A stretch of DNA of 64,000 bases from Prochlorococcus sp. AG-363-M17 (GTDB lineage Bacteria; Cyanobacteriota; Cyanobacteriia; PCC-6307; Cyanobiaceae): positions 1-64,000 of the forward strand of contig QCFS01000006.1 in the NCBI GenBank assembly GCA_003278365.1, in the 5' to 3' direction. A program made the position numbers and the translations under genes. Below, in pieces: positions 1 through 64,000 of the stretch. The notes under the pieces were generated by a model. It searched no databases and was not told where the DNA came from. It worked only from the letters and a program-made list of their open reading frames with translations. The first letter of the stretch is position 1; each line of letters begins with the position of its first letter.

Positions 1-1
1 A

Positions 2-364
2 GGACTAGAACTAGACAAAGTAATTATTCATTCAATTGAAGCAAGTACTTTTCAAGCAACACTAAAACTCCGCCAATTAAAACCCGACAACGAAAACGAC
101 TCTATAGATGGAAGTTCTTTACTAGAAGTAGATGCACGGCCAAGTGATGCCATAGCACTAGCCCTTCGTTCGAATTGCAGTATCTGGATGCTCGAAAATG
201 TTGTAGCAGAAGCCTCAATTCCAGTTGATGCAGACGCAGACGAAGAGGATCAAAATGAATTTCACGAATTCATTGAGAAAGTCAGTCCTGCAGCTCTAAT
301 TCGGCACCTAAATGACCGCGAATCAAATGATCAAAACCCATTTGATTCTTCTAAAGAAACTTAA
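2..364 (+). CDS. Bifunctional nuclease family protein (DUF151/BFN), 3' part
   Basis: The reading frame is already open at the left edge, so the N-terminus lies outside the window. The visible 120 residues include VDARPSDAIALALRS, the conserved core of the DUF151/bifunctional nuclease domain, followed by an acidic tail rich in Asp and Glu. Plant members of the family are described as DNase/RNase with defence roles; in cyanobacteria the protein is conserved but its cellular job is not clear. The downstream aldo/keto reductase follows on the same strand with a gap of only about 10 bases, so the two may be co-transcribed. Family assignment is fairly firm; activity is inference. Confidence 0.8.
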   Translation, partial: GLELDKVIIHSIEASTFQATLKLRQLKPDNENDSIDGSSLLEVDARPSDAIALALRSNCSIWMLENVVAEASIPVDADADEEDQNEFHEFIEKVSPAALIRHLNDRESNDQNPFDSSKET

Positions 365-374
365 GATTAAATCA

Positions 375-1511
375 ATGAAAGAAGTACGAAGAGCATTTGG
401 CAAAAATTATTCAGTAAGTCTCTTTACTTTAGGCACTATGAGAGCACTTAAGTCACCTGAAGCAATGTATCTAGTTGTAAAAGCTGCTCTTGAAATAGGT
501 ATTAATCATTTAGAGACTGCCCCCCTCTATGGTCCTGCAGAGTCTTATTTAGGGAAAGCAATTAAAAAGCTTGCAAGAGAAGGACTACAGCCTAATGGAG
601 GTTGGATTATTACAACAAAAATCCTTCCTGGAGTAGGACTTCAAGAAGGTAAGTTACAAATAAAGAATATGTTATCGAGATTAGGAGTATCGAAACTAGA
701 AAACTTAGCGATACATGGGCTGAATCTCACCGATCATCTTGAGTGGAGCATCAATGGCGCAGGCTCAGAACTATTGAAATGGGCAAAAGGCGAAAACTTA
801 GTTGAACAATTTGGGTTCAGTTCACATGGTTCAACTTCACTTATTACTGAAGCATTAGAAAGTGATCTATTTGATTTCTGCAGCCTTCACTTACATCTAC
901 TTGATCAAGAAAGACTACCAATCGCTCAAAAGGCACTTGAAAAAGGAATAGGCGTAATGGCTATTTCTCCAGCCGACAAAGGGGGGCAATTACAGAACCC
1001 CAGCCTCACTCTTATTGATGATTGCAAACCAATTCCTCCTCTAGAGCTTGCTTATCGTTTCTTATTAGCCAATGGAATTAGTACACTTACGGTTGGAGCA
1101 GCTGATCCTAAAGATCTAGAGATAGTAAGGAAGCTTGTGAATTCTGATAAAGCCCTAACTGAGATAGAAAGAAATGCAATAAAGACAATGCAAAAGAAAA
1201 GAATTGATAGGCTAGGAGCAAGTTATTGTGGACAATGTAGGGCTTGCATTCCTTGTCCTAATAGTGTCCCTATTCCAGAAATCCTGCGATTACGCAACCT
1301 TTCTTTAGGGCATGATCTAATTAATTTTGGGAAAGAAAGGTATAATTTAATCGGAAAAGCTGGTCATTGGTGGGAACAAGTTAACGCCACTGCCTGTAAA
1401 GAATGTGGTGAATGTCTTCCAAGATGTCCCAATAAACTACCTATCCCAAAACTTTTATTAGATACTCACAATCTACTAAGGGAAAGGGATGGGAAGAGAC
1501 TATGGGGTTGA
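375..1511 (+). CDS. Aldo/keto reductase with C-terminal [4Fe-4S] ferredoxin-like domain
   Basis: A 378-residue protein. Residues 15-280 resemble an aldo/keto reductase TIM barrel: the ETAPLYG segment around residues 47-53 holds the likely catalytic Tyr52, TTK around 80-82 the Lys, and AIHGLN the barrel His. The C-terminus carries two cysteine clusters, CGQCRACIPCP at 285-295 and CKECGECLPRCP at 341-352, typical of ferredoxin-type [4Fe-4S] binding. Such fusions occur in bacteria and are predicted to pass electrons between an iron-sulfur donor and a carbonyl substrate; the substrate is unknown. An upstream ATG at 312 would overlap the preceding gene by about 50 bases; ATG 375 fits the usual start just before the RRFGK segment. 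Confidence 0.85.
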   Translation: MKEVRRAFGKNYSVSLFTLGTMRALKSPEAMYLVVKAALEIGINHLETAPLYGPAESYLGKAIKKLAREGLQPNGGWIITTKILPGVGLQEGKLQIKNMLSRLGVSKLENLAIHGLNLTDHLEWSINGAGSELLKWAKGENLVEQFGFSSHGSTSLITEALESDLFDFCSLHLHLLDQERLPIAQKALEKGIGVMAISPADKGGQLQNPSLTLIDDCKPIPPLELAYRFLLANGISTLTVGAADPKDLEIVRKLVNSDKALTEIERNAIKTMQKKRIDRLGASYCGQCRACIPCPNSVPIPEILRLRNLSLGHDLINFGKERYNLIGKAGHWWEQVNATACKECGECLPRCPNKLPIPKLLLDTHNLLRERDGKRLWG

Positions 1512-2504
1512 TTCAAACCATCTTTTCTCTAACTTCTGGACTTGAACCTGACTAATTGGAGGTAAAGACCAACACTGCGACCAGAATTCTTCTGTTTGCA
1601 GAACTATCTCCCTATATTCAAAAGGAACTTTTGAAATCTGTGCCTGTATATCTTCCTTTGCTACAGGGGGAATCCAACCATCTGCAATAAGATTCCCTAA
1701 TAGTGGTGGTGACCATACCCTCTCTATCCAAGAAATAGGGAGGGGCTCCTTACTGGTTTTAGAAGAAGCAAGTAAAGTCCAGTTAAGAGGTGCTCCTTGT
1801 TTGGGTAAAGCAATACTCAAACGGGGATCAATCCTAGCAGTTTTCAAACATTGGTTTAAAGGTAACACTGCAACTTTTGCATCCTTATTTAATATCCAGT
1901 TAATAGCATTTCGATCATCAAATGTTAATGCCTGTGATCGTAGTTTACTTAAACCACCTCTTGAAGATAGCCTATCTGATATAGACATTACTAAACGAGG
2001 ACTACTTGGCAAGATAATTTCTTTTTCAAGTCGAGGATCTAATAAAACGTCCCATCGTTCTTTTGCATCTTTCAACCATTCCTCACCATTACGAAAAAGC
2101 ATTACCCATGGTGAGAAGGCTATTGGTAATATTCGATCTGAAATGTCAATTTCAAGGCTGCTTAGGAAATCTTTCGCCAAAAAATTTAATTTATTATATA
2201 TGCTTGGATATGAAATTTTTCTAAATTTATCTGTTGGCAATCTTCCCAACCAACCATCTCCAATTGCCAGAAAATCTGCATTATTTACTAACACATCCTG
2301 GAAGATATCTTTACTTGTAGGGGCTTTTATAGGTTTATAACTCCATGTAGGGGGCAAAGCGCGAAGCAATTGCTTGGGCAAGACTTCTGGAGAAGCAACT
2401 AAAAATTGTTTCGATACATTTTGCCCACACCCAGCAATAATATTTAGCCCTGCAAAAACAGACAGTCTTAAAAAGTTTCTCCTTCTCAAAAGGTACTCAT
2501 TCAT
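1500..2504 (-). CDS. Solute-binding lipoprotein, polyamine/iron ABC-type family
   Basis: A 334-residue protein beginning with a basic RRRNFLRL stretch, a hydrophobic segment and a lipobox-like IIAGC, which predicts an exported lipoprotein; the paired arginines resemble a Tat signal. The body matches periplasmic solute-binding proteins of the spermidine/putrescine and Fe(III) type, with the segment WDVLLDPRLEKEIILPSSPR. No permease or ATPase gene of that system is next to it, so the ligand and partner are unknown. It is the last gene of the minus-strand run starting at topA, about 20 bases after the CobT-like gene. Its 3' end overlaps the convergent aldo/keto reductase gene by 12 bases. Confidence 0.75.
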   Translation of the reverse strand: MNEYLLRRRNFLRLSVFAGLNIIAGCGQNVSKQFLVASPEVLPKQLLRALPPTWSYKPIKAPTSKDIFQDVLVNNADFLAIGDGWLGRLPTDKFRKISYPSIYNKLNFLAKDFLSSLEIDISDRILPIAFSPWVMLFRNGEEWLKDAKERWDVLLDPRLEKEIILPSSPRLVMSISDRLSSRGGLSKLRSQALTFDDRNAINWILNKDAKVAVLPLNQCLKTARIDPRLSIALPKQGAPLNWTLLASSKTSKEPLPISWIERVWSPPLLGNLIADGWIPPVAKEDIQAQISKVPFEYREIVLQTEEFWSQCWSLPPISQVQVQKLEKRWFESTP

Positions 2505-2525
2505 TTAAATCACCTGATAACAAAA

Positions 2526-3713
2526 TCAAATCAAATGCTCTGGTGATTGTCTTAATTCCAAGAATGCTTTATCGCAAGCATCTACTAAGTCTTGCAAAGA
2601 AGCCCCACCAAGCTGAGCCAACAATGCAAGTGCTCCTGCGCCTACACCTTCCTTAATAAATCCGATCTCATAATCTCTAAGGGCCTGATGAGCACTTGAG
2701 TAAAAATGTAGTCCCGTAGCTATACCTAAAAGACTTACATGGAAATGATCAGAGATGCGGTTCATAAGTAACTCCAAAGAACTAACACCTGTTTTTAATT
2801 TAATCGTTTCATCTACGAGCCACGCAGTTGTACCTATGACAACTAATTTAACCAATTTCTGCCGCAAGTCGTATGGCAAAGAAGCTAGTGCCAAGGCTAG
2901 TACTGCCATCATCTGACTACCCCCACCTAACAAAACTGGCTGGCAAACTTCTAACGCTCCAAGCAAAATACCCACAGCAAGAGGCTGAAAGGGATCACCT
3001 ATCGCTGCTACTAAGTTCTTTGGAGATGTACTGTCGCCACATGCCCCTGCCCTTAATGCCTCAGTTACGACTCTTGTTTTCAAGGCAATTGGGGGATTGC
3101 GAGAACTTCCACTTATCAGATCCGCCACAGAGATCCCTAGGCCTGTCAAAACAGCCTGTGCTGTAGTAGTTCCACCTGGCACACACTCAGCAAGAATGAG
3201 AGGTCCCTTCAGTTCCATTCCAATTTCTTTACCTCTTTCCCAAAGTGCATTGACACGAGATATGTCCATAGCCTTTCCGGTTGTAATACAAGCTGATGGA
3301 CCAAGATCATGAGGCTCAACAACCAGGCAAGGGAATGATGGTTGTTGATATAAACCAACAGCTAAAACACTTGGTTCAACAGCAATCCATTGCCTGGCGA
3401 CATAACTAATTAATGCTGGCGAAACTCCAGCCTTTAGAGGTGGTAATGAGAATTTCCTTTTCCCTCTTGGACCATATAAAAACAACTCTGCATCTGCTAG
3501 TGCTGTATATTTTCGTGATTGAGATGTAGCTCCGGCGGAAGATATTCCCTTACATTCAGCCGTCCTGGTCCCAGCTAAAAGCAACAAGAGAGAAAAGGTT
3601 TTGGAATTAGTTGCTGACAATATATTCATCCACTTCTGAACATTTACTTCAGAAGCACCTTGCCCAAAAGCTCTACACCCATCAGGCAAACTTGGGTTGA
3701 ACAAAACGCTCAC
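2526..3713 (-). CDS. CobT-like nicotinate-nucleotide phosphoribosyltransferase family protein (UPF0284)
   Basis: A 395-residue protein of the UPF0284/TIGR00303 family, a cyanobacterial and archaeal branch related to CobT. CobT activates the lower-ligand base of cobalamin using nicotinate mononucleotide. Visible signatures include VPGGTTTAQAVLTGLG, GDPFQPLAVG and the glycine-rich VLLGGGSQMMAVLALALA, all in the order seen in CobT proteins. Marine picocyanobacteria make pseudocobalamin with adenine as lower ligand, so this protein may activate adenine; that substrate is inference. It lies 4 bases after the DUF2232 gene in the minus-strand topA run, which suggests translational coupling. Length is normal for the family. 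Confidence 0.8.
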   Translation of the reverse strand: MSVLFNPSLPDGCRAFGQGASEVNVQKWMNILSATNSKTFSLLLLLAGTRTAECKGISSAGATSQSRKYTALADAELFLYGPRGKRKFSLPPLKAGVSPALISYVARQWIAVEPSVLAVGLYQQPSFPCLVVEPHDLGPSACITTGKAMDISRVNALWERGKEIGMELKGPLILAECVPGGTTTAQAVLTGLGISVADLISGSSRNPPIALKTRVVTEALRAGACGDSTSPKNLVAAIGDPFQPLAVGILLGALEVCQPVLLGGGSQMMAVLALALASLPYDLRQKLVKLVVIGTTAWLVDETIKLKTGVSSLELLMNRISDHFHVSLLGIATGLHFYSSAHQALRDYEIGFIKEGVGAGALALLAQLGGASLQDLVDACDKAFLELRQSPEHLI

Positions 3714-3717
3714 TTAA

Positions 3718-4407
3718 CTAAAGAGGGTCTAATGCAACTAAGCCATACAAAAGTTGTGGCGGTTCTGGAATATTTGCTTTTAAGCGTGGAAAAACCCAAA
3801 AAGCCAAGGCATGTAATACCAGTACATAAACCACTTCTTGAATTACAACCAAAGCCAATGCTGCTATTTGCACCAAAGTTATATCTGGGGCCATTTGAAG
3901 ATTAAACACCAACATGATTCGATCTAAGAGGCTTGCACCAGCACGAATGATTATCACCCACAAGTTTTCGCCTAATAACACAGACAGTACAAAAACTCTT
4001 ATCAAAAAGCCTATTGTCCCAAGAACCACTCCAAAGCACCAACTAATCCACCAACTCAGGCCTCTATGCCAACTCCATCCCAACCATAAAGAGAGCATTC
4101 CATATGGGAAAAGAAGCAAAGGACCTCGAACTGGACCCATTAAGACGGTCAACAACAACACTGCGATTGCTATGCCTTCCAAACCAGAACGTGCTCCTCG
4201 TTTTATCTGAAGCAGAGCAAGAGGCAGTGGCAATGCCAATCTAAAAAGGGCTCCACCAAGAGGGATGTAATAGAGAGCAATCCATATCAAAGATGTAGTC
4301 GCTGCCAAATAAGAGCACTCCATCATCCTTAAAGCTTGTCTCCTACTTAGAGGGAGAGCTTTTTCCCTACGCCCTTTTACCTTTAGAAACTTCTGCAAAG
4401 AAATCAA
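3718..4407 (-). CDS. DUF2232 family membrane protein
   Basis: A 229-residue protein with a basic N-terminus and about six hydrophobic segments, including LTVLMGPVRGPLLLFPYGML and a C-terminal LVLHALAFWVFPRLK. The pattern fits the DUF2232 family, polytopic membrane proteins often annotated as YybS-like or resembling ECF transporter S components. The start ATG overlaps the stop of the lipoprotein gene by 4 bases, and the CobT-like gene follows 4 bases later. The neighbourhood raises the possibility of a vitamin-related S component, but nothing in the sequence proves that. Confidence 0.75.
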   Translation of the reverse strand: MISLQKFLKVKGRREKALPLSRRQALRMMECSYLAATTSLIWIALYYIPLGGALFRLALPLPLALLQIKRGARSGLEGIAIAVLLLTVLMGPVRGPLLLFPYGMLSLWLGWSWHRGLSWWISWCFGVVLGTIGFLIRVFVLSVLLGENLWVIIIRAGASLLDRIMLVFNLQMAPDITLVQIAALALVVIQEVVYVLVLHALAFWVFPRLKANIPEPPQLLYGLVALDPL

Positions 4408-4901
4408 CGCTTATCCCTACCCTCTCTTCGCTTGATAGACCCAAATGATTCCTCTAACTGCAATCTTTCAATCATCTCAACTTCAAAACTTACTCCTGCA
4501 TTCCTCAGAGCCTCAGTAACCACTTCCGCAGGGGCAGAAGGATCTGCTTTTGAGAGTTTAATTGTTATGCGATAGGGGTGAGGAATTAGAGGTCTTTTTT
4601 TAATTAAAGATCTTTTCTTGGCAAGATTAGGCGTTTTAAAAAGTCCAGGAGAAGGCTCTTTATTTTTTACCTTTAGAGTATCTTTCCCCTTTCCTTTCGT
4701 CACAACTTTAGAACTTGGGTTAGGTGGTCTTGAAGTTTTCATGACATTATTTTCAGAGGGAGTTATATCAAAACTGTTTGCAAGCTCCTTACCAAACTGA
4801 CTATTAGAGCAGGCTTGTAGTCCAAAAGAAAAAATTAGAAATAAGGCAAATCTCAATCCATTGGCATTTTTTATTATGGTAATAGATTGAATCCTCATCA
4901 A
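4404..4901 (-). CDS. Hypothetical lipoprotein
   Basis: A 165-residue protein with a hydrophobic N-terminal segment ending in the lipobox FGLQAC at residues 26-31, so it is probably lipid-anchored after export. The middle is rich in Lys, Ser and Pro and looks disordered. The last 60 residues, with [20 protein letters not shown] and a [10 protein letters not shown] strand, look like a small folded domain. I do not recognise the family. It overlaps topA by 4 bases upstream (ATGA) and the DUF2232 gene by 4 bases downstream, so it is translated as part of that operon. Confidence 0.6.
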
Positions 4902-7639
4902 GGCTTACCTGGTTTAATAACCCTTACTGAACTAGCTCTTAAGCGGCCTGTTTTAGTTAAAGAAGGAGTCTTCTTCTGCGAAGCAGGTGAAGACTTAACA
5001 GATGAGGATTTCCCTTTAACTGAAGTCTTTGGAGAAGACTTCTTACTATTTTTCGGTGAACTTTTGGGACTTCTACGAGTTTTCTTACTGGCTGCCTTAG
5101 CCGCTAATAACTCAACAGCTTCAGCAAGAGTTATGTCTTCCGCAGTTTTACCTTCAGGCAAAGAGGCATTGATTTTCCCTTGCTTTACATACATTCCATA
5201 TGGGCCATCGAAAACCTGGATATTGTCTTTTTCTCCTTCAGGAGTTCCAAGATCCTTCAAAGCAGTTCTCCCTCCACGCCCACGCTTTGGCATAGCCAAC
5301 AGCTCAAGAGCTCTCTCAAAACCTACTGTCAAGACGTCATCATCCCCTTTTAAAGAACGATAATCAGGCTTCTCTCCCTTACCTCTATTCCAAACTACAT
5401 AAGGTCCAAATCTTCCCTGGCCTGCTTGCACCTTCCCGCCTTCCGGATGTTCACCAAGTAAGCGAGGCAATCTCAATAAACCCAGAGCATCTTCTAGTGT
5501 CAATTGTTCTGGAGACAACCCTTTGGGTATTGAAGATTTCTTAGGTTTTGGGTTTTCATTACTAACCTGACCTCTCTGTACATAAGGTCCATATTGACCA
5601 AACAGAAGATAAACTTGTTCACCAGATTCAGGATCTTCTCCTAAAGATTCAGGACCATCTACCTTCTGTTTAAGTATCAATTCAACTTTTTCAGCATCTA
5701 AATCTGCAGGAGATGTTTCCTTAGGAATATTTGCTTTAATTAATTCCTCATCGCCGTCATCATTCTTTCTCTTTGCTTCCAAATAAGCTCCATAACGACC
5801 TATACGAACAGTGCATGGGAGTCCTTCTAAATCAATCGTTCGAGAAACACCAGAATCAATATCTCCTTCCCTTTTTATAACTTGATTTTCTAGTCCTTTG
5901 TCTCCTTTGTAGAAGTCTTCCAAATAAGGCAACCATTGAACCTTACCAGTTGAAATTTCATCAAGAGTTGACTCCATCTTTGCAGTAAAGCTCATATCAA
6001 CTAATTCAGGAAAATGCTCCTCCAAAAGAGCTGTCACAGCAAAGGCAGTAAAACTTGGAGTTAAAGAATTATTTTGTAGATCTGCATACCCTCTATCAAC
6101 TATTGTTCCAATAATGCTTGCATAAGTTGAAGGTCTACCTATTCCCTCCTTCTCCAGGATTTTCACCAAAGAAGCTTCGCTATATCGCGCAGGAGGTTGT
6201 GTTTCATGACCAAGTGCCTCCAAATTTTGGGGTTTTGGAGTGTTTCCCTTCGACAAGTCAGGAATAAGAACCTCTTGTCCCTCTAAAGCAGCATCAGGAT
6301 CATCACTACCTTCTACATAAGCTCTAAAGAAACCAGGGAAATCAATTCTTTTGCCAGTAGAGCGAAATTTAGCCTCACCGACGCAAATATCCACACCCAA
6401 CATCGTCAATCGAGCATCAGCCATTTGGCATGCAACTGTTCTCTTCCAAATCAATTCGTAAAGAGCAAAATCGCGACCTTGGAGCCCCGTATCTTTTGGA
6501 GTCCTAAAATTCTCACCCGCGGGCCTAATTGCCTCGTGAGCTTCTTGTGCATTTCTCGCCTTAGTGCTGAACTGGCGAGGGGTTTTGTTTAAAAAATTCT
6601 TTCCATAAAGAGACTCCACACATCCACGAGCAGCATTAACAGCCTGGTCAGAAAGGTTTACAGAGTCAGTCCTCATATAAGTTATAAATCCTCGCTCATA
6701 GAGGCCCTGGGCACATCTCATCGTTTCTCGAGCAGATAAACGAAGTTTTCTATTTGCCTCTTGCTGAAGAGTGCTTGTAGTAAAAGGCGGCACAGGCTTC
6801 CTAACCATTGGCTTCTCTTCGACTGCCTCAACGGTCCAAACCGACTCATGTAATTCTTTAACAAGTACTTGGGCTTCTTTTTCCTGGAGTAAATAAGCAG
6901 AGGATGCAGCCTTTAAAGAACCAGTTGCCTGATCAAAATCATTACCTGAGGCTATTTTCTGACCTCTCAATTGAGTGAGTCTTGCCTCAAAAGCATTACC
7001 TTGATGCTCAAGCTTTGCCTTCAGATCCCAATAACTTCCACTCCTAAAAGCCCTTCTAGCTCTTTCACGAAGTACTAGTAATCGTACGGCTACAGATTGA
7101 ACCCTTCCTGCTGAAAGTCCCCATGCAACCTTTTTCCATAAAAGAGGAGAAAGTGTATATCCAACTAAACGGTCCAGAATTCTCCTCGTTTCCTGAGCAT
7201 GAACCAACTCCATATCAAGGTCTCTTGTCTGGTCAAGAGCCTTTGAGATGGCCTCCTTGGTTATTTCATGAAAGACCATCCTCTGAACAGGCACTTTGGG
7301 GGCTAGAAGCTGTAAAAGATGCCAACTGATGCTTTCTCCTTCTCGGTCTTCATCCGTCGCCAGGAGCAATCTCTTGGCGCCCTTTAAAGCAGCCTTTAGC
7401 TCCTTGACAATCTTTTTCTTGTCCTTTGGGACAACGTAGAGAGGCTCAAAGTCAGAAGTTGTATTGACTCCGATTTTCGCCCACTTTTCTGCCTTTTGCG
7501 CAGCAGGAATCTCGCTTGCGCTATTAGGAAGATCTCTTACATGCCCCATAGAAGCTTCTACTACAAAACCCTTTGGCAGAAAAGCTTTGATGGTCTTGGC
7601 CTTTGTAGGGCTCTCAACAATGACCAGAGTATGCGTCAC
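4898..7639 (-). CDS. topA: DNA topoisomerase I
   Basis: Type IA topoisomerase relaxing negative supercoils. The Toprim domain begins at the N-terminus ([14 protein letters not shown]) and carries the DEDREGE metal-binding motif; the active-site tyrosine lies in [10 protein letters not shown]. The zinc-finger modules of the E. coli enzyme are replaced by several repeats with the pattern GPYGxYVKxGK, as in other cyanobacteria, and the last 50 residues are a disordered basic tail of Lys, Ser and Pro. I chose GTG at 7639, giving 913 residues, because the family starts close to this motif; an ATG at 7663 would add eight unusual residues. It heads the minus-strand run that includes the lipoprotein, DUF2232 and CobT-like genes and is divergent from ndhB. 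Confidence 0.95.
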
Positions 7640-7769
7640 TCGCAAAAAAAAGAACTTCCACAATCTTTATCGCACCAAAAGGCAAACTGCGTAAATAAAC
7701 CCTTTACGAAAGGTTTGATTTTGTTTCACCGCTAGAGTCAGGGATGGCCAATTAAATCTTCCACTCAAC

Positions 7770-9341
7770 ATGCCTGAGATGGGCTCGTTGCTTCTATCAA
7801 CTCAGGTAGTGGCTTCGCCAGCAGAACTGCTAAATATTTCTCTAAACGCAGGTGCAGTTGCACCGGAGGCTTTTGTCCTAATTGCATTAATTGGAACCCT
7901 TATCGTTGACCTAGCTGGAGAGAAAGCAGCTGCACGATGGGCTCCTCCAATTTGTTATGCAGGACTGACAATCGCACTCTTGCTCCTTTTTCTCCAATGG
8001 AGCGACCCCCTTCAGCCTGCTTTCCTAGGGGCATTCCTGGCTGACAAACTTGCCATTTCCTTTAGGGCAATTGTTGCGCTTTCAACACTCATTTCCCTCC
8101 TTATCAGTTGGCGTTATGCAGAACAAAGCGGAAGTCCTGTAGGTGAATATGCCGCAATCCTTCTTGCTGCCACCTTGGGAGCAATGCTCCTATGTGGTTC
8201 TACTGATCTAGTAAGTGTCTTTGTCTCCTTAGAAACCCTTTCAGTAGCCAGTTACCTCCTGTCTGGATACATCAAAAGAGATGCAAGGAGTTCAGAAGCC
8301 GCTCTGAAGTATCTACTTGTTGGTTCTGCCGCAGCAGCAGTATTTCTATACGGAGCATCCCTTCTTTATGGATTAAGTGGCACAACAAGTATTGAGGGTA
8401 TTGGGCTAGCTCTTGTAAATAGTCCTACTCCGGTTGCAGCTATCTCACTTGTATTTGTATTAGCAACAGTTGCATTCAAGATTGCAGCCGTACCCTTTCA
8501 CCAATGGACGCCTGATGTATACGAAGGCTCACCAACACCCGTAGTGGCATTCCTATCTGTGGGATCCAAAGCGGCAGGCTTTGCCTTAGCCCTCAGATTA
8601 CTAATTGGTTGCTTTAGTTCATTTGATAGCCAATGGAAACTTCTTTTTACTGTTCTAGCTGTCCTAAGCATGACGCTGGGCAACGTAGTTGCTCTTGCAC
8701 AAACCTCTATGAAAAGAATGCTTGCTTACAGCTCAATTGGCCAAGCAGGGTTTGTAATGATCGGATTGGTATGCGGAACAGAAGAAGGTTTTGCCGCAAT
8801 GGTTTTATATATGGCCGCATATCTTTTCATGAATCTTGGGGCATTTGCTTGCATAATTCTTTTCTCATTGAGAACAGGTAGTGACAAAATTTCTGACTAT
8901 GCTGGCTTATACCAAAAAGACCCATTAATTACACTTGGGCTAAGCTTATGCTTGCTATCATTAGGAGGAATCCCTCCAATGATTGGTTTCTTTGGTAAGA
9001 TTTATTTATTCTTTGCAGGCTGGGCAAATCATCAATACTTACTTGTAGTTGTAGGACTTGTAACTTCGGTTGTCTCGATTTATTATTATATTTCTGTAAT
9101 CAAAATGATGGTAGTCAAAGAGCCTCAAGAGGCTTCTGAAGTGGTCAAGTCTTACCCTCCTATCAAATGGGGCATAATTGGAATGCCGCCGCTAAGGGTT
9201 GCATTAGTTAGTTGTGTAATCTTTACTGCCTTAGGAGGAATTTTTTCCAATCCTCTGTTTCAATGGGCAAACAATGCAGTAGCAGATACACCTCTATTGC
9301 AAGAAGCAATTGCCATGACAAATCATCAGATTTTTGGTTAA
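7770..9341 (+). CDS. ndhB: NAD(P)H-quinone oxidoreductase subunit 2 (NDH-1 subunit N)
   Basis: A 523-residue polytopic protein with about 14 hydrophobic segments, homologous to complex I antiporter-like subunit NuoN. Recognisable parts are [37 protein letters not shown] and [15 protein letters not shown]. In cyanobacteria NdhB is part of the thylakoid NDH-1 complexes that run cyclic electron flow, respiration and CO2 uptake, and pumps protons. The start at ATG 7770 or ATG 7779 is open. The gene is divergent from topA; the following ABC ATPase gene overlaps its last 8 bases. Confidence 0.95.
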
Positions 9342-10041
9342 TCAATCAAGCGAAATTAAAACCGTTGCTTCTCTGGTTGAAGTAAGTAAAGTTTATGGTG
9401 AAGGCATTAGTGAGGTAAAAGCACTTGACAAATTAAATCTTAAAATTAATCAAGGAGATTTTCTTGCTGTAATGGGAGCAAGTGGTTCTGGAAAGAGTAC
9501 TGCAATGAATATTTTAGGGTGCCTAGACCGCCCCTCTTCAGGCAAATACAAGCTAAATGGAAATTCAACCGAAGAGCTTGATGATGACTCACTAGCTGAT
9601 ATAAGAAATAAAGAACTTGGTTTTGTATTCCAACAATTCCACCTACTCCCACAATTAACAGCACTAGAGAATGTAATGCTTCCAATGATATATGCAGGTT
9701 TTGATATAAATCAAAGGAAGCAAAAAGGAGAAGAAGCTCTTATCCGCGTGGGACTTAAAGATAGGCTAGAGAATAAACCCAACCAGTTATCTGGCGGACA
9801 GCAGCAAAGAGTTGCTATTGCGAGAGCAATAATCAACCAGCCTGCATTACTACTTGCAGATGAGCCAACTGGTGCATTGGACTCCAGAACCACCAAAGAT
9901 GTATTAAACCTATTCGAGGATCTACATTCTCAAGGCATAACAATTGTACTTGTAACTCATGAGAATGAAGTTGCCTCAAGGGCAAAAAAAATAGTTCATT
10001 TTCGTGACGGCTCAATAGTAAATTCCAGTAATAAAGTATAA
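9334..10041 (+). CDS. ABC transporter ATP-binding protein, LolD/MacB/DevA type
   Basis: A 235-residue ATPase with Walker A GASGSGKS at 48-55, Q-loop [18 protein letters not shown], signature LSGGQQQR at 152-159, and Walker [13 protein letters not shown] at about 172-183. The sequence pattern puts it in the LolD/MacB/FtsE-like group, which includes the cyanobacterial DevA exporter ATPase. Its permease partner is not adjacent, so the exported substrate cannot be named. The best start is TTG 9334, overlapping the last 8 bases of ndhB. It ends convergently with birA. Confidence 0.85.
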
Positions 10042-10055
10042 ATAAATAAACTTAA

Positions 10056-10811
10056 TCACCATCTTTTCCAAATATATTGCTTTGTTCCATCAATAACTTT
10101 CAAACCACCATCAAGAGAAATCCCTTCTACCTTTAGCAATTTGCCAGTATCTGCATCCAAAAAATCCCTTACCCAGAGGCGCTCCTCAACTTGACGACAG
10201 ACCCAAGCAGGTTCCCGCAAATATCTCATTGCCTGTTCTAAAGCTATAAGAACCTCAACAGTCCACTGATTCTCTCTACACCTTCCTGGCAAAAGAAGCT
10301 CTTTTAAAGCAATTCCTCCATCAGGAACATGATTTAAAACGTTGAGTCCTAATCCTATGCGGGCGAATCTTGCAATAGGTCCTCTATGAACAATCCTAGG
10401 TAAAAGTCCGGCCAATTTTCGCTCTCCAATAAGTAGATCATTAGGCCATTTGATTACTGGAGAAAGACCAAACCTTTCCAGTCTTTTTGAAAGAGCTAAT
10501 GCAACAGCTATTCCAAAAATCCCTGGGCTTTTTGTTTCACCGAACAAAGGCATTGCTGCGCTAAGCCAAACGCCCCCTGGTGGTGATTGCCAAAATCGAC
10601 TTCGCTGTCCTCTCCCATGCCGCTGACAACGCGTCAAAACAGCACAAGAGCTTCTTTGAAGAAACGGGTTTTCTTGAATCCATTGAGAAAGAACTATCTC
10701 AGTACTTGAACAAACTGGCTTCCAGAGAAAATGCCAATTACTGGTGCTCAAAGCATTTGCTTTCATCAAATGAGCTACTCGAGATGCTCCCTTCCAGGAT
10801 TCAATTCTCAA
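10056..10811 (-). CDS. birA: Biotin--[acetyl-CoA-carboxylase] ligase
   Basis: A 251-residue biotin protein ligase. Motifs include the N-terminal CSSTE segment, the nucleotide-binding loop GRGQRSR (a variant of GRGRxxR), SPPGGVWLSA, and KWPNDLLIGERKLAGLL. It transfers biotin as biotinyl-AMP to the carrier domain of acetyl-CoA carboxylase. There is no N-terminal helix-turn-helix, so it is the monofunctional type and not a repressor. Its start overlaps the 3' end of the aminotransferase gene by 11 bases. ATG 10766 is an alternative start that would still keep all motifs. Confidence 0.9.
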   Translation of the reverse strand: MRIESWKGASRVAHLMKANALSTSNWHFLWKPVCSSTEIVLSQWIQENPFLQRSSCAVLTRCQRHGRGQRSRFWQSPPGGVWLSAAMPLFGETKSPGIFGIAVALALSKRLERFGLSPVIKWPNDLLIGERKLAGLLPRIVHRGPIARFARIGLGLNVLNHVPDGGIALKELLLPGRCRENQWTVEVLIALEQAMRYLREPAWVCRQVEERLWVRDFLDADTGKLLKVEGISLDGGLKVIDGTKQYIWKRW

Positions 10812-11997
10812 AACACCACCACTTTCCTATTCGCTCTACTGCCTCCTCTAATTCGCTAACAGGTCTAACTAGTGCCAACCGAAGCCAACCTGATCCCCCT
10901 TGACCAAATCCAGAACCAGGCGTTAATGCAACACCTGTTTTATCTAGAAGTTCAGCAGCCATTGATTCATCCTGCAAACCACGATCAAGAGCCCAAGAGG
11001 GAATAGGCAACCACAAATAAATAGCCATAGAAGGCAAAGGCAATTTCCATCCAATTCCATCAAAAGCTTTTACTGTCCTATCTCTACGATCTCTATAAAT
11101 TTCAAGAATTTGCCTAGGCCAATGAGCCTCTTCTGTAAGAGCAAGAATAGCTCCCCGCTGCAAAGCAAGAGAATTATTGAAGTCCACAACACCTTTCAAA
11201 TCTTTCAAAGCAGCAATCAAGGGTTCTGCTCCGATTGCAAATGCTATGCGAAGTCCACCCATACACCAAGCCTTAGAAAACGAAAAGAACTCAATTCCAC
11301 AACTTCTCCATCCTTGACATCGCAGTAATGCAGGGGCCTCGCCCTCCAGAGCGAGATCAACATAAGGATTATCATGGGCAACAACACAATTGTTTCTTAG
11401 TCCAATATCCATTGCTTGTTCCAACCAACTCTGATCCCCAACAGCCGCAGTTGGATTATGAGGAAAACCCAAAATCATTATCCGCAATTGCTCCAATTCA
11501 CTTGTTTTTAACAAAGCAAAATCTGGCTTCCAATTATTCTCAAGCCTAAGAGGAAGGCGATTTATTTGAGCATCAGCCAGCAATAAACCGCCAAGATGAG
11601 ATGGATATGAAGGGTCTAAAATAAGTCCTCTTTCTCCTGGATCCAATACCGCTAGAGGAAGATGTGCTGTGCCTTCCTGAGAACCAGTCAAAAGCAAAAC
11701 TTCTTTATCAGGATCAACAGTCACCGAAAAACGCTCTTGAGCCCAAGAAGATACCGCTTCTCGAAAAGGCCTAGTAGCATCATGTAAGCAATAAGAAGAA
11801 CTTGCAGGATCTCCTAAAGACTTTGATATTTCCTCAATAACCAATGGTGGCGGCAATAGGTCAGTAGACCCAAGAGACAGATCAATCAAATTGTGTTTAG
11901 TAGAGTCAATAGTATTTTTTTTATAGGCACATTTCCTTAAGTCATTTCGTGCAAAAACTCCTTGCCCAAGAGTCTCTATTCGCCTAGAAACTTTCAT
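10801..11997 (-). CDS. PLP-dependent aminotransferase, class I/II fold
   Basis: A 398-residue fold-type I aminotransferase. Visible features are the N-terminal IDLSLGSTDLLPP, the substrate-binding PHNPTAA loop, HDNPYVDL, and SFSKAWCMGGLRIAF, whose lysine should hold the pyridoxal phosphate. The C-terminus has a GSGFGQGGSGWLRLAL segment with the carboxylate-binding arginine. Relatives are annotated as succinyldiaminopimelate or LL-diaminopimelate-type aminotransferases, but the substrate cannot be fixed from sequence alone. It is upstream of birA with an 11-base overlap, suggesting a two-gene operon. Confidence 0.85.
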   Translation of the reverse strand: MKVSRRIETLGQGVFARNDLRKCAYKKNTIDSTKHNLIDLSLGSTDLLPPPLVIEEISKSLGDPASSSYCLHDATRPFREAVSSWAQERFSVTVDPDKEVLLLTGSQEGTAHLPLAVLDPGERGLILDPSYPSHLGGLLLADAQINRLPLRLENNWKPDFALLKTSELEQLRIMILGFPHNPTAAVGDQSWLEQAMDIGLRNNCVVAHDNPYVDLALEGEAPALLRCQGWRSCGIEFFSFSKAWCMGGLRIAFAIGAEPLIAALKDLKGVVDFNNSLALQRGAILALTEEAHWPRQILEIYRDRRDRTVKAFDGIGWKLPLPSMAIYLWLPIPSWALDRGLQDESMAAELLDKTGVALTPGSGFGQGGSGWLRLALVRPVSELEEAVERIGKWWCFEN

Positions 11998-12118
11998 TTA
12001 TTACAATCGAAAGAAAATGTTATCAAGCATTTTCCAGTAACTGTTCTAAGAGTAATCCTATAAATCCAATAAAGAAGCTCTTACTTTTGGCTTTAAGAAT
12101 AAATTAACTTCTCAACTA

Positions 12119-12928
12119 TTAATTACTATCAACTGATCTCTTTAATTCTTCAAAATCTGCATCCAATTCCGAAACTTCAACCTGTTTAATTTCATCCTTA
12201 GAAAACTGATCATTCTTACCATCTAAGGAGGTTTTTAAATCAACTGGAGGCAAAGCAACTGCCTCAGCGCCCCCTTGAAGTTGTTTACGCAAAGCATTTA
12301 ATTCATCGTCCAAATCATCACCTCCCTCAAGGGCTGCAAACTGACTTTCCAAATCTGCACCGGCAAGTTCTGCGGCAGCCTGACTTGTGGCTTCTAATGC
12401 CTGAACTTTATCCTCCATACGATCAAAGGCTTCCATAGCAGAGTTGGTGCCTAAAGAGCCAACTGCACCCTGCAGCTTTTGCTGAGCCTCAGCTGCTTGT
12501 GCACGAGCTTTAAGCATGTCCTTCTTCGTTTTGGCCTCTGCAATTTTCCCTTCAAGAGCAACCAAACTTCGCTTGAGCAAATCAACCTGTCCTTCTTGTG
12601 CCTTTAATTGACTCTTTAAAGAGGTCGCAGACTCGTTAAAGCTTTTACGCCGACTTAATGCTTCCCTAGCTAAATCCTCTTCTCCCTTCTTCAGAGCAAG
12701 TTCCGCACGTTTAAACCATGTTTCGGCTTGGTCGCTGGCTTGATCAGCCTGACTCAGAAGTCTTTTTTGGCTAGCTATTGCAATTGCTACTGCCTGTCTA
12801 AGCTTGACCAAATCAGCCTGCATGTCAGAAACAGACTGATCCAAAATCTTAGCTGGATCCTCTGCCTTACTGACTAAATCATTGAGATTGGCACGAATTA
12901 AACGACTGAACCTATCAAAGAATCCCAT
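12119..12928 (-). CDS. PspA/Vipp1 (IM30) family membrane-associated protein
   Basis: A 269-residue protein starting MGFFDRFSRLIRANLNDLV, the amphipathic first helix typical of PspA and Vipp1, followed by a long Ala/Gln/Lys-rich coiled coil. The C-terminal extension after the PspA core is longer than in E. coli PspA, which resembles Vipp1. Vipp1 forms ESCRT-III-like assemblies on membranes and is needed for thylakoid maintenance. An ATG at 12982 would add 18 residues that do not fit the family, so ATG 12928 is preferred. The gene is single and divergent from the DUF721 gene. Confidence 0.88.
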   Translation of the reverse strand: MGFFDRFSRLIRANLNDLVSKAEDPAKILDQSVSDMQADLVKLRQAVAIAIASQKRLLSQADQASDQAETWFKRAELALKKGEEDLAREALSRRKSFNESATSLKSQLKAQEGQVDLLKRSLVALEGKIAEAKTKKDMLKARAQAAEAQQKLQGAVGSLGTNSAMEAFDRMEDKVQALEATSQAAAELAGADLESQFAALEGGDDLDDELNALRKQLQGGAEAVALPPVDLKTSLDGKNDQFSKDEIKQVEVSELDADFEELKRSVDSN

Positions 12929-12995
12929 TGAGGCAATGAGTGAAGCCTTACGGAGACTAGCGAGGTTAGAGCAATACTCCACCTAGATTGTTCAG

Positions 12996-13514
12996 ATGAA
13001 TTTAAATTCGAATAACGGAAAAAGGGATTTTCATAAAAAACTGCCTAATGATTCAGCGTCGCAAAAGAATTTCTCTGCTCTTAAAAACTGTCTTAATGAA
13101 GTCCAGCACACCTGGAAAAAGGAAGGGTCCCTAAGAGCTCTAGTTCAGGAATGGTCAAATATTGCAGGGCTTCAGCTTGCCGCAAATTGCTCTCCTATAA
13201 GTTTCCATCGTGGCGTCGTTGTAATTGGCGCTAGCCACCCTCAATGGAGACAAGCTCTGTTATATAACCGTCCTCAACTTCTCGCTGAACTTCGATCTGC
13301 AGGCTACAAAGTCAAAAGCCTGAAAATCCAGCAACATCATCCCACCGAATTACCAAAACAACAAAGTGTATTCAATACTTGGGATAAGCATCCTAGCCGT
13401 ATTGACATCCATGGGATGAGTGAATGCAATAAATGTGGTAGTCCTTGTCCTGCAGGTGAAAAAAATCTATGGGGAAAGTGTAGTTTCTGTAAACGCCAAG
13501 AATTAAATAAGTAA
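12996..13514 (+). CDS. DUF721 (DciA-like) protein with C-terminal zinc ribbon
   Basis: A 172-residue protein. Residues of about 35-115 match DUF721, the KH-like domain of DciA, seen as VQEWSNIAGLQLAANCSPISF and a VVIGASHPQWRQALLYNRPQLL segment. DciA loads the replicative helicase DnaB in bacteria that lack DnaC, which applies to cyanobacteria. The C-terminus has five cysteines at about 144, 147, 151, 162 and 165, arranged CxxC and CxxC like a zinc ribbon. The role as helicase loader is inferred from the family. It is divergent from the PspA/Vipp1 gene and convergent with the GT39 gene. Confidence 0.75.
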   Translation: MNLNSNNGKRDFHKKLPNDSASQKNFSALKNCLNEVQHTWKKEGSLRALVQEWSNIAGLQLAANCSPISFHRGVVVIGASHPQWRQALLYNRPQLLAELRSAGYKVKSLKIQQHHPTELPKQQSVFNTWDKHPSRIDIHGMSECNKCGSPCPAGEKNLWGKCSFCKRQELNK

Positions 13515-13558
13515 GCTTTTAAAAAACCTGTCTTTCATTTTTCCAGTACTGAAAAATC

Positions 13559-15394
13559 TTAATACCTTTCAGGTCGAGGACTTTGCCAGTCAGGATAAAC
13601 ACCACTTCTTCTTAGATCATTAGCTCGTTTAGTTAATTTATTTTTATCAATACGCCAAACCTTATAGATCCCGAAACTTCCTAATTTTTGAGGTTCTAAA
13701 TTTCTCCAATGAGAAGTTTCAGCTGTATTGCTATCAATTACTAGTAAAAATGATGGAATTCTATTGTCTTTTTTGATCGCCACGATAGTTTTATTCAACC
13801 TGTTTTCATTCCTCAAACGGTCCTCCAAATTAACAAGTGCCTGAGGTGAACGACCCTCATAAAGAATTATTTTACTTGTATAAAAATGCAACGATGGCTT
13901 CATCACTCCAACCATTGCAAACTCTTCACCAGATCTTTTAGACTGAAGGAGTAATTCTGAAGCCTGACGAACAGGAAGATGCCTTAATCTGTCACCCAGG
14001 CTCCAAAGAGGAAGGAAAGTAAATAAACAAAAAGAAAGTAATGTTCCTTGTATAGGGATCAAACTGGGATGATTCAAAAAAGAGTTCATTAAAATAGCTA
14101 AAACAGTAGCAAAGGTGAAAAACACTGCGGCACTAAATGGAAGGTTACTTTCTAGCAATTCATCTGCTAGCCCTGGCATCTCAGGGTCATTAATTAACGG
14201 TATCCAAGCTGGAGCGCTCCAAAAAAGAGTCGCGATGGCAAGCAGTGTCATTATGGTTAAAATCCATGCTGATACTAAAATTTTGTTTTTTTGTGTTGAG
14301 AGGCTTGCAGTTATCCCAATCAATAAAGAAGCTGATGGGATAGCTGGTAACCAATAGCTAGGTAGTTTGGTTGCTGAAAAGGTAAAAAACAAGAACACAG
14401 ATATAAACCAGCAGAAAGAAAAACTCATTAATGAATTCTTTCTTTCAAAGCAATCAATCTTCCTGCCGACAAGACATGTCTTAGATGTTTGAACAATCCC
14501 TAAAACTAGAAAAGGAGTAAATGGTAAAGAAGCTAAAATCATTATTAATATAAAAAACCACCAAGGTTGGAGATGACTATTGACAACAGATGTAAATCTC
14601 TGGAAATTATGATATCCAAAAAAACTATCCAAAAAAGCTTTTCCCTCAACGAGTACTTCCAACAAATACCAAGGAAGCGCAATAATTGAAGTAACGACAA
14701 ACCCCCTTAAAGGCTTCAATCGAGCCAGAAGATACCCAAAATCCCTTTCAAAAAGTCCAAAGAGAAATAAGACAAATACAGTAAGGACAATTGCAACTGG
14801 TCCTTTTACGAGTACTGCTAAGCCTAAGAAGAACCAAGAAAAGAACCATGTTTGAGAGGAGCTGGAAACGTATTGCCTCCACTGAAATAAAAGGCTTATG
14901 CCAAGAGTTGAGCAAAGGAGAGGGTCACTTACAGCCGTCCTGCCCCACAGGAGTATCAAAGGAGACATTCCAAAAGCCAAAGCAACCGCAATTGCCGTCC
15001 TTCTTGGGTAATGATCACCTGGTTGAGGCCATCGCATTACTGTGTCGCCAAGAAAACACATCATCAAAATCGACGAAATTGCAGAAGGAAGTCTTGCGGC
15101 CCATGTCCCCAATGGATCCCAGAGTTGATGACCTGGCAGCCCATAAAAAAATGCCATCATCCAATACACCAAAGGAGGCTTGTCATAACGGGGTAATCCA
15201 TTAACTCTTGGAGTAAGCCAATCTCCTGTTTCAGACATTGCTCTCCCAGCTGAAGCAAAGAGGGGAGGGGTCTCATCTACTAATCCAGTAGAACCAAGTT
15301 GCCATATAAAAAGCGCTATCCCTATTGCAAAGATAAGAAAAATCCCTCGATTTCTTTTCAATTTAGAAACCACTAAATTCTCACCATTTATCAT
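13559..15394 (-). CDS. Membrane glycosyltransferase, GT39/ArnT-like family
   Basis: A 611-residue polytopic protein with about twelve hydrophobic segments. The first loop has the DETPPLFASAGRAM motif and the nearby PRVNGLPRYDKPPLVYWM segment, characteristic of the ArnT/PMT (GT39) superfamily, which uses a polyprenyl-phosphate sugar donor. The acceptor is unknown; lipid A or another envelope glycan is a guess. ATG 15394 gives a 4-base overlap with the stop of the GT4 gene; an upstream ATG at 15448 would overlap it more deeply. It is the last gene of a three-gene minus-strand set. Confidence 0.85.
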   Translation of the reverse strand: MINGENLVVSKLKRNRGIFLIFAIGIALFIWQLGSTGLVDETPPLFASAGRAMSETGDWLTPRVNGLPRYDKPPLVYWMMAFFYGLPGHQLWDPLGTWAARLPSAISSILMMCFLGDTVMRWPQPGDHYPRRTAIAVALAFGMSPLILLWGRTAVSDPLLCSTLGISLLFQWRQYVSSSSQTWFFSWFFLGLAVLVKGPVAIVLTVFVLFLFGLFERDFGYLLARLKPLRGFVVTSIIALPWYLLEVLVEGKAFLDSFFGYHNFQRFTSVVNSHLQPWWFFILIMILASLPFTPFLVLGIVQTSKTCLVGRKIDCFERKNSLMSFSFCWFISVFLFFTFSATKLPSYWLPAIPSASLLIGITASLSTQKNKILVSAWILTIMTLLAIATLFWSAPAWIPLINDPEMPGLADELLESNLPFSAAVFFTFATVLAILMNSFLNHPSLIPIQGTLLSFCLFTFLPLWSLGDRLRHLPVRQASELLLQSKRSGEEFAMVGVMKPSLHFYTSKIILYEGRSPQALVNLEDRLRNENRLNKTIVAIKKDNRIPSFLLVIDSNTAETSHWRNLEPQKLGSFGIYKVWRIDKNKLTKRANDLRRSGVYPDWQSPRPERY

Positions 15395-16506
15395 GAGATC
15401 AACGAAGAGTTCTCTGAGTAATTGACTTCTAGACCATGGAGAATCCAATCCTCTACATGTTTTGCAAAAACATCTAGAGACGCATATTTTTCAACCCAAT
15501 TTCTACAGGCCAATCGGTCAATCTCATTGACCTTCATTACTGATAACTTCAAAGCCTCAACATCATCAGGTTCAACCAACCATCCCGTCACGCCAGAGTT
15601 AATTAGTTCTCCCGGTCCTCCACGGTTATAAGCAACTACAGGGACTCCACAAGCCATCGCCTCAACGATCACATTCCCATAAGCTTCATTCCACTTAGGT
15701 GTATTAATCAACGCACGACAGTTACCAAGCTCTCTCTGTAGATCAATCGTCGAATGAAATCCTCTCCATTCTATTGTTCCAGGGGGAACTGAGGCCTCTA
15801 CTCTTTTTGCATAAGCTGAGTCTTCGATTAACCCCCATACAAGTAATCGATCTTGAAGAGCTGTAGCAACTGCAGCAGCATCTTCTAATCCCTTTTCCGG
15901 GGCAATTCGACCAACCCAACCCAATGGGCCTCTGCTATTGAGATTTAGCTCGTATTGGCTTAGGTCAAAACCATTCCCAACAATCAAAGGCTGATGATGC
16001 AATAAAAAATCACTGGCTTGTCTCTTGGTATGAAAGGCAAATCGAGAGTTATGTGATCGAGCAACATCCCTAATTAATTCCTTCATGATCCGAGAAACGC
16101 CACCCATGCTTATCAAATGGAACAAACGTTGTTTGACCCTTGGTGTAAGCCATATAGGCAGCCAGTCATATCCAAAGTTAACAACCGCATCTGCTGAGGC
16201 ACCCAACTCAAGCGCCTGCTGCCAAAGCCTAGGCAGTACTCCCTCTAAAGGAATCAATGCTGGGCCTGAATATTCTCTATGTTGCCAACTAGGCTGTTGA
16301 ACCCCTGACACCTGTCTTAAATCAACCTGCTCGCATCCTGGAGGCAATACAGAGCCCTCTGGAGCCAACATCGTAATTGAATGCCCAAGTGAAAGAAGGC
16401 CTTTGATTAACGAACTTATAGTCAATTCAACTCCTCCACCTCTACCACTTCCTAAACACCCCACTGGAGTGCTGACTAAAATGATTTTCAAAGGAGTAAA
16501 ACTCAT
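15391..16506 (-). CDS. Glycosyltransferase family 4 protein
   Basis: A 371-residue GT-B glycosyltransferase. The N-terminal GGGVELTISSLIKGLLSLGH loop and the C-terminal NTPKWNEAYGNVIVEAMACG and GGPGELI motifs are typical of family 4, with the glutamates that contact the nucleotide sugar. Donor and acceptor are unknown. Four-base overlaps on both sides (with the EamA transporter gene upstream and the GT39 gene downstream) show a translationally coupled operon likely to act in envelope glycan synthesis. Confidence 0.85.
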   Translation of the reverse strand: MSFTPLKIILVSTPVGCLGSGRGGGVELTISSLIKGLLSLGHSITMLAPEGSVLPPGCEQVDLRQVSGVQQPSWQHREYSGPALIPLEGVLPRLWQQALELGASADAVVNFGYDWLPIWLTPRVKQRLFHLISMGGVSRIMKELIRDVARSHNSRFAFHTKRQASDFLLHHQPLIVGNGFDLSQYELNLNSRGPLGWVGRIAPEKGLEDAAAVATALQDRLLVWGLIEDSAYAKRVEASVPPGTIEWRGFHSTIDLQRELGNCRALINTPKWNEAYGNVIVEAMACGVPVVAYNRGGPGELINSGVTGWLVEPDDVEALKLSVMKVNEIDRLACRNWVEKYASLDVFAKHVEDWILHGLEVNYSENSSLIS

Positions 16507-17468
16507 TGAATCTGCTCTCCTTCCAAAGAAGAAGAAGAATCAGAATGACTAGGCTCCCAAAATCTTCTTCGTTGACTTACTAAAAGTACTGATATCAAGA
16601 TCAAGCCCACCCCAAACCACTGAAGATATTGAAGTCTCTCCCCAAGCCAAATCCCCCCAGCCGCCAATGCAAATACAGGGGTCAAAAATGCAAGGGTACT
16701 AAAACTTGTTAGATCCTCTCGATTTGCAAACCAAAAAAACAATCCATACGCAACTGCACTGCCAAGCAAACTCGCATAAGCCATTAGGCCCCACTCAAAA
16801 GGACTCCATCTAGGCAAAAGAGAATCACTGTAATCAATTAGATGCCATACAAGCAATGGGATACTTCCTAAAACCATATGCCAACCTGTAACAGCTACAG
16901 GATCACTCCTTTTGCATGCATATCGAATTAACACGGTTCCGAATGCCATAGCCATAGCAGCTCCAAGCATCCACCCTTCACCATTATTAGCTAGCGAGGG
17001 CAATGATGAGGGCTCCCCTAAGAGCCACCAATGCTTGAGTAAATCAGGAGGAGCTCCAAGGAAAATTATCCCCAACAAACCAAGCATTAACCCAAACCAA
17101 CCGATCGGATTAATCCCCTCTCCAAAAAGACTTCTAGCTAGCAATGCAACCATTAAAGGCTGTGAGTCAATCAAGACAGAACCTAAACCTGCACCAGTTT
17201 GAGCTAAACCCTTGACAAGAAAAGTTTGGAAAAGGCTTGCATCAACGAGAGTAAACAACAAAAACCACCACCTATCATTTTCAGCAATAATCCAGCTCCT
17301 GCCTAGGAACGGCAGTGATAAAAGTATTGCTATGCCAGCAGGCAGAATCCTTAAAAAAGCAACTATCGATGGGCCCCCTGAAGTTACTAAAGGCGACATT
17401 GCAGCCATAGCTGTCCCCCAAAGAGCGAAAGGGAGAACCATTAACAACCAATGTCGAATTAACAACAT
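16503..17468 (-). CDS. EamA/DMT-family transporter
   Basis: A 321-residue integral membrane protein with ten hydrophobic segments in two halves, the pattern of the drug/metabolite transporter superfamily (EamA repeats). Recognisable segments are LPFALWGTAMAAMSP near the start and LTPVFALAAGGIWLGERL in the second repeat. The substrate is unknown; members export amino acids, sugars or nucleotide sugars. It is the first gene of a minus-strand operon with two glycosyltransferases, so a sugar-related function is possible but not shown. Confidence 0.85.
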   Translation of the reverse strand: MLLIRHWLLMVLPFALWGTAMAAMSPLVTSGGPSIVAFLRILPAGIAILLSLPFLGRSWIIAENDRWWFLLFTLVDASLFQTFLVKGLAQTGAGLGSVLIDSQPLMVALLARSLFGEGINPIGWFGLMLGLLGIIFLGAPPDLLKHWWLLGEPSSLPSLANNGEGWMLGAAMAMAFGTVLIRYACKRSDPVAVTGWHMVLGSIPLLVWHLIDYSDSLLPRWSPFEWGLMAYASLLGSAVAYGLFFWFANREDLTSFSTLAFLTPVFALAAGGIWLGERLQYLQWFGVGLILISVLLVSQRRRFWEPSHSDSSSSLEGEQIQ

Positions 17469-17521
17469 AAAGGCAACATGCTTGGTCCTTTTTAAGATCC
17501 GATCAAGTTCGCATAAACATC

Positions 17522-18334
17522 ATGCCTTGGCCTTGGCGTCGCAAATCCCGCAAAAAAATTGCAAGAATCTGCATTGATGGTCCGATTAGCAGCTCTACAC
17601 GAAAGTGGTTTCTAAAAGCCATTGAACAAGTTGAACAGAGAGAGTTTCCTGCTCTCCTGCTTCGCATCGATAGTCCTGGAGGGACTGTGGCTGATAGCCA
17701 AGAGATCCATTCAGCATTACTAAGACTACGAGACAAAGGTTGTCGCGTAGTTACAAGTTTCGGCAACATTTCTGCATCAGGAGGGGTTTATGTCGGAGTG
17801 GCTGCCGAGAAAATCGTTGCGAATCCAGGAACAATTACTGGCTCAATTGGAGTGATACTAAGAGGAAACAATCTTTCTAAGCTACTTGAAAAAATAGGAA
17901 TAAAATTTGAGACCATCAAAAGTGGGCTTTACAAAGATATTTTGTCCCCTGATCGCCCTTTATCAGAAGAAGAAAGGCAGCTTCTTCAAGAGCTAATTGA
18001 CAGCAGTTACGATCAGTTTGTAAACGCTGTTGCCCAAGGACGAGGCCTTACTACTGATGAAGTGAAAAGGTTTGCTGATGGAAGAGTCTTCAGCGGTGAG
18101 CAAGGAAAAAGCCTTGGATTAATAGACGAACTTGGTGATGAGGAATTTGCAAAGCGGCTTGCAGCAAGACTTGCCGATCTTGACGAAGAGAAAATTCGCC
18201 TGGTTAAGCTAGGTAAACCACAGAAAAAACTTGCAGGCCTAATACCTGGAGGAAAATTACTGTCAAAGCTAATCGACTTATTAAGTCTTGAATTAGCAAA
18301 CTGTGGCGAAGTCCTTTGGCTCTTTAGGCCATGA
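17522..18334 (+). CDS. sppA: Signal peptide peptidase, SppA family
   Basis: A 270-residue S49 serine protease, the short single-domain form. The oxyanion segment RIDSPGGTVADSQEI is followed by ISASGGVYVGVAAEKIVANP, in which Ser86 is the likely nucleophile, and by KSGLYKD, where Lys138 is the likely general base. These enzymes cut leftover signal peptides in the membrane. Only a weak N-terminal anchor is present. The stop overlaps the aroH start by 4 bases, so the two are translationally coupled. Divergent from the EamA transporter gene. Confidence 0.9.
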   Translation: MPWPWRRKSRKKIARICIDGPISSSTRKWFLKAIEQVEQREFPALLLRIDSPGGTVADSQEIHSALLRLRDKGCRVVTSFGNISASGGVYVGVAAEKIVANPGTITGSIGVILRGNNLSKLLEKIGIKFETIKSGLYKDILSPDRPLSEEERQLLQELIDSSYDQFVNAVAQGRGLTTDEVKRFADGRVFSGEQGKSLGLIDELGDEEFAKRLAARLADLDEEKIRLVKLGKPQKKLAGLIPGGKLLSKLIDLLSLELANCGEVLWLFRP

Positions 18335-18726
18335 ATATGGCTACAAGCACAGAAGGTTTTCGTCTAAGAGGCTTAAGAGGAGCCGCAACTTGTTCCGAGA
18401 ATTCTGAAGAAGCAATCAAAACAGCAGTTACTGAACTTCTTAAGGAATTAACTGATCGGAACAAGCTCTTACCTGAGCAAATTATTTCAATTACTTTTTC
18501 AGTCACTCAAGATCTAAACGCCTGTTTCCCTGCCTCCATAGCAAGGAAACAAAAAGGGTGGGACGAGATAGCTCTAATCGACTGCCAACAAATGGCAGTC
18601 CCAGGTGACTTAACAAGATGTATCAGGATTCTTGCTTATGTCTGGCTGCCAAATCAACAACCACCCCAACATCCCTACATAGGAAATGCAAAAATCCTTC
18701 GACCCGATAGATCTCGCACCTACTGA
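18331..18726 (+). CDS. aroH: Chorismate mutase, AroH type
   Basis: A 131-residue protein that converts chorismate to prephenate in phenylalanine and tyrosine synthesis. It matches the small trimeric AroH family: RGLRGAATCSENSEEAI at the N-terminus, SVTQDLNACFPASIARK in the centre, and MAVPGDLTRCIRILAYVWLP at the C-terminus, with the conserved arginines and the Cys/Asp residues of the active site. The 4-base overlap with sppA is common in marine picocyanobacteria, although the two functions are not obviously related. Confidence 0.92.
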   Translation: MNMATSTEGFRLRGLRGAATCSENSEEAIKTAVTELLKELTDRNKLLPEQIISITFSVTQDLNACFPASIARKQKGWDEIALIDCQQMAVPGDLTRCIRILAYVWLPNQQPPQHPYIGNAKILRPDRSRTY

Positions 18727-18820
18727 CAGATGCAAGGCCGTCCAGCATTTGATCTTTCTAACAGGTTCCTTAAGAGAATCTCCTTAGGAACTTACCGAAC
18801 AGAAAACAAACTCGAACTCA

Positions 18821-19408
18821 ATGATTAGAAAAAACCCTCTAAAGTCTTTTCTTTGCAATGGAGTCCTTTCCACAGCAGGACTATTTGCAGGAATTGTGGG
18901 GACTGGCCTTTTAACCGAAAATGCCAATCTTCTAAAAGCCAAGGCATCCAATCTCATTGAATTCAGATGGAACGCCTCAAAGGACTACAACAGACTCTAT
19001 TACTACCAAAGCACTGCAAGAAAAAGGAAAAGAGCTACCTATTACTTGGTCATTAAAGAAAAAGATCGCAAAACCGCATTTATAAAGCTAAGGCTTACTG
19101 TCCCAAGTCATTTTGAGGCGAAAATTAAGGCAAAAAAGCTCAGTCTCTGTCGACTTAACCTTGGAGGGTTCACATCTAAAACGAAATGTATAGAAAAAAT
19201 CCCTGCTGTTTTTGAAATTGCTGATGATCAATCAGCAATTGAAATTTTTCCAAACAAACCAGTGCCTGCAGACGGAGCTGTGGCAGTGGTCATGAAAATC
19301 TTCAATCCTGAAGACTCTGGGATGTACCAATTTAATGCGCTTGCTCAAGCACCAGGCGACATCCCTATAACCGGTTATATCGGTAGTTGGAATATCGATA
19401 TCGAATGA
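18821..19408 (+). CDS. DUF2808 domain protein, probably exported
   Basis: A 195-residue protein with a basic N-terminus and a hydrophobic segment of about residues 14-32, predicting a signal peptide or anchor. The rest fits DUF2808, a cyanobacterial beta-rich domain: LRLTVPSHFEAKIKAKKLSL and the C-terminal MYQFNALAQAPGDIPITGYIG are recognisable. No biochemical role is known. It lies 94 bases after aroH and about 50 bases before rpmH and may be the first gene of that run. Confidence 0.7.
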   Translation: MIRKNPLKSFLCNGVLSTAGLFAGIVGTGLLTENANLLKAKASNLIEFRWNASKDYNRLYYYQSTARKRKRATYYLVIKEKDRKTAFIKLRLTVPSHFEAKIKAKKLSLCRLNLGGFTSKTKCIEKIPAVFEIADDQSAIEIFPNKPVPADGAVAVVMKIFNPEDSGMYQFNALAQAPGDIPITGYIGSWNIDIE

Positions 19409-19457
19409 ACTGATAAATTAATCAACTTAAGAAAGACCCCGACAGAGAAGAAGGCTT

Positions 19458-19595
19458 ATGACCAAGCGAACTTTTGGAGGAACCAGCCGTAAAAGGAAAC
19501 GCGTTTCGGGATTTCGCATAAGAATGCGCACCCATACAGGCAGGAGGGTGATTCGAAGTCGTCGAAAAAGAGGTAGGAGCCGAATAGCGGTTTAG
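19458..19595 (+). CDS. rpmH: 50S ribosomal protein L34
   Basis: A 45-residue, very basic protein starting [19 protein letters not shown] and containing RMRTHTGR and RSRRKRGR, the standard L34 pattern, although the first residues carry the cyanobacterial GGT variant. It stabilises the 23S rRNA core of the large subunit. It is followed 65 bases later by rnpA, the arrangement conserved in nearly all bacteria. Confidence 0.95.
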
Positions 19596-19660
19596 CTTTT
19601 GAACAGACCTTCAAATAATTAGAAAAGTCTTTCATCTTTTCTTTATCAATCAATTAAACG

Positions 19661-20047
19661 ATGGTTCTCCCTGCCTCGATGCGATTAAAAGGCTATAGAT
19701 GCTTCAACCACCTCAAAAGATCAGGGAGGGCATTTCATGGGCCTTCAATGGTTTTAAGAGTTGTCAAGGCAAAACCGCATCTCCTGAAATCACATCAACA
19801 CAACACCTATAGCGAAACCTGCAAATGTGCTGTAGCAATTAGCAGCAAGGTAAATAAAAAATCAGTAATAAGAAACAAGCTAAGACGCATCTTCCATTCC
19901 CACCTCACAAAAAGACTATGCCATTCAGGACCTAACCTCCCTTACTGGGCACTGATTAGTCTTAAACCAGTAGCCTCAAAAGCAGAGCACACAAAACTGC
20001 TACAAGAATGTGATCGCTTACTTAATGAAGCAGGACTCGCCTCATGA
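19661..20047 (+). CDS. rnpA: Ribonuclease P protein component
   Basis: A 128-residue basic protein. It contains the RNR signature region (SSKVNKKSVIRNKLRRIF) that binds the RNA subunit, and the N-terminal MRLKGYRCFNHLKRSG typical of RnpA. Together with the RNA subunit it trims the 5' leader of tRNA precursors. It overlaps the PH-domain gene by 4 bases and follows rpmH, so it belongs to the run ending with serS/rseP. Confidence 0.93.
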   Translation: MVLPASMRLKGYRCFNHLKRSGRAFHGPSMVLRVVKAKPHLLKSHQHNTYSETCKCAVAISSKVNKKSVIRNKLRRIFHSHLTKRLCHSGPNLPYWALISLKPVASKAEHTKLLQECDRLLNEAGLAS

Positions 20048-20451
20048 TCCTTAGTAATGAGGAAATCTTCTATGAAGGAGGGCCTGCGAAAGGGGATTTG
20101 ATTTTGAATATCCTCGCAGCATTCACAATTATCGGGCTGCCTTTTACTGTTGGAGCTGTGGTAAGGGCTCTATGGCTCCGTTTTAAAATAACCAATAAAA
20201 GAGTCTCAGTGACTGGAGGTTGGCTAGGAAGAGACAAGACTCAAGTCGTTTATAGCCAAATCAAAGAAGTCCGTGCTGTCCCAAGAGGATTTGGATCATG
20301 GGGAGATATGGTGCTTGTTCTTGAAGATGATTCTCGTTTAGAGATTCGCTCAATTCCAAATTTCAGAGAGACAGAGAAATACATTTTTCAACAAATCAAA
20401 GCAAAAAGGGGGCAAAATACAATTCAAGCGCAGAAAGGTTTTGCTGCTTGA
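20044..20451 (+). CDS. PH domain-containing membrane protein (YdbS/YdbT-like)
   Basis: A 135-residue protein with a hydrophobic stretch at about 22-45 and a bacterial PH domain after it: FKITNKRVSVTGGWLGRDKTQVVYSQIKEVR followed by a VLVLEDDSRLEIRSIPN strand pair. Such proteins are conserved between rnpA and yidC in cyanobacteria. Its role is unknown; the position suggests work at the membrane with YidC. Start and stop are close to both neighbours, with a 4-base overlap with rnpA. Confidence 0.75.
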   Translation: MILSNEEIFYEGGPAKGDLILNILAAFTIIGLPFTVGAVVRALWLRFKITNKRVSVTGGWLGRDKTQVVYSQIKEVRAVPRGFGSWGDMVLVLEDDSRLEIRSIPNFRETEKYIFQQIKAKRGQNTIQAQKGFAA

Positions 20452-20526
20452 GCCCAAAAACTAGTCGAGAGGCTAGTCAGTGGTGCAAACTGGCAAGACT
20501 TTTACCTTCCACCTAAGAGACAAATC

Positions 20527-21669
20527 GTGATCGGGTTCATCTCAGACAACTTGCTTATACCCATTCTGGATTTCTTCTATGGCTTGTTCCAAAGCTATGG
20601 ACTTGCGATTGTTGCCCTCACAATTGTAATTCGACTAGCCCTCTTTCCACTAAGTGCTGGATCCATACGAAGTGCAAGACGAATGAAGATTGCACAGCCA
20701 GTGATGCAAAAGCGTCAAGCGGAAATCAAAGCTAAATATGCTAACAATCCTCAAAAGCAGCAAGAGGAACTAAGCAACCTAATGAAGGAATTTGGCAGCC
20801 CTTTGGCTGGATGTCTTCCTCTGTTAGTTCAGATGCCAATTTTATTTGCACTCTTTGCAACTCTTAGAGGGTCACCTTTTGCAGATGTCCCTTATGCAGT
20901 GAATTTCAAGGTTCTTCCTTCAGAACAAATAGCTGCTGTTGAGCCAAAGCCATTTACCAGTCCAAAGCATTCTATTTTTATAACTGAACACGATCATTTC
21001 CCTGTGATCGCTTCTTTGCCAGGAGGTACCAAACTAGGGGCAGGAGAAACAACTCAAATCAATCTGCAAACACTAGATGGAAATAACTTTAAAAACCTAC
21101 TTTCTAAATATGAAGGAGGCAATAATTACAGTCCTTCTTGGAAAGTTACAAAAGGGGAAGGGCTTGTAAAGGTATCTTCCGATGGGACAGTAACTGCTGT
21201 CTCTCCTGGTGATGCAACTGTTGAGGCAAAAATTCCTGGATTAGCAGCAAAAAGTGGCTTTCTTTTTATAAAAGCGCTTGGGCAAGTTGGCTTTTACGTT
21301 GATGGTGCAATCAATTGGGATATAGCAACCCTTGTTGGAGCTTTTGGCCTAACCCTAGTGATATCTCAAGTACTTTCTGGTAGAGGAATGCCCGCAAATC
21401 CTCAACAATCAACCGCAAATAAAATCACACCAGTAATGATCACTGGGATGTTTCTTTTCTTTCCACTCCCTGCAGGGGTCCTTCTATATATGGTAATAGC
21501 CAATGTTTTCCAAGCTCTACAAACTTTCCTCCTAAGCAGAGAGGCTTTACCTGAAAACCTTCAAGCCATTCTTGACCAACAGTTAGCTCAAAAAGGTAAT
21601 GAAATCACTGCACCATCAATAACTACCAACTCAGACCGCCTACCTTTTGAACCTAAAAGTGGGAAATAA
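20527..21669 (+). CDS. yidC: Membrane protein insertase YidC/Alb3 with Ig-like insertion
   Basis: A 380-residue insertase that puts proteins into the plasma and thylakoid membranes. Residues 12-42 form the first membrane segment with the conserved arginine ([10 protein letters not shown]), 50-92 the cytoplasmic coiled coil, and 93-115 the next membrane segment. The last membrane segments are near 265-345. Between them, residues of about 150-250 are an extra domain whose [20 protein letters not shown] and following [14 protein letters not shown] resemble bacterial Ig-like group 2 domains. The start is GTG 20527. It sits between the PH-domain gene and the DUF177 gene, and its end overlaps the latter by 23 bases if that gene starts at TTG 21647. 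Confidence 0.92.
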
Positions 21670-22222
21670 AGGGTCAAGGCTTGAACCAATACCATTAAAG
21701 GAATTAAGCTTTCACAAAGCTCCGAAGACTTGGCAAATAGATGAATTTATTACTGGTTTAGATTCTTCTAAACCAGTAACAGGATCAATCAAGGTCCAGA
21801 TAAAAGGACAAGAACTTTATGTAGAGGGTAGTTTTTGCACGATTATTAATCTCAAATGTGATCGTTGTCTTCAAAATTTCAATCAAGAGCTTAGTTATGA
21901 AGATCATGAGCTAATTCTCATAGAAAGCAAAGAATCTCGAAATAGAGGTAATAAGCAATTCTGCAATATGAATACCGCTCCCAAAGATCTTCTTGAGAGA
22001 ATTGATCCTAAAGAATCTTTTAATCCAAGAGAATGGACCTTTGAGCAATTAAGCTTGAAATTACCTTTAGTAAATGATTGTGGTGTTAACTGCCCTGGCC
22101 TACCTAAACCATCCTCATCCAGAAAATTTCCAAATGAAAACAACAACCTGAACCATTCAGAAAGGGTTGATCCTCGTTGGGAAGCACTAAAAGCATTCAA
22201 TCAACATGAAAAATTGGGATGA
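21647..22222 (+). CDS. DUF177/YceD family protein
   Basis: A protein of up to 191 residues with a CDRCL motif near residue 74, matching the CxxC of the DUF177 (YceD) family, followed by acidic [10 protein letters not shown]-like strands. Family members are linked with ribosome biogenesis, 23S rRNA and plastid translation. The second cysteine pair near [10 protein letters not shown] could add a metal site. The start is uncertain: TTG 21647 overlaps yidC by 23 bases, GTG 21659 by 11. The stop overlaps the next gene's start by 17 bases. Confidence 0.75.
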
Positions 22223-23702
22223 TCATCTAGACCTTTTAATAAGAGCAAGAACACCTTTGCTCTGGATAAGAAGTGGCGAAGAAGAAAGAGTCGAAGTGCT
22301 GCTTAATCAAGCTGCAAAAAGACTTCAGCCTAGAAGAGTTGCTACTTGGGACTACATCGAGGGTCTTAAAGGTGCTCTTAATTCAGAAGGATTAGGCTCA
22401 AGACAGCCAATGTTAGTTCTGCAATGGCTGCAAAAACTCGAGTCAAACAACCCAACCATTCTGCTGGTAAAAGATTTCCATAGATTCTGTGAAGACGCTG
22501 GCATAGCAAGAATGGTCAGAAACCTTTCAGTAGAACTTCGGCAAAGACCTCATACCTTGGTTATTTGTTCTGGCCATTGGACTCCTCCAAAAGACCTAGA
22601 CGAGGCTCTTACTATCCTTGATCTACCGCTTCCACAAGAACCAGAGATAAGAACATTACTAAGCAACATTGCCCAAGTAAGTAGAAGTGACTTGGATAGC
22701 GAGGTACTCGAAGAGCTAACTCATGCCTGCAGTGGGCTTAGTGAGGCACGTGTTAGACAAGTTGCAGCAAGGGCTTTGGCTCAAAGGGGACAATTAGGCA
22801 GAGAAGATCTTGCGGAAGTCCTTGAGGAGAAACGTCAATCGGTTGCAAGAAGTGAAGTCCTTGAATATTTCGTCACAAATGCCAAACCGTCCGATATTGG
22901 GGGACTTGATGCCTTAAAAGGATGGCTTGATCAACGTCATCAAGCATTTTCAGATGAAGCTCGCAATTTTGGCCTACCGCTCCCAAGAGGGGTATTACTC
23001 GTTGGGCCTCAAGGAACAGGTAAATCGTTAACTGCAAAGGCCATTGCACATAGTTGGTCCATGCCATTGCTTCGCTTAGATGTTGGAAGACTGTTTGCTG
23101 GATTAGTAGGGGCTAGTGAAGCTCGAACCAGAGAAACAATTCTCAGGGCGGAAGCAATGGCCCCCTGTGTCCTATGGATTGACGAGATAGACAAGGGTTT
23201 TGGGGGAGATGCCCGGAGCGATGGGGGTACTAGTCAAAGAGTTCTAGCAAATGTGCTCACCTGGATGGCAGAAAAAACTTCTGCAGTGTTTGTGGTTGCT
23301 ACAGCTAACGGTGTGGAGCGCCTTCCCGCAGAACTTCTAAGGAAAGGACGTTTTGATGAGATTTTCATGCTTGATCTACCAACATTGGAAGAAAGATTTA
23401 GCATCCTGAAATTACATATCAACCAAAGGAGATCCAGTTTGAATCTTCCTCTCAATGCAGTGGTTGACCGAACAGAGGGTTTTTCTGGGGCCGAGCTAGA
23501 ACAGACAGTAATTGAGGCAATGCATCTTGCATTCGCCGAACGAAGAGAACTGGAAGAAACTGATCTAATTCTTGCGGCGACTCAATTGGTCCCCTTATCA
23601 AAAACAGCCCGAGAGCAACTTGATTCGTTAAAGCAATGGGCTGCAAGTGGAAGAGCCAGACCAGCTTCCCTTAAATTGAGCCAAGCTCTGCGGCCAACTT
23701 GA
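22206..23702 (+). CDS. AAA+ ATPase, Ycf46-like
   Basis: A 498-residue protein. The N-terminal 220 residues resemble Ycf46, a cyanobacterial and algal plastid protein of unclear role. The AAA module begins near 230 (PSDIGGLDALKGWL); Walker A is GPQGTGKS at 267-274 and Walker B WIDEID at about 324-329, followed by sensor segments and GRFDEIFMLDLPTLEER. Slr0374 of Synechocystis, of this family, has been linked to CO2 uptake regulation. The start lies inside the end of the DUF177 gene, showing coupling. The membership in an operon with yidC and DUF177 suggests a maturation or quality-control role; this is inference. Confidence 0.8.
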   Translation: MKNWDDHLDLLIRARTPLLWIRSGEEERVEVLLNQAAKRLQPRRVATWDYIEGLKGALNSEGLGSRQPMLVLQWLQKLESNNPTILLVKDFHRFCEDAGIARMVRNLSVELRQRPHTLVICSGHWTPPKDLDEALTILDLPLPQEPEIRTLLSNIAQVSRSDLDSEVLEELTHACSGLSEARVRQVAARALAQRGQLGREDLAEVLEEKRQSVARSEVLEYFVTNAKPSDIGGLDALKGWLDQRHQAFSDEARNFGLPLPRGVLLVGPQGTGKSLTAKAIAHSWSMPLLRLDVGRLFAGLVGASEARTRETILRAEAMAPCVLWIDEIDKGFGGDARSDGGTSQRVLANVLTWMAEKTSAVFVVATANGVERLPAELLRKGRFDEIFMLDLPTLEERFSILKLHINQRRSSLNLPLNAVVDRTEGFSGAELEQTVIEAMHLAFAERRELEETDLILAATQLVPLSKTAREQLDSLKQWAASGRARPASLKLSQALRPT

Positions 23703-23810
23703 GCAATCTTCTAATAAAACTTCAGAGAAAATTTTTATCATCTGAACAAACACAAATTGTGGATATGGCTTAACAGCATCTAGGCTTAATCCGTTAGGAA
23801 GTTAAACATC

Positions 23811-25091
23811 TTGCTTGACCAGCGACTAATACGTGAGGATCCCGCCTTTTTTGCCCAAGAGCTTGGTCGAAGGGGGTTGAAGGTGGATCTTGAAGCAATT
23901 CAGAAAATTGCTAAAAAACAAAAGGACTTGGCAGAACAGCGAAGCAAATTACAAGCCACAGGAAATCAAATAGGCAAAGAGGTAGGAGACATGATGAAAA
24001 ATGGGGGCGACCCTAAAAGCAATGAAATAACAACTTTAAGAAGCAAAGGAAACCAAATCAAACAAAAGGTATCTGCTCTTGATTCAGAAGAAAAACAAAT
24101 TTCTTTTAAGCTGAAAGAACAATTACTAAGGCTTCCTAATTTACCCAACAAAAACTGTCCAAACGGAAAAGACGAAAAAGAAAATCTAGAGATACGCAGA
24201 TGGGGCAGCCCTAGAGATGAATCAAACTTGAAGAGACATTGGGAAATAGCTGATGAACTTCACTTGTTTGACACAGAAAGATCAGCAAGAATTGCTCAAA
24301 GTCGTTTCGTGACTTTATTAAACAAAGGAGCCAAGCTAGAGCGTGCTCTAATTAACTTCATGCTGGACTTACATACCACAAAAGGCTATCAAGAAATAAT
24401 GCCTCCAGTGCTAGTAAACACAGCAAGTTTAACTGGCTCTGGACAACTTCCGAAATTTGCAGAAGAAAGCTTCAAGTGCATTAGCGATGACCTATGGCTT
24501 ACCCCTACATCTGAAGTACCAGTAACTGCCATGCACCGTGATGAAATACTTCCTTTCGAAAAGCTTCCTATTAAGTATGTAGCTTATAGCCCTTGTTTTC
24601 GAAGAGAAGCTGGTAGCTACGGTAAAGACACAAGAGGGTTAATCAGACTCCATCAATTCAACAAAGTTGAGTTGTATTGGTTTTCGGATTCAAACTATTC
24701 AGAAGAAGCACACGAAACAATCACTAAAGACGCTGAAGATGTTTTACAAAAACTCGAACTTCCGTATCGAGTCATAGATTTATGTACTGGAGATCTAGGG
24801 TTTTCTGCAGCAAGAACATTTGATTTAGAAGTTTGGTTGCCTGGGGCAAGGGCCTTCCGAGAGATCTCTAGCTGTAGCAACTGTGAGGACTTTCAAGCAA
24901 GGCGCTCTGGAATTAGAACAAAAGAAGGGAAATCCACGAAACTATTACATACACTTAATGGAAGTGGTCTAGCAGTAGGACGAACAATGGCCGCTGTTCT
25001 AGAGAATGGACAACAAGAAGATGGAAGCGTAAAGCTTCCTAAAGCACTTGCTCCTTATTTTGGTAATGACCGCCTAAAACCTGAACCTTGA
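23811..25091 (+). CDS. serS: Seryl-tRNA synthetase
   Basis: A 426-residue class II synthetase charging tRNA-Ser. The N-terminal 110 residues form the long antiparallel coiled coil that grips the tRNA. Motif 2 is PCFRREAGSYGKDTRGLIR and motif 3 is LNGSGLAVGRTMAA, with TPTSEVPVT before them. The start is TTG 23811, the only reasonable start before the conserved LDQRLIREDPAFF. About 110 bases of non-coding sequence separate it from the AAA gene, so it may have its own promoter. Confidence 0.95.
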   Translation: MLDQRLIREDPAFFAQELGRRGLKVDLEAIQKIAKKQKDLAEQRSKLQATGNQIGKEVGDMMKNGGDPKSNEITTLRSKGNQIKQKVSALDSEEKQISFKLKEQLLRLPNLPNKNCPNGKDEKENLEIRRWGSPRDESNLKRHWEIADELHLFDTERSARIAQSRFVTLLNKGAKLERALINFMLDLHTTKGYQEIMPPVLVNTASLTGSGQLPKFAEESFKCISDDLWLTPTSEVPVTAMHRDEILPFEKLPIKYVAYSPCFRREAGSYGKDTRGLIRLHQFNKVELYWFSDSNYSEEAHETITKDAEDVLQKLELPYRVIDLCTGDLGFSAARTFDLEVWLPGARAFREISSCSNCEDFQARRSGIRTKEGKSTKLLHTLNGSGLAVGRTMAAVLENGQQEDGSVKLPKALAPYFGNDRLKPEP

Positions 25092-25114
25092 ACAAATAAA
25101 CTAGCCAGTTTTCT

Positions 25115-26197
25115 ATGAATATCCTAATAGCGCTAATAAGTCTTGGAGTCCTAATTCTTATCCATGAAGCTGGTCACTTTCTAGCTGCAACCTTGCAAGG
25201 GATCCGAGTAAATGGTTTTTCTATTGGTTTTGGTCCGGCTTTAATAAAACAAGAAGTAAATGGTGTCACCTATGCATTAAGAGCTCTTCCTCTAGGAGGA
25301 TTCGTTTCCTTTCCAGATGAGGAGCAAGATATTGAAATTGATAAAGACGACCCAAATCTTTTACGCAATCGTCCTATCTATCAGCGAGCGATTGTTATTT
25401 CCGCAGGGGTGATTGCAAACCTCCTCCTTGCATGGACAGTTCTATTTGGCCAAGCAGCAATTGTCGGAATCCCAACCCAACCAGATCCTGGGGTCATTGT
25501 TGTAGCAGTTGAACGCAATGAACAGGCTGACATAGCTGGTCTCGCACCAGGAGATCGAATTATTAGTATTGGTGGAATTCAACTTGGGCAAGGACAAGAA
25601 GCTGTTCAATCATTGGTAACCAGAGTTAGGAATTCGGCAGGTGAGATCCTTTCTTTAGAGCGAGACAGGGAGGGTCAGGTCGACTCCCTCACAATTACTC
25701 CAAGTCAGTTTCAAGGAAATGGAAAAATAGGCGCGCAGTTACAACCATCCATTACAGGAAGTCTTCAACCAGCAAAAGGTTCTTTGGAAATATTTACGGC
25801 AGCAAACAATCAATTCTTTGATCTTCTAAGCAGAACAATTAATGGTTACAAAGGACTTATTACAGAGTTCGGTTCTACCGCTCAACAATTAAGTGGACCA
25901 GTGAAAATTGTTGAGATTGGAGCACAACTCTCTGGGCAAGGAGTTTCTGGGATAACACTCTTCACAGCTTTAATCTCAATCAACCTCGCAGTTTTAAATT
26001 CATTACCATTGCCTCTTCTTGATGGAGGTCAGTTAGTTCTGCTTATTCTTGAGGGGGTTAGGGGTAAACCTGTCCCGCAGAAACTCCAACTAGCCATTAT
26101 GCAATCTGGTTTTATCTTAATGGTAGGACTTAGTCTGGTACTAATTATTCGCGACACAACTCAGCTTTCAATCTTCCAAGAGCTACTAGGAAACTAG
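25115..26197 (+). CDS. rseP: Site-2 protease family intramembrane zinc metalloprotease
   Basis: A 360-residue protein of the M50 family. The zinc site HEAGH is at residues 17-21, and the second ligand lies in LPLPLLDGGQL near the C-terminus. A PDZ domain occupies about 125-210 (DIAGLAPGDRIISIGG). It has four membrane segments. It performs regulated proteolysis of membrane proteins such as anti-sigma factors; the substrate here is unknown. Its start is 24 bases after serS, suggesting co-transcription. Confidence 0.93.
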   Translation: MNILIALISLGVLILIHEAGHFLAATLQGIRVNGFSIGFGPALIKQEVNGVTYALRALPLGGFVSFPDEEQDIEIDKDDPNLLRNRPIYQRAIVISAGVIANLLLAWTVLFGQAAIVGIPTQPDPGVIVVAVERNEQADIAGLAPGDRIISIGGIQLGQGQEAVQSLVTRVRNSAGEILSLERDREGQVDSLTITPSQFQGNGKIGAQLQPSITGSLQPAKGSLEIFTAANNQFFDLLSRTINGYKGLITEFGSTAQQLSGPVKIVEIGAQLSGQGVSGITLFTALISINLAVLNSLPLPLLDGGQLVLLILEGVRGKPVPQKLQLAIMQSGFILMVGLSLVLIIRDTTQLSIFQELLGN

Positions 26198-26353
26198 ACA
26201 ATGCAGTTCCAGAGGTTCGTGAAATAAAGACACCTTCAGGCTCATAATCGAACCAAAAAGAATTCGAAATAAATTGGATTGGATAGCAAAATTGAAAATT
26301 TTTCATGTGGAAGGCTATTATTTCTGATTGTCACTAAGACTTGAATCTGCTGC

Positions 26354-26656
26354 ATGGCTAAAAAGTCAATGATCGCGCGCGATGTGAAACGCAAGAAACT
26401 TGTTGAGCGTTTTGCCGCAAAACGTACTGCTTTATTAAAAGCCTTCAATTCAGCTCGTGATCCAATGGAGAGGCTTGAAATTCACCGCAAGATTCAAGCA
26501 CTTCCAAGAAACAGTGCTCCAAATAGAATTCGCAATCGTTGCTGGGCAACTGGAAAACCTAGAGGTGTTTACAGAGACTTTGGACTTTGTCGCAACCAAT
26601 TGAGGGCTCGTGCCCACAACGGAGAACTACCAGGAGTGGTTAAATCAAGTTGGTAA
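26354..26656 (+). CDS. rpsN: 30S ribosomal protein S14
   Basis: A 100-residue basic protein with the long form of S14 that lacks zinc cysteines. [20 protein letters not shown] at the start and [20 protein letters not shown] near the end are diagnostic. It helps assemble the head of the small subunit. It is preceded by about 150 bases and followed by about 205 bases of non-coding sequence, so it probably is a separate transcription unit. Confidence 0.95.
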
Positions 26657-26861
26657 CTTGGTAGCTATCGTAAGGGATCTCAAGCTTCAGCTAAGTCCAA
26701 ATAAGCAACTAATACCGATTATCAAGAAGCGGAATATGGGGCTAACTACCCTTGAATATCATTCTGAAATAAGTTGCTCTCAAGATAGATGAACAAGCAT
26801 CTCTATCCGAGGGTTCCTATAAAATGCGAGAATATTGAAAGATTAAAAGACATAAGAGCAC

Positions 26862-29027
26862 GTGCAAGGTCAGACACAGTCAATCTCCTTTGATGGTCGG
26901 GAGATAAGACTGACTACAGGGCGATTCGCGCCACAGGCCGGAGGTTCAGTTCTTGTGGAATGCGGAGATACCGCAATCCTAGTTACTGCAACCCAATCAA
27001 CAGGGAGGGAGGGCATTGACTTCCTGCCTCTGATTTGTGATTACGAAGAGAGGCTCTATGCCGCTGGTCGCATCCCAGGCAGCTTCATGAGGCGAGAAAG
27101 CCGCCCTCCTGAGCGAGCAACACTAATCGCCCGTCTCATGGACCGACCCATGCGTCCTCTTTTTCCTAACTGGATGAGAGACGATATACAAATAGTTGCT
27201 ACATGCCTTTCTCTAGACGAGCGTGTTCCAGGAGACGTCCTTGCCGTCACTGGCGCATCTATGGCAACACTTCTTGCTGAGATCCCTTTCCAGGGACCCA
27301 TGGCAGCAGTAAGAGTGGGGCTCCTAGGAGATGATTTTGTACTAAACCCAAGTTTCCGTGAGATAGAACGAGGAGATCTTGACCTTGTAGTAGCAGGGAC
27401 TCCACAAGGCGTTGTCATGGTGGAAGCAGGGGCAAGTCAACTGTCAGAGCAAGATGTAATAGAGGCTATTGATTTCGGGTATGAAGCAGTCTGCGAACTA
27501 ATTAAGGCCCAAGAATCCATTCTTAAAGATTCTGGAATTAAGCAGGTACTACCTGAACAACCTGCTGAAGACAAAACCCTTCCCACATATTTAGAAAAAA
27601 ATTGCACTAAAGCAATTGGAGAAGTATTAAAGCAATTCGATCAAACAAAATCAGCTCGAGACGAAAAGCTCGATGCAATTAAAGCTCAAGCAGCCGAAGC
27701 CATCGATGCGTTAAAAGAGGACAACAACGTTAAAAAAGCAATAACAAATAACAACAAGCTCCTTGGAACATCTTTCAAGGCTCTCACCAAGAAACTGATG
27801 CGAGAGCAAATCCTTAAAGAAGGAGTTCGAGTTGATGGAAGGAAGCTAGACGAAGTCCGCAAAATAGATGCTGATGTAGGAGTGCTTCCCAAAAGGGTTC
27901 ATGGGTCTGGCTTATTCCAAAGAGGCTTAACTCAAGTTCTTTCTACAGCAACCCTAGGGACTCCAAGTGATGCCCAAGAAATGGATGATTTAAATCCAAG
28001 TACCGAAAAAACCTACCTCCATCACTACAACTTCCCTCCTTATTCAGTGGGAGAGACTCGTCCAATGAGATCCCCTGGCCGAAGAGAAATTGGCCATGGG
28101 GCCCTCGCTGAAAGAGCAATCATCCCTGTCTTACCTGCAAAAGACACATTTCCATATGTACTAAGAGTCGTAAGTGAAGTGCTCAGCTCCAATGGATCTA
28201 CCTCAATGGGTTCAGTTTGTGGAAGCACCCTTGCTCTTATGGATGCAGGGGTTCCGTTGCAAGCACCTGTTAGTGGAGCCGCGATGGGCCTTATAAAAGA
28301 AGAAGAAGAAGTCAGAATCCTTACAGACATTCAGGGGATCGAAGACTTCCTAGGAGATATGGATTTCAAAGTTGCCGGGACAGAAAAAGGTATAACTGCA
28401 CTCCAAATGGACATGAAAATAACTGGTTTATCAGTTTCGACAGTCTCTGATGCAATCAACCAGGCTCGTCCAGCAAGGATTCACATCCTAGAAAAGATGA
28501 AAGAAGCTATTGACAAGCCACGAGAAAACTTGTCACCACATGCACCAAGGCTTCTTAGCTTCCGAATAGATCCTGAACTAATTGGAACAGTAATAGGTCC
28601 TGGTGGTAGAACAATTAAAGGAATTACTGAACGCACTAATACCAAAATTGATATTGAAGATGGTGGAATCGTTACCATTGCTTCTCATGATGGTGCTGCG
28701 GCTGAAGGAGCTCAACGCATAATCGAAGGTTTAACTAGAAAAGTAAATGAAGGAGAAGTCTTCACCGGGTCAATAACCAGAATTATCCCTATCGGAGCAT
28801 TTGTTGAGATCCTACCTGGTAAAGAAGGCATGATTCATATATCTCAACTATCTGAAGCTCGTGTAGAAAAAGTTGAGGATGTAGTCAAAGTTGGAGATGA
28901 AGTAACAGTCAGAGTAAGGGAAATTGATAATCGTGGGCGCATCAATTTAACTCTTAGAGGAGTTCCTCAAAATGGGGAGTCCATGAACCCTGAACCCACT
29001 CCAACACCAGTTGCTCCTTTGACTTAG
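26862..29027 (+). CDS. pnp: Polyribonucleotide nucleotidyltransferase (PNPase)
   Basis: A 721-residue protein with two RNase PH domains (about 5-220 and 315-535), a helical linker between them, a KH domain near 555-615 ([20 protein letters not shown]) and an S1 domain near 625-695 ([20 protein letters not shown]). It degrades RNA 3' to 5' using phosphate and may add tails in cyanobacteria. The start is GTG 26862. The 205-base leader may hold autoregulatory sequence as in other pnp genes, but I see no clear hairpin. Confidence 0.95.
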
Positions 29028-29034
29028 TAGCTTC

Positions 29035-29952
29035 TCAAAGTTGGTAATTAGGGTCAATATCTAACAATAAAGCTTTTATCTTCTCGCAAATCTGAGAATG
29101 CTGAATACCATGGGTTGCTATCAAGCATCCCTCTTGGCATATATCCCCATTGTTATATAGAAGTGGGGCCCCATTTGCATGAGTGAAGGATCCCCCTGCA
29201 CTAATTAAAACTGCTTCTGGACCGGCCATATCCCAATCTTTTGGTGCACTATTTCCTGAAAGTGATATGTACAAATCTGCCTCTCCTCTAAGAATTGCTA
29301 TAACTTTGCATCCAACACTTCCAATAACCTTTTCTCTCTTATAGGGAAGACTCTTAAGCAAACTTTCCAACCTTTGATCGCGATGGTTACGACTAGTAAC
29401 CAAAGAAATATCATTTTCGTGTTCCCGTTTACTGAAAGAAGCAGGGGTCTTCTCCCCTTTTCGATTCTCGCCCCATGCACCTACTCCAACCACCCCAAAC
29501 CATAACTGCTGATCTTCAGGAAGTAAGACAACCCCAAAAACAGGGCGGTTTAAATGAACTAATCCCAAATGAACAGCATATTCACCAGAACCCTGCAGGA
29601 AATCTTTTGTTCCATCCAAAGGATCTAAAATCCAAAGCCATTCAGCATCAATTACTTCGTCTTGGCTTAGCTCTGTTTTTGCAGTCTCCTCACTGAGCAA
29701 AGTCCAGTTGGTTTTGGGAAATTCGGATTTCAAACCATTTAACAACCATGTGTTAACAGCTAAGTCAGCTGCCGAAACAGGGCCTTCGCTAGATTGATCG
29801 ACATCTAATATTCTTGAAAAGCCAAAGGGGGGCTTCTCGCCTCGAGCATATGCACGCAAAATATCTGCTGCTCCCCAACACAAAGGCCTTAGCTTCTTAA
29901 GAAGAGACTCTAATTGAACCCCTTCAGGCAAGACAGGTTGACTAGGCATCAT
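29035..29952 (-). CDS. CysQ-like 3'(2'),5'-bisphosphate nucleotidase, inositol monophosphatase family
   Basis: A 305-residue phosphatase of the IMPase fold. The metal sites are visible as LLSEETA (Glu pair) and WILDPLDGTKDFLQGSGEY, and a second site as KDWDMAGPEAVLISAGG. CysQ removes 3'-phosphoadenosine 5'-phosphate formed in sulfate assimilation. The annotation could equally be a general inositol-phosphate phosphatase. It is convergent with pnp and divergent from rsmI, with only about 13 bases between the starts. Confidence 0.85.
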   Translation of the reverse strand: MMPSQPVLPEGVQLESLLKKLRPLCWGAADILRAYARGEKPPFGFSRILDVDQSSEGPVSAADLAVNTWLLNGLKSEFPKTNWTLLSEETAKTELSQDEVIDAEWLWILDPLDGTKDFLQGSGEYAVHLGLVHLNRPVFGVVLLPEDQQLWFGVVGVGAWGENRKGEKTPASFSKREHENDISLVTSRNHRDQRLESLLKSLPYKREKVIGSVGCKVIAILRGEADLYISLSGNSAPKDWDMAGPEAVLISAGGSFTHANGAPLLYNNGDICQEGCLIATHGIQHSQICEKIKALLLDIDPNYQL

Positions 29953-29965
29953 AGTTAGGTTGCTT

Positions 29966-30856
29966 ATGCATATTTTGAATCAGAGACTTGAACCTGCACC
30001 AGGAGTGCTTTATGTAGTTGGCACTCCTATCGGAAATTTAGGAGATCTTTCTCCTCGTGCAAAATCCGTTCTGGCTAAAGCTTCAGTGATTGCATCCGAA
30101 GACACTCGTCATAGCGGAAAATTGCTTAAAAGTCTTGGGTCCACAGGGAAACAAATTAGTTTTCATCAACACAATTACCAAAGTCGTATTCCTAAACTTC
30201 TAGATATTCTTAAAGAGGGTAAAACCTTAGCCGTCATAAGCGATGCTGGATTACCTGGGATTAGCGACCCTGGAGAAGAGCTTGTAGCCGCTGCCCGTAA
30301 AGCACTTTATGAGGTCATCTGTGTTCCAGGACCTTGCGCTGCTATAACAGCCCTTGTCAGCAGCGGACTACCAAGTACTAAATTCTGCTTTGAAGGCTTT
30401 CTCCCCTCTAAAGGGAATGAAAGAAAACTTAGACTAGCCTCAATCGCTAAAGAAAGGCGCACAACGATCATTTATGAGGCACCGCATAGACTCATTAAAC
30501 TAATGAAAGAGCTTGAGGAACTCTGCGGAGGTTCAAGGCGTGTACAAGTCGCTAAAGAACTAACAAAATTACATGAAGAACAAATAGGACCTGATATCTC
30601 GACAGTCTTAGATTATTTCTTAGAGCATAAACCAAAAGGAGAAATCACTATTATTTTAGATGGCAAAGAGGATGCTAAGGAGAACCAAATAAATGACATT
30701 TTCTGGGAAAAAGAATTAAATAATTTAATAGCTGAGGGAGAAAGTCCTAGTCAGGCTGTGCGCAAACTTGCAAAAAAAACCGGACTCTCCAGAAGCATGC
30801 TCTATTCTTTAATACATAAAAAGACTAAAGTGAACTATTCTAAGGAAACTAACTAA
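29966..30856 (+). CDS. rsmI: 16S rRNA (cytidine1402-2'-O)-methyltransferase
   Basis: A 296-residue protein of the tetrapyrrole-methylase fold. It starts close to VLYVVGTPIGNLGDLSPRA, and the family motifs SEDTRHSGKLL, VISDAGLPGISDPG and VPGPCAAITALVSSGLP are all present. RsmI modifies the P-site helix of 16S rRNA together with RsmH. ATG 29966 is preferred to TTG 29960. It ends 9 bases before the small membrane protein gene, which may be co-transcribed. Confidence 0.93.
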   Translation: MHILNQRLEPAPGVLYVVGTPIGNLGDLSPRAKSVLAKASVIASEDTRHSGKLLKSLGSTGKQISFHQHNYQSRIPKLLDILKEGKTLAVISDAGLPGISDPGEELVAAARKALYEVICVPGPCAAITALVSSGLPSTKFCFEGFLPSKGNERKLRLASIAKERRTTIIYEAPHRLIKLMKELEELCGGSRRVQVAKELTKLHEEQIGPDISTVLDYFLEHKPKGEITIILDGKEDAKENQINDIFWEKELNNLIAEGESPSQAVRKLAKKTGLSRSMLYSLIHKKTKVNYSKETN

Positions 30857-30865
30857 TCTAACAAA

Positions 30866-31123
30866 ATGATATTCAATGCCTTTATCAAACTAAAACTTTT
30901 ATCAAGGACCTTTGGGGTTGGATTACTTTTAATGCTTTTACTTTGTATTGGCACACAAAATCTTACTCAGAAGAGAAGTTTGAATCTTGTATTTAATAAA
31001 ACTGCTGAGCTTCCAATAGGTTTTTTGATTGGAGTTTCTCTTGTTGCAGGATTCCTCAATGGTGGTTCCGCAGCAGCTCTCCTTGCCCCTTTAGAAAGAG
31101 AAAGTATATCGAATAAGTTCTAA
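30866..31123 (+). CDS. Small membrane protein, LapA-like (DUF1049?)
   Basis: An 85-residue protein with two hydrophobic segments, about 15-30 and 48-68, and a NLVFN strand between them. The pattern NLVFNKTAELPIGFLIGVSL resembles the LapA (DUF1049) family, small membrane proteins linked with lipopolysaccharide assembly, but the match is short and I am not sure. It follows rsmI by 9 bases. Its stop overlaps the stop of the convergent HTH gene by 4 bases. Confidence 0.5.
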   Translation: MIFNAFIKLKLLSRTFGVGLLLMLLLCIGTQNLTQKRSLNLVFNKTAELPIGFLIGVSLVAGFLNGGSAAALLAPLERESISNKF

Positions 31124-31899
31124 GTATCTATAGCAATCAGAGATCCTTCAATGACCAAGCGTGTGATACCTCTAGCTAATAAGTATGGAATTGACAACTT
31201 AAAAACAGCAGTATCTGGAATCTTAATAACCCTTTGATTACGACCACACTTACGTTTTGCTAAGCGAGGGCTTAAATACAAATAAAGTGCTTTTCGATCC
31301 ATCTCTTGCTGAGGAAGTCGCCCAAGCTCTTGACAATCTTTTAAAGGCCTTGCTTCAAGCTCAACTACCTTGTCCACAAGCATATAAACACTCCTAGGCA
31401 AAATCTCTTCAGAGAGAGGCTTGCAACTAATTTCTTGTTCCTCATCAAAAAAAGTTACGTCATTCAAAGGTACCAACTCTTCAAACACATCTTGATGCTG
31501 AGGCTGCTCCAAACTCGTTTCAACTTCCTCTTGCAATGGCAAGTCAACATCAACCTCATCAGCAAAATCCTCAGCATCATCTAAAGCCAAAGGGCCTGAA
31601 GCCTGATCCTCTAAGTCAATTACTTGTTGATCAGCCTGGGAATGGATCAACAACGGCTGATTTTGAGATTCTTTCAGGTCATCAGAATTCTCCTTAACGG
31701 CTTTCGACCTTCCGCCACCTCTTCCACGTGAAGCCTTCAGAGATGCATATTCTTCAACTGGCAAAAGACTTTTCAAAGTCCTACTAACAGTGTTAACACT
31801 GCATTCGAACAAATCAGCCAGACGTGAAGAGGTTTCACCGGCCCGGTAACTCTCCACAAGCTGCTGCTTCTGGCTTTCGCTAAGTCTTCGCGTAGCCAT
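31120..31899 (-). CDS. Helix-turn-helix protein with acidic linker, cyanobacterial
   Basis: A 259-residue protein. The N-terminal 45 residues read like a transposase- or Hin-type helix-turn-helix (ATRRLSESQKQQLVESYRAG, then a recognition helix NTVSRTLKSLL). The region 60-160 is acidic and of low complexity, rich in Asp, Glu and Gln. The C-terminal part, with LYLSPRLAKRKCGRNQRVIK, looks folded. Similar proteins exist in marine picocyanobacteria as putative transcriptional regulators; targets are unknown. The frame is open through the neighbouring tRNA up to 32061, but ATG 31899 is the sensible start because it begins the HTH. Confidence 0.65.
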   Translation of the reverse strand: MATRRLSESQKQQLVESYRAGETSSRLADLFECSVNTVSRTLKSLLPVEEYASLKASRGRGGGRSKAVKENSDDLKESQNQPLLIHSQADQQVIDLEDQASGPLALDDAEDFADEVDVDLPLQEEVETSLEQPQHQDVFEELVPLNDVTFFDEEQEISCKPLSEEILPRSVYMLVDKVVELEARPLKDCQELGRLPQQEMDRKALYLYLSPRLAKRKCGRNQRVIKIPDTAVFKLSIPYLLARGITRLVIEGSLIAIDT

Positions 31900-31964
31900 T
31901 AGGTCAGAATCTCGTAACCAACCATAAGCGGACAAGGGACCAAAGACTGGCAAAATGTCATAAG

Positions 31965-32038
31965 GCTCCCTTAGCTCAGCTGGATAGAGCATCTGCCTTC
32001 TAAGCAGCAGGTCGTTGGTTCGAATCCAACAGGGGGCG
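31965..32038 (+). tRNA. trnR: tRNA-Arg(TCT)
   Basis: A 74-base cloverleaf. The acceptor arm GCTCCCT pairs with AGGGGGC (one G-T pair), the D arm is GCTC/GAGC, the anticodon loop is CTTCTAA with anticodon TCT, and the T arm is GTTGG/CCAAC around TTCGAAT. The outer pair of the anticodon stem (T27-C43) does not match, which leaves four good pairs. No CCA is encoded. It decodes AGA, a common arginine codon at this base composition. It lies head-on beside the HTH gene and starts a block of hypothetical genes. Confidence 0.93.
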
Positions 32039-32244
32039 TTTAAAAACGGACAAATGCCCAATAACCAGCTCTATCATTAAAGCCTGCAAAAGAAAGTGAA
32101 ATCTTTCAATTCGTGCATTTATTCTTACCAGACCAGCTAAAAGTTATAAAAACTCTTTTTCAGAAGTTTATGTTGCTATTCCAACGAGACCTCTGGACGT
32201 GAAGAAGCAAAGGCCTAACTTATGCGAGAAAGGTGCCTCCAAAA

Positions 32245-33015
32245 ATGGCTTATTCAGAAACTCAAGTTCTTATAGGTGGCCTAGCACATGTTCCTGTAAT
32301 TATTGGGTTATTTTTGTTCTTCAACAACACTACAAAGAAAAACTCTAAAGATGGAAACTCTCAATCGGCAAACGAGAGTTTCCAAGTTACTCAATCCTTC
32401 GCCTCCAAGGATAACAATGATGCTCGCGGAGGGGGGCTCTTGACAAGCGACAATTTAAGCGGGCACGAAATTGAACAAAGAAATAATTTTCAACCTATTA
32501 ACCAAAGTATATCCAAAAATGGGGATAATTATACTAATCAAGATCAAGATTCAGAAGTTAAAAAAGTAGAAGCAGAGGGAATGGAGAAAGCTAAAGATGA
32601 AGCCACTAAGATCACTCTAGACAGAAGGCAAAAGACTGGAACTGAAGCAGAAAAATTAGAACTAGAAATAAATCAAGAGACTGTAAGTGAAGGGCAAACT
32701 TATAAAGAGAAAGAAGAAGATAAGCAGTCTACAGAAATCGAAGCAAGGCTAAAAGAACAAGTTGCAAGACTCGAGGCTGAGGCTGCCCTTATGAAGGGAA
32801 TTGTGGGGAATGACAATGCAAATGCCCCTAGCCCCACTGAGGGCAAAAACAAGGAAATCTTACAAAACAAGAAAAGATACAATCCCTGGCAAATTGCTGC
32901 AATTGCAGTATTAGTTATTGGTGGTACGATGATTTTCTTGTCCAATAGTTCGAACAACGAGTCTAAAGATAGTTCAGGCAAAGCTAACAGAGTAAATTCC
33001 ACTAGATTAATCTAA
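32245..33015 (+). CDS. Hypothetical protein with two membrane segments and a charged linker
   Basis: A 256-residue protein I do not recognise. Residues 8-24 form one hydrophobic segment (IGGLAHVPVIIGLFLFF) and residues near 215-232 another (IAAIAVLVIGGTMIFL). The region between is long, polar and of low complexity, turning into a Glu/Lys-rich helix likely to form a coiled coil near 110-190. This suggests a tether spanning a soluble space. A GTG at 32233 would add four residues; ATG 32245 is preferred. It sits about 200 bases after tRNA-Arg. Composition looks like that of the neighbouring short genes. Confidence 0.55.
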   Translation: MAYSETQVLIGGLAHVPVIIGLFLFFNNTTKKNSKDGNSQSANESFQVTQSFASKDNNDARGGGLLTSDNLSGHEIEQRNNFQPINQSISKNGDNYTNQDQDSEVKKVEAEGMEKAKDEATKITLDRRQKTGTEAEKLELEINQETVSEGQTYKEKEEDKQSTEIEARLKEQVARLEAEAALMKGIVGNDNANAPSPTEGKNKEILQNKKRYNPWQIAAIAVLVIGGTMIFLSNSSNNESKDSSGKANRVNSTRLI

Positions 33016-33136
33016 GCAAAGCAGCACCAATAAGGATCTATCCCTATCAAGAATCAGGACATGTTTAACGCTTAATTTAAGATTAGACTTAATATTGATT
33101 GATCATTACTGGAAGAGGATCACTTAACACTAAGAA

Positions 33137-33481
33137 TCAAACGTCTCTTCCAACATTATAAATAAAGTCATGAAAACCAGGATTTTTGAGATAGAGAAGT
33201 ACCGCAATAACCAGAGCCACATTTAAACCCAGGACAACAGATGCGACTATGATTCTCTGTCTTTTCCCTGGCAGTTTATATTTAAAGCCACCTAATGCAT
33301 ACTCATCCAAATTCAGTGTCTTTTTATTTTCATCATCCTTACTAAGTTTCTTTTTTTTTGCCTTGGGCACTTGTTTCTTTGAATCAGTTTTTTGAGAAGA
33401 AGCAGACTCTTTCTTTCCTTCTTGCTGATCTTCCTGATTTAAATCAAAGCCTTCTGGTCCGTTTTGCTTGAATCCTGCCAT
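33137..33481 (-). CDS. Hypothetical single-pass membrane protein
   Basis: A 114-residue protein. The first 65 residues are polar with runs of Lys, Glu, Gln and Ser and appear disordered; a hydrophobic segment of about 20 residues follows near 77-97 (VASVVLGLNVALVIAVLLYL), and a short C-terminus. This predicts an N-in cytoplasmic tail and one membrane anchor. No family is recognised. It faces away from the previous hypothetical gene. Confidence 0.5.
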   Translation of the reverse strand: MAGFKQNGPEGFDLNQEDQQEGKKESASSQKTDSKKQVPKAKKKKLSKDDENKKTLNLDEYALGGFKYKLPGKRQRIIVASVVLGLNVALVIAVLLYLKNPGFHDFIYNVGRDV

Positions 33482-33685
33482 TAAATCTAAAAGCTTAATA
33501 TCCCTCTCATAGCACCAATGAAGGTAAATAGCTCTGGCTTTTCATACTTAACTCAATCATCAAATTTGGCGCTGACTTCATAGAGCTCCAAAAAAGCAAT
33601 CCCACCTTGGCCCATTTCTCTCATCAGCTAAATCCAAGCGAAGCTTTGCTACTCAGATCAAGCACGCCAAAGGGAAAGAATCAAC

Positions 33686-34060
33686 TTACAAGTCTTTACA
33701 GAAGTTCAGAGTCTTATCAAGAACTTCTTCAGATTGAGTGCCTCGCCTTGAATTCATTTGGATCATGATGACTTCAGCAGCTAAACCAAGAGCCATTGTT
33801 TGACAAGCAAAATTTTTCTTAGCCTCTGCTCTGCTCTGTAAGGATTCCGACATGGCCAAAGCCTTTTGACAAATGAAGGGTTTTCTATTGCGAAAGCATT
33901 CCTTTGAGAACTTACTCAATGAAGGAAGCGCCGACTCACCAAAAGCAGAAGGTCCTGAATGGAATGCAGTTAAAAGAATCAGAATTAATCTCAAGAAAAG
34001 CTTTTTATCGCTTTTTTTCCAACTGCAACAATCTTTAAAGCACAAGGCATTAAACATCAA
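33686..34060 (-). CDS. Hypothetical exported protein with conserved-looking cysteines
   Basis: A 124-residue protein with a hydrophobic segment near 20-35 (KLFLRLILILLTAFHS) followed by a small-residue stretch that would suit signal peptide cleavage. The mature part of about 80 residues carries cysteines in SKECFRNRKPFICQKAL, FACQTMA and LNFCKDL, four or more that could form disulfides. The function is unknown. It is preceded by a 204-base gap on its downstream side. Confidence 0.5.
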   Translation of the reverse strand: MMFNALCFKDCCSWKKSDKKLFLRLILILLTAFHSGPSAFGESALPSLSKFSKECFRNRKPFICQKALAMSESLQSRAEAKKNFACQTMALGLAAEVIMIQMNSRRGTQSEEVLDKTLNFCKDL

Positions 34061-34272
34061 CTTTCATCCTGGAGGAGCTGATAAAGGCAAGTTTTTCCAC
34101 TCCATTTACCATTGCCTTAAAAATGATTCAAGCGAAAAGCGAAGCGTCTGAAAAGTTTTGAGCTTAAAGATTTATATGAATGACCATAAACAAGATCAAG
34201 TAAATCGGTACCAAATAGACCGATCAAAGGGGTTTGCTGGGATACTGTGTGTGGCGAGAAAAAACTTTTAGG

Positions 34273-34464
34273 ATGAATTTCGACTACCACGCAGTTGCAG
34301 CCCTTCTTCACACTGCTATTCCCCTGGCCGCTGGTGCAGCAGGAGTTGGCTACTACGTCATGAGGCAAAGAGGCGTTGGATTCACTGCCGCCCACTTACT
34401 TGTTGGAGTCCCCATGACAATCATTGGTGGCGCAGCAGCCTTTTTGTTCTACGCAACAAAATAA
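34273..34464 (+). CDS. Small conserved hypothetical membrane protein
   Basis: A 63-residue protein with two hydrophobic segments joined by a MRQRGVG basic turn: LLHTAIPLAAGAAGVGYYVM and LVGVPMTIIGGAAAFLFYA. The basic hairpin suggests both ends face the lumen or periplasm. The start ATG 34273 is chosen because an upstream ATG at 34234 adds a non-hydrophobic stretch. I do not recognise the family; short membrane proteins of this sort are common in picocyanobacteria, some of them photosystem partners. Confidence 0.55.
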   Translation: MNFDYHAVAALLHTAIPLAAGAAGVGYYVMRQRGVGFTAAHLLVGVPMTIIGGAAAFLFYATK

Positions 34465-34497
34465 AAGCTCTTCTAGCGATAATTAAAGGAAGTTTGT

Positions 34498-35415
34498 TCA
34501 ATTAACAAAAAGAGCTTCTTCCTTTGCATTGTTTCTTCTTATCTCACTAAGAAGTTCAGAAGCTGTCAACTCGACCCCACGAGGGACGAGAGAGAGTGTT
34601 TCAGCTAAAAACCCTATTACTTGAGATGAGCCCATAGATCTAGCTTTTAATGAATCAAGGCCAAAAGAACCATCTCTCTTAGAGAGCTTCCTTCCTTCTT
34701 GATCAAGCATTAAAGGTGCATAGCGATAAGAAACAGCTTTCCTATAACCAAGTGCATCAAAAATAGCTAATTGCGCATTAACAGAAGCTTGCAAGTCTAT
34801 GCCTCTAACAACCTCATTAATCCCTAAAAAAAGCTCATCAATCACAGTGGCGAAATTATAAGCAGTAAATCCATCTGAGCGCCTTAAAACAATATCTCCA
34901 CTTGAGTTAGAGAATTCCTTCTTTACCTTAAGTCTCCAACTTGGTAGTTTCCCATTCTTAGAACCCCAGGACAAAGCAAGATTTCTACATGTACCTGGGT
35001 AAATCAATTTCAAATCTTGAGAAAGCTCAGACAAAGTTTTTCTAGAGCAACGACAGGGATATAACCATCCTTGTTTCCGAAGCGCAGAAAGGAATGAGCT
35101 GTAAACACCTCTTCTCTTGCTCTGAAAAATGACAGGGCCATCCCATTTCAAGCCAAGCCAAAGAAGGTCCGCTTGCAGGCTTTCAATCGCCCCGGCGCAG
35201 TTCCTAGGTGTATCTAGATCATCGATCCTCAAAAGCCAACTTCCATTGGCCAGTCGAGCTCTCAACCAAGAAACCAATGCTGTTCTCAAATTGCCCAGAT
35301 GAAGGTCCCCTGTGGGAGATGGAGCAAATCGTCCTCGATACCCTTCATTTTGCAAGCACTTGCCATTCTCAAGCTGCTTAAGAAGATGTTCTGGCAATGG
35401 AAGAGATCTATACAC
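34498..35415 (-). CDS. gluQ: Glutamyl-Q tRNA(Asp) synthetase
   Basis: A 305-residue truncated glutamyl-tRNA synthetase paralogue that attaches glutamate to queuosine in tRNA(Asp). It has the class I FAPSPTGDLHLGN motif (a HIGH variant), KLSKRDG near 240, and cysteines CRCSR and YPGTCR that fit its zinc site. It lacks the anticodon-binding domain of GluRS, as expected for GluQ. It lies downstream of hup on the same strand, but a strong terminator sits between the two. Confidence 0.9.
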   Translation of the reverse strand: MYRSLPLPEHLLKQLENGKCLQNEGYRGRFAPSPTGDLHLGNLRTALVSWLRARLANGSWLLRIDDLDTPRNCAGAIESLQADLLWLGLKWDGPVIFQSKRRGVYSSFLSALRKQGWLYPCRCSRKTLSELSQDLKLIYPGTCRNLALSWGSKNGKLPSWRLKVKKEFSNSSGDIVLRRSDGFTAYNFATVIDELFLGINEVVRGIDLQASVNAQLAIFDALGYRKAVSYRYAPLMLDQEGRKLSKRDGSFGLDSLKARSMGSSQVIGFLAETLSLVPRGVELTASELLSEIRRNNAKEEALFVN

Positions 35416-35442
35416 CAGAACAAGAGGGGGGACTTAAAAGAC

Positions 35443-35470
35443 AAAAAAGCGGTCTAATTTAAGACCGCTT
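35443..35470 (-). terminator. Rho-independent terminator after hup
   Basis: On the minus strand the 9-base arms AAGCGGTCT and AGACCGCTT enclose a 6-base loop and run into TTTTTT. The hairpin begins 30 bases after the hup stop codon and ends before gluQ, a classic intrinsic terminator. Confidence 0.85.
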
Positions 35471-35499
35471 AATAGTTATGTAGATAGCCAAAAAAGGAA

Positions 35500-35775
35500 T
35501 CAACCCTGTACTCGATCCTTAAACATTTTTCCAGCAGTGAAAGCAGGTACTCGTTTTGCTGGAATTTTGATCTTTTCGCCAGTCTTAGGGTTAAGACCTT
35601 GTCTAGCAGAACGATCACGAGGCTCAAAAGAACCAAATCCAAGGATTGAAACTTTCTTGCCCTCCACTACAGATTCAATGATTGTGTCGATGGCGGCATC
35701 CACAACAAGTGAAACATCGGTTTTGGTGAGCTCGGTACGAGCTGCAACTAGGTTGACCAGATCAGCTTTGTTCAT
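35500..35775 (-). CDS. hup: DNA-binding protein HU
   Basis: A 91-residue histone-like protein. MNKADLVNLVAARTELTK at the start, GFGSFEPRDRSARQGLNP at the beta arm and TGEKIKIPAKRVPAFTAGK at the C-terminus are diagnostic. It wraps and bends DNA in the nucleoid. ATG 35775 gives the standard length; an upstream start at 35820 would add 15 unrelated residues. It is transcribed alone and followed by a strong terminator. Confidence 0.95.
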   Translation of the reverse strand: MNKADLVNLVAARTELTKTDVSLVVDAAIDTIIESVVEGKKVSILGFGSFEPRDRSARQGLNPKTGEKIKIPAKRVPAFTAGKMFKDRVQG

Positions 35776-35832
35776 AGGGAAGGGGTATAGAGCGGGGGAA
35801 AAGCGTGAGACGAAACCCAAAAGGAATTCATC

Positions 35833-35857
35833 AAAAAATCCCTTAGCGCGCTAATGG
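35833..35857 (-). terminator. Possible terminator downstream of the MBL-fold gene
   Basis: On the minus strand CC(A)TTAGC and GCTAAGG can pair around GC, and a GGGATTTTTT tract follows. The stem is short and its loop is very tight, so folding is uncertain. It sits about 85 bases after the stop of the MBL-fold gene and upstream of hup. Confidence 0.3.
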
Positions 35858-35940
35858 TATTGAGCCATGGCCCTGCCGGCAACCGAAAGACGCCGTGGCG
35901 CAATGCTTTTAAGCTTGCCGAATAGATTATTTTTATACTT

Positions 35941-36588
35941 TCAAGGTGATTTCCATGCATCCCATCCGAACAACCTAGCCCCACCAAGTAAACCTAAAGC
36001 AGCACCAGAGGCCAGTAATGGCAGGGGATCTGAAGAAATCCAATTTCGCAATTTTTCCAAACTACGCTTCTGCCTGAGCCAATGAAAAGTTCTTCTCGTC
36101 TTCACGGCAGACAATTCACCAACCGCCACAGGGATGAGCAAACGTCCGCAGAACAGAACATTAAAAGGAGCTTTGGCGTATGCAATGCAACTTCCAGGCG
36201 TAGGCCCTGGCGTCCACAAAAGTGTGATTTCGGAAGAAATAGTGAGTTCCTCCTCAAAAGTTGTTACCTCTTTTATACCTGGCAACAGATAAGCCTCTTG
36301 CTCTTGAATAACCACAGGCCAATTCAGTTCAGACTGCAAAAGCTTGACTCGACCATGAGCTTCTCTATTTGTAAGAAGGATCCTGCCGCGCTTATCGCCA
36401 GCACGCTCTCGCAAAAAATCAATTGTTGAAGAATTCACTTCAGGACAATCAATCAACAAAGGCTCTGAAACGCCTCCCAACAACCAAGAAATGCCCCCTC
36501 TGCAATCAGGATTCGCAGGAAAACCCCAAACATTTTCAGCGACTTGCAAGGGATATTCATTCAGCTGTTTATCAGAGGTCAAACTCAT
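35941..36588 (-). CDS. Metallo-beta-lactamase-fold protein lacking metal ligands
   Basis: A 215-residue protein with the layout of an MBL-fold hydrolase: GGISWLLGG and LLIDCP at the start, ILLTNREAHGR at the place of the HxHxDH motif, TPGPTPGS at the place of TPGHTPGS, and NVLFCGRLL in place of the GD motif. In every one of these the metal-binding residue is changed (His/His/Asp to Asn/Glu/Ala, His to Pro, Asp to Arg). A hydrophobic segment LLASGAALGLLGG lies near the C-terminus. It is probably a non-catalytic member. It is upstream of hup on the same strand and divergent from glgX. Confidence 0.8.
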   Translation of the reverse strand: MSLTSDKQLNEYPLQVAENVWGFPANPDCRGGISWLLGGVSEPLLIDCPEVNSSTIDFLRERAGDKRGRILLTNREAHGRVKLLQSELNWPVVIQEQEAYLLPGIKEVTTFEEELTISSEITLLWTPGPTPGSCIAYAKAPFNVLFCGRLLIPVAVGELSAVKTRRTFHWLRQKRSLEKLRNWISSDPLPLLASGAALGLLGGARLFGWDAWKSP

Positions 36589-36647
36589 GGCATTGATAAA
36601 CCTCCTGAAGCAATTAATTTATAAGAATGCTTGATTATTAGCCGAGA

Positions 36648-38732
36648 GTGAAACCTTTGAGCAAAATAAATCTAGGTTCACCATGGCCCCTGGGAAGCAC
36701 AATAACTAAAAAAGGTGTGAATTTCTCTGTAGCTGCACCAACAGCAAGGAAACTAGAATTGCTGATTTTTAAAACCGCTTCTGATCAAGAACCAATTGAG
36801 ATATTTGAACTGAGTTCCTTAAACAGGTCAGGGGATTATTGGCATATTGAGATAGAGGGATTAAAGGAAGGGTGTTGTTATGGCTATAGGACCTATCACA
36901 AAGCAAGCTTTCCTGGCCAAAGTTCTTATTCCCAAAAAGTCTTATTAGACCCCTGTGCAAGGGCAATAGGGGGCTGGGAGGTTTACAAAAGAACAGCTGG
37001 ACTAGGGAAAGCTGGAAATATGAATTGCTGTCTCAAAGGGATTGTTACGGAAAGGGATCATTTCGATTTTGATTCGCATCCTCGACCGAGACACCTAATT
37101 AGTAATAGCATCATTTACGAATTGCATATTGGCAGCTTTACCAGCATCAAGGAATCAGGAGTATCTCAAAATTTAAGAGGAACATTTATCGGCTTAATAG
37201 ATAAAATCCCCTATTTAAAAGATCTTGGAATTACAACTATTGAACTGCTCCCAACGTACATTTTTGATCCCTTCGACTCTCCCCATGGGAAAAAGAATCA
37301 CTGGGGATATAGTCCCATTAATTGGTTTACCCCACACTACGAATATGTAGCTGGGGAAGATCATTTAATGGCAAGGAGTCAATTCCGCAGAATGGTTGAA
37401 GCTTGCCATGATGCTGACATAGAAGTCTTAGTCGACGTGGTCTATAACCACACCAGCGAAGGTAATCATGATGGACCAACACTTAGTTGGAGAGGCTTCG
37501 CTGATGATGTTTATTACCACAAAGACAAAAATGGTTATTACGCAGACGTGAGTGGATGCGGCAATAGCATTGCTGCTAATCGCCCTCTCGTTCAGCAATT
37601 AATTCTTGAATCGATGCGCTGTTGGGCAATAGAGCTTGGTATTGATGGGTTTAGATTTGATCTGGGCATTGCTCTTAGTAGAGGTGAAGGACTGGTACCT
37701 CTTGACAATCCTCCTCTTTTTAAAGCAATCGAAGCTGATCCAATTCTTAGTGATTTAAAGCTCGTTAGTGAACCTTGGGACTGCGGAGGCCTTTATCGAA
37801 TAGGAGATTTCCCTTCTCAACGAATTAGCACTTGGAATGGATGCTTTCGAGACGATCTTCGAGCCTTCTGGAAAGGTGATCAAAACTGCGCATGGAGAAT
37901 CAAAGAAAGGCTGAATGGGAGTCAAGATCTTTTCCAAAGCAATCAAAATTCAATCTGTCGCTCAGTGAACTTCATCACATCGCACGACGGGTTCACATTG
38001 CATGATTTAGTTAGCTTCAATATGAAACATAACTTCTCCAATGGCGAGCAAAATAGAGATGGTGAGAATCACAACATCAACTGGAATCACGGTATCGAAG
38101 GTCCTTCTTCTGATAAAGAAATTAAAGCATTAAGATCTCGCCAACAGCGAAATCTTCTAACAACTCTTCTACTTTCTCCAGGGATACCAATGATTTCAAT
38201 GGGAGACGAAGTCGGTCGAAGTCAAGGAGGGAATAATAACAGTTGGTGTCAAGATAGTGTTCTGAGTTGGATGATTTGGGATAAGAAAGATTGCGATATA
38301 TTCCTATTAGAATTTGTTAAAAAGCTATTAATTATTCGCAAAAAACTTCCATCAATATTTACTCCTTCAACTCCCCGAAAAGAGAAGGGGTTAAAATCAA
38401 TCGACAACCTAGACACCTACCTAATTCAATGGCATGGCGTGAAGCTTGGTAAACCTGACTTCTGTAGTTGGTCGCATAGTTTGAGCTTTAGCCTTAATAA
38501 AAACTCTGAAGAAGCATCCATGTGGATGGGGCTTAATGCATGCAACAAATCACTGGAATTTCAAATCCCGGAAGCTTTTTCTCAATGGATGACATTGATT
38601 AATACTGCCAATCCCTTACCTGAGGGCATTTCGACTAAACATAATCATTGGAAGAGGAACACAATTAATTTAAAGAATCACAGTGTTGTAGTTCTTCTGG
38701 ACAATGAGCTAATCAAAACCCTATATCTTTGA
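36648..38732 (+). CDS. glgX: Glycogen debranching enzyme, isoamylase/GlgX type
   Basis: A 694-residue GH13 enzyme that hydrolyses alpha-1,6 branches of glycogen. An N-terminal CBM48-like domain (ITKKGVNFSVAAPTARKLEL) precedes the catalytic barrel, with conserved region I DVVYNHT near 263, the nucleophile in GFRFDLG near 333, the acid in SEPWD near 374, and SHDG near 444. The start is GTG 36648, the only start close to the conserved N-terminus. It is followed by tRNA-Gly on the other strand and then by the GPH transporter gene. Confidence 0.93.
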   Translation: MKPLSKINLGSPWPLGSTITKKGVNFSVAAPTARKLELLIFKTASDQEPIEIFELSSLNRSGDYWHIEIEGLKEGCCYGYRTYHKASFPGQSSYSQKVLLDPCARAIGGWEVYKRTAGLGKAGNMNCCLKGIVTERDHFDFDSHPRPRHLISNSIIYELHIGSFTSIKESGVSQNLRGTFIGLIDKIPYLKDLGITTIELLPTYIFDPFDSPHGKKNHWGYSPINWFTPHYEYVAGEDHLMARSQFRRMVEACHDADIEVLVDVVYNHTSEGNHDGPTLSWRGFADDVYYHKDKNGYYADVSGCGNSIAANRPLVQQLILESMRCWAIELGIDGFRFDLGIALSRGEGLVPLDNPPLFKAIEADPILSDLKLVSEPWDCGGLYRIGDFPSQRISTWNGCFRDDLRAFWKGDQNCAWRIKERLNGSQDLFQSNQNSICRSVNFITSHDGFTLHDLVSFNMKHNFSNGEQNRDGENHNINWNHGIEGPSSDKEIKALRSRQQRNLLTTLLLSPGIPMISMGDEVGRSQGGNNNSWCQDSVLSWMIWDKKDCDIFLLEFVKKLLIIRKKLPSIFTPSTPRKEKGLKSIDNLDTYLIQWHGVKLGKPDFCSWSHSLSFSLNKNSEEASMWMGLNACNKSLEFQIPEAFSQWMTLINTANPLPEGISTKHNHWKRNTINLKNHSVVVLLDNELIKTLYL

Positions 38733-38746
38733 CTTGCTTAAAAGGA

Positions 38747-38817
<71 letters not shown>

Positions 38818-38911
38818 ACTGATAGATCTGAGATACCAGCAAAAGTAGTGCTGAAAATCAGAACTACATCATTATGACCCTACGTCACCTCTAGCCAACA
38901 TCAAAAGGGAA

Positions 38912-40321
38912 TTGACCAAAAAAATATTGATCAAAGGGGCTGCTCGCCGCAAATTAATGCTCTCCTACGGCCTAGGAGATGCAGGGACAGGTATTGCAGC
39001 GACACAACTCGGCTTCTACTTGTTCCCTTTCTTTACCGGAACTGCTGGCTTACCAGCCTTTATTGCAGGGACTCTTCTGATGGTAATTAAAGTTTGGGAT
39101 GCAATCAACGATCCTCTGATTGGCTGGATGAGTGACCACACTCATACCCGTTGGGGGCCAAGGATTCCATGGATGGTTGGAGCCGCGATACCACTTGGTC
39201 TTAGCCTTGCTGCTATTTGGTGGGTTCCACCCGGGCAGATTCTAGAAAAAACAATCTTCTATATCTTCATGGCCATCCTTCTTATGACTGCCTATACGGG
39301 AGTAAATCTTCCCTATGCTGCTTTATCAACAGAGCTGACAGAAAATACAGCAATCAGGACAAGACTAAATGCAGCCAGATTCACTGGTTCAATTTTGGCA
39401 GGTTTTAGCGGCCTAGTTATAGCCGCAGGGGTCATCTCAGAAGGGCCCAGTGGCTATTTGATGATGGGGAAAATCACAGGCAGCATTGCTGCAATCACAA
39501 CATTAATTGCTTGCTGGGGTTTAGCACCTTTTGCGAAGAAGGCTAGAAAGCCCATAACAAAAACTGAGCCATTAAAACTACAAATCAGACGAATACTTAA
39601 GAATCAGAGATTTCTAAAAGTTATTGGACTTTATCTATTGCTTTGGTGCGCTCTGCAACTCATGCAAACCGTATCTCTAATCTACCTAGAGCAAGTGATG
39701 CATATCCCCAAGAATCTTTCAAAATGGATTGGGCCATTACCATTCCAAATAAGTGCACTAATTGGTCTTCAAGTTTGGAGCATTACTTCTAATCGTATTG
39801 GAAGGATTACTGCCTTGAATTGGGGTGGATCTCTCTGGATTGCAAGCTGTTTAATAGCAATGGTGCTTCCGCCCCTTTCCTCTGGAATAACACTTGTAGA
39901 CTTGTCACCCGCAAACAGTTTGGAGTTGTTCAAACTTTTAAGTCTCATTGGAACGATATTTCTAGTTGGATTTGGAGCCTCTACTGCTTATCTCATTCCA
40001 TGGTCATTACTTCCAGACGCGATCGATGCCGACCCCGATCACCCAGCTGGAATGTATACAGCGTGGATGGTTCTAATACAAAAGATAGGAATTGGTTTAA
40101 GTGTTCAGATTTTGGGCCTGCTACTTACATTCTCTGGATATCAATCTATTGCGCAATGCAGCATTCCCTCTCTTTGCTTAGAACAACCACCAACAGCTCA
40201 AATCACTATTCGTATTTGCATGGGATTAATTCCAGCAACTCTAGTAGTCTTAGGTTTATTACGAATGCGACGCTGGCCTGATAAGGGGGCTCATCTTCAA
40301 ATTCAAGCCACAGATTCATGA
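38912..40321 (+). CDS. GPH (glycoside-pentoside-hexuronide):cation symporter family transporter
   Basis: A 469-residue membrane protein with twelve hydrophobic segments. KVWDAINDPLIGWMSDHTHTRWGPRIPWM is the melibiose-carrier signature region with the acidic residues for cation binding, seen here as KVWDAINDPLIG and MSDHTHTRWG. Members of the GPH family carry sugars with Na+ or H+. The substrate here is not known. The start is TTG 38912. It overlaps the next gene by 4 bases, so it may be read with the MlaE-like permease. Confidence 0.85.
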   Translation: MTKKILIKGAARRKLMLSYGLGDAGTGIAATQLGFYLFPFFTGTAGLPAFIAGTLLMVIKVWDAINDPLIGWMSDHTHTRWGPRIPWMVGAAIPLGLSLAAIWWVPPGQILEKTIFYIFMAILLMTAYTGVNLPYAALSTELTENTAIRTRLNAARFTGSILAGFSGLVIAAGVISEGPSGYLMMGKITGSIAAITTLIACWGLAPFAKKARKPITKTEPLKLQIRRILKNQRFLKVIGLYLLLWCALQLMQTVSLIYLEQVMHIPKNLSKWIGPLPFQISALIGLQVWSITSNRIGRITALNWGGSLWIASCLIAMVLPPLSSGITLVDLSPANSLELFKLLSLIGTIFLVGFGASTAYLIPWSLLPDAIDADPDHPAGMYTAWMVLIQKIGIGLSVQILGLLLTFSGYQSIAQCSIPSLCLEQPPTAQITIRICMGLIPATLVVLGLLRMRRWPDKGAHLQIQATDS

Positions 40322-41064
40322 TTCCACCGCGTTGGCTTAGGCGTCTTGGCAGCAGTCTTCTTATCGGAGGACAAGCCATAACGGCAACAGTTAGAGGACA
40401 TATCAATTCAATTGATCTTTCTGATCAACTGATGGAAGCAGGTCCAAGTAGCTTTCTCATAGTCTTAATTACTGGAATAGCTGCGGGAACTGTTTTTAAC
40501 ATCCAAGTTGCCGCAGAGTTAACTCGCCAAGGAGCCAGTGCAACAGTTGGAGGGATTCTGGCTATTGGGATGGCTCGAGAGATTGCACCCTTGCTAACGG
40601 CGACACTCCTTACAGGGAAAGTAGCAACAGCTTATGCAGCACAACTAGGGACGATGAAAGTTACTGAGCAAATAGATGCAATCACAATGCTTCGGACGGA
40701 CCCAGTCGAATACCTAGTAGTGCCTAGGCTTATAGCAATGGTAATAATGGCACCGGTTCAATGTCTTTTGTTTTTCTGTGTTGCATTGTGGAGTGGTCAA
40801 ATAAGCAGTACCCATCTCTATCAAATTCCTCCAGATATTTTCTGGAATTCTGTACGCACTTGGCTTAGCCCTGACGACCTCCCCTTCATGCTAATCAAGG
40901 CCGTTGTCTTTGGTTTGCAAATCGCAATTCTGGCCTGTGGATGGGGTCTTACCACAAGGGGCGGTCCAAAAGAGGTTGGCACAAGTACAACTGGAGCAGT
41001 TGTGATGACCCTTGTAACGGTTGCTTTAATGGACGTTTTATTAACACAAATCCTTTTTGGATAA
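40318..41064 (+). CDS. MlaE-family lipid ABC transporter permease
   Basis: A 248-residue permease of the MlaE/Ycf63 family with five to six hydrophobic segments. The EQIDAITMLRTDPVEYLVVPR motif is diagnostic, with LTATLLTGKVATAYAAQLGTMKV before it. These proteins form the core of phospholipid transporters between membranes and are related to the chloroplast TGD1 protein. The matching MlaF and MlaD genes are not in the adjacent DNA. The stop overlaps the DUF3119 start by one base (TAATG). Confidence 0.9.
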   Translation: MIPPRWLRRLGSSLLIGGQAITATVRGHINSIDLSDQLMEAGPSSFLIVLITGIAAGTVFNIQVAAELTRQGASATVGGILAIGMAREIAPLLTATLLTGKVATAYAAQLGTMKVTEQIDAITMLRTDPVEYLVVPRLIAMVIMAPVQCLLFFCVALWSGQISSTHLYQIPPDIFWNSVRTWLSPDDLPFMLIKAVVFGLQIAILACGWGLTTRGGPKEVGTSTTGAVVMTLVTVALMDVLLTQILFG

Positions 41065-41495
41065 TGTCACCAACAAAAGAAAGCAATTCTCAGAAAGAAC
41101 ACAACATGGTTATCCCTCCAAACCCTCGCCTATCAATTTTTGTCATTGCTATAGGCCTACTCCTTCTAATTGCACCAATAAGCTCTATCCCTGGGATAAT
41201 CATCAGCATTTTTGGCTTATTTCTCTTTATACAAACCTATACGCTTCGACTGGAATTCACTTCAGAGGCAATGGTTGTTCTTCAAGTAGGCAAAGAACTC
41301 AGAAGGTTTCCCTATAAAAATTGGCTTGCATGGCGCATTCTCTTTCCAAAGCTACCAATTATCTTGTATTTCCGAGAGGAGGCGAGTCCTCACTTATTAC
41401 CCATACTCTTTAATAGTGACAATCTAGAAAATGAATTACGTAAAAGAGTTGCCAGCTTAGAGAAACCTCAAAAAAACTCAGATTCTCTTCCTTAA
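41064..41495 (+). CDS. DUF3119 family protein
   Basis: A 143-residue protein with two hydrophobic segments near the N-terminus (residues 22-60) and a following soluble domain with LRLEFTSEAMVVLQVGKELRR and YKNWLAWRILFPKLPIILYF. This matches DUF3119, a cyanobacterial and plastid family of unknown function. ATG 41064 overlaps the MlaE stop by one base. ATG 41106 is an alternative start that would drop 14 polar residues. It is inside the operon from the GPH transporter to plsY. Confidence 0.8.
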   Translation: MSPTKESNSQKEHNMVIPPNPRLSIFVIAIGLLLLIAPISSIPGIIISIFGLFLFIQTYTLRLEFTSEAMVVLQVGKELRRFPYKNWLAWRILFPKLPIILYFREEASPHLLPILFNSDNLENELRKRVASLEKPQKNSDSLP

Positions 41496-41524
41496 CAGTC
41501 ATCAATCACTCTGCCTTTAGGTCA

Positions 41525-42502
41525 ATGTCTGAAGCCGAACTGCCAATCTCAAAACCAACTCCTGACGAAGAAAGTCTTACGATCTCAGAACACGTAACAT
41601 CTGCTGAAAATTCTGAAGAGCAATTAAAAAACAAAGAGCTCCAACCTTTCCTAACAATTGCATTGCAAGAGCTCAGAAAGAATAGGGAACAGCTAGAACG
41701 TGAAATCGAAGATCTATCTAACAAGAAATCTCAACTTGAGAAAGAACTCAAAACCTCTTTTAGTGGGCAATCTGATGCAATTGCTAGACGCGTAAAAGGG
41801 TTTCAAGAATATCTAGTCGGAGCTCTACAAGATCTTTCTCAATCCGCAGAACAATTAAATTTGGTTGTAGAACCAGTTTTGGTACAGCCTTCACCTCTAG
41901 ACAAACAAGCTGAGACAGCAATTCAGAAAGAAGAAAGCATCGTCACTTCAGTGGCTGAAACATTCAGACCAGATCAGGAACTCATAAAAGAATGCTTAGC
42001 GCAGTTTCTTGGACAACCAGATTTCTATGCCGAACCTTGGAAGCTAAGAAGAAGCCTTACTTCAAAAGACAAAGAACTTCTTGAAGATTGGTTTTTCAAT
42101 CAAGGTGGAAGAGGCGCTCAACCAAGTAGAGGCAATAGAGCAAAAAACATTATCACTAGTGCAGGAGTAATCTCTATCTTGGGGGAGCTATATGGAGACC
42201 AATTCCAAACTTTAGTTTTAGCAGGGCAACCAGAACGTCTAGGAGAATGGAGACGTGGTCTTCAAGATGCATTAGGACTTTCCAGAGAGGACTTTGGACC
42301 AAATAGTGGAATAGTCCTTTTTGAAAGAGGGGATGCTCTAATTGAAAGAGCCGATAGATTGGAGGAAAGGGGCGAAGTCCCTCTGATAATTGTTGATGCA
42401 GCAGAACAAGTTATAGATATTCCTCTTTTACAATTTCCTATTTGGCTTGCTTTTGCGGCCAGCCCACAAGAACTTTATGAGGATGAAGAGTTTTTAAGAT
42501 GA
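41525..42502 (+). CDS. DUF3086 family protein
   Basis: A 325-residue protein. Residues 10-110 are acidic and then strongly helical (LQELRKNREQLEREIEDLSN), a predicted coiled coil; the C-terminal half is folded, with SAGVISILGELYGDQFQTLV and an RADRLEERGEVPLIIVDAAE segment. This is the DUF3086 family, found in cyanobacteria, function unknown. Its stop overlaps the plsY start by 4 bases. Confidence 0.8.
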   Translation: MSEAELPISKPTPDEESLTISEHVTSAENSEEQLKNKELQPFLTIALQELRKNREQLEREIEDLSNKKSQLEKELKTSFSGQSDAIARRVKGFQEYLVGALQDLSQSAEQLNLVVEPVLVQPSPLDKQAETAIQKEESIVTSVAETFRPDQELIKECLAQFLGQPDFYAEPWKLRRSLTSKDKELLEDWFFNQGGRGAQPSRGNRAKNIITSAGVISILGELYGDQFQTLVLAGQPERLGEWRRGLQDALGLSREDFGPNSGIVLFERGDALIERADRLEERGEVPLIIVDAAEQVIDIPLLQFPIWLAFAASPQELYEDEEFLR

Positions 42503-43116
42503 CAACAAGTTCTTTCTTTTTTTTCAGCACTCTTTTGTTATTGGGTTATTTACTTGGCTCAATACCAAGTGGATTCTTAATTGGGAAATGGGTTTCTGGG
42601 ATCGATCTTCGTGAACTCGGCTCAGGGTCTACAGGCGCAACAAATGTTCTTCGCCATGTCGGGAAAAAGCCTGCTTTAGCAGTTTTTGTTTTTGATGTTG
42701 GGAAAGGGACCTTTGCAGTTCTATTAGCTAAGACTTTGGTCCAAAGCAATGAAATAGAAGTCGTGACTGGACTTGCAGCATTGGCAGGTCATATCTGGCC
42801 CATATGGCTCAAAGGGAAAGGAGGGAAAGCAGTGGCAACTGGGCTTGGGATCCTTTTAGGCATAGCTTGGCCAGTAGGCATAGCTTGTTTCTGTGTTTTC
42901 TTAACTGTTTTAAGTTTCAGCAAAATTGTTTCTCTATCAAGCATCATTGCAGCTATAAGCCTTCCTTTATTAATGTTGCTGCATTTTGAATCCACAAAAT
43001 TCAGCACCTCATATATAACACTTGCTTTAGGTGCAATGGCTATAGTTTTGTGGCGTCACCGAAGTAATTTCAAAAGAATTCTCGCTGGAACAGAGCCCAG
43101 GATTGGTCAAACTTGA
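42499..43116 (+). CDS. plsY: Glycerol-3-phosphate acyltransferase PlsY
   Basis: A 205-residue membrane enzyme that moves an acyl group from acyl-phosphate to glycerol-3-phosphate, the first step of phospholipid synthesis. The three active-site motifs are clear: [31 protein letters not shown], and [21 protein letters not shown]. It has five membrane segments. It ends the GPH-MlaE-DUF3119-DUF3086 run with a 4-base overlap and is convergent with pyrF, overlapping it by 10 bases. Confidence 0.93.
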
Positions 43117-43838
43117 CCATGACTAGCAATATCACTACAACACATATCAAATACATGCACAGGATCTTCTGCACAAGTGACTGGCCTGCCAATCACCAGA
43201 CGAGAGGCACCTGATTGAATTGCTTCAGAAGGAGTCATCACTCTTGCCTGATCATTAAGGTCAGTTCCCTTAGGTCTAATACCAGGAGTCACCAAGTCAA
43301 ACGGCAATGGGTGACGCTGTCGTAATGCCTTAGCTTCCCAAGGAGAACAAATGCAACCACCAATACGAGCTTGAGAAGCCAATAATGCCAACTCCTCCAC
43401 ACGTGATTGAATTGACTGTTCAATTCCTATTTCTCTTGCAAGTTTTTTTGAATCCCAACTAGTCAAAACCGTCACCGCCAATAGAGTTGGGCTCTTAAGT
43501 CCTGCTTGAGCCGCTCCCTCACATGCCGCCCACTGGGAATCTTGCAAGGCCTTGAGTCCAGCACATGCATGTACTGTTATCAACTCAGCTCCTATAGCAG
43601 CAGCACGTCTACAGGACCCCGCCATAGTTGCAGGGATATCGTGAAACTTCAGGTCAAGAAAAATTCTTAGGCCAAGCTCACGTAATTTGATTAGGACATC
43701 GGGACCTTCAAGAACGAATAACTCAAGTCCTACTTTTACCCATCTCAATCCTTTGATTCGTGATGCAAAAGAGATCGCCTGCTCTCCATCCATTCCATCG
43801 AGAGCAATAATTATTTTATCTTCAGGGTTCAAGTTCAA
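43107..43838 (-). CDS. pyrF: Orotidine 5'-phosphate decarboxylase
   Basis: A 243-residue TIM-barrel enzyme that decarboxylates OMP to UMP, the last step of de novo pyrimidine synthesis. The active-site motif [13 protein letters not shown] holds the Asp/Lys/Asp set, and the C-terminal LVIGRPVT loop binds phosphate. It follows tyrS by 21 bases, so the two genes may be one transcript. It overlaps plsY by 10 bases at the 3' end. Confidence 0.95.
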
Positions 43839-43859
43839 AATATAAAAAAAGGTGGGTCT

Positions 43860-45107
43860 TTAAATAGTCAATCGACGAAAAGTTTTCTTCCCTAATTGCA
43901 AAACCTTCCCTACCAAGATACTGCTCTCGGGAAATTCAAGATTTGGATCCAATAGTTTCTGACCGTCAAGTCTTACTGCCCCTCCTTTAATCTGACGACG
44001 AGCATCACTACTGCTCACGCATAAGCCTAAAGAACTTAATAAATAAAAGGCCTTTACTGGAAACTTCAAATCAGAAATTGAAGCCTCTGGCACAGAGGCC
44101 TGATTATCTAACGAAGCTCCAACAAGTGTCTCGGCATCATTCTGAGCCTTTTTAGCCAGGTCCAAACCATGTCTACATTCAGTAACAGCAAGAGCCATTG
44201 CTTTTTGTAATTCTCTAGCACTAGAAGGCAGGCAAGTCTGATCTAAATCTGTAAGCAATGTGACATAGCTAGAAATGATATTGTCCGGAACCTTTTCTAG
44301 TTTTGAATACATCGTGATTGGATCATCATCGAGTTCCACCGTATTGCCAATGCTTTTACTCATTTTTTGATTACCATCAAGCCCTATCAGAATTGGCATC
44401 AAACACCCAAACTGTGGGGATTGATTGAAATGCCTTTGAAGATCTCTACCAATAGCAATATTAAATTTTTGATCAGTTCCTCCAAGTTCAATATCTGCTT
44501 TTACAGCAACAGAATCATATCCTTGCAACAGCGGATAAAGAAACTCATGCAATGAAATAGGGGTTCCAGAACTATAGCGATTCGAGAAATCTTCCTTGGC
44601 AAGCATTTGTCCAACAGTTGCAGTTCCAAGCAAATCAATCACTTTTGAGAGATCCAAATCACCTAACCACTCACTATTCCGATGAATCTCCAAACGGCCT
44701 GGAGTAACGAAATCGAGCAATGCATTTTCAGGCGGCTGTCCAAGACCCAATTGAGCGAGATAAGTCTCAGAGTTTGAAGCAACTTCTTCCGAACTTAACT
44801 GAACTCTGGTAACACTTTTACCGGAAGGATCACCAATACGAGCCGTAAAATCACCGATTATCAATACTGCTGTATGCCCTGCATCCTGAAAAGCTCTCAA
44901 CTTACGAAAGAGGATGCTATGTCCCAAATGAATTGAAGTAGAAGTTGGGTCTATCCCTAATTTGACCCTTAAAGGCTTTTTTTCCTTAAAAGCTTCTTCT
45001 ATCCGAGCAGAAAAATGCTGATCTTTATCTTGATGGTTCCCATTAGGGAATATTTCTGCCATCCCTCGTTCAAGCCAACTTGGCAAGAGCTTTGAATTAT
45101 CTGACAT
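43860..45107 (-). CDS. tyrS: Tyrosyl-tRNA synthetase
   Basis: A 415-residue class I synthetase. The HIGH motif appears as HLGH near residue 57, the KMSKS motif as KMSKSIGN near residue 250, and a C-terminal S4 RNA-binding domain with [20 protein letters not shown]. It charges tRNA-Tyr. The S4 domain and length suit the TyrZ-like/TyrS type of cyanobacteria. It lies downstream of the DUF1825 gene with 46 bases between. Confidence 0.95.
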
Positions 45108-45153
45108 GTCAAAAACTATCTAAACGGATGTAATAGGAGAAAAGTATTCTGTT

Positions 45154-45480
45154 TCATCGGGAATCACTCTCAAGCTCAGCCTTCATCCTTTCCAAAGTCT
45201 TATTCATTTGTTCAAACATCTGTTCTGGCGTAACGCCGAACTGTCCTAATTGAGTTCTCAGTTGTTCAACAGTCATCTTGGCCTGAAAATCTTCAGAGAG
45301 TTCAAAGCGCTTCATAAATACTCTGTACCTCTCCATCAAACCTTCCATTGTTTCAATAAAAACCTTCTTACCCTCTCTGTCAAATTTTCCATAGTCAGAC
45401 CCAAGCTTCATTAATTCCTGATAATCAACAAAGAGTCTTTTAGCCTCCTCCTGAACAATTTCGGATTCAAAAAAAGCCAT
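45154..45480 (-). CDS. DUF1825 family protein
   Basis: A 108-residue, mostly helical, acidic protein. FFESEIVQEEAKRLFVDYQE at the start and GQFGVTPEQMFEQMNKTLER near the end fit the cyanobacterial DUF1825 family, of unknown function. There is no signal or membrane segment. It is the first gene of a minus-strand run with tyrS and pyrF and borders a large non-coding region. Confidence 0.85.
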   Translation of the reverse strand: MAFFESEIVQEEAKRLFVDYQELMKLGSDYGKFDREGKKVFIETMEGLMERYRVFMKRFELSEDFQAKMTVEQLRTQLGQFGVTPEQMFEQMNKTLERMKAELESDSR

Positions 45481-45694
45481 TTTCCTGGTTTAAGAACTGG
45501 TTTAAGCTATGACTCGATTGCTGTCTAATCACTTCAGCGAGGCAGAGTTCCACATCTGCGAGTCTAGTGTTTGCAGTGAGAGATTCACTTGAGTTTTGGC
45601 GGATGGTTAAAGAGCGTTTCAATATATTCTCTCTAAGAACAGACAATTCTGCAGGTAGTGAAAACCATTCGCCTTTTGAACTGAACTCTTATTG

Positions 45695-45723
45695 AATATC
45701 ATCACCTCCAGAATCGTGATATT
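45695..45723. repeat. AT-rich hairpin
   Basis: AATATCA pairs with TGATATT around a 15-base loop, with one further T-G pair inside. It is weak and has no T tract, so it is not a clear terminator. Confidence 0.4.
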
Positions 45724-45790
45724 GATAAAATAAGGCCTGGACAAACCGAATTCTTATAAGGTTATTCATACAGTTCTTATTTGACCATGC

Positions 45791-45835
45791 ATTCTTTTTA
45801 GGACCTATGCCTAGTCCATAGGTCCTAAAAAGAAT
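45791..45835. repeat. Perfect 19-bp inverted repeat with 7-base loop
   Basis: The arm ATTCTTTTTAGGACCTATG is repeated exactly in inverted form after CCTAGTC. The core GGACCTATG stem is followed on either strand by TAAAAAGAAT and not by a T tract, so it does not read as a normal intrinsic terminator. It lies 73 bases upstream of the GIY-YIG gene. It could be a protein-binding palindrome, an RNA hairpin or a miniature element. Confidence 0.85.
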
Positions 45836-45908
45836 CAAAAATCTCCATATCAAAATCCCCAATAGCTAATTCTTCAGAGCTAATGTTTGTAAAGCAGATT
45901 TTCTTGGC

Positions 45909-46520
45909 ATGGCTATAAGCCAAGGAGACTTATTCTCAGAAAAGCATCTAATTGACAACCAAGCTGTTTTTGGAGAAGTCCAACTTTCATCAGATTTTTT
46001 AAAGGCCTGGCAAAAACGCCTTCACTCTCATCAAAGAAATTTTTTCAAAGGTGAGAAGGAGATCACCGCTCAGCCATCACTCTTCTCAATTGAAATGGAT
46101 TCAGAAGAACAACAAATAAAGAAAACTGTTGATTCTCTCAACCCTCTTGAATTAGCTCCTTTATCAATGAGTTTTTGGAGAAGCCCCAACAATCAACATA
46201 AAGGTCCTGCAATTTACCTAGTAACCGACCGGCCCAAAGGACTTGATACTCCTATTTTGCTATATATAGGTGAAACAGTTGCAGCTGAAAAAAGATGGAA
46301 AGGTGATCATGACTGCAAAAGATACTTAGCAGCATATTCAGAGGCGTTATCCAAAACAAATATTGTCTGTAATCTCAGTATTAGATTCTTAACGGATGTT
46401 CCTACTTCTACCAAAACTCGAAGGAAGCTAGAGAGGCTTCTCATTGAGAGGTGGTTACCTCCTTTCAATAAAGAAACACGCTCTCGCTGGGTCACCCCAT
46501 TTACTAGCGAAATAAACTGA
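45909..46520 (+). CDS. GIY-YIG nuclease-fold protein, cyanobacterial
   Basis: A 203-residue protein. The second half matches the GIY-YIG fold: GPAIYLVTDRPKGL is the GIY strand, ILLYIGET the YIG strand, followed by KRWKGDHDCKRYLAAY with a possible catalytic Arg and His, and ERLLIERWLPPFNKE with the Glu and Asn of the motif. The N-terminal 90 residues are polar and not recognised. It is a stand-alone protein with no adjacent methylase, intron or transposase, so a role in repair or recombination is a guess. It is followed 38 bases later by pepA. Confidence 0.7.
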   Translation: MAISQGDLFSEKHLIDNQAVFGEVQLSSDFLKAWQKRLHSHQRNFFKGEKEITAQPSLFSIEMDSEEQQIKKTVDSLNPLELAPLSMSFWRSPNNQHKGPAIYLVTDRPKGLDTPILLYIGETVAAEKRWKGDHDCKRYLAAYSEALSKTNIVCNLSIRFLTDVPTSTKTRRKLERLLIERWLPPFNKETRSRWVTPFTSEIN

Positions 46521-46558
46521 TCTACGTCGCTAACATCTAAGCAACCTAAGAACTCCGA

Positions 46559-48031
46559 ATGAAGATCTCTGTTAATGCTGGGACTGCCGACAAATGGTCT
46601 GGAGATTTACTTATTATTGGCATCCTTGAAGGTCAACTTGACAATCCCTTAAACCTATTAGAAGAACGTTTTGGGAAGCAGTCAAAAGACTGCTTCGAAA
46701 GGAATAAGTTCTCAGGGAAGAAAAATGAGTCATTAACTTTTCATTTACTTGATCGGAACCCAGAGAAAGTCATCTGTGTGGGATTAGGAAAACCAGAAGA
46801 ACTCTTACTTACAGATTTCCAAAAAGCAGCTGCCCTTGGTGCACGTTCATCACTAGGGTCAGCTGGAAAGCTTGGCGTTCTTTTCCCTTGGGATCTTTTT
46901 AGAACCGAAGAAGCTGCCGCAGCAGTTGCTGAGGCTATCCGGCTATCTTTTTTCAAAGATCAAAGATTTCGAGGCAAGCCAGATGTCCAAACTACTCCAG
47001 ATGAACTAGTCCTATTAGGTATTAGCGATTCAATTTCACCTGTTCTGGAAACGATCAATCCGATTTGTTCAGGAGTTGAACTTGCCAGAGAGCTAGTGGG
47101 TGCTCCACCTAATGAATTAACTCCTGCTGGACTTGCACAGACGGCAACTAAAATCGCTCAGCAATTTGGACTTGATCTAAAAGTTTTAGAAAAGGAAGAT
47201 TGTGAAAAATTAGGCATGGGGGCATATCTAGCTGTCAGTCAAGGCTCAGATTTGGCACCAAAATTTATACACCTCACCTATAAATCCAAAAGTAAGCCCA
47301 AAAGAAAACTCGCCATAATCGGCAAAGGCCTAACCTTTGATTCAGGCGGATACAACTTAAAGGTAGGAGCTTCTCAAATAGAACTCATGAAATTTGATAT
47401 GGGAGGAAGCGCAGCAGCACTTGGTGCAGCAAGAGCGATTTCAGAGTTACGTCCTTCAGATGTGGAAGTTCACTTTATTGTCGCTGCTTGTGAAAACATG
47501 ATCAATGGTTCTGCAGTTCATCCAGGAGACATAATTAAAGCCTCGAATGGTAAGACTATAGAAATCAACAATACAGACGCAGAAGGGCGACTGACTCTTG
47601 CTGATGCACTTGTCTATGCCTGCAAATTAAAACCTGACTCAATAGTTGATCTAGCAACACTCACAGGGGCATGCGTCATTGCGCTAGGCGATGAGATTGC
47701 CGGTCTTTGGTCTAATAATGATCGCCTAGCACAAGACTTAATTTCTTCAGCAAGAAATGCTGGGGAAGAAATTTGGAGAATGCCAATGCCTAATTCATAT
47801 AAGGATGGACTGAAATCAATGTTTGCAGACCTTAAGAACACTGGTCCTAGAGCAGGTGGATCAATAACAGCAGCCCTATTCCTAGAAGAATTCCTCGAAG
47901 AATCTACCCCTTGGGCACATATTGATATTGCAGGGACCGTTTGGTCAGACAAGGACAAAGGCGTAAATCCTGCGGGGGCAACTGGCTATGGGGTAAGAAC
48001 CCTAGTGAAGTGGGTTACGCAACAAAATTAA
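46559..48031 (+). CDS. pepA: Leucyl aminopeptidase
   Basis: A 490-residue M17 metallopeptidase. The metal-binding and catalytic segments IGKGLTFDSGGYNLK and INNTDAEGRLTLADALVYA are in the C-terminal half, along with the Lys and Arg of the active site. The N-terminal half is the macro-like domain. It removes N-terminal residues from peptides and helps turn over proteins in the cytoplasm. It is convergent with the small gene at 48104. Confidence 0.95.
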   Translation: MKISVNAGTADKWSGDLLIIGILEGQLDNPLNLLEERFGKQSKDCFERNKFSGKKNESLTFHLLDRNPEKVICVGLGKPEELLLTDFQKAAALGARSSLGSAGKLGVLFPWDLFRTEEAAAAVAEAIRLSFFKDQRFRGKPDVQTTPDELVLLGISDSISPVLETINPICSGVELARELVGAPPNELTPAGLAQTATKIAQQFGLDLKVLEKEDCEKLGMGAYLAVSQGSDLAPKFIHLTYKSKSKPKRKLAIIGKGLTFDSGGYNLKVGASQIELMKFDMGGSAAALGAARAISELRPSDVEVHFIVAACENMINGSAVHPGDIIKASNGKTIEINNTDAEGRLTLADALVYACKLKPDSIVDLATLTGACVIALGDEIAGLWSNNDRLAQDLISSARNAGEEIWRMPMPNSYKDGLKSMFADLKNTGPRAGGSITAALFLEEFLEESTPWAHIDIAGTVWSDKDKGVNPAGATGYGVRTLVKWVTQQN

Positions 48032-48046
48032 GGAGAAGCCTTAATT
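48026..48046. terminator. Weak hairpin at the end of pepA
   Basis: AATTAAGG pairs with CCTTAATT around AGAAG and includes the pepA stop codon. No T tract follows directly, though TATTTTTT occurs about 20 bases later, so any terminator role is weak. Confidence 0.3.
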
Positions 48047-48103
48047 AACTGACAAGGCATAAATATTTTTTGCTTGAACTTTTCTTTTTAATTGAACGAT
48101 TTT

Positions 48104-48316
48104 CTAAGAAGCGGCTGCATTTGCAGAAAGCTCTCTTGCCTCTATTCTCTCAGCGAAAGATAAGCGAGTAGGGCTCTCTAATGCATGAATCTGCCAACGA
48201 GCTCTTTCTGAACAAGAAATCAACACCCTCTCCAAGTCGTCCGAAGCATGCTTTGGAGAAGCATAAGGGCCAATATGTCTCGTAAACAGTCCATCCTTAA
48301 TGGTCAGCAGATACAT
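48104..48316 (-). CDS. Conserved hypothetical small protein
   Basis: A 70-residue protein starting MYLLTIKDGLFTRHIGPYAS and ending in a helix with ALESPTRLSFAERIEARELS. It has no membrane segment. The beta start and helical end resemble small cyanobacterial proteins I cannot name. ATG 48337 is an alternative start adding seven residues (ICVGDC), which look unlike the rest. It is convergent with pepA. Confidence 0.6.
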   Translation of the reverse strand: MYLLTIKDGLFTRHIGPYASPKHASDDLERVLISCSERARWQIHALESPTRLSFAERIEARELSANAAAS

Positions 48317-48427
48317 ACAATCCCCTACACAAATCACTGAACAATGGTAGTTGACTTTTTCAGGAAAAGGGATGGGTGGAAACCCGCATTTTTAAGCGCT
48401 TTAATGTACATAGTTATACCAATTTTA

Positions 48428-49084
48428 CTATTTCATTATATTTGAAGTGCTCTCCGTGGTCCAGGCGTTAAAGCTTGCTGCATTTTCTCCCCAGACCTCC
48501 TTTAGTCGTCTATCTCTTCCGCAACTGTACCTGTAGAAAGAATATTTTAGAGAGTTATTCATAGCAAAATCTTGATGATAGTCTTCCGCGATCCAAAACT
48601 TTTTAAAAGGTTTAACTTTAAGTTTAAATTGACCTTTGTCTTCCCCTAGTTCCAATCCTGCCAAAACAAAACTCTTTTTTGCTTCTACAAGTTGTTCCTC
48701 ATTTACTGTATAAATCAACGGACGGTAGGAGTCGCCCCTATCGCAAAACTGTCCTTTGTCATCAAAGGGGTCAATATTCCTCCAATAACCCCTAAGAAGC
48801 TCCTCGTAACTAATCTCGTCCGGATCAAAAAGTACCCTCACAACCTCCTGATGTCCTGAGTGTTGTCTATATGTAGGATTTAATAATCTGCCTCCTGCAT
48901 ATCCACTTTCTACTGAAATAACACCCTTAGCCGCCTCTAGGTCATGCTCTAAGCACCAAAAGCAGCCTCCAGCAAACACAGCTTCTTGCTCTGATGCTTC
49001 TACTCCGAGTGGAGAGCAAAGTATCAAAGCAATAAGGACTAAATAAGCACAAAGTGTTTTTAGTTTTTCCAAGCAGTTTTTCAT
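48428..49084 (-). CDS. msrA: Peptide methionine sulfoxide reductase MsrA, exported form
   Basis: A 218-residue protein. An N-terminal hydrophobic segment of about residues 12-29 followed by GVEASEQ predicts export. The catalytic motif [17 protein letters not shown] has the active cysteine at residue 41, followed by GYAGG and [12 protein letters not shown]. It repairs methionine-S-sulfoxide in proteins, here outside the cytoplasm or in the thylakoid lumen. It is the last gene of the envelope operon, overlapping the lpxB stop by 4 bases. Confidence 0.9.
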
Positions 49085-50259
49085 TTTCCAATCGATTCTA
49101 AAATTGATTTAGCAGCTCTTTTTGTTACCCCAGGGCTACCCAATTTAGCTCGAAGCCTCTCATACCCCTCCAGAATCTTAAGTCTTGCAGAGGAATCATT
49201 TAATAGCGTGGTAGAAATTTGAACTAACGTTTCTGTTCTAAATTCATCTTGTACTAACTCTGGGACAAGTGCTTCATTTAACAAGAGATTAACTGGTGAA
49301 ATAAAGTCAACATGAAATCTAAGAATATATTTTGCCAAGAATGCTGTCATTCGACTGACTTTATAACCGACTATCTGTGGAACATTGTGTAAAGCTAACT
49401 CCATATTGACAGTCCCTGTCTTGCCAATAGCAAGATCTGTTGCTGCAAAAAGAAAAGGTTTTAATTTATTTGAATCTGCAGCAGGAATGACTCTCCCAAC
49501 AACACCTTCTGCATCCATACAATCTCTAATGGGTTGTTCAAAACTTTTTAAGCCCGCTGGGATAAGGATCTTTAAAGAGGGATCCCTGTCTTGCAATAAA
49601 GATGCAGTCTTAGCCAATGCCGGCATCAAGTAACGAAGCTCTTGCTTTCTCGATGCGGGTAAGAGCAATAACAAACGCTCTCCTGAAGCCAATCCAAGCT
49701 TCTCTCTTGCAATTTGAACATCAGGCAGAATCTTTGTCGTGTCAATCATGGGGTGGCCTACCCAAGTCACTTTTCCACCCTTTTTGGTATAGAAATCTGC
49801 TTCTTCAGGGAAAATAGCCAAGATTTTATCTGTAAACCTAATCAAATCACTTGTCCCTCCATCACCAAAACTCCAAGCCCATTCTTGTGGGGCTATGTAA
49901 TAGATAATCGGCACATGAGGCATTTTGTTTCGGACCAGATTACCCAGTCGAATATTTGGGCCCATGTAATCAATAAGAACTAGTACATCTGGTGATCGCT
50001 CGCTAAGAATATTTTCAAGACTTTTTTGAAGTTTCAAAGTCGGCAAAATAAAAGGGATTGCTTCCCAAAGGCCTATTGCTCCCATAGCAGAGGTATCTGC
50101 AACCAACTCCGCTCCAGCAGATTCCATAAGTGGTCCACCTAATGCCAATATCTCAAGATCGATTCCTCTCTTACTAGCACCTTGAAAAAGAGCATTGACC
50201 AGAAGACTTCCCTGCAGGTCGCCAGAGACCTCGCCGGTGCTTATCAATATTCGAGTCAT
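49081..50259 (-). CDS. lpxB: Lipid-A-disaccharide synthase
   Basis: A 392-residue GT-B enzyme of family GT19 that joins UDP-diacylglucosamine and lipid [16 protein letters not shown] at the start and the segments [14 protein letters not shown] and [18 protein letters not shown] are diagnostic. It overlaps lpxA by one base upstream and msrA by 4 downstream. Its presence with lpxA and lpxC shows that this organism still makes lipid A. Confidence 0.95.
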
Positions 50260-51104
50260 TAACGGTAGGCCGGCATAGGGCCGCGACGGCCTTTTTGAAT
50301 GGAGTCAGCCACAAAATCGCAGAGATGTATTGATGCAGGCATTAATTTCTTTTGCCGAGAGAGTCTTAAACCTTCTGCAATTACATGTTCAGATCGGAAA
50401 AGCAATGTCCACACTTCCTGAAGCTGTTTCAACTCAACTCCATCTTTGCTCTGATCAAGGCCACTACGACGAAGACCAACTCGATTAAGTCCTCTGACCC
50501 TCCCAGGGTGTCCTTCAACAAGACAATAAGGAGGAACATCTCGATCGACCCTAGTCATACCTCCGACCATTGCCAATCCACCTATATGGACAAATTGATG
50601 AATCCCCAAACAACCTCCTATAACTGCACGATCTTCAATGACAACATGGCCGGCGACTTGAATACTATTTGACATAACAATGCCATCGCCTAACTCGCAG
50701 TTATGACCTAAATGGCAATAAGCCATCAAAAGGTTTCCGTCTCCTATCTTTGTTTGCTCTCCCTCATCAGTCGCCCGATTAATAGTCACACACTCTCTAA
50801 TGGTATTGCTATCACCAATAACAACTTCAGTAGGAGCACCTCGATACTTCAAGTCTTGAGGCTCTAAACCAATACAAGCACCAGGAAAAATCCTATTCTT
50901 TGAACCAATTCTCAAGCGGCCCTCAAGAACAACATGTGGACCTATCCACGTTTGGGCACCGATAGTTACATCACGGCCAATAATCGCGCCAGGACCAATG
51001 ACCACCCCATCATCTAATTCTGCATGAGAATCAACAACAGCAGAAGGGTGGATCTGAGGTGGACTTTCAGCTGAGATCAAGGGAGGATTTCTGAGCTCGT
51101 TCAT
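50259..51104 (-). CDS. lpxA: UDP-N-acetylglucosamine acyltransferase
   Basis: A 281-residue left-handed beta-helix protein with hexapeptide repeats such as [20 protein letters not shown] and [17 protein letters not shown], whose His is catalytic. It adds the first acyl chain of lipid A. The start ATG 51104 follows the fabZ stop by 5 bases; ATG 51146 would overlap fabZ by 37 bases. Operon order is fabZ-lpxA-lpxB, as in many bacteria. Confidence 0.95.
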
Positions 51105-51109
51105 AACTC

Positions 51110-51565
51110 TCAATCCACAAGTGAAAACATCAAAGTGCCTGAACAAACAAGCTGCTCATCAACTCTGGCTTCAGCTTGCACTTTTCCAAATCTCTTCCTT
51201 TTCAGACTAAGCAATTCACAATTTATTGTTAACTGATCTCCAGGCACTACAGGGCGACGGAATCGCACTCCATCAATACCAGCAAAAACAAACAAACCCT
51301 TTTGAAGATCAGGCATCTGAGTAACTATTAGACCTCCAACCTGAGCCATAGCCTCAACTATCAGCACACCTGGCATTAAAGGCCGCCCAGGGAAGTGACC
51401 TTGAAATTGCGGCTCATTAATAGTCACATTCTTAATTGCTACTGCACGCTTACCAGGCTCATGCTCAATAACACGGTCAACTAATGCGAAAGGGTACCTA
51501 TGAGGCAAAAGCCCCATAATCTGTTCACTAGTCAAGATTGGCTTGGTTGGAGAAGAGTCAGTCAA
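51110..51565 (-). CDS. fabZ: 3-hydroxyacyl-ACP dehydratase FabZ
   Basis: A 151-residue hot-dog fold enzyme. [11 protein letters not shown] carries the active-site His and [19 protein letters not shown] the catalytic Glu. It dehydrates 3-hydroxyacyl-ACP in fatty acid synthesis. The location between lpxC and lpxA links membrane lipid and lipid A supply, since both use 3-hydroxyacyl-ACP. It overlaps lpxC by 4 bases. Confidence 0.95.
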
Positions 51566-52416
51566 GAGATATCAGTGCAAAGGGAAGAGAGCAAAGTAGC
51601 GAAATCGGTATGTAACCCATGAGAACCTCTATAAACCATTACCTGAGCCTTTGGAAATCCAACAAGTGATAAATCACCGATTAAGTCCAAGAGCTTATGC
51701 CTAACTGGTTCATCAGGAAACCTCAATGGAGGATTTACCCATTTGTCACCATCACAGACCAATGCATTATCTAAGGAAGCACCTTTAATTAGGCCATCTG
51801 AACGCAATTTTTCAACTTGATCTAAAAATCCAAAAGTTCTAGCAGGGGCAATCTCCGTAACAAACTTCTCTGGTGTCAAAGAAATTGCCATGATTTGTTG
51901 TCCTATTGCACCATAGGGGAAATCAATAGCGCCAACCAATCGAAACTCATCAGCTGGTGTAGCAGTGATCACGCTATTTCCTCTGTGACAAACAATTGGT
52001 TCCAGAAGAGTGAGATTTAAAGGGCGTGGACTAAGTGCAGGAGTTATACCTGCCTCTGAAATAGCTTCTATCCACCCAATAGACGAACCATCCAAAAGAG
52101 GAATTTCCTCACCAGACACCTCTATCTCAACATGAGTCAGTCCAGATCCTCCAAGAGCAGCTAATAAATGTTCAACAGTAGACAAGGTTCGCTCCCCTAA
52201 CTGGAGGTTAGTGCAAAGGATGCTATCTCTCACTTGATTTGTATTTAGGGTCAATGGTTCAGCATCTTCATTAACCCAAGAGAGATGAAAACCTGCCTTG
52301 TGAGAAGGCTTAAGGCGTACTTCACAAAACTCACCAGTATGAAGGCCTACACCACTTCTGGAGATAGCTCCTGCAAGAGTCCAGGAACCTTCATAATCAG
52401 CAGGCCATTTATTCAC
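51562..52416 (-). CDS. lpxC: UDP-3-O-acyl-N-acetylglucosamine deacetylase
   Basis: A 284-residue zinc amidase, the committed step of lipid A synthesis. [18 protein letters not shown] at the start, [16 protein letters not shown] with a zinc His, and [16 protein letters not shown] with two more ligands are present. GTG 52416 is chosen because it overlaps the bamA stop as TAGTG and lies just before the conserved N-terminus; ATG 52452 would add 12 residues encoded inside bamA. It overlaps fabZ by 4 bases. Confidence 0.93.
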
Positions 52417-54677
52417 TAGAACTTCCAACCAACTCCTAGGTTGAATCGCCAATCTCCTGACAAACCCTGCGTAGCAGCCTCGAGACGTAAAGGACCCACT
52501 GGTGTTGTAACAATAACTCCTGTCCCAAGTGAGTAGCCTGATCCAGGCTTATTAAGCAGTCGACCTGGCTTCCCTGGAACATTTGCTTGTGAGCCAAAAT
52601 CCGTCCCCGCATCTACAAATAATTCACCAGCAAGAATGCTCCATATGGGAAAGCGATATTCAACCGAAGCTTCTCCATAATTTCGTCCAACAGCCAAATC
52701 ACAGTTGTGCCATCCCCTCACAGAATTTCCTCCACCCAAACAAAAGGCTTCATAAGGTGGCAACTGACCAAAGATAGAACCAGCTTTAACCTGAAAACCT
52801 ACTGTTTGCCTGCAATCAGCCTGCTCACCTGGCTTAGTCCTACAACCCTTATGAAGCTTCAGCCAATTAACAGGGTAAAACTTTGTATAGCCTGTTCTAA
52901 CTCTATTAAAGGTGGGGGAGTTATCTCCAACGGAAACATATTGATGAGTAGCAACTCTAAAGATGTCACCAGAAGTTGGATTTCTAGGATCATCTAAAGT
53001 GTTATATGTTGCACCAGTTCTTACCCCAACCAAAGTATTTTCTCGTGCACAATTGAAAGCTATACAGATAACATCTTCATTTGGAACTTTGCTATTCGAA
53101 AGATCTCTGGTAGAGACACCATAAGGAGAAGCTTTCCCACCAAAAGAAACAGGTTCTACGGTTTGTGCATTAAACCCAGCAACAATTGTCCAAGGCACTC
53201 TCTTATAAGGATTGCCATTATTTAATGGCCTTGAGAAAACTATTCCTCCACCCTTTCTCTCTAGTGCAACAGCGTTCCCATCATAGTCAAACCAGCTAAT
53301 GCTGCTATCAGCATTCTTACCATCAGCCACAGAATCATATTTACCTTTACCGTGATTATTAGTACCTGTTTCATATGCCCAGGTACTAGTTGAGCCCGCA
53401 TCATAGTAATCAGAAACTCCTCGAATATTTCCACTTGTCTTACTTCTGAAAGCCTGAGGTACATCTCTACTTAAGAAGAAAGTAGTTCTATAGGCAGTCC
53501 TATACTTATCACCTCTAATCCAAGGATCAGAAAACCCTACGTCAAGCAAGCCTCCATATTGTCCATAAGTAAAGTTTGTAGAAATCTGCCATGCTCTTCC
53601 AAAAAAGTTACTCTCCTGTAAGCCAGCAGTACCAAAAACACCTTGTGCACCACTATAACCAATACCACCTGACAATGAGCCAGTTGACTGCTCAATAATG
53701 CCCAAAACAATCATCACAGTTCCAGGCCTTCCAGGAACTGGCTTAAGTGTTACTTTAACATCACTAAAAAGAGATGTTCCGTATAGCCTCTTGATATCTC
53801 CTTCCAGCTGACTTCGATTGAAAATATCTCCAGGCTTGATTGAAATTTCTCTCTTAACAACCCAAGTACGAGTTTTTCCTTTAACAGGGTTTCCGTTCTC
53901 ATCGCGATCATCACCCTCTTTATTTAAAAACTGAACTTCTACTGCTGCAACTGAACCTTCTATAACATTTACTGTAACTACACCTTGAGAAGTTACTCGA
54001 CTTGGTCCTGTTATTCTAGCAAGTGAAAAACCTTGTTTGACATACCAATCTTTTATCTCCTTCATCCTTAATTGTAAGGAGTTTAAATTTAATGTTCTTC
54101 CATAATCTGTTAAGAATATTTCATCTATCACTGATTTAGGAATTTGTGCCTCTCCAATATCTAATTCAACCTTTGTTAACATCGGGTTGGGCTGAACAGT
54201 AACTATCAACTGAATACCAAGAGGACCATTCTTTGGTTCAATACGGACCCCCGCAAACCATCCAGTTGCATATATAGATTCCAAATCAATCTGCAAATCA
54301 TTTCTAGTAACCGTTCCACCTGGACGGACTTGCATTGCGTCATAGGCAGCAAGTTGCAAACGATCTCTATCTGGATGATCTCCTATTCCTTCGATAATCA
54401 CCTCAGTAATCAAAACAGTAGGTTCAACATTCTCACCGTCAGAGCTTTCAAGAGGTGGTTTAACAGATTCCTTAGATTTCTTCTTGTTGTCAGAAACAGA
54501 TGGCTGCAGTTGAGCTAATTGGCTCTGATTAGGCTTGCCCCCCAATGATGAAGAGCTACGGGGTGGTTCTGATGACTTGGAATCTGCAGGACTCAACAGA
54601 AATGGAAGGACCAAAGCCAATCCATATACGCTTCGTCGAAAAGAATGCAAGGGATCCTTTGAGTTGGAACTAGCCAT
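52416..54677 (-). CDS. bamA: Outer membrane protein assembly factor, BamA/Omp85 family
   Basis: A 753-residue Omp85 protein. An N-terminal hydrophobic segment (GLALVLPFLLSP) and a Ser/Pro-rich spacer precede three POTRA domains, about residues 80-330, such as LITEVIIEGIGDHPDRDRL. The C-terminal half is a beta barrel ending in FNLGVGWKF, with a terminal Phe as in outer membrane proteins, and a GGNSVRGWHNCD signature loop. It inserts proteins into the outer membrane. It follows purC by 40 bases and overlaps lpxC by one. Confidence 0.92.
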   Translation of the reverse strand: MASSNSKDPLHSFRRSVYGLALVLPFLLSPADSKSSEPPRSSSSLGGKPNQSQLAQLQPSVSDNKKKSKESVKPPLESSDGENVEPTVLITEVIIEGIGDHPDRDRLQLAAYDAMQVRPGGTVTRNDLQIDLESIYATGWFAGVRIEPKNGPLGIQLIVTVQPNPMLTKVELDIGEAQIPKSVIDEIFLTDYGRTLNLNSLQLRMKEIKDWYVKQGFSLARITGPSRVTSQGVVTVNVIEGSVAAVEVQFLNKEGDDRDENGNPVKGKTRTWVVKREISIKPGDIFNRSQLEGDIKRLYGTSLFSDVKVTLKPVPGRPGTVMIVLGIIEQSTGSLSGGIGYSGAQGVFGTAGLQESNFFGRAWQISTNFTYGQYGGLLDVGFSDPWIRGDKYRTAYRTTFFLSRDVPQAFRSKTSGNIRGVSDYYDAGSTSTWAYETGTNNHGKGKYDSVADGKNADSSISWFDYDGNAVALERKGGGIVFSRPLNNGNPYKRVPWTIVAGFNAQTVEPVSFGGKASPYGVSTRDLSNSKVPNEDVICIAFNCARENTLVGVRTGATYNTLDDPRNPTSGDIFRVATHQYVSVGDNSPTFNRVRTGYTKFYPVNWLKLHKGCRTKPGEQADCRQTVGFQVKAGSIFGQLPPYEAFCLGGGNSVRGWHNCDLAVGRNYGEASVEYRFPIWSILAGELFVDAGTDFGSQANVPGKPGRLLNKPGSGYSLGTGVIVTTPVGPLRLEAATQGLSGDWRFNLGVGWKF

Positions 54678-54717
54678 TTAAACGATCCGGGTTATCAACC
54701 GTGAACTTCCGCAGACC

Positions 54718-55470
54718 TTACTTGTAGTTGCGTGGTTTGGAGTATGCCCCTTGGACCCGTTTGAAGACCTCACCGTAGGCCTCCATAACATGATCAAGCC
54801 CTTGACGAAAGCGATCCTTATCAAGAATCCTCTCTTGAAGATCGCTAGTTCGTTGATCCCAAAGCCGACAAGTGTCAGGGCTAATCTCATCAGCCACGAC
54901 TAACTTTCTTCTATTTGTTATTCCAAATTCGAGCTTGAAATCAACAAGAGTCAGATCAATCTGGTTGAAAAATTCTTTCAAGCATTTGTTCACCCGTCTG
55001 GCAAGGTCCTCAACATCACTTCTTTGATCATTTGTCAGCAAACCAAGTTTATCTAAACGTGCTTCTGTAATAAGTGGATCTCCTAAATCATCATCTTTGT
55101 AATAAATGTCCAGCAAAGCTGGATTGAGTTCAGTCCCAGCTTTTATTGGAGTTTCCTTGCAAAGGGATCCAGTCGCGATATTCCTTATGACAATTTCAAG
55201 AGGAATAATCTGCACATTTTGGGCCGCCATCCATGTGTCTGAGACCACACCCAAGTAATGAGTAGGAATTCCATGAGTCTCTAAGACTTCAAAAAGAGAG
55301 GCCGAAATCTGGCAATTCAATCGACCCTTATCGTGAAACTCCGCCTTTTTTAATGCATTAAATGCAGTTGCAGAATTCTTAAACTCAATAAACACCTCGT
55401 CAGGACTGCTCTGAGAAGTAAAGACTCGCTTTGCCTTGCCTTCGTATATCAGAGAACCATGGTTTTGCAT
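54718..55470 (-). CDS. purC: Phosphoribosylaminoimidazole-succinocarboxamide synthase
   Basis: A 250-residue SAICAR synthase. YEGKAKRVF near the start is the ATP-binding segment; [16 protein letters not shown] and [11 protein letters not shown] are conserved, and the [12 protein letters not shown] loop is diagnostic. It joins aspartate to CAIR in purine synthesis. It is the first gene before bamA on the minus strand and is divergent from purD, which catalyses an earlier step of the same pathway. Confidence 0.95.
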
Positions 55471-55658
55471 TATTTTAGATTCCGTGAAAATCTGAGTAAG
55501 TGAAAGACTGCACCAATTCTGCTGAGAAGATGACTAAAGGGTGGGGGTTCAAGTCCCATTGAAATGAAAACAGTAGCAACATTAAATAAGGAGAGAGAAT
55601 AACTTTCAAAGATCCTCCAAGCCAAATCTCCTTTCCATATCCTTATCCACAGCCTCCT

Positions 55659-56972
55659 ATGAATTCTTCACAAGCCACTGATAAAGAACTTCCTCCCCTT
55701 GAAAAGATTTTAATTATTGGAAGCGGGGGCAGAGAAAATTCTCTTGCTTGGGCCTTGCAAAGATCTCAAGGCATTAAAAAGGTTTGGATCTCTCCAGGCA
55801 ATGGAGGAACAGAAAAGATAAAAGGATGTATTCAGCTCCCTTGCTCTGAAACAGATCAAGAGGGACTTATCAAGATATGCCAAGAAAAGCAAATTGACCT
55901 TGTAGTAGTAGGGCCTGAAGCACCATTGGCAGCAGGGATAGCAGACGCATTTAGGAATAAAGGCATAGCAGTCTTTGGACCATCTAAAGAAGGCGCTCAA
56001 CTTGAATCAAGTAAATCTTGGGCCAAAGAGCTGATGAGAGAAGGAAACATCCCAACAGCCAAACATTGGACTGCAACATGTAAAAAAGATGCTCTAAAAA
56101 TAATTGATCAACTCCGAATTCCTTTAGCAGTAAAAGCTGATGGTCTTGCCGCAGGGAAGGGCGTTATTGTTCCAGAATCGATAGATTCAACGAAAAAAGC
56201 TATTAATCAAATATTTGAAGATCCTGCTATCAAATCTGAGCAGGTTGTCCTTGAAGAAATAATCAGTGGTCCTGAGGTGTCAGTATTCGCTTTGTGTGAT
56301 GGAGAGAAAATGGTTTTACTACCTCCTGCACAAGATCATAAAAGACTTAATGAAGGGGACCAAGGTCCAAATACAGGTGGGATGGGTGCTTATGCACCAG
56401 CAAATCTTGTGAATCAAGAAGACCTAGCTCTCATCAAAGAAAAAATTCTTATGCCCACACTGAGTGGGCTTATCAGAAGGGGTATTCAATATAGAGGCGT
56501 TATCTATGCAGGGTTAATGTTAACGTCATCCGGGCCAAAAGTTATTGAATACAATTGTCGTTTTGGTGATCCCGAATGCCAAGCTTTAATGCCACTAATG
56601 GGTACTGAATTAGCTGTAGTCCTCCAAGCCTGCGCACTTGGGTCTCTAGAGTTAGCACCTAAGTTATCGATAGAAAAAGGATGCAGTGCTTGTGTAGTAA
56701 TTGCTTCATCGGGCTATCCAAAATCAGCTCGATTAAATGATCCAATCACAATAAATTTGCAGACTTCCAAGAACTTACAAGTGTTTCATTCAGGGACTAA
56801 ATGCAATTCAAAAGGAGAAGTTGTCACTTCAGGAGGTAGAGTCTTATCCATTGTTGGCCAAGGTGAAGACTTCAACGAAGCCTTCTCAATCACATATAAA
56901 GGCATTAATCGAGTACATTTTGATGGAATGAACTATCGTTGCGACATTGGCCACCAAGTTAGAGATTTTTAA
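55659..56972 (+). CDS. purD: Phosphoribosylamine--glycine ligase
   Basis: A 437-residue ATP-grasp enzyme. The N-terminal domain starts with ILIIGSGGRENSLAWAL, the ATP-grasp region contains AVKADGLAAGKGVIV, and the segment EYNCRFGDPECQALM is diagnostic. It makes glycinamide ribonucleotide in purine synthesis. ATG 55659 is used. The kinase gene follows 24 bases later on the same strand. Confidence 0.95.
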   Translation: MNSSQATDKELPPLEKILIIGSGGRENSLAWALQRSQGIKKVWISPGNGGTEKIKGCIQLPCSETDQEGLIKICQEKQIDLVVVGPEAPLAAGIADAFRNKGIAVFGPSKEGAQLESSKSWAKELMREGNIPTAKHWTATCKKDALKIIDQLRIPLAVKADGLAAGKGVIVPESIDSTKKAINQIFEDPAIKSEQVVLEEIISGPEVSVFALCDGEKMVLLPPAQDHKRLNEGDQGPNTGGMGAYAPANLVNQEDLALIKEKILMPTLSGLIRRGIQYRGVIYAGLMLTSSGPKVIEYNCRFGDPECQALMPLMGTELAVVLQACALGSLELAPKLSIEKGCSACVVIASSGYPKSARLNDPITINLQTSKNLQVFHSGTKCNSKGEVVTSGGRVLSIVGQGEDFNEAFSITYKGINRVHFDGMNYRCDIGHQVRDF

Positions 56973-56996
56973 TCTGGAGTCGAAGAGAAGAGACTG

Positions 56997-59060
56997 ATGG
57001 AAAGCACTAATTCAGAAGCACTAGTTAGCTGGAAAAATGAAGGGGGTCCGAATCCACAGCCTGAAGTCAAAGGGTGGTTATCAAAGTTAAAGCTTTGGTG
57101 GACAAATTTCAGTCTTCAAACAAAACTGCTCACGATTGCAACATTAGTTGTAAGTCTAATGATGACAGGAATAACCTTTTTTGCGCTTAATGGCATCCAA
57201 AGAGATGCGGGACTAAATGATACTCGCTATGCAAGAGATCTTGCCCTTCTGATATCAGGAAACGTCTCAGAGCTAATTGCAGAAGGAAAAGAAAATGAGG
57301 TAGCAAACATTTCAGAACAATTTTGGAGGTCCAGGAAAGTTCTTCGCTATATATTCTTTGCAGATTCAAAAGGAATTATTTATTTAGGAATACCCGTAAG
57401 TGGTATTCCAGCTAATGGCTATAGTGAACTTCAAGTAAGCCGTAAACTTGAACTTCCCGATGAATTTAAAAACCGTGCCCAAACCCCTTTAGTCAGAAAG
57501 CATATCACTCCCCAAGGGCAAGTGATTAATGTTTTTGTACCTTTATTCTCTAAGGGGAATTTTCTAGGCACTCTAGCAATAGGGGTCAATCCTAATGAGA
57601 ACACCTTAGCAAGTGCAGCACTAACAAGAGAAGTAACCGTTGTAGTTTTCATATCAATTTGGATATTAGTAATTCTAGGAGCTGTTATAAATGCTTTAAC
57701 AATTACTCGACCTGTAAAAGAATTACTTCGAGGAGTTAGAGATATCTCAGCAGGGAATTTTGATTCGCGAATTTCTCTTCCAATGAGTGGTGACCTTGGC
57801 GAGCTTTTAAATAATTTCAACACTATGGCATTACAGCTTCAGGTTTATGACGCTGCAAACATTGAAGAGTTAACCGCCGCTCAAGCAAAACAACAGTCTT
57901 TAATTGCAACAATGGCAGATGGAGCAATTTTATTAGATGAAAAGGGTAAAATTGTTTTAGCCAATCCAACTGCATACAGACTTTTTAGATGGGAAGGCAG
58001 AAAGATTGAAGGCCAAGAATTACTTAATGAGCTTCCTGAATTACTTTCGAATGAGTTACATGAACCAATCTCTTTGTTGCTTACAAAGTCTACTGAAAGC
58101 AGTGACCTTCGGTGCATTCTTGACGAACCAAAGAGAACACTTCAGATCTTTCTACAATCTGTAAGAGATCCAAGTTTAGAGAATTTAAAAGGTATAGCAG
58201 TAACTATTCAAGATTTAACACGAGAAGTAGAGCTTAATGCTGCTCAAAGTCGTTTTATTAGCAACGTTTCTCATGAGCTAAGAACACCACTATTTAATAT
58301 CAAAAGCTATGTAGAAACATTATATGACCTTGGTGACCAATTGAGTAAAGAAGAGCAAAAAGAATTCTTAGGCGTAGCGAATGCAGAGACGGACCGACTA
58401 ACTCGACTAGTAAATGATGTTCTTGACTTGTCTAAGTTAGAGCAAGGAAGAAGTATGGAGTTTGAGGCTATAGATCTAATTCCTGCGATAGAGCAGACAC
58501 TTCTCAATTACAAGCTTAACTCTGATGAAAAAGGAGTTAAGCTAAATTTAAATATTAAAGAAGAGATTCCAAAAGTACTAGGGAAATGGGATCTTGTACT
58601 ACAAGTATTAGACAACTTAATAGGGAATGCTCTTAAATTTAGTCAAAATGGTGGCCTGGTAAATATTAGTGCATACACTTGGCCAGACTCATGTACTGCA
58701 AAACCATTAAAAGAGGAGATTGGGTCAGCTCCTGCTTGTGAACTTGTCTCCCCACTTCCAAGGCTAAGGATAGAAATTGCGGACACGGGCTGTGGGATAA
58801 ATAAAGAGGCTCAAGAACGTATTTTTGATAGATTCTATCGAGTTGAAGATTCCGTTCATACTGAAATTGGAACTGGCCTTGGATTATCTATTGCAAAAAG
58901 CATTGTAGAGAAACATGGAGGCAGCATCCAAATGGTTAGTGAATTAGGCTTAGGTACAACATTCTGGTTTGATTTACCTCTAGAAGGCGCAGATCCTAAT
59001 GAGTTAGTAATACAAGCAGAGCGCCTTAACAAGGGATTATTTGCCGAAGATGTCCTTTAG
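56997..59060 (+). CDS. nblS: Sensor histidine kinase, NblS/Hik33-like
   Basis: A 687-residue membrane histidine kinase. Two membrane segments (about 42-65 and 215-240) enclose a sensory region; then a HAMP domain (LTITRPVKELLRGVRDISAG), a PAS domain near 300-410, the phosphoacceptor SHELRTP with His426, and a catalytic domain with LIGNALKFS, DTGCGI and GTGLGLSIAKSIVEKHGG. This layout and the core sequence match NblS (DspA/Hik33), which controls high-light, cold and nutrient stress genes in cyanobacteria through RpaB. The identification is strong by architecture, though not proven. Confidence 0.85.
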   Translation: MESTNSEALVSWKNEGGPNPQPEVKGWLSKLKLWWTNFSLQTKLLTIATLVVSLMMTGITFFALNGIQRDAGLNDTRYARDLALLISGNVSELIAEGKENEVANISEQFWRSRKVLRYIFFADSKGIIYLGIPVSGIPANGYSELQVSRKLELPDEFKNRAQTPLVRKHITPQGQVINVFVPLFSKGNFLGTLAIGVNPNENTLASAALTREVTVVVFISIWILVILGAVINALTITRPVKELLRGVRDISAGNFDSRISLPMSGDLGELLNNFNTMALQLQVYDAANIEELTAAQAKQQSLIATMADGAILLDEKGKIVLANPTAYRLFRWEGRKIEGQELLNELPELLSNELHEPISLLLTKSTESSDLRCILDEPKRTLQIFLQSVRDPSLENLKGIAVTIQDLTREVELNAAQSRFISNVSHELRTPLFNIKSYVETLYDLGDQLSKEEQKEFLGVANAETDRLTRLVNDVLDLSKLEQGRSMEFEAIDLIPAIEQTLLNYKLNSDEKGVKLNLNIKEEIPKVLGKWDLVLQVLDNLIGNALKFSQNGGLVNISAYTWPDSCTAKPLKEEIGSAPACELVSPLPRLRIEIADTGCGINKEAQERIFDRFYRVEDSVHTEIGTGLGLSIAKSIVEKHGGSIQMVSELGLGTTFWFDLPLEGADPNELVIQAERLNKGLFAEDVL

Positions 59061-59079
59061 AAGTTGATAATTAGTTTTA

Positions 59080-60606
59080 TCAGGATTTCCCACCATCAGT
59101 AAGTGGTGTATCTGCTCTTTCGTCATTGATAATTCGATGAGGTACACCGCTAAAAATCTGTTCAAAATTTGAGAACGTATCTTTTATCTGTGGACCATTA
59201 TCTGTAATCACAAACTCTCTAATTCTTTTGTCATGCCATGATCCACGCATTTTAAAAACATTAACAGCCCTAGCCATTTCACCCTTTATCTCAACATACT
59301 GGAGGAGAAGAATAGTATCAGTTATTGTTGAAATGTGGGAATCTGTAATCGAATGACTTCCCATAAACTCTTCCGCCGTATTTGTAAAAAATCCTGCAAT
59401 CTCTTCTTGCTTAGCATAACCAGTCACACCAATTACAAATTGTCTAAATGCATTTAGGCTCACTCCACGAGCCAGCGCTGACAATGAATCTATTGCCATA
59501 CGAGAAGGCTTGTATTGACTTATCTGGGTTTTAATAATTTGCAGATGATCTTCTAAACCAGTTGATTCTGGGTACGCACATATGATCTTTAAAAGCCCAT
59601 CACTTTCCATTTTCTCAAAATCTATACCCCAACTAGTGGCATTTCTAAGCATTTGAGCTCGAGACTCTTCATAAGCAAAAAGGATTGCACGCTGTTTATT
59701 GTTATATGCATCCTCAATAAATTTCGATACCAACATTGTCTTACCAGTCCCAGTGGCACCTGTTGCAAGAATAATTGAGTCCTGAAAGAAACCTCCACCA
59801 CACATCTCATCCAACGCTGGGACACCGGAACTAATGCGCACATTTGATGAGCGCTGAGTGAGTCTCATAGCGCCAAGAGGGAAAACACTTATTCCATCAG
59901 TGCTCATAGTGAAAGGGAACTCGCCTTTCATATGAGTTGTTCCTCTTAACTTGAGAATTTCAACTGTTCGTCTTCTTTTCTCAGCCTCAAGTACATTTCT
60001 GAGAATTACAACATTGTCAGAGACAAACTCCTCGACTCCATAACGAGCTATTGGACCATACTCATCAATTCGCTCAGTTGTCATAACTGTCGTAACTCCG
60101 ATCTCCTTAAGACGAGCAATTAAGCGGAAGATCTCTCTTCTAACTACATAAACTGCGTCATATTGCTGAAAAACTGCAGTAATTGAGTCGATTGCAACTC
60201 TTTTAGCTTTGTATTTGCGTATTGCATAACTAATCCTCTCAATTAATCCAGACAAGTCAAAGCTTCCTGCAACATCTTGCCCTTCTGGATCAGGCGATGC
60301 ATCAAGAATAAAAAGCTTATCCTTATCAACTAAATCCTTTAGATTCCAACCAAAACTTGCTGCATTCCTAAGGATGTCCATAGGAGACTCTTCAAAAGTT
60401 ACAAATATTCCTGGTTCGTCAAATTGACAAATTCCATTATGCAAAAAATGCAACGAGAAGACAGTCTTACCCGTACCAGAAGTACCGCTAATAAGGGTGC
60501 TACGTCCCGATGGGATCCCTCCATGGCATACATCATCAAAACCTTCTATCCCCGTAGGAAGCTTTTGAACCTGAAATGATGTTTCACCCTCAACGGAAGA
60601 CGTCAT
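59080..60606 (-). CDS. kaiC: Circadian clock ATPase KaiC
   Basis: A 508-residue tandem RecA-like protein. CI has Walker A GTSGTGKT at 41-48 and catalytic Glu in FEES; CII has GATGTGKT near 282-289 and YEES. The phosphorylation pair is present as HIST (Ser426, Thr427). The C-terminus reads through FSGVPHRIINDERADT and ends soon after, about ten residues shorter than Synechococcus elongatus KaiC and without the basic IVRGVQEK-type KaiA-binding tail. It sits 108 bases downstream of kaiB. This suits a clock that runs without KaiA, as known for Prochlorococcus. Confidence 0.95.
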   Translation of the reverse strand: MTSSVEGETSFQVQKLPTGIEGFDDVCHGGIPSGRSTLISGTSGTGKTVFSLHFLHNGICQFDEPGIFVTFEESPMDILRNAASFGWNLKDLVDKDKLFILDASPDPEGQDVAGSFDLSGLIERISYAIRKYKAKRVAIDSITAVFQQYDAVYVVRREIFRLIARLKEIGVTTVMTTERIDEYGPIARYGVEEFVSDNVVILRNVLEAEKRRRTVEILKLRGTTHMKGEFPFTMSTDGISVFPLGAMRLTQRSSNVRISSGVPALDEMCGGGFFQDSIILATGATGTGKTMLVSKFIEDAYNNKQRAILFAYEESRAQMLRNATSWGIDFEKMESDGLLKIICAYPESTGLEDHLQIIKTQISQYKPSRMAIDSLSALARGVSLNAFRQFVIGVTGYAKQEEIAGFFTNTAEEFMGSHSITDSHISTITDTILLLQYVEIKGEMARAVNVFKMRGSWHDKRIREFVITDNGPQIKDTFSNFEQIFSGVPHRIINDERADTPLTDGGKS

Positions 60607-60714
60607 AACTATTTTGATCTAGTTAAACCTTAGAGAGAAAAAGCCAAAGATCCACTACTGAAAGCCCCCCTTAAGAATTGATGGCACTTTGTCCTCATCT
60701 CCAAACGAATCGAG

Positions 60715-61029
60715 TCAATTAATCCCAATATCACTTTCAGTCAATTCGTCATACAACAAGTCAAGTCCGATCAAAACTCTCTCTCGATCAGACAAATCAC
60801 CAATAATTCTTCGTACTGGAGGTGGCAAAATCTTTGCCAACGTTGGGGTTGCAAGAATCTTGTCTTCCTCAGCAAGCTGAGGATTCTTCAACACATCAAT
60901 CACCTTTAATGCATATATACCTTGAAACTCGGTCTCCAGAATGTCTCTCAAAGTCTTGAGGGCTCTCATAGAGTTTGGAGTATTCCCTGCAACATAAAGT
61001 TTGAGTATATAGGTCTTTCGAGCTGACAT
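60715..61029 (-). CDS. kaiB: Circadian clock protein KaiB
   Basis: A 104-residue protein of the KaiB fold, starting [20 protein letters not shown] and containing [20 protein letters not shown] and [20 protein letters not shown]. KaiB binds the CI ring of KaiC and changes fold to do so. ATG 61029 gives the normal start; an ATG at 61050 would add seven residues. The next gene upstream is rplU on the other strand, and no kaiA lies between. Confidence 0.95.
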
Positions 61030-61093
61030 TACACACTCCCAACTCTCCAATCACATCACACTAAAACTTCAAAAGCAACTCTTGGTGCAAACA

Positions 61094-61125
61094 TGAGACC
61101 TTGGGGAAGGGATCCCAAGGTCTCA
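61094..61125. other. Perfect 12-bp hairpin in the kaiB leader region
   Basis: TGAGACCTTGGG and its exact complement CCCAAGGTCTCA enclose an 8-base loop. It lies 65 bases upstream of kaiB on the minus strand and about 160 bases upstream of rplU. No T tract follows on either strand, so it is not a typical terminator. It may act in the kaiB 5' leader or as a divergent regulatory site. Confidence 0.8.
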
Positions 61126-61287
61126 GACAATATTAATTCTTGACTAATCGGACCTTTAGAGCCGAAGATGGATTTCTAGTATTTCGATTACGTAACAGGC
61201 CTAATCGGCAAAACCGTCCGCATAGCCCTTCTCTAAAGAATATTGAGATGGCTGGACTTTCCCGAGCCTGAACGTGTCAACTTCAAA

Positions 61288-61743
61288 ATGACCACAAAAA
61301 CAACTTCCAAAACAACTTCCAAAACGACTGCGAAAACGACTTCAAAAACGACTGCGAAAACGACTGCGAAAACTTCTTCTTCTCCCAGTAAACCTTCGGA
61401 GAGCAAAGAAATCCCTTATGCAATTGTAGAGTCATCAGGGCAACAAGTCTGGATGCAACCAGACCGCTATTACGACCTTGACAGGATCCAAGCAGAAATA
61501 GACGAGACCATAACCCTCTCCAATGTCTTACTCCTAAAAAATGGTAAGGAAGCAACTGTTGGCAAACCATATGTAAACGGAGCCTCTGTTGAACTAAAAG
61601 TCTTAGCGCATAGAAGAGGCCCTAAAATCATTGTCTACAAAATGCGTCCCAAAAAGAAAACACGACGAAAAAATGGGCACCGTCAGGAACTGACCAGAGT
61701 TATGGTTAAATCAATATCACTAGCTGGCAAGGCCCTCAACTAG
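61288..61743 (+). CDS. rplU: 50S ribosomal protein L21 with repeat-rich N-terminus
   Basis: A 151-residue protein. Residues about 35-140 match L21, for example YAIVESSGQQVWMQPDRYYD and GPKIIVYKMRPKKKTRRKNG. The first 30 residues are a low-complexity repeat of Lys/Thr/Ser/Ala in units of four codons, encoded by a 12-base tandem repeat. L21 binds 23S rRNA. ATG 61288 is used; upstream ATG 61243 adds an unrelated stretch. It precedes rpmA by 28 bases. Confidence 0.92.
   Translation: MTTKTTSKTTSKTTAKTTSKTTAKTTAKTSSSPSKPSESKEIPYAIVESSGQQVWMQPDRYYDLDRIQAEIDETITLSNVLLLKNGKEATVGKPYVNGASVELKVLAHRRGPKIIVYKMRPKKKTRRKNGHRQELTRVMVKSISLAGKALN
61297..61371 (+). repeat. 12-base tandem repeat in the 5' end of rplU
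   Basis: About six copies of a 12-base unit of the form acnacttcnaaa or acnactgcgaaa encode repeats such as TTSK and TTAK. The units differ only at a few bases, which suggests growth by slippage. Confidence 0.85.
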
Positions 61744-61771
61744 CATTCTATTCATTTCTTTCATCTAAAAC

Positions 61772-62038
61772 ATGGCACATAAGAAAGGCACAGGTTCAAC
61801 ACGTAACGGGAGAGATTCCAACTCTAAACGCCTTGGAGTTAAAGCATATGGAGGTGAATCCGTTACAGCAGGATCAATCCTTATTCGCCAAAGAGGGACT
61901 TCCGTTCTTCCGGGCAAAAACGTTGGGAAAGGCAAGGATGACACTCTATTTGCTCTAGCTGACGGAGTGGTCAACTTTGAAAGCATTAGACGAGGGCTAA
62001 GGAATCGAAAAAGAATAAATGTAGCCTTAGTGCAATAA
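61772..62038 (+). CDS. rpmA: 50S ribosomal protein L27
   Basis: An 88-residue basic protein starting [19 protein letters not shown], with [21 protein letters not shown] after it, the standard L27 form whose N-terminus reaches the peptidyl transferase centre. It follows rplU as in most bacteria. A convergent methyltransferase gene lies downstream. Confidence 0.96.
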
Positions 62039-62084
62039 ATATCTCAGTATTAGTCCAAATAAAAAAACTAACAGACACCAGAGA

Positions 62085-62110
62085 AACTTAAGTAATTAAG
62101 TACCTAAGTT
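62085..62110. terminator. Possible bidirectional terminator after rpmA
   Basis: AACTTAAGTA and TACCTAAGTT pair with one mismatch around ATTAAG. On the plus strand a T-rich stretch follows about ten bases later. It lies between the convergent rpmA and methyltransferase genes and touches the stop of the latter. Confidence 0.3.
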
Positions 62111-62864
62111 AAAGCTTATTTTTATAAATTCTTGCTGTAATTAATAAAGGGTGAAAGACTTCTAGGTAGTTAGTCTGAAGGGTAAGGAAGAACTCTTCAA
62201 TCATTTTGGGATCATCATAATGAAATGGATACTCGCTATTAAATCCCTTAAAGAAATACCAGTTCAATAAAATCTTTGCATCATTACTCATGTGTTTACA
62301 AAAAATTGTCAATTGCGATGAGGGGTCAGGTATGTGTTCCAGAACATCAAGACAAGTAATAAAGTCAAAAGTAATTTTTCCTACTTCATTGATGTCCCTA
62401 TAAAAAGAGATCTTTTCTTGAAGGCCCAGAGATTCTGCACGTTCTTTGACAAACTCACGATTTTGAGGATTAAGGTCAACAAACCAAACATGCTTAACAA
62501 CAGGCAAAGCTGCCGCAAACAATGCATGAGTGCCTATACCTCCACCAAAATCAAGAACATTCCCATGTGCAAACATCTTCAACAATCTAAGAGTCTCAGA
62601 AATATATTGCGCACTTTCAAGATGCCATGAAGCTAAATCAAATAAATGAGCAGTACCAACATTCTTTTCATAAAAACTTGATGGATCTTTATCTTCAAAA
62701 GAACCAGGGTGAAGTGCTGCTAAGTCTTCTGAGCCTTGTTTCAAAAGTCCATTGATCTCGTCACTTGAGAGGTCAAGGTATTTTCCCAAATGATTTTTTA
62801 GATCCAACCCAGTCCTAAGAAACTCTTCTATATCAATCGATGGTTCCCCAATAGGCTTATCCAT
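62109..62864 (-). CDS. Class I SAM-dependent methyltransferase
   Basis: A 251-residue protein. The SAM-binding motif VLDFGGGIGTHALFAA is at about 97-112, and DVLEHIPDPSSQL is a typical motif IV in small-molecule methyltransferases; CKHMSNDAKILLNWYFF follows. The N-terminal 80 residues are not recognised. The substrate is unknown. It stands on the opposite strand between rpmA and truB, and may have been gained there; Ala/Gly content looks lower than in the flanking genes. Confidence 0.75.
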   Translation of the reverse strand: MDKPIGEPSIDIEEFLRTGLDLKNHLGKYLDLSSDEINGLLKQGSEDLAALHPGSFEDKDPSSFYEKNVGTAHLFDLASWHLESAQYISETLRLLKMFAHGNVLDFGGGIGTHALFAAALPVVKHVWFVDLNPQNREFVKERAESLGLQEKISFYRDINEVGKITFDFITCLDVLEHIPDPSSQLTIFCKHMSNDAKILLNWYFFKGFNSEYPFHYDDPKMIEEFFLTLQTNYLEVFHPLLITARIYKNKL

Positions 62865-62950
62865 ATTCCTAAAATCATAGCTTCACATGAATTGTGACGC
62901 GTAAACAACTCACTGGGTGCCATAGTCAGAAACCCAGAAGAAATTCTGCT

Positions 62951-63883
62951 TTGGAAGACTTGCTTGGCTTTGTAATCATTAATAAGCCCACTGGCCTCAC
63001 CTCCCATGGATGTGTAAACCGAATTAGACGATTTGCTGGGATAAAGCGCGTAGGGCACGGAGGGACACTCGACCCTGCCGTAACGGGTGTTCTCCCTATC
63101 GCGATTGGCAAAGCCACTCGCTTATTTACATACCTTCCTGGAGACAAAACCTATCTTGGGAAAATTCAGCTTGGGGTTCGAACAACAACAGATGACCTTC
63201 AAGGAGAAATCCTTGAAACTCAAAGTTGGCCTCAAATGGACAAAGCCTATTTAAAAAGCCAGCTAAATTGCTTCAAGGGAGAAATTGAGCAAATTCCTCC
63301 AAACTTTTCAAGTGTGCATATTCAAGGCAAGCGTGCTTATCAAATAGCAAGACGCGGAGAGTCAGTTTTACTTGCACCCAGAAGAGTCACAATCCATTCA
63401 TTAAATCTTCTCAATTGGGATCAAACAAAAGGCCAGCTTGAAATATCAGTTCACTGTTCATCAGGAACTTATATCCGTTCATTAGCAAGGGATCTGGGGG
63501 TTAAGCTTGGCTGCAATGGTTGCCTTGCAAAACTACAACGCACTCAAGCTCTTGGTTTCCATGATTGGCAATCTATTCCTCTCCCAGATGAAACCAAAAG
63601 GATTTCAAAAGATTTTTTCAATTTAATCGTGCCTCCATTAAAAGCATTAACCCACATGAAAAAGCTCAGACTATCAGCTAAAGAAGTTTTGCTTTGGAGA
63701 ACTGGTCGTACAATTACTCCTAATCCAAAGCAAATTGAAGAAGCGAATAAAAAAGCTTCTATCACAACTGAACTCACAAGGAAATCAATAGTAGTAGTCT
63801 CAGAGAACGAAGAATTTGAAGGTATTGGAGATTATCTTGACGACCTCACTATTAAGCCTAAAGTTGTATTCAATGCTATATAA
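62951..63883 (+). CDS. truB: tRNA pseudouridine(55) synthase
   Basis: A 310-residue enzyme that makes pseudouridine 55 in the tRNA T loop. It begins near GFVIINKPTGLTSHGCVNRI, has the catalytic Asp in GHGGTLDPAVTGVLPIAIGK, and continues with RVTIHSLNLLNW and CSSGTYIRSLARDLGVKLG. TTG 62951 puts the start just before the conserved region. GTG 62894 would add 19 residues of odd composition and leave only 29 bases to the divergent methyltransferase gene. The last 30 residues are poorly conserved. Confidence 0.88.
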   Translation: MEDLLGFVIINKPTGLTSHGCVNRIRRFAGIKRVGHGGTLDPAVTGVLPIAIGKATRLFTYLPGDKTYLGKIQLGVRTTTDDLQGEILETQSWPQMDKAYLKSQLNCFKGEIEQIPPNFSSVHIQGKRAYQIARRGESVLLAPRRVTIHSLNLLNWDQTKGQLEISVHCSSGTYIRSLARDLGVKLGCNGCLAKLQRTQALGFHDWQSIPLPDETKRISKDFFNLIVPPLKALTHMKKLRLSAKEVLLWRTGRTITPNPKQIEEANKKASITTELTRKSIVVVSENEEFEGIGDYLDDLTIKPKVVFNAI

Positions 63884-64000
63884 AGATTTTTTAAATAGAA
63901 TCGCGAGAAAAAATCATCCTTTAAATCAGAATCATTGCTTGCTTATCAACCCAAATATAAAGATTCATATGCCTTTTCAGCCAACTTGCTGGCAAGTTAT
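63873..64000 (+). CDS. Possible start of a gene of unknown function, cut by the window end
   Basis: A reading frame opens at ATG 63873, overlapping the truB stop by 11 bases, and stays open for 42 codons to the window edge. It reads MLYKDFLNRIARKNHPLNQN and continues through a second ATG at 63969 (MPFQPTCWQV). No family is recognisable. Open frames of this length are expected occasionally by chance in AT-rich DNA, so I hold it loosely. Confidence 0.4.
   Translation, partial: MLYKDFLNRIARKNHPLNQNHCLLINPNIKIHMPFQPTCWQV

Follow-up and report, generated by a model that had tools for sequence, protein, structure and literature searches.

What is a perfect inverted repeat doing in the gap between two divergent genes of a compact genome, and does it need a function to be there? 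The window analysed here, a stretch of 64,000 nucleotides of Prochlorococcus DNA, raises this question at 45791-45835. A sequence-only reading of the window had pointed out two exactly matching 19-base arms with a 7-base spacer in a 428-base intergenic gap. An inverted-repeat scan and a direct reading of the sequence confirmed both the repeat and the gap, which has a DUF1825 gene on the minus strand to its left and the gene of a 203-aa protein on the plus strand to its right (Table 1). The 203-aa protein has no Pfam match at E 0.001 and may carry a GIY-YIG-like motif. When arms of at least 10 bases and spacers of 3-30 bases are considered, no other exact inverted repeat in the window is as long; the next has arms of 13 bases.

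Table 1. Positions of the inverted repeat, of the gap that holds it and of the two flanking genes in the window
Feature	Position	Strand	Description
Left arm of inverted repeat, ATTCTTTTTAGGACCTATG	45791..45809	+	19 bases; exact complement of 45817-45835
Spacer CCTAGTC	45810..45816	.	7 bases between arms
Right arm of inverted repeat, CATAGGTCCTAAAAAGAAT	45817..45835	+	19 bases; single copy in genome
Gap holding the repeat, between divergent genes	45481..45908	.	428 bases; 216, 254 and 261 bases in three genus genomes
Flanking gene, DUF1825 protein, 108 aa	45154..45480	-	PF08855, E 2e-51
Flanking gene, conserved 203-aa protein	45909..46520	+	match in 281/300 family genomes, own included

The 19-base repeat is far beyond chance. 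Five first-order Markov copies of a 464 kb sample from the window's genome contained no arm longer than 14 bases. Folded as RNA in stretches of 71 nucleotides, the hairpin reached -27.0 kcal/mol on the plus strand and -31.2 kcal/mol on the minus strand, and none of 200 dinucleotide shuffles folded as well on either strand. The hairpin resembles an intrinsic terminator in its stability, its GC core and its intergenic position. However, it differs from one in that it lies between divergent genes and not after a gene, and in that its tracts are reversed, with T before the GC core and A after it. Because this order is found on both strands, 45791-45835 is not an intrinsic terminator, as the sequence-only reading had already concluded. 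A simple scan of 45400-46000 also found neither terminator-like nor sigma-70-like sites there, where shuffles average 0.4 and 1.1, respectively.

Is the repeat exceptional for its genome? We defined a class of exact inverted repeats with arms of at least 15 bases and a spacer of 3-15 bases, and counted its members in samples from the genus and the family. The samples were 464 kb of the window's genome (G000, window included), 400 kb each of three genomes of the same genus (G001, G002 and G003), 400 kb each of two genomes of the same family (G292 and G317), and 100 kb each of four genomes from other genera of the family (G013, G064, G077 and G083). There were 7 members in the window's genome and 10, 3 and 10 in G001, G002 and G003 (23 in 1,200 kb for the latter three), none in G292 and none in G317 (800 kb together), and 1, 0, 3 and 3 in G013, G064, G077 and G083 (7 in 400 kb). 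Since exact arms of at least 15 bases also occur in G013, G077 and G083, the class extends beyond the genus. Furthermore, G001 is a single contig of 1,937,096 bases, so fragmented drafts are not the only genomes to have the class. For the G001 sample, as for that of G000, five Markov copies had no arm longer than 14 bases. Judged by eye, the sequences of the class differ from one another, except for the RNase P helix, which is found in two genomes. Within its own sample, the repeat at 45791-45835 ranks second in length among the 7, behind a 20-base arm at another place in the genome. Thus, the window repeat is ordinary in kind and not exceptional for its genus. Longer exact arms are found in two other genomes of the genus, namely 28 bases with a 4-base spacer at L083:18022-18081 and 30 bases with a 3-base spacer at L147:6034-6096.

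The spread of long hairpins among the relatives is uneven, and this is a more interesting by-product of the analysis than the repeat itself. Of the hairpins in the 1,664 kb sampled from the genus, a crude filter against terminators left 24 (about 14 per Mb), and these 24 still include the RNase P helix (in two genomes), an arm within a short tandem array (L045) and missed terminator cores (e.g., L147). Arms that pass this filter are also present in three of the four other genera, of which the samples were thin. At about 14 per Mb, the Poisson chance of finding none in 800 kb is about 1e-5, for a contrast drawn after the fact between groups whose GC is 0.40 versus 0.31 and 0.54. Three Markov copies of G292 gave one 16-base arm, and those of G317 gave none of at least 12 bases. 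As a tentative explanation, which we regard as possible but would not call probable, part of the family may make or keep long perfect hairpins unusually often because its replication or repair background allows inverted repeats to be perfected by template switches, and the 19-base repeat would be one product. Should the uneven distribution hold, comparisons of closely related strains would give a measure of template-switch mutation in nature and of the frequency with which these accidents make terminators longer or change genes.

We also considered loss of SbcCD, a hairpin nuclease, as the cause of the excess and rejected it. SbcD was above the curated cut-off in none of 14 chosen family genomes, among which are genomes with and without the excess; sub-threshold matches occurred in 6 of these 14 and covered about the first 90 of 252 positions. 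Among 36 genomes, 13 had SbcD above the cut-off, including one in the family and none of four genus members. As SbcD above that cut-off is found neither in the group with the excess nor in the group that lacks it, something else would have to be the cause.

How the long arms may have arisen can be approached at other loci, where a hairpin can be aligned with its counterpart in a relative. We made 15 such comparisons for 14 repeats, picked by hand; L154 against L181, in which L181 has no clear hairpin, and L045 against L130, a tandem array, were left out of the 15. At L147, arms of 30 bases surround a terminator core, and this core has 14 bases in L139 and 9 in L062. The arms of L079 have 19 bases versus 11 in L146, and those of L154 have 20 versus 13 in L076. 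In L080, all 17 of 17 pairs form, against 10 Watson-Crick and 4 G-T pairs in L150, which aligns without gaps, and in L046 (8367-8401) all 15 of 15 form, against 9 Watson-Crick and 4 G-T pairs in L161. The hairpins of L080 and L046 are inside long open frames common to the relative; the residues encoded by the L046 arms are identical in L161, and the differences there are therefore synonymous. Arms that are longer or more exact than those of a relative would fit correction of quasi-palindromes by template switching, with a polarity that is presumed from single relatives and, for L147 alone, from two, both of them shorter.

Some members of the class are functional structures. One, L069:5913, is a terminator of which the relative forms 10 of 18 pairs; another, compared between L054 and L164, is the RNase P helix, where the changes are paired and 16 of 16 pairs form. 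The terminators and the RNase P helix could be accounted for by selection on RNA structure, the coding cases less easily. At one aligned place, L137:5640-5677, L145:5063-5119 and L183:1571-1629 all have exact hairpins of differing sequence, with arms that measure 17, 22 and 27 bases, respectively; on alignment, the relative retains 14 of 17 and 16 of 22 pairs, which fits selection as well as mutation. At L059, L068, L069:3117 and L164:5206, the relative forms less than half of the Watson-Crick pairs and thus shows no quasi-palindromic precursor. For the hairpin of L161 itself, 15 of 28 pairs form in the relative.

On balance, we lean towards the view that the repeat at 45791-45835 is a product of template switching that has no required function, an origin that is assigned to it through its class, as the locus itself has no alignable homologue in which an imperfect ancestor or a donor arm could be seen. 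During replication, the growing strand would switch template to a nearby complementary stretch, copy a short reverse complement and then switch back. By this process, an imperfect inverted repeat would be made perfect, or a short stem would be lengthened. The outcome would be a long exact hairpin of which no function is required, and it would persist because its gap is non-coding. Consistent with such an origin, the locus has an exact repeat with a short spacer that exceeds chance, and this repeat is a single copy and not a member of a dispersed family. We infer the direction of the changes at the other loci, the same process at 45791-45835 and the present lack of function; the step from the class to the window locus is of the same nature, since the search for sequences homologous to the locus gave none. 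A caution that follows is that a long perfect palindrome in a compact genome is not always a site or an RNA.

Correction of quasi-palindromes by template switching is a known process of mutation, held to make arms longer and more exact, and template switching has been proposed for similar repeats. In the accessible portion of their text, Monttinen and Loytynoja (2022, PMC8794818) state that, in RNA genes, single template-switch events give perfect stems or mend existing pairing. The available part of a survey of palindromes (PMC4060949) reports an excess of them in almost all bacterial phyla, with template switching cited among the sources. An earlier report, as cited in parts of these two papers (PMC8794818, PMC4060949), found that closely spaced inverted repeats with arms of 6-9 bases in coding sequence exceed chance, and proposed template switching. 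Compared with these 6-9-base repeats as they are cited there, the present class shares the excess over chance and the proposed source, whereas its arms have 15-30 bases. The present loci are like those in the accessible portion of PMC8794818 in that relatives at other loci show the shorter or imperfect state; however, the cases described there are RNA genes, and ours are intergenic or coding, with a presumed polarity and with a window locus that has no homologue for comparison. Among the literature matches listed, no title or beginning of an abstract described long perfect hairpins in Prochlorococcus, and the main text of two surveys, in the portions available (PMC4060949, PMC10434271), does not mention Prochlorococcus.

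The sequence-only reading had suggested a mobile miniature element, a structured small RNA or a regulator site, and we looked for further copies and for the same gap in relatives. The window's genome is a draft, 74% complete and in 54 contigs; a search of it with the repeat returned only the repeat's own locus. The 13-base inner arm occurs exactly in the genome only as the two arms, and with one mismatch at two places, versus three for a reversed control. Viral contigs contained neither the 18-base arm nor the paired core as an exact copy. A search of Rfam with 45400-46000 (matches up to E 1) gave no family at its cut-off. Both flanking genes were found in 17 of 31 loci (L004-L034), and 14 were dropped because DUF1825 was missing from the examined stretch; the 16 gaps outside the window comprise three of the genus and 13 other family loci. 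The length between the ends of the tblastn matches was 216, 254 and 261 bases in the three genus genomes and 634-1073 bases in the other 13, and the gap of G010 contains a 209-aa open reading frame. The 19-base repeat is absent from all 16 related gaps, where the arms of exact hairpins do not exceed 10 bases, and no homologue of the 45 bases or of their near flanks was found among the relatives examined. A lack of the repeat in sister strains is one of two things that the sequence-only reading had named as refuting its view; it had specified otherwise conserved gaps, however, and the gaps compared here are not otherwise conserved. The 203-aa protein is 56-58% identical to that of the genus members compared; these relatives are therefore distant, and absence from them is weak evidence against a species-level role. 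Taken together, the single copy, the lack of an Rfam family at cut-off, the lack of a viral copy and the absence from 16 gaps speak against a mobile element, a conserved small RNA and an operator, and none of the three suggestions gained support.

Among the alternatives to template switching, an RNA hairpin with a job survives best, although we consider it unlikely. The hairpin could belong to a small RNA specific to the lineage, or it could serve stabilisation or processing within the leader of the 203-aa gene, which starts 73 bases downstream of the repeat. In favour of such a role, the RNA of either strand folds very stably, and terminators and the RNase P helix are among the other long hairpins of the genus. 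However, the only Rfam matches to the bare hairpin were sub-threshold ones to two miRNA models (24.2 against a cut-off of 88 bits, and 20.6 against 108), which we take to reflect hairpin shape alone. The scan of 45400-46000, with neither promoter-like nor terminator-like sites, and the 16 related gaps without such a hairpin, albeit from distant relatives, also count against an RNA role.

Far less probable is an origin of the repeat as an artefact, made during whole-genome amplification or during assembly. Such amplification is known to yield inverted chimeras, and the incomplete, fragmented state of the draft leaves room for one. However, outside the arms neither flank is an inverted copy of the other, and the same class is found in the single-contig genomes G001, G013, G077 and G083. 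An operator, that is, a DNA site for a dimeric regulator of both divergent genes, appears slightly more doubtful still. Its position between divergently transcribed genes would suit such a site, but the half-sites of dimers are usually shorter than 19 exact bases per arm, the 13-base inner arm has no further exact copy in the genome, and the repeat is lacking from the same gap in the relatives examined, which are distant ones. Least credible is a mobile miniature element bounded by terminal inverted repeats. In its favour are the perfect repeat, a gap longer than in the three genus relatives and six matches of the paired 11-base core in GTDB contigs of distant phyla, versus a rough estimate of 0.5 expected by chance. 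Against it stand the single copy (in a 74% complete draft), an interior of 7 bases, the lack of arm and core in viral contigs and the titles of the six contigs, of which none names a cyanobacterium. Two of these six matches are in one Acidobacteria assembly and the others in Akkermansia, Planctomycetota, Opitutaceae and Eubacterium; records of the window's own or very near genomes may be absent from the contigs searched.

The gap itself, described by the sequence-only reading as otherwise empty, is not quite so. Among 60 genomes, the 428-base gap had a DNA match in two, its own and G010, and the latter match covers only 57 bases (about 45624-45680), which are 81% identical to the same gap of G010. 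This block is upstream of the DUF1825 gene, and a similar-looking motif, AAGGAAGGGGTGAGAACCACACC, was seen in an alignment of family gaps. In five family loci, AAGGAAGGGGTGAGAACCACACC is located 148-172 bases upstream of DUF1825 with 1-6 mismatches; the window has no match to it within 7 mismatches. The block at about 45624-45680, or AAGGAAGGGGTGAGAACCACACC, may be a promoter or leader element. In addition, a different 20-base block, ACAGTGCGGATCAACGTAAT, which the window lacks, is located with at most 1 mismatch 52-54 bases upstream of DUF1825 in 8 of the 17 loci, namely L006, L007, L012, L008-L011 and L013.
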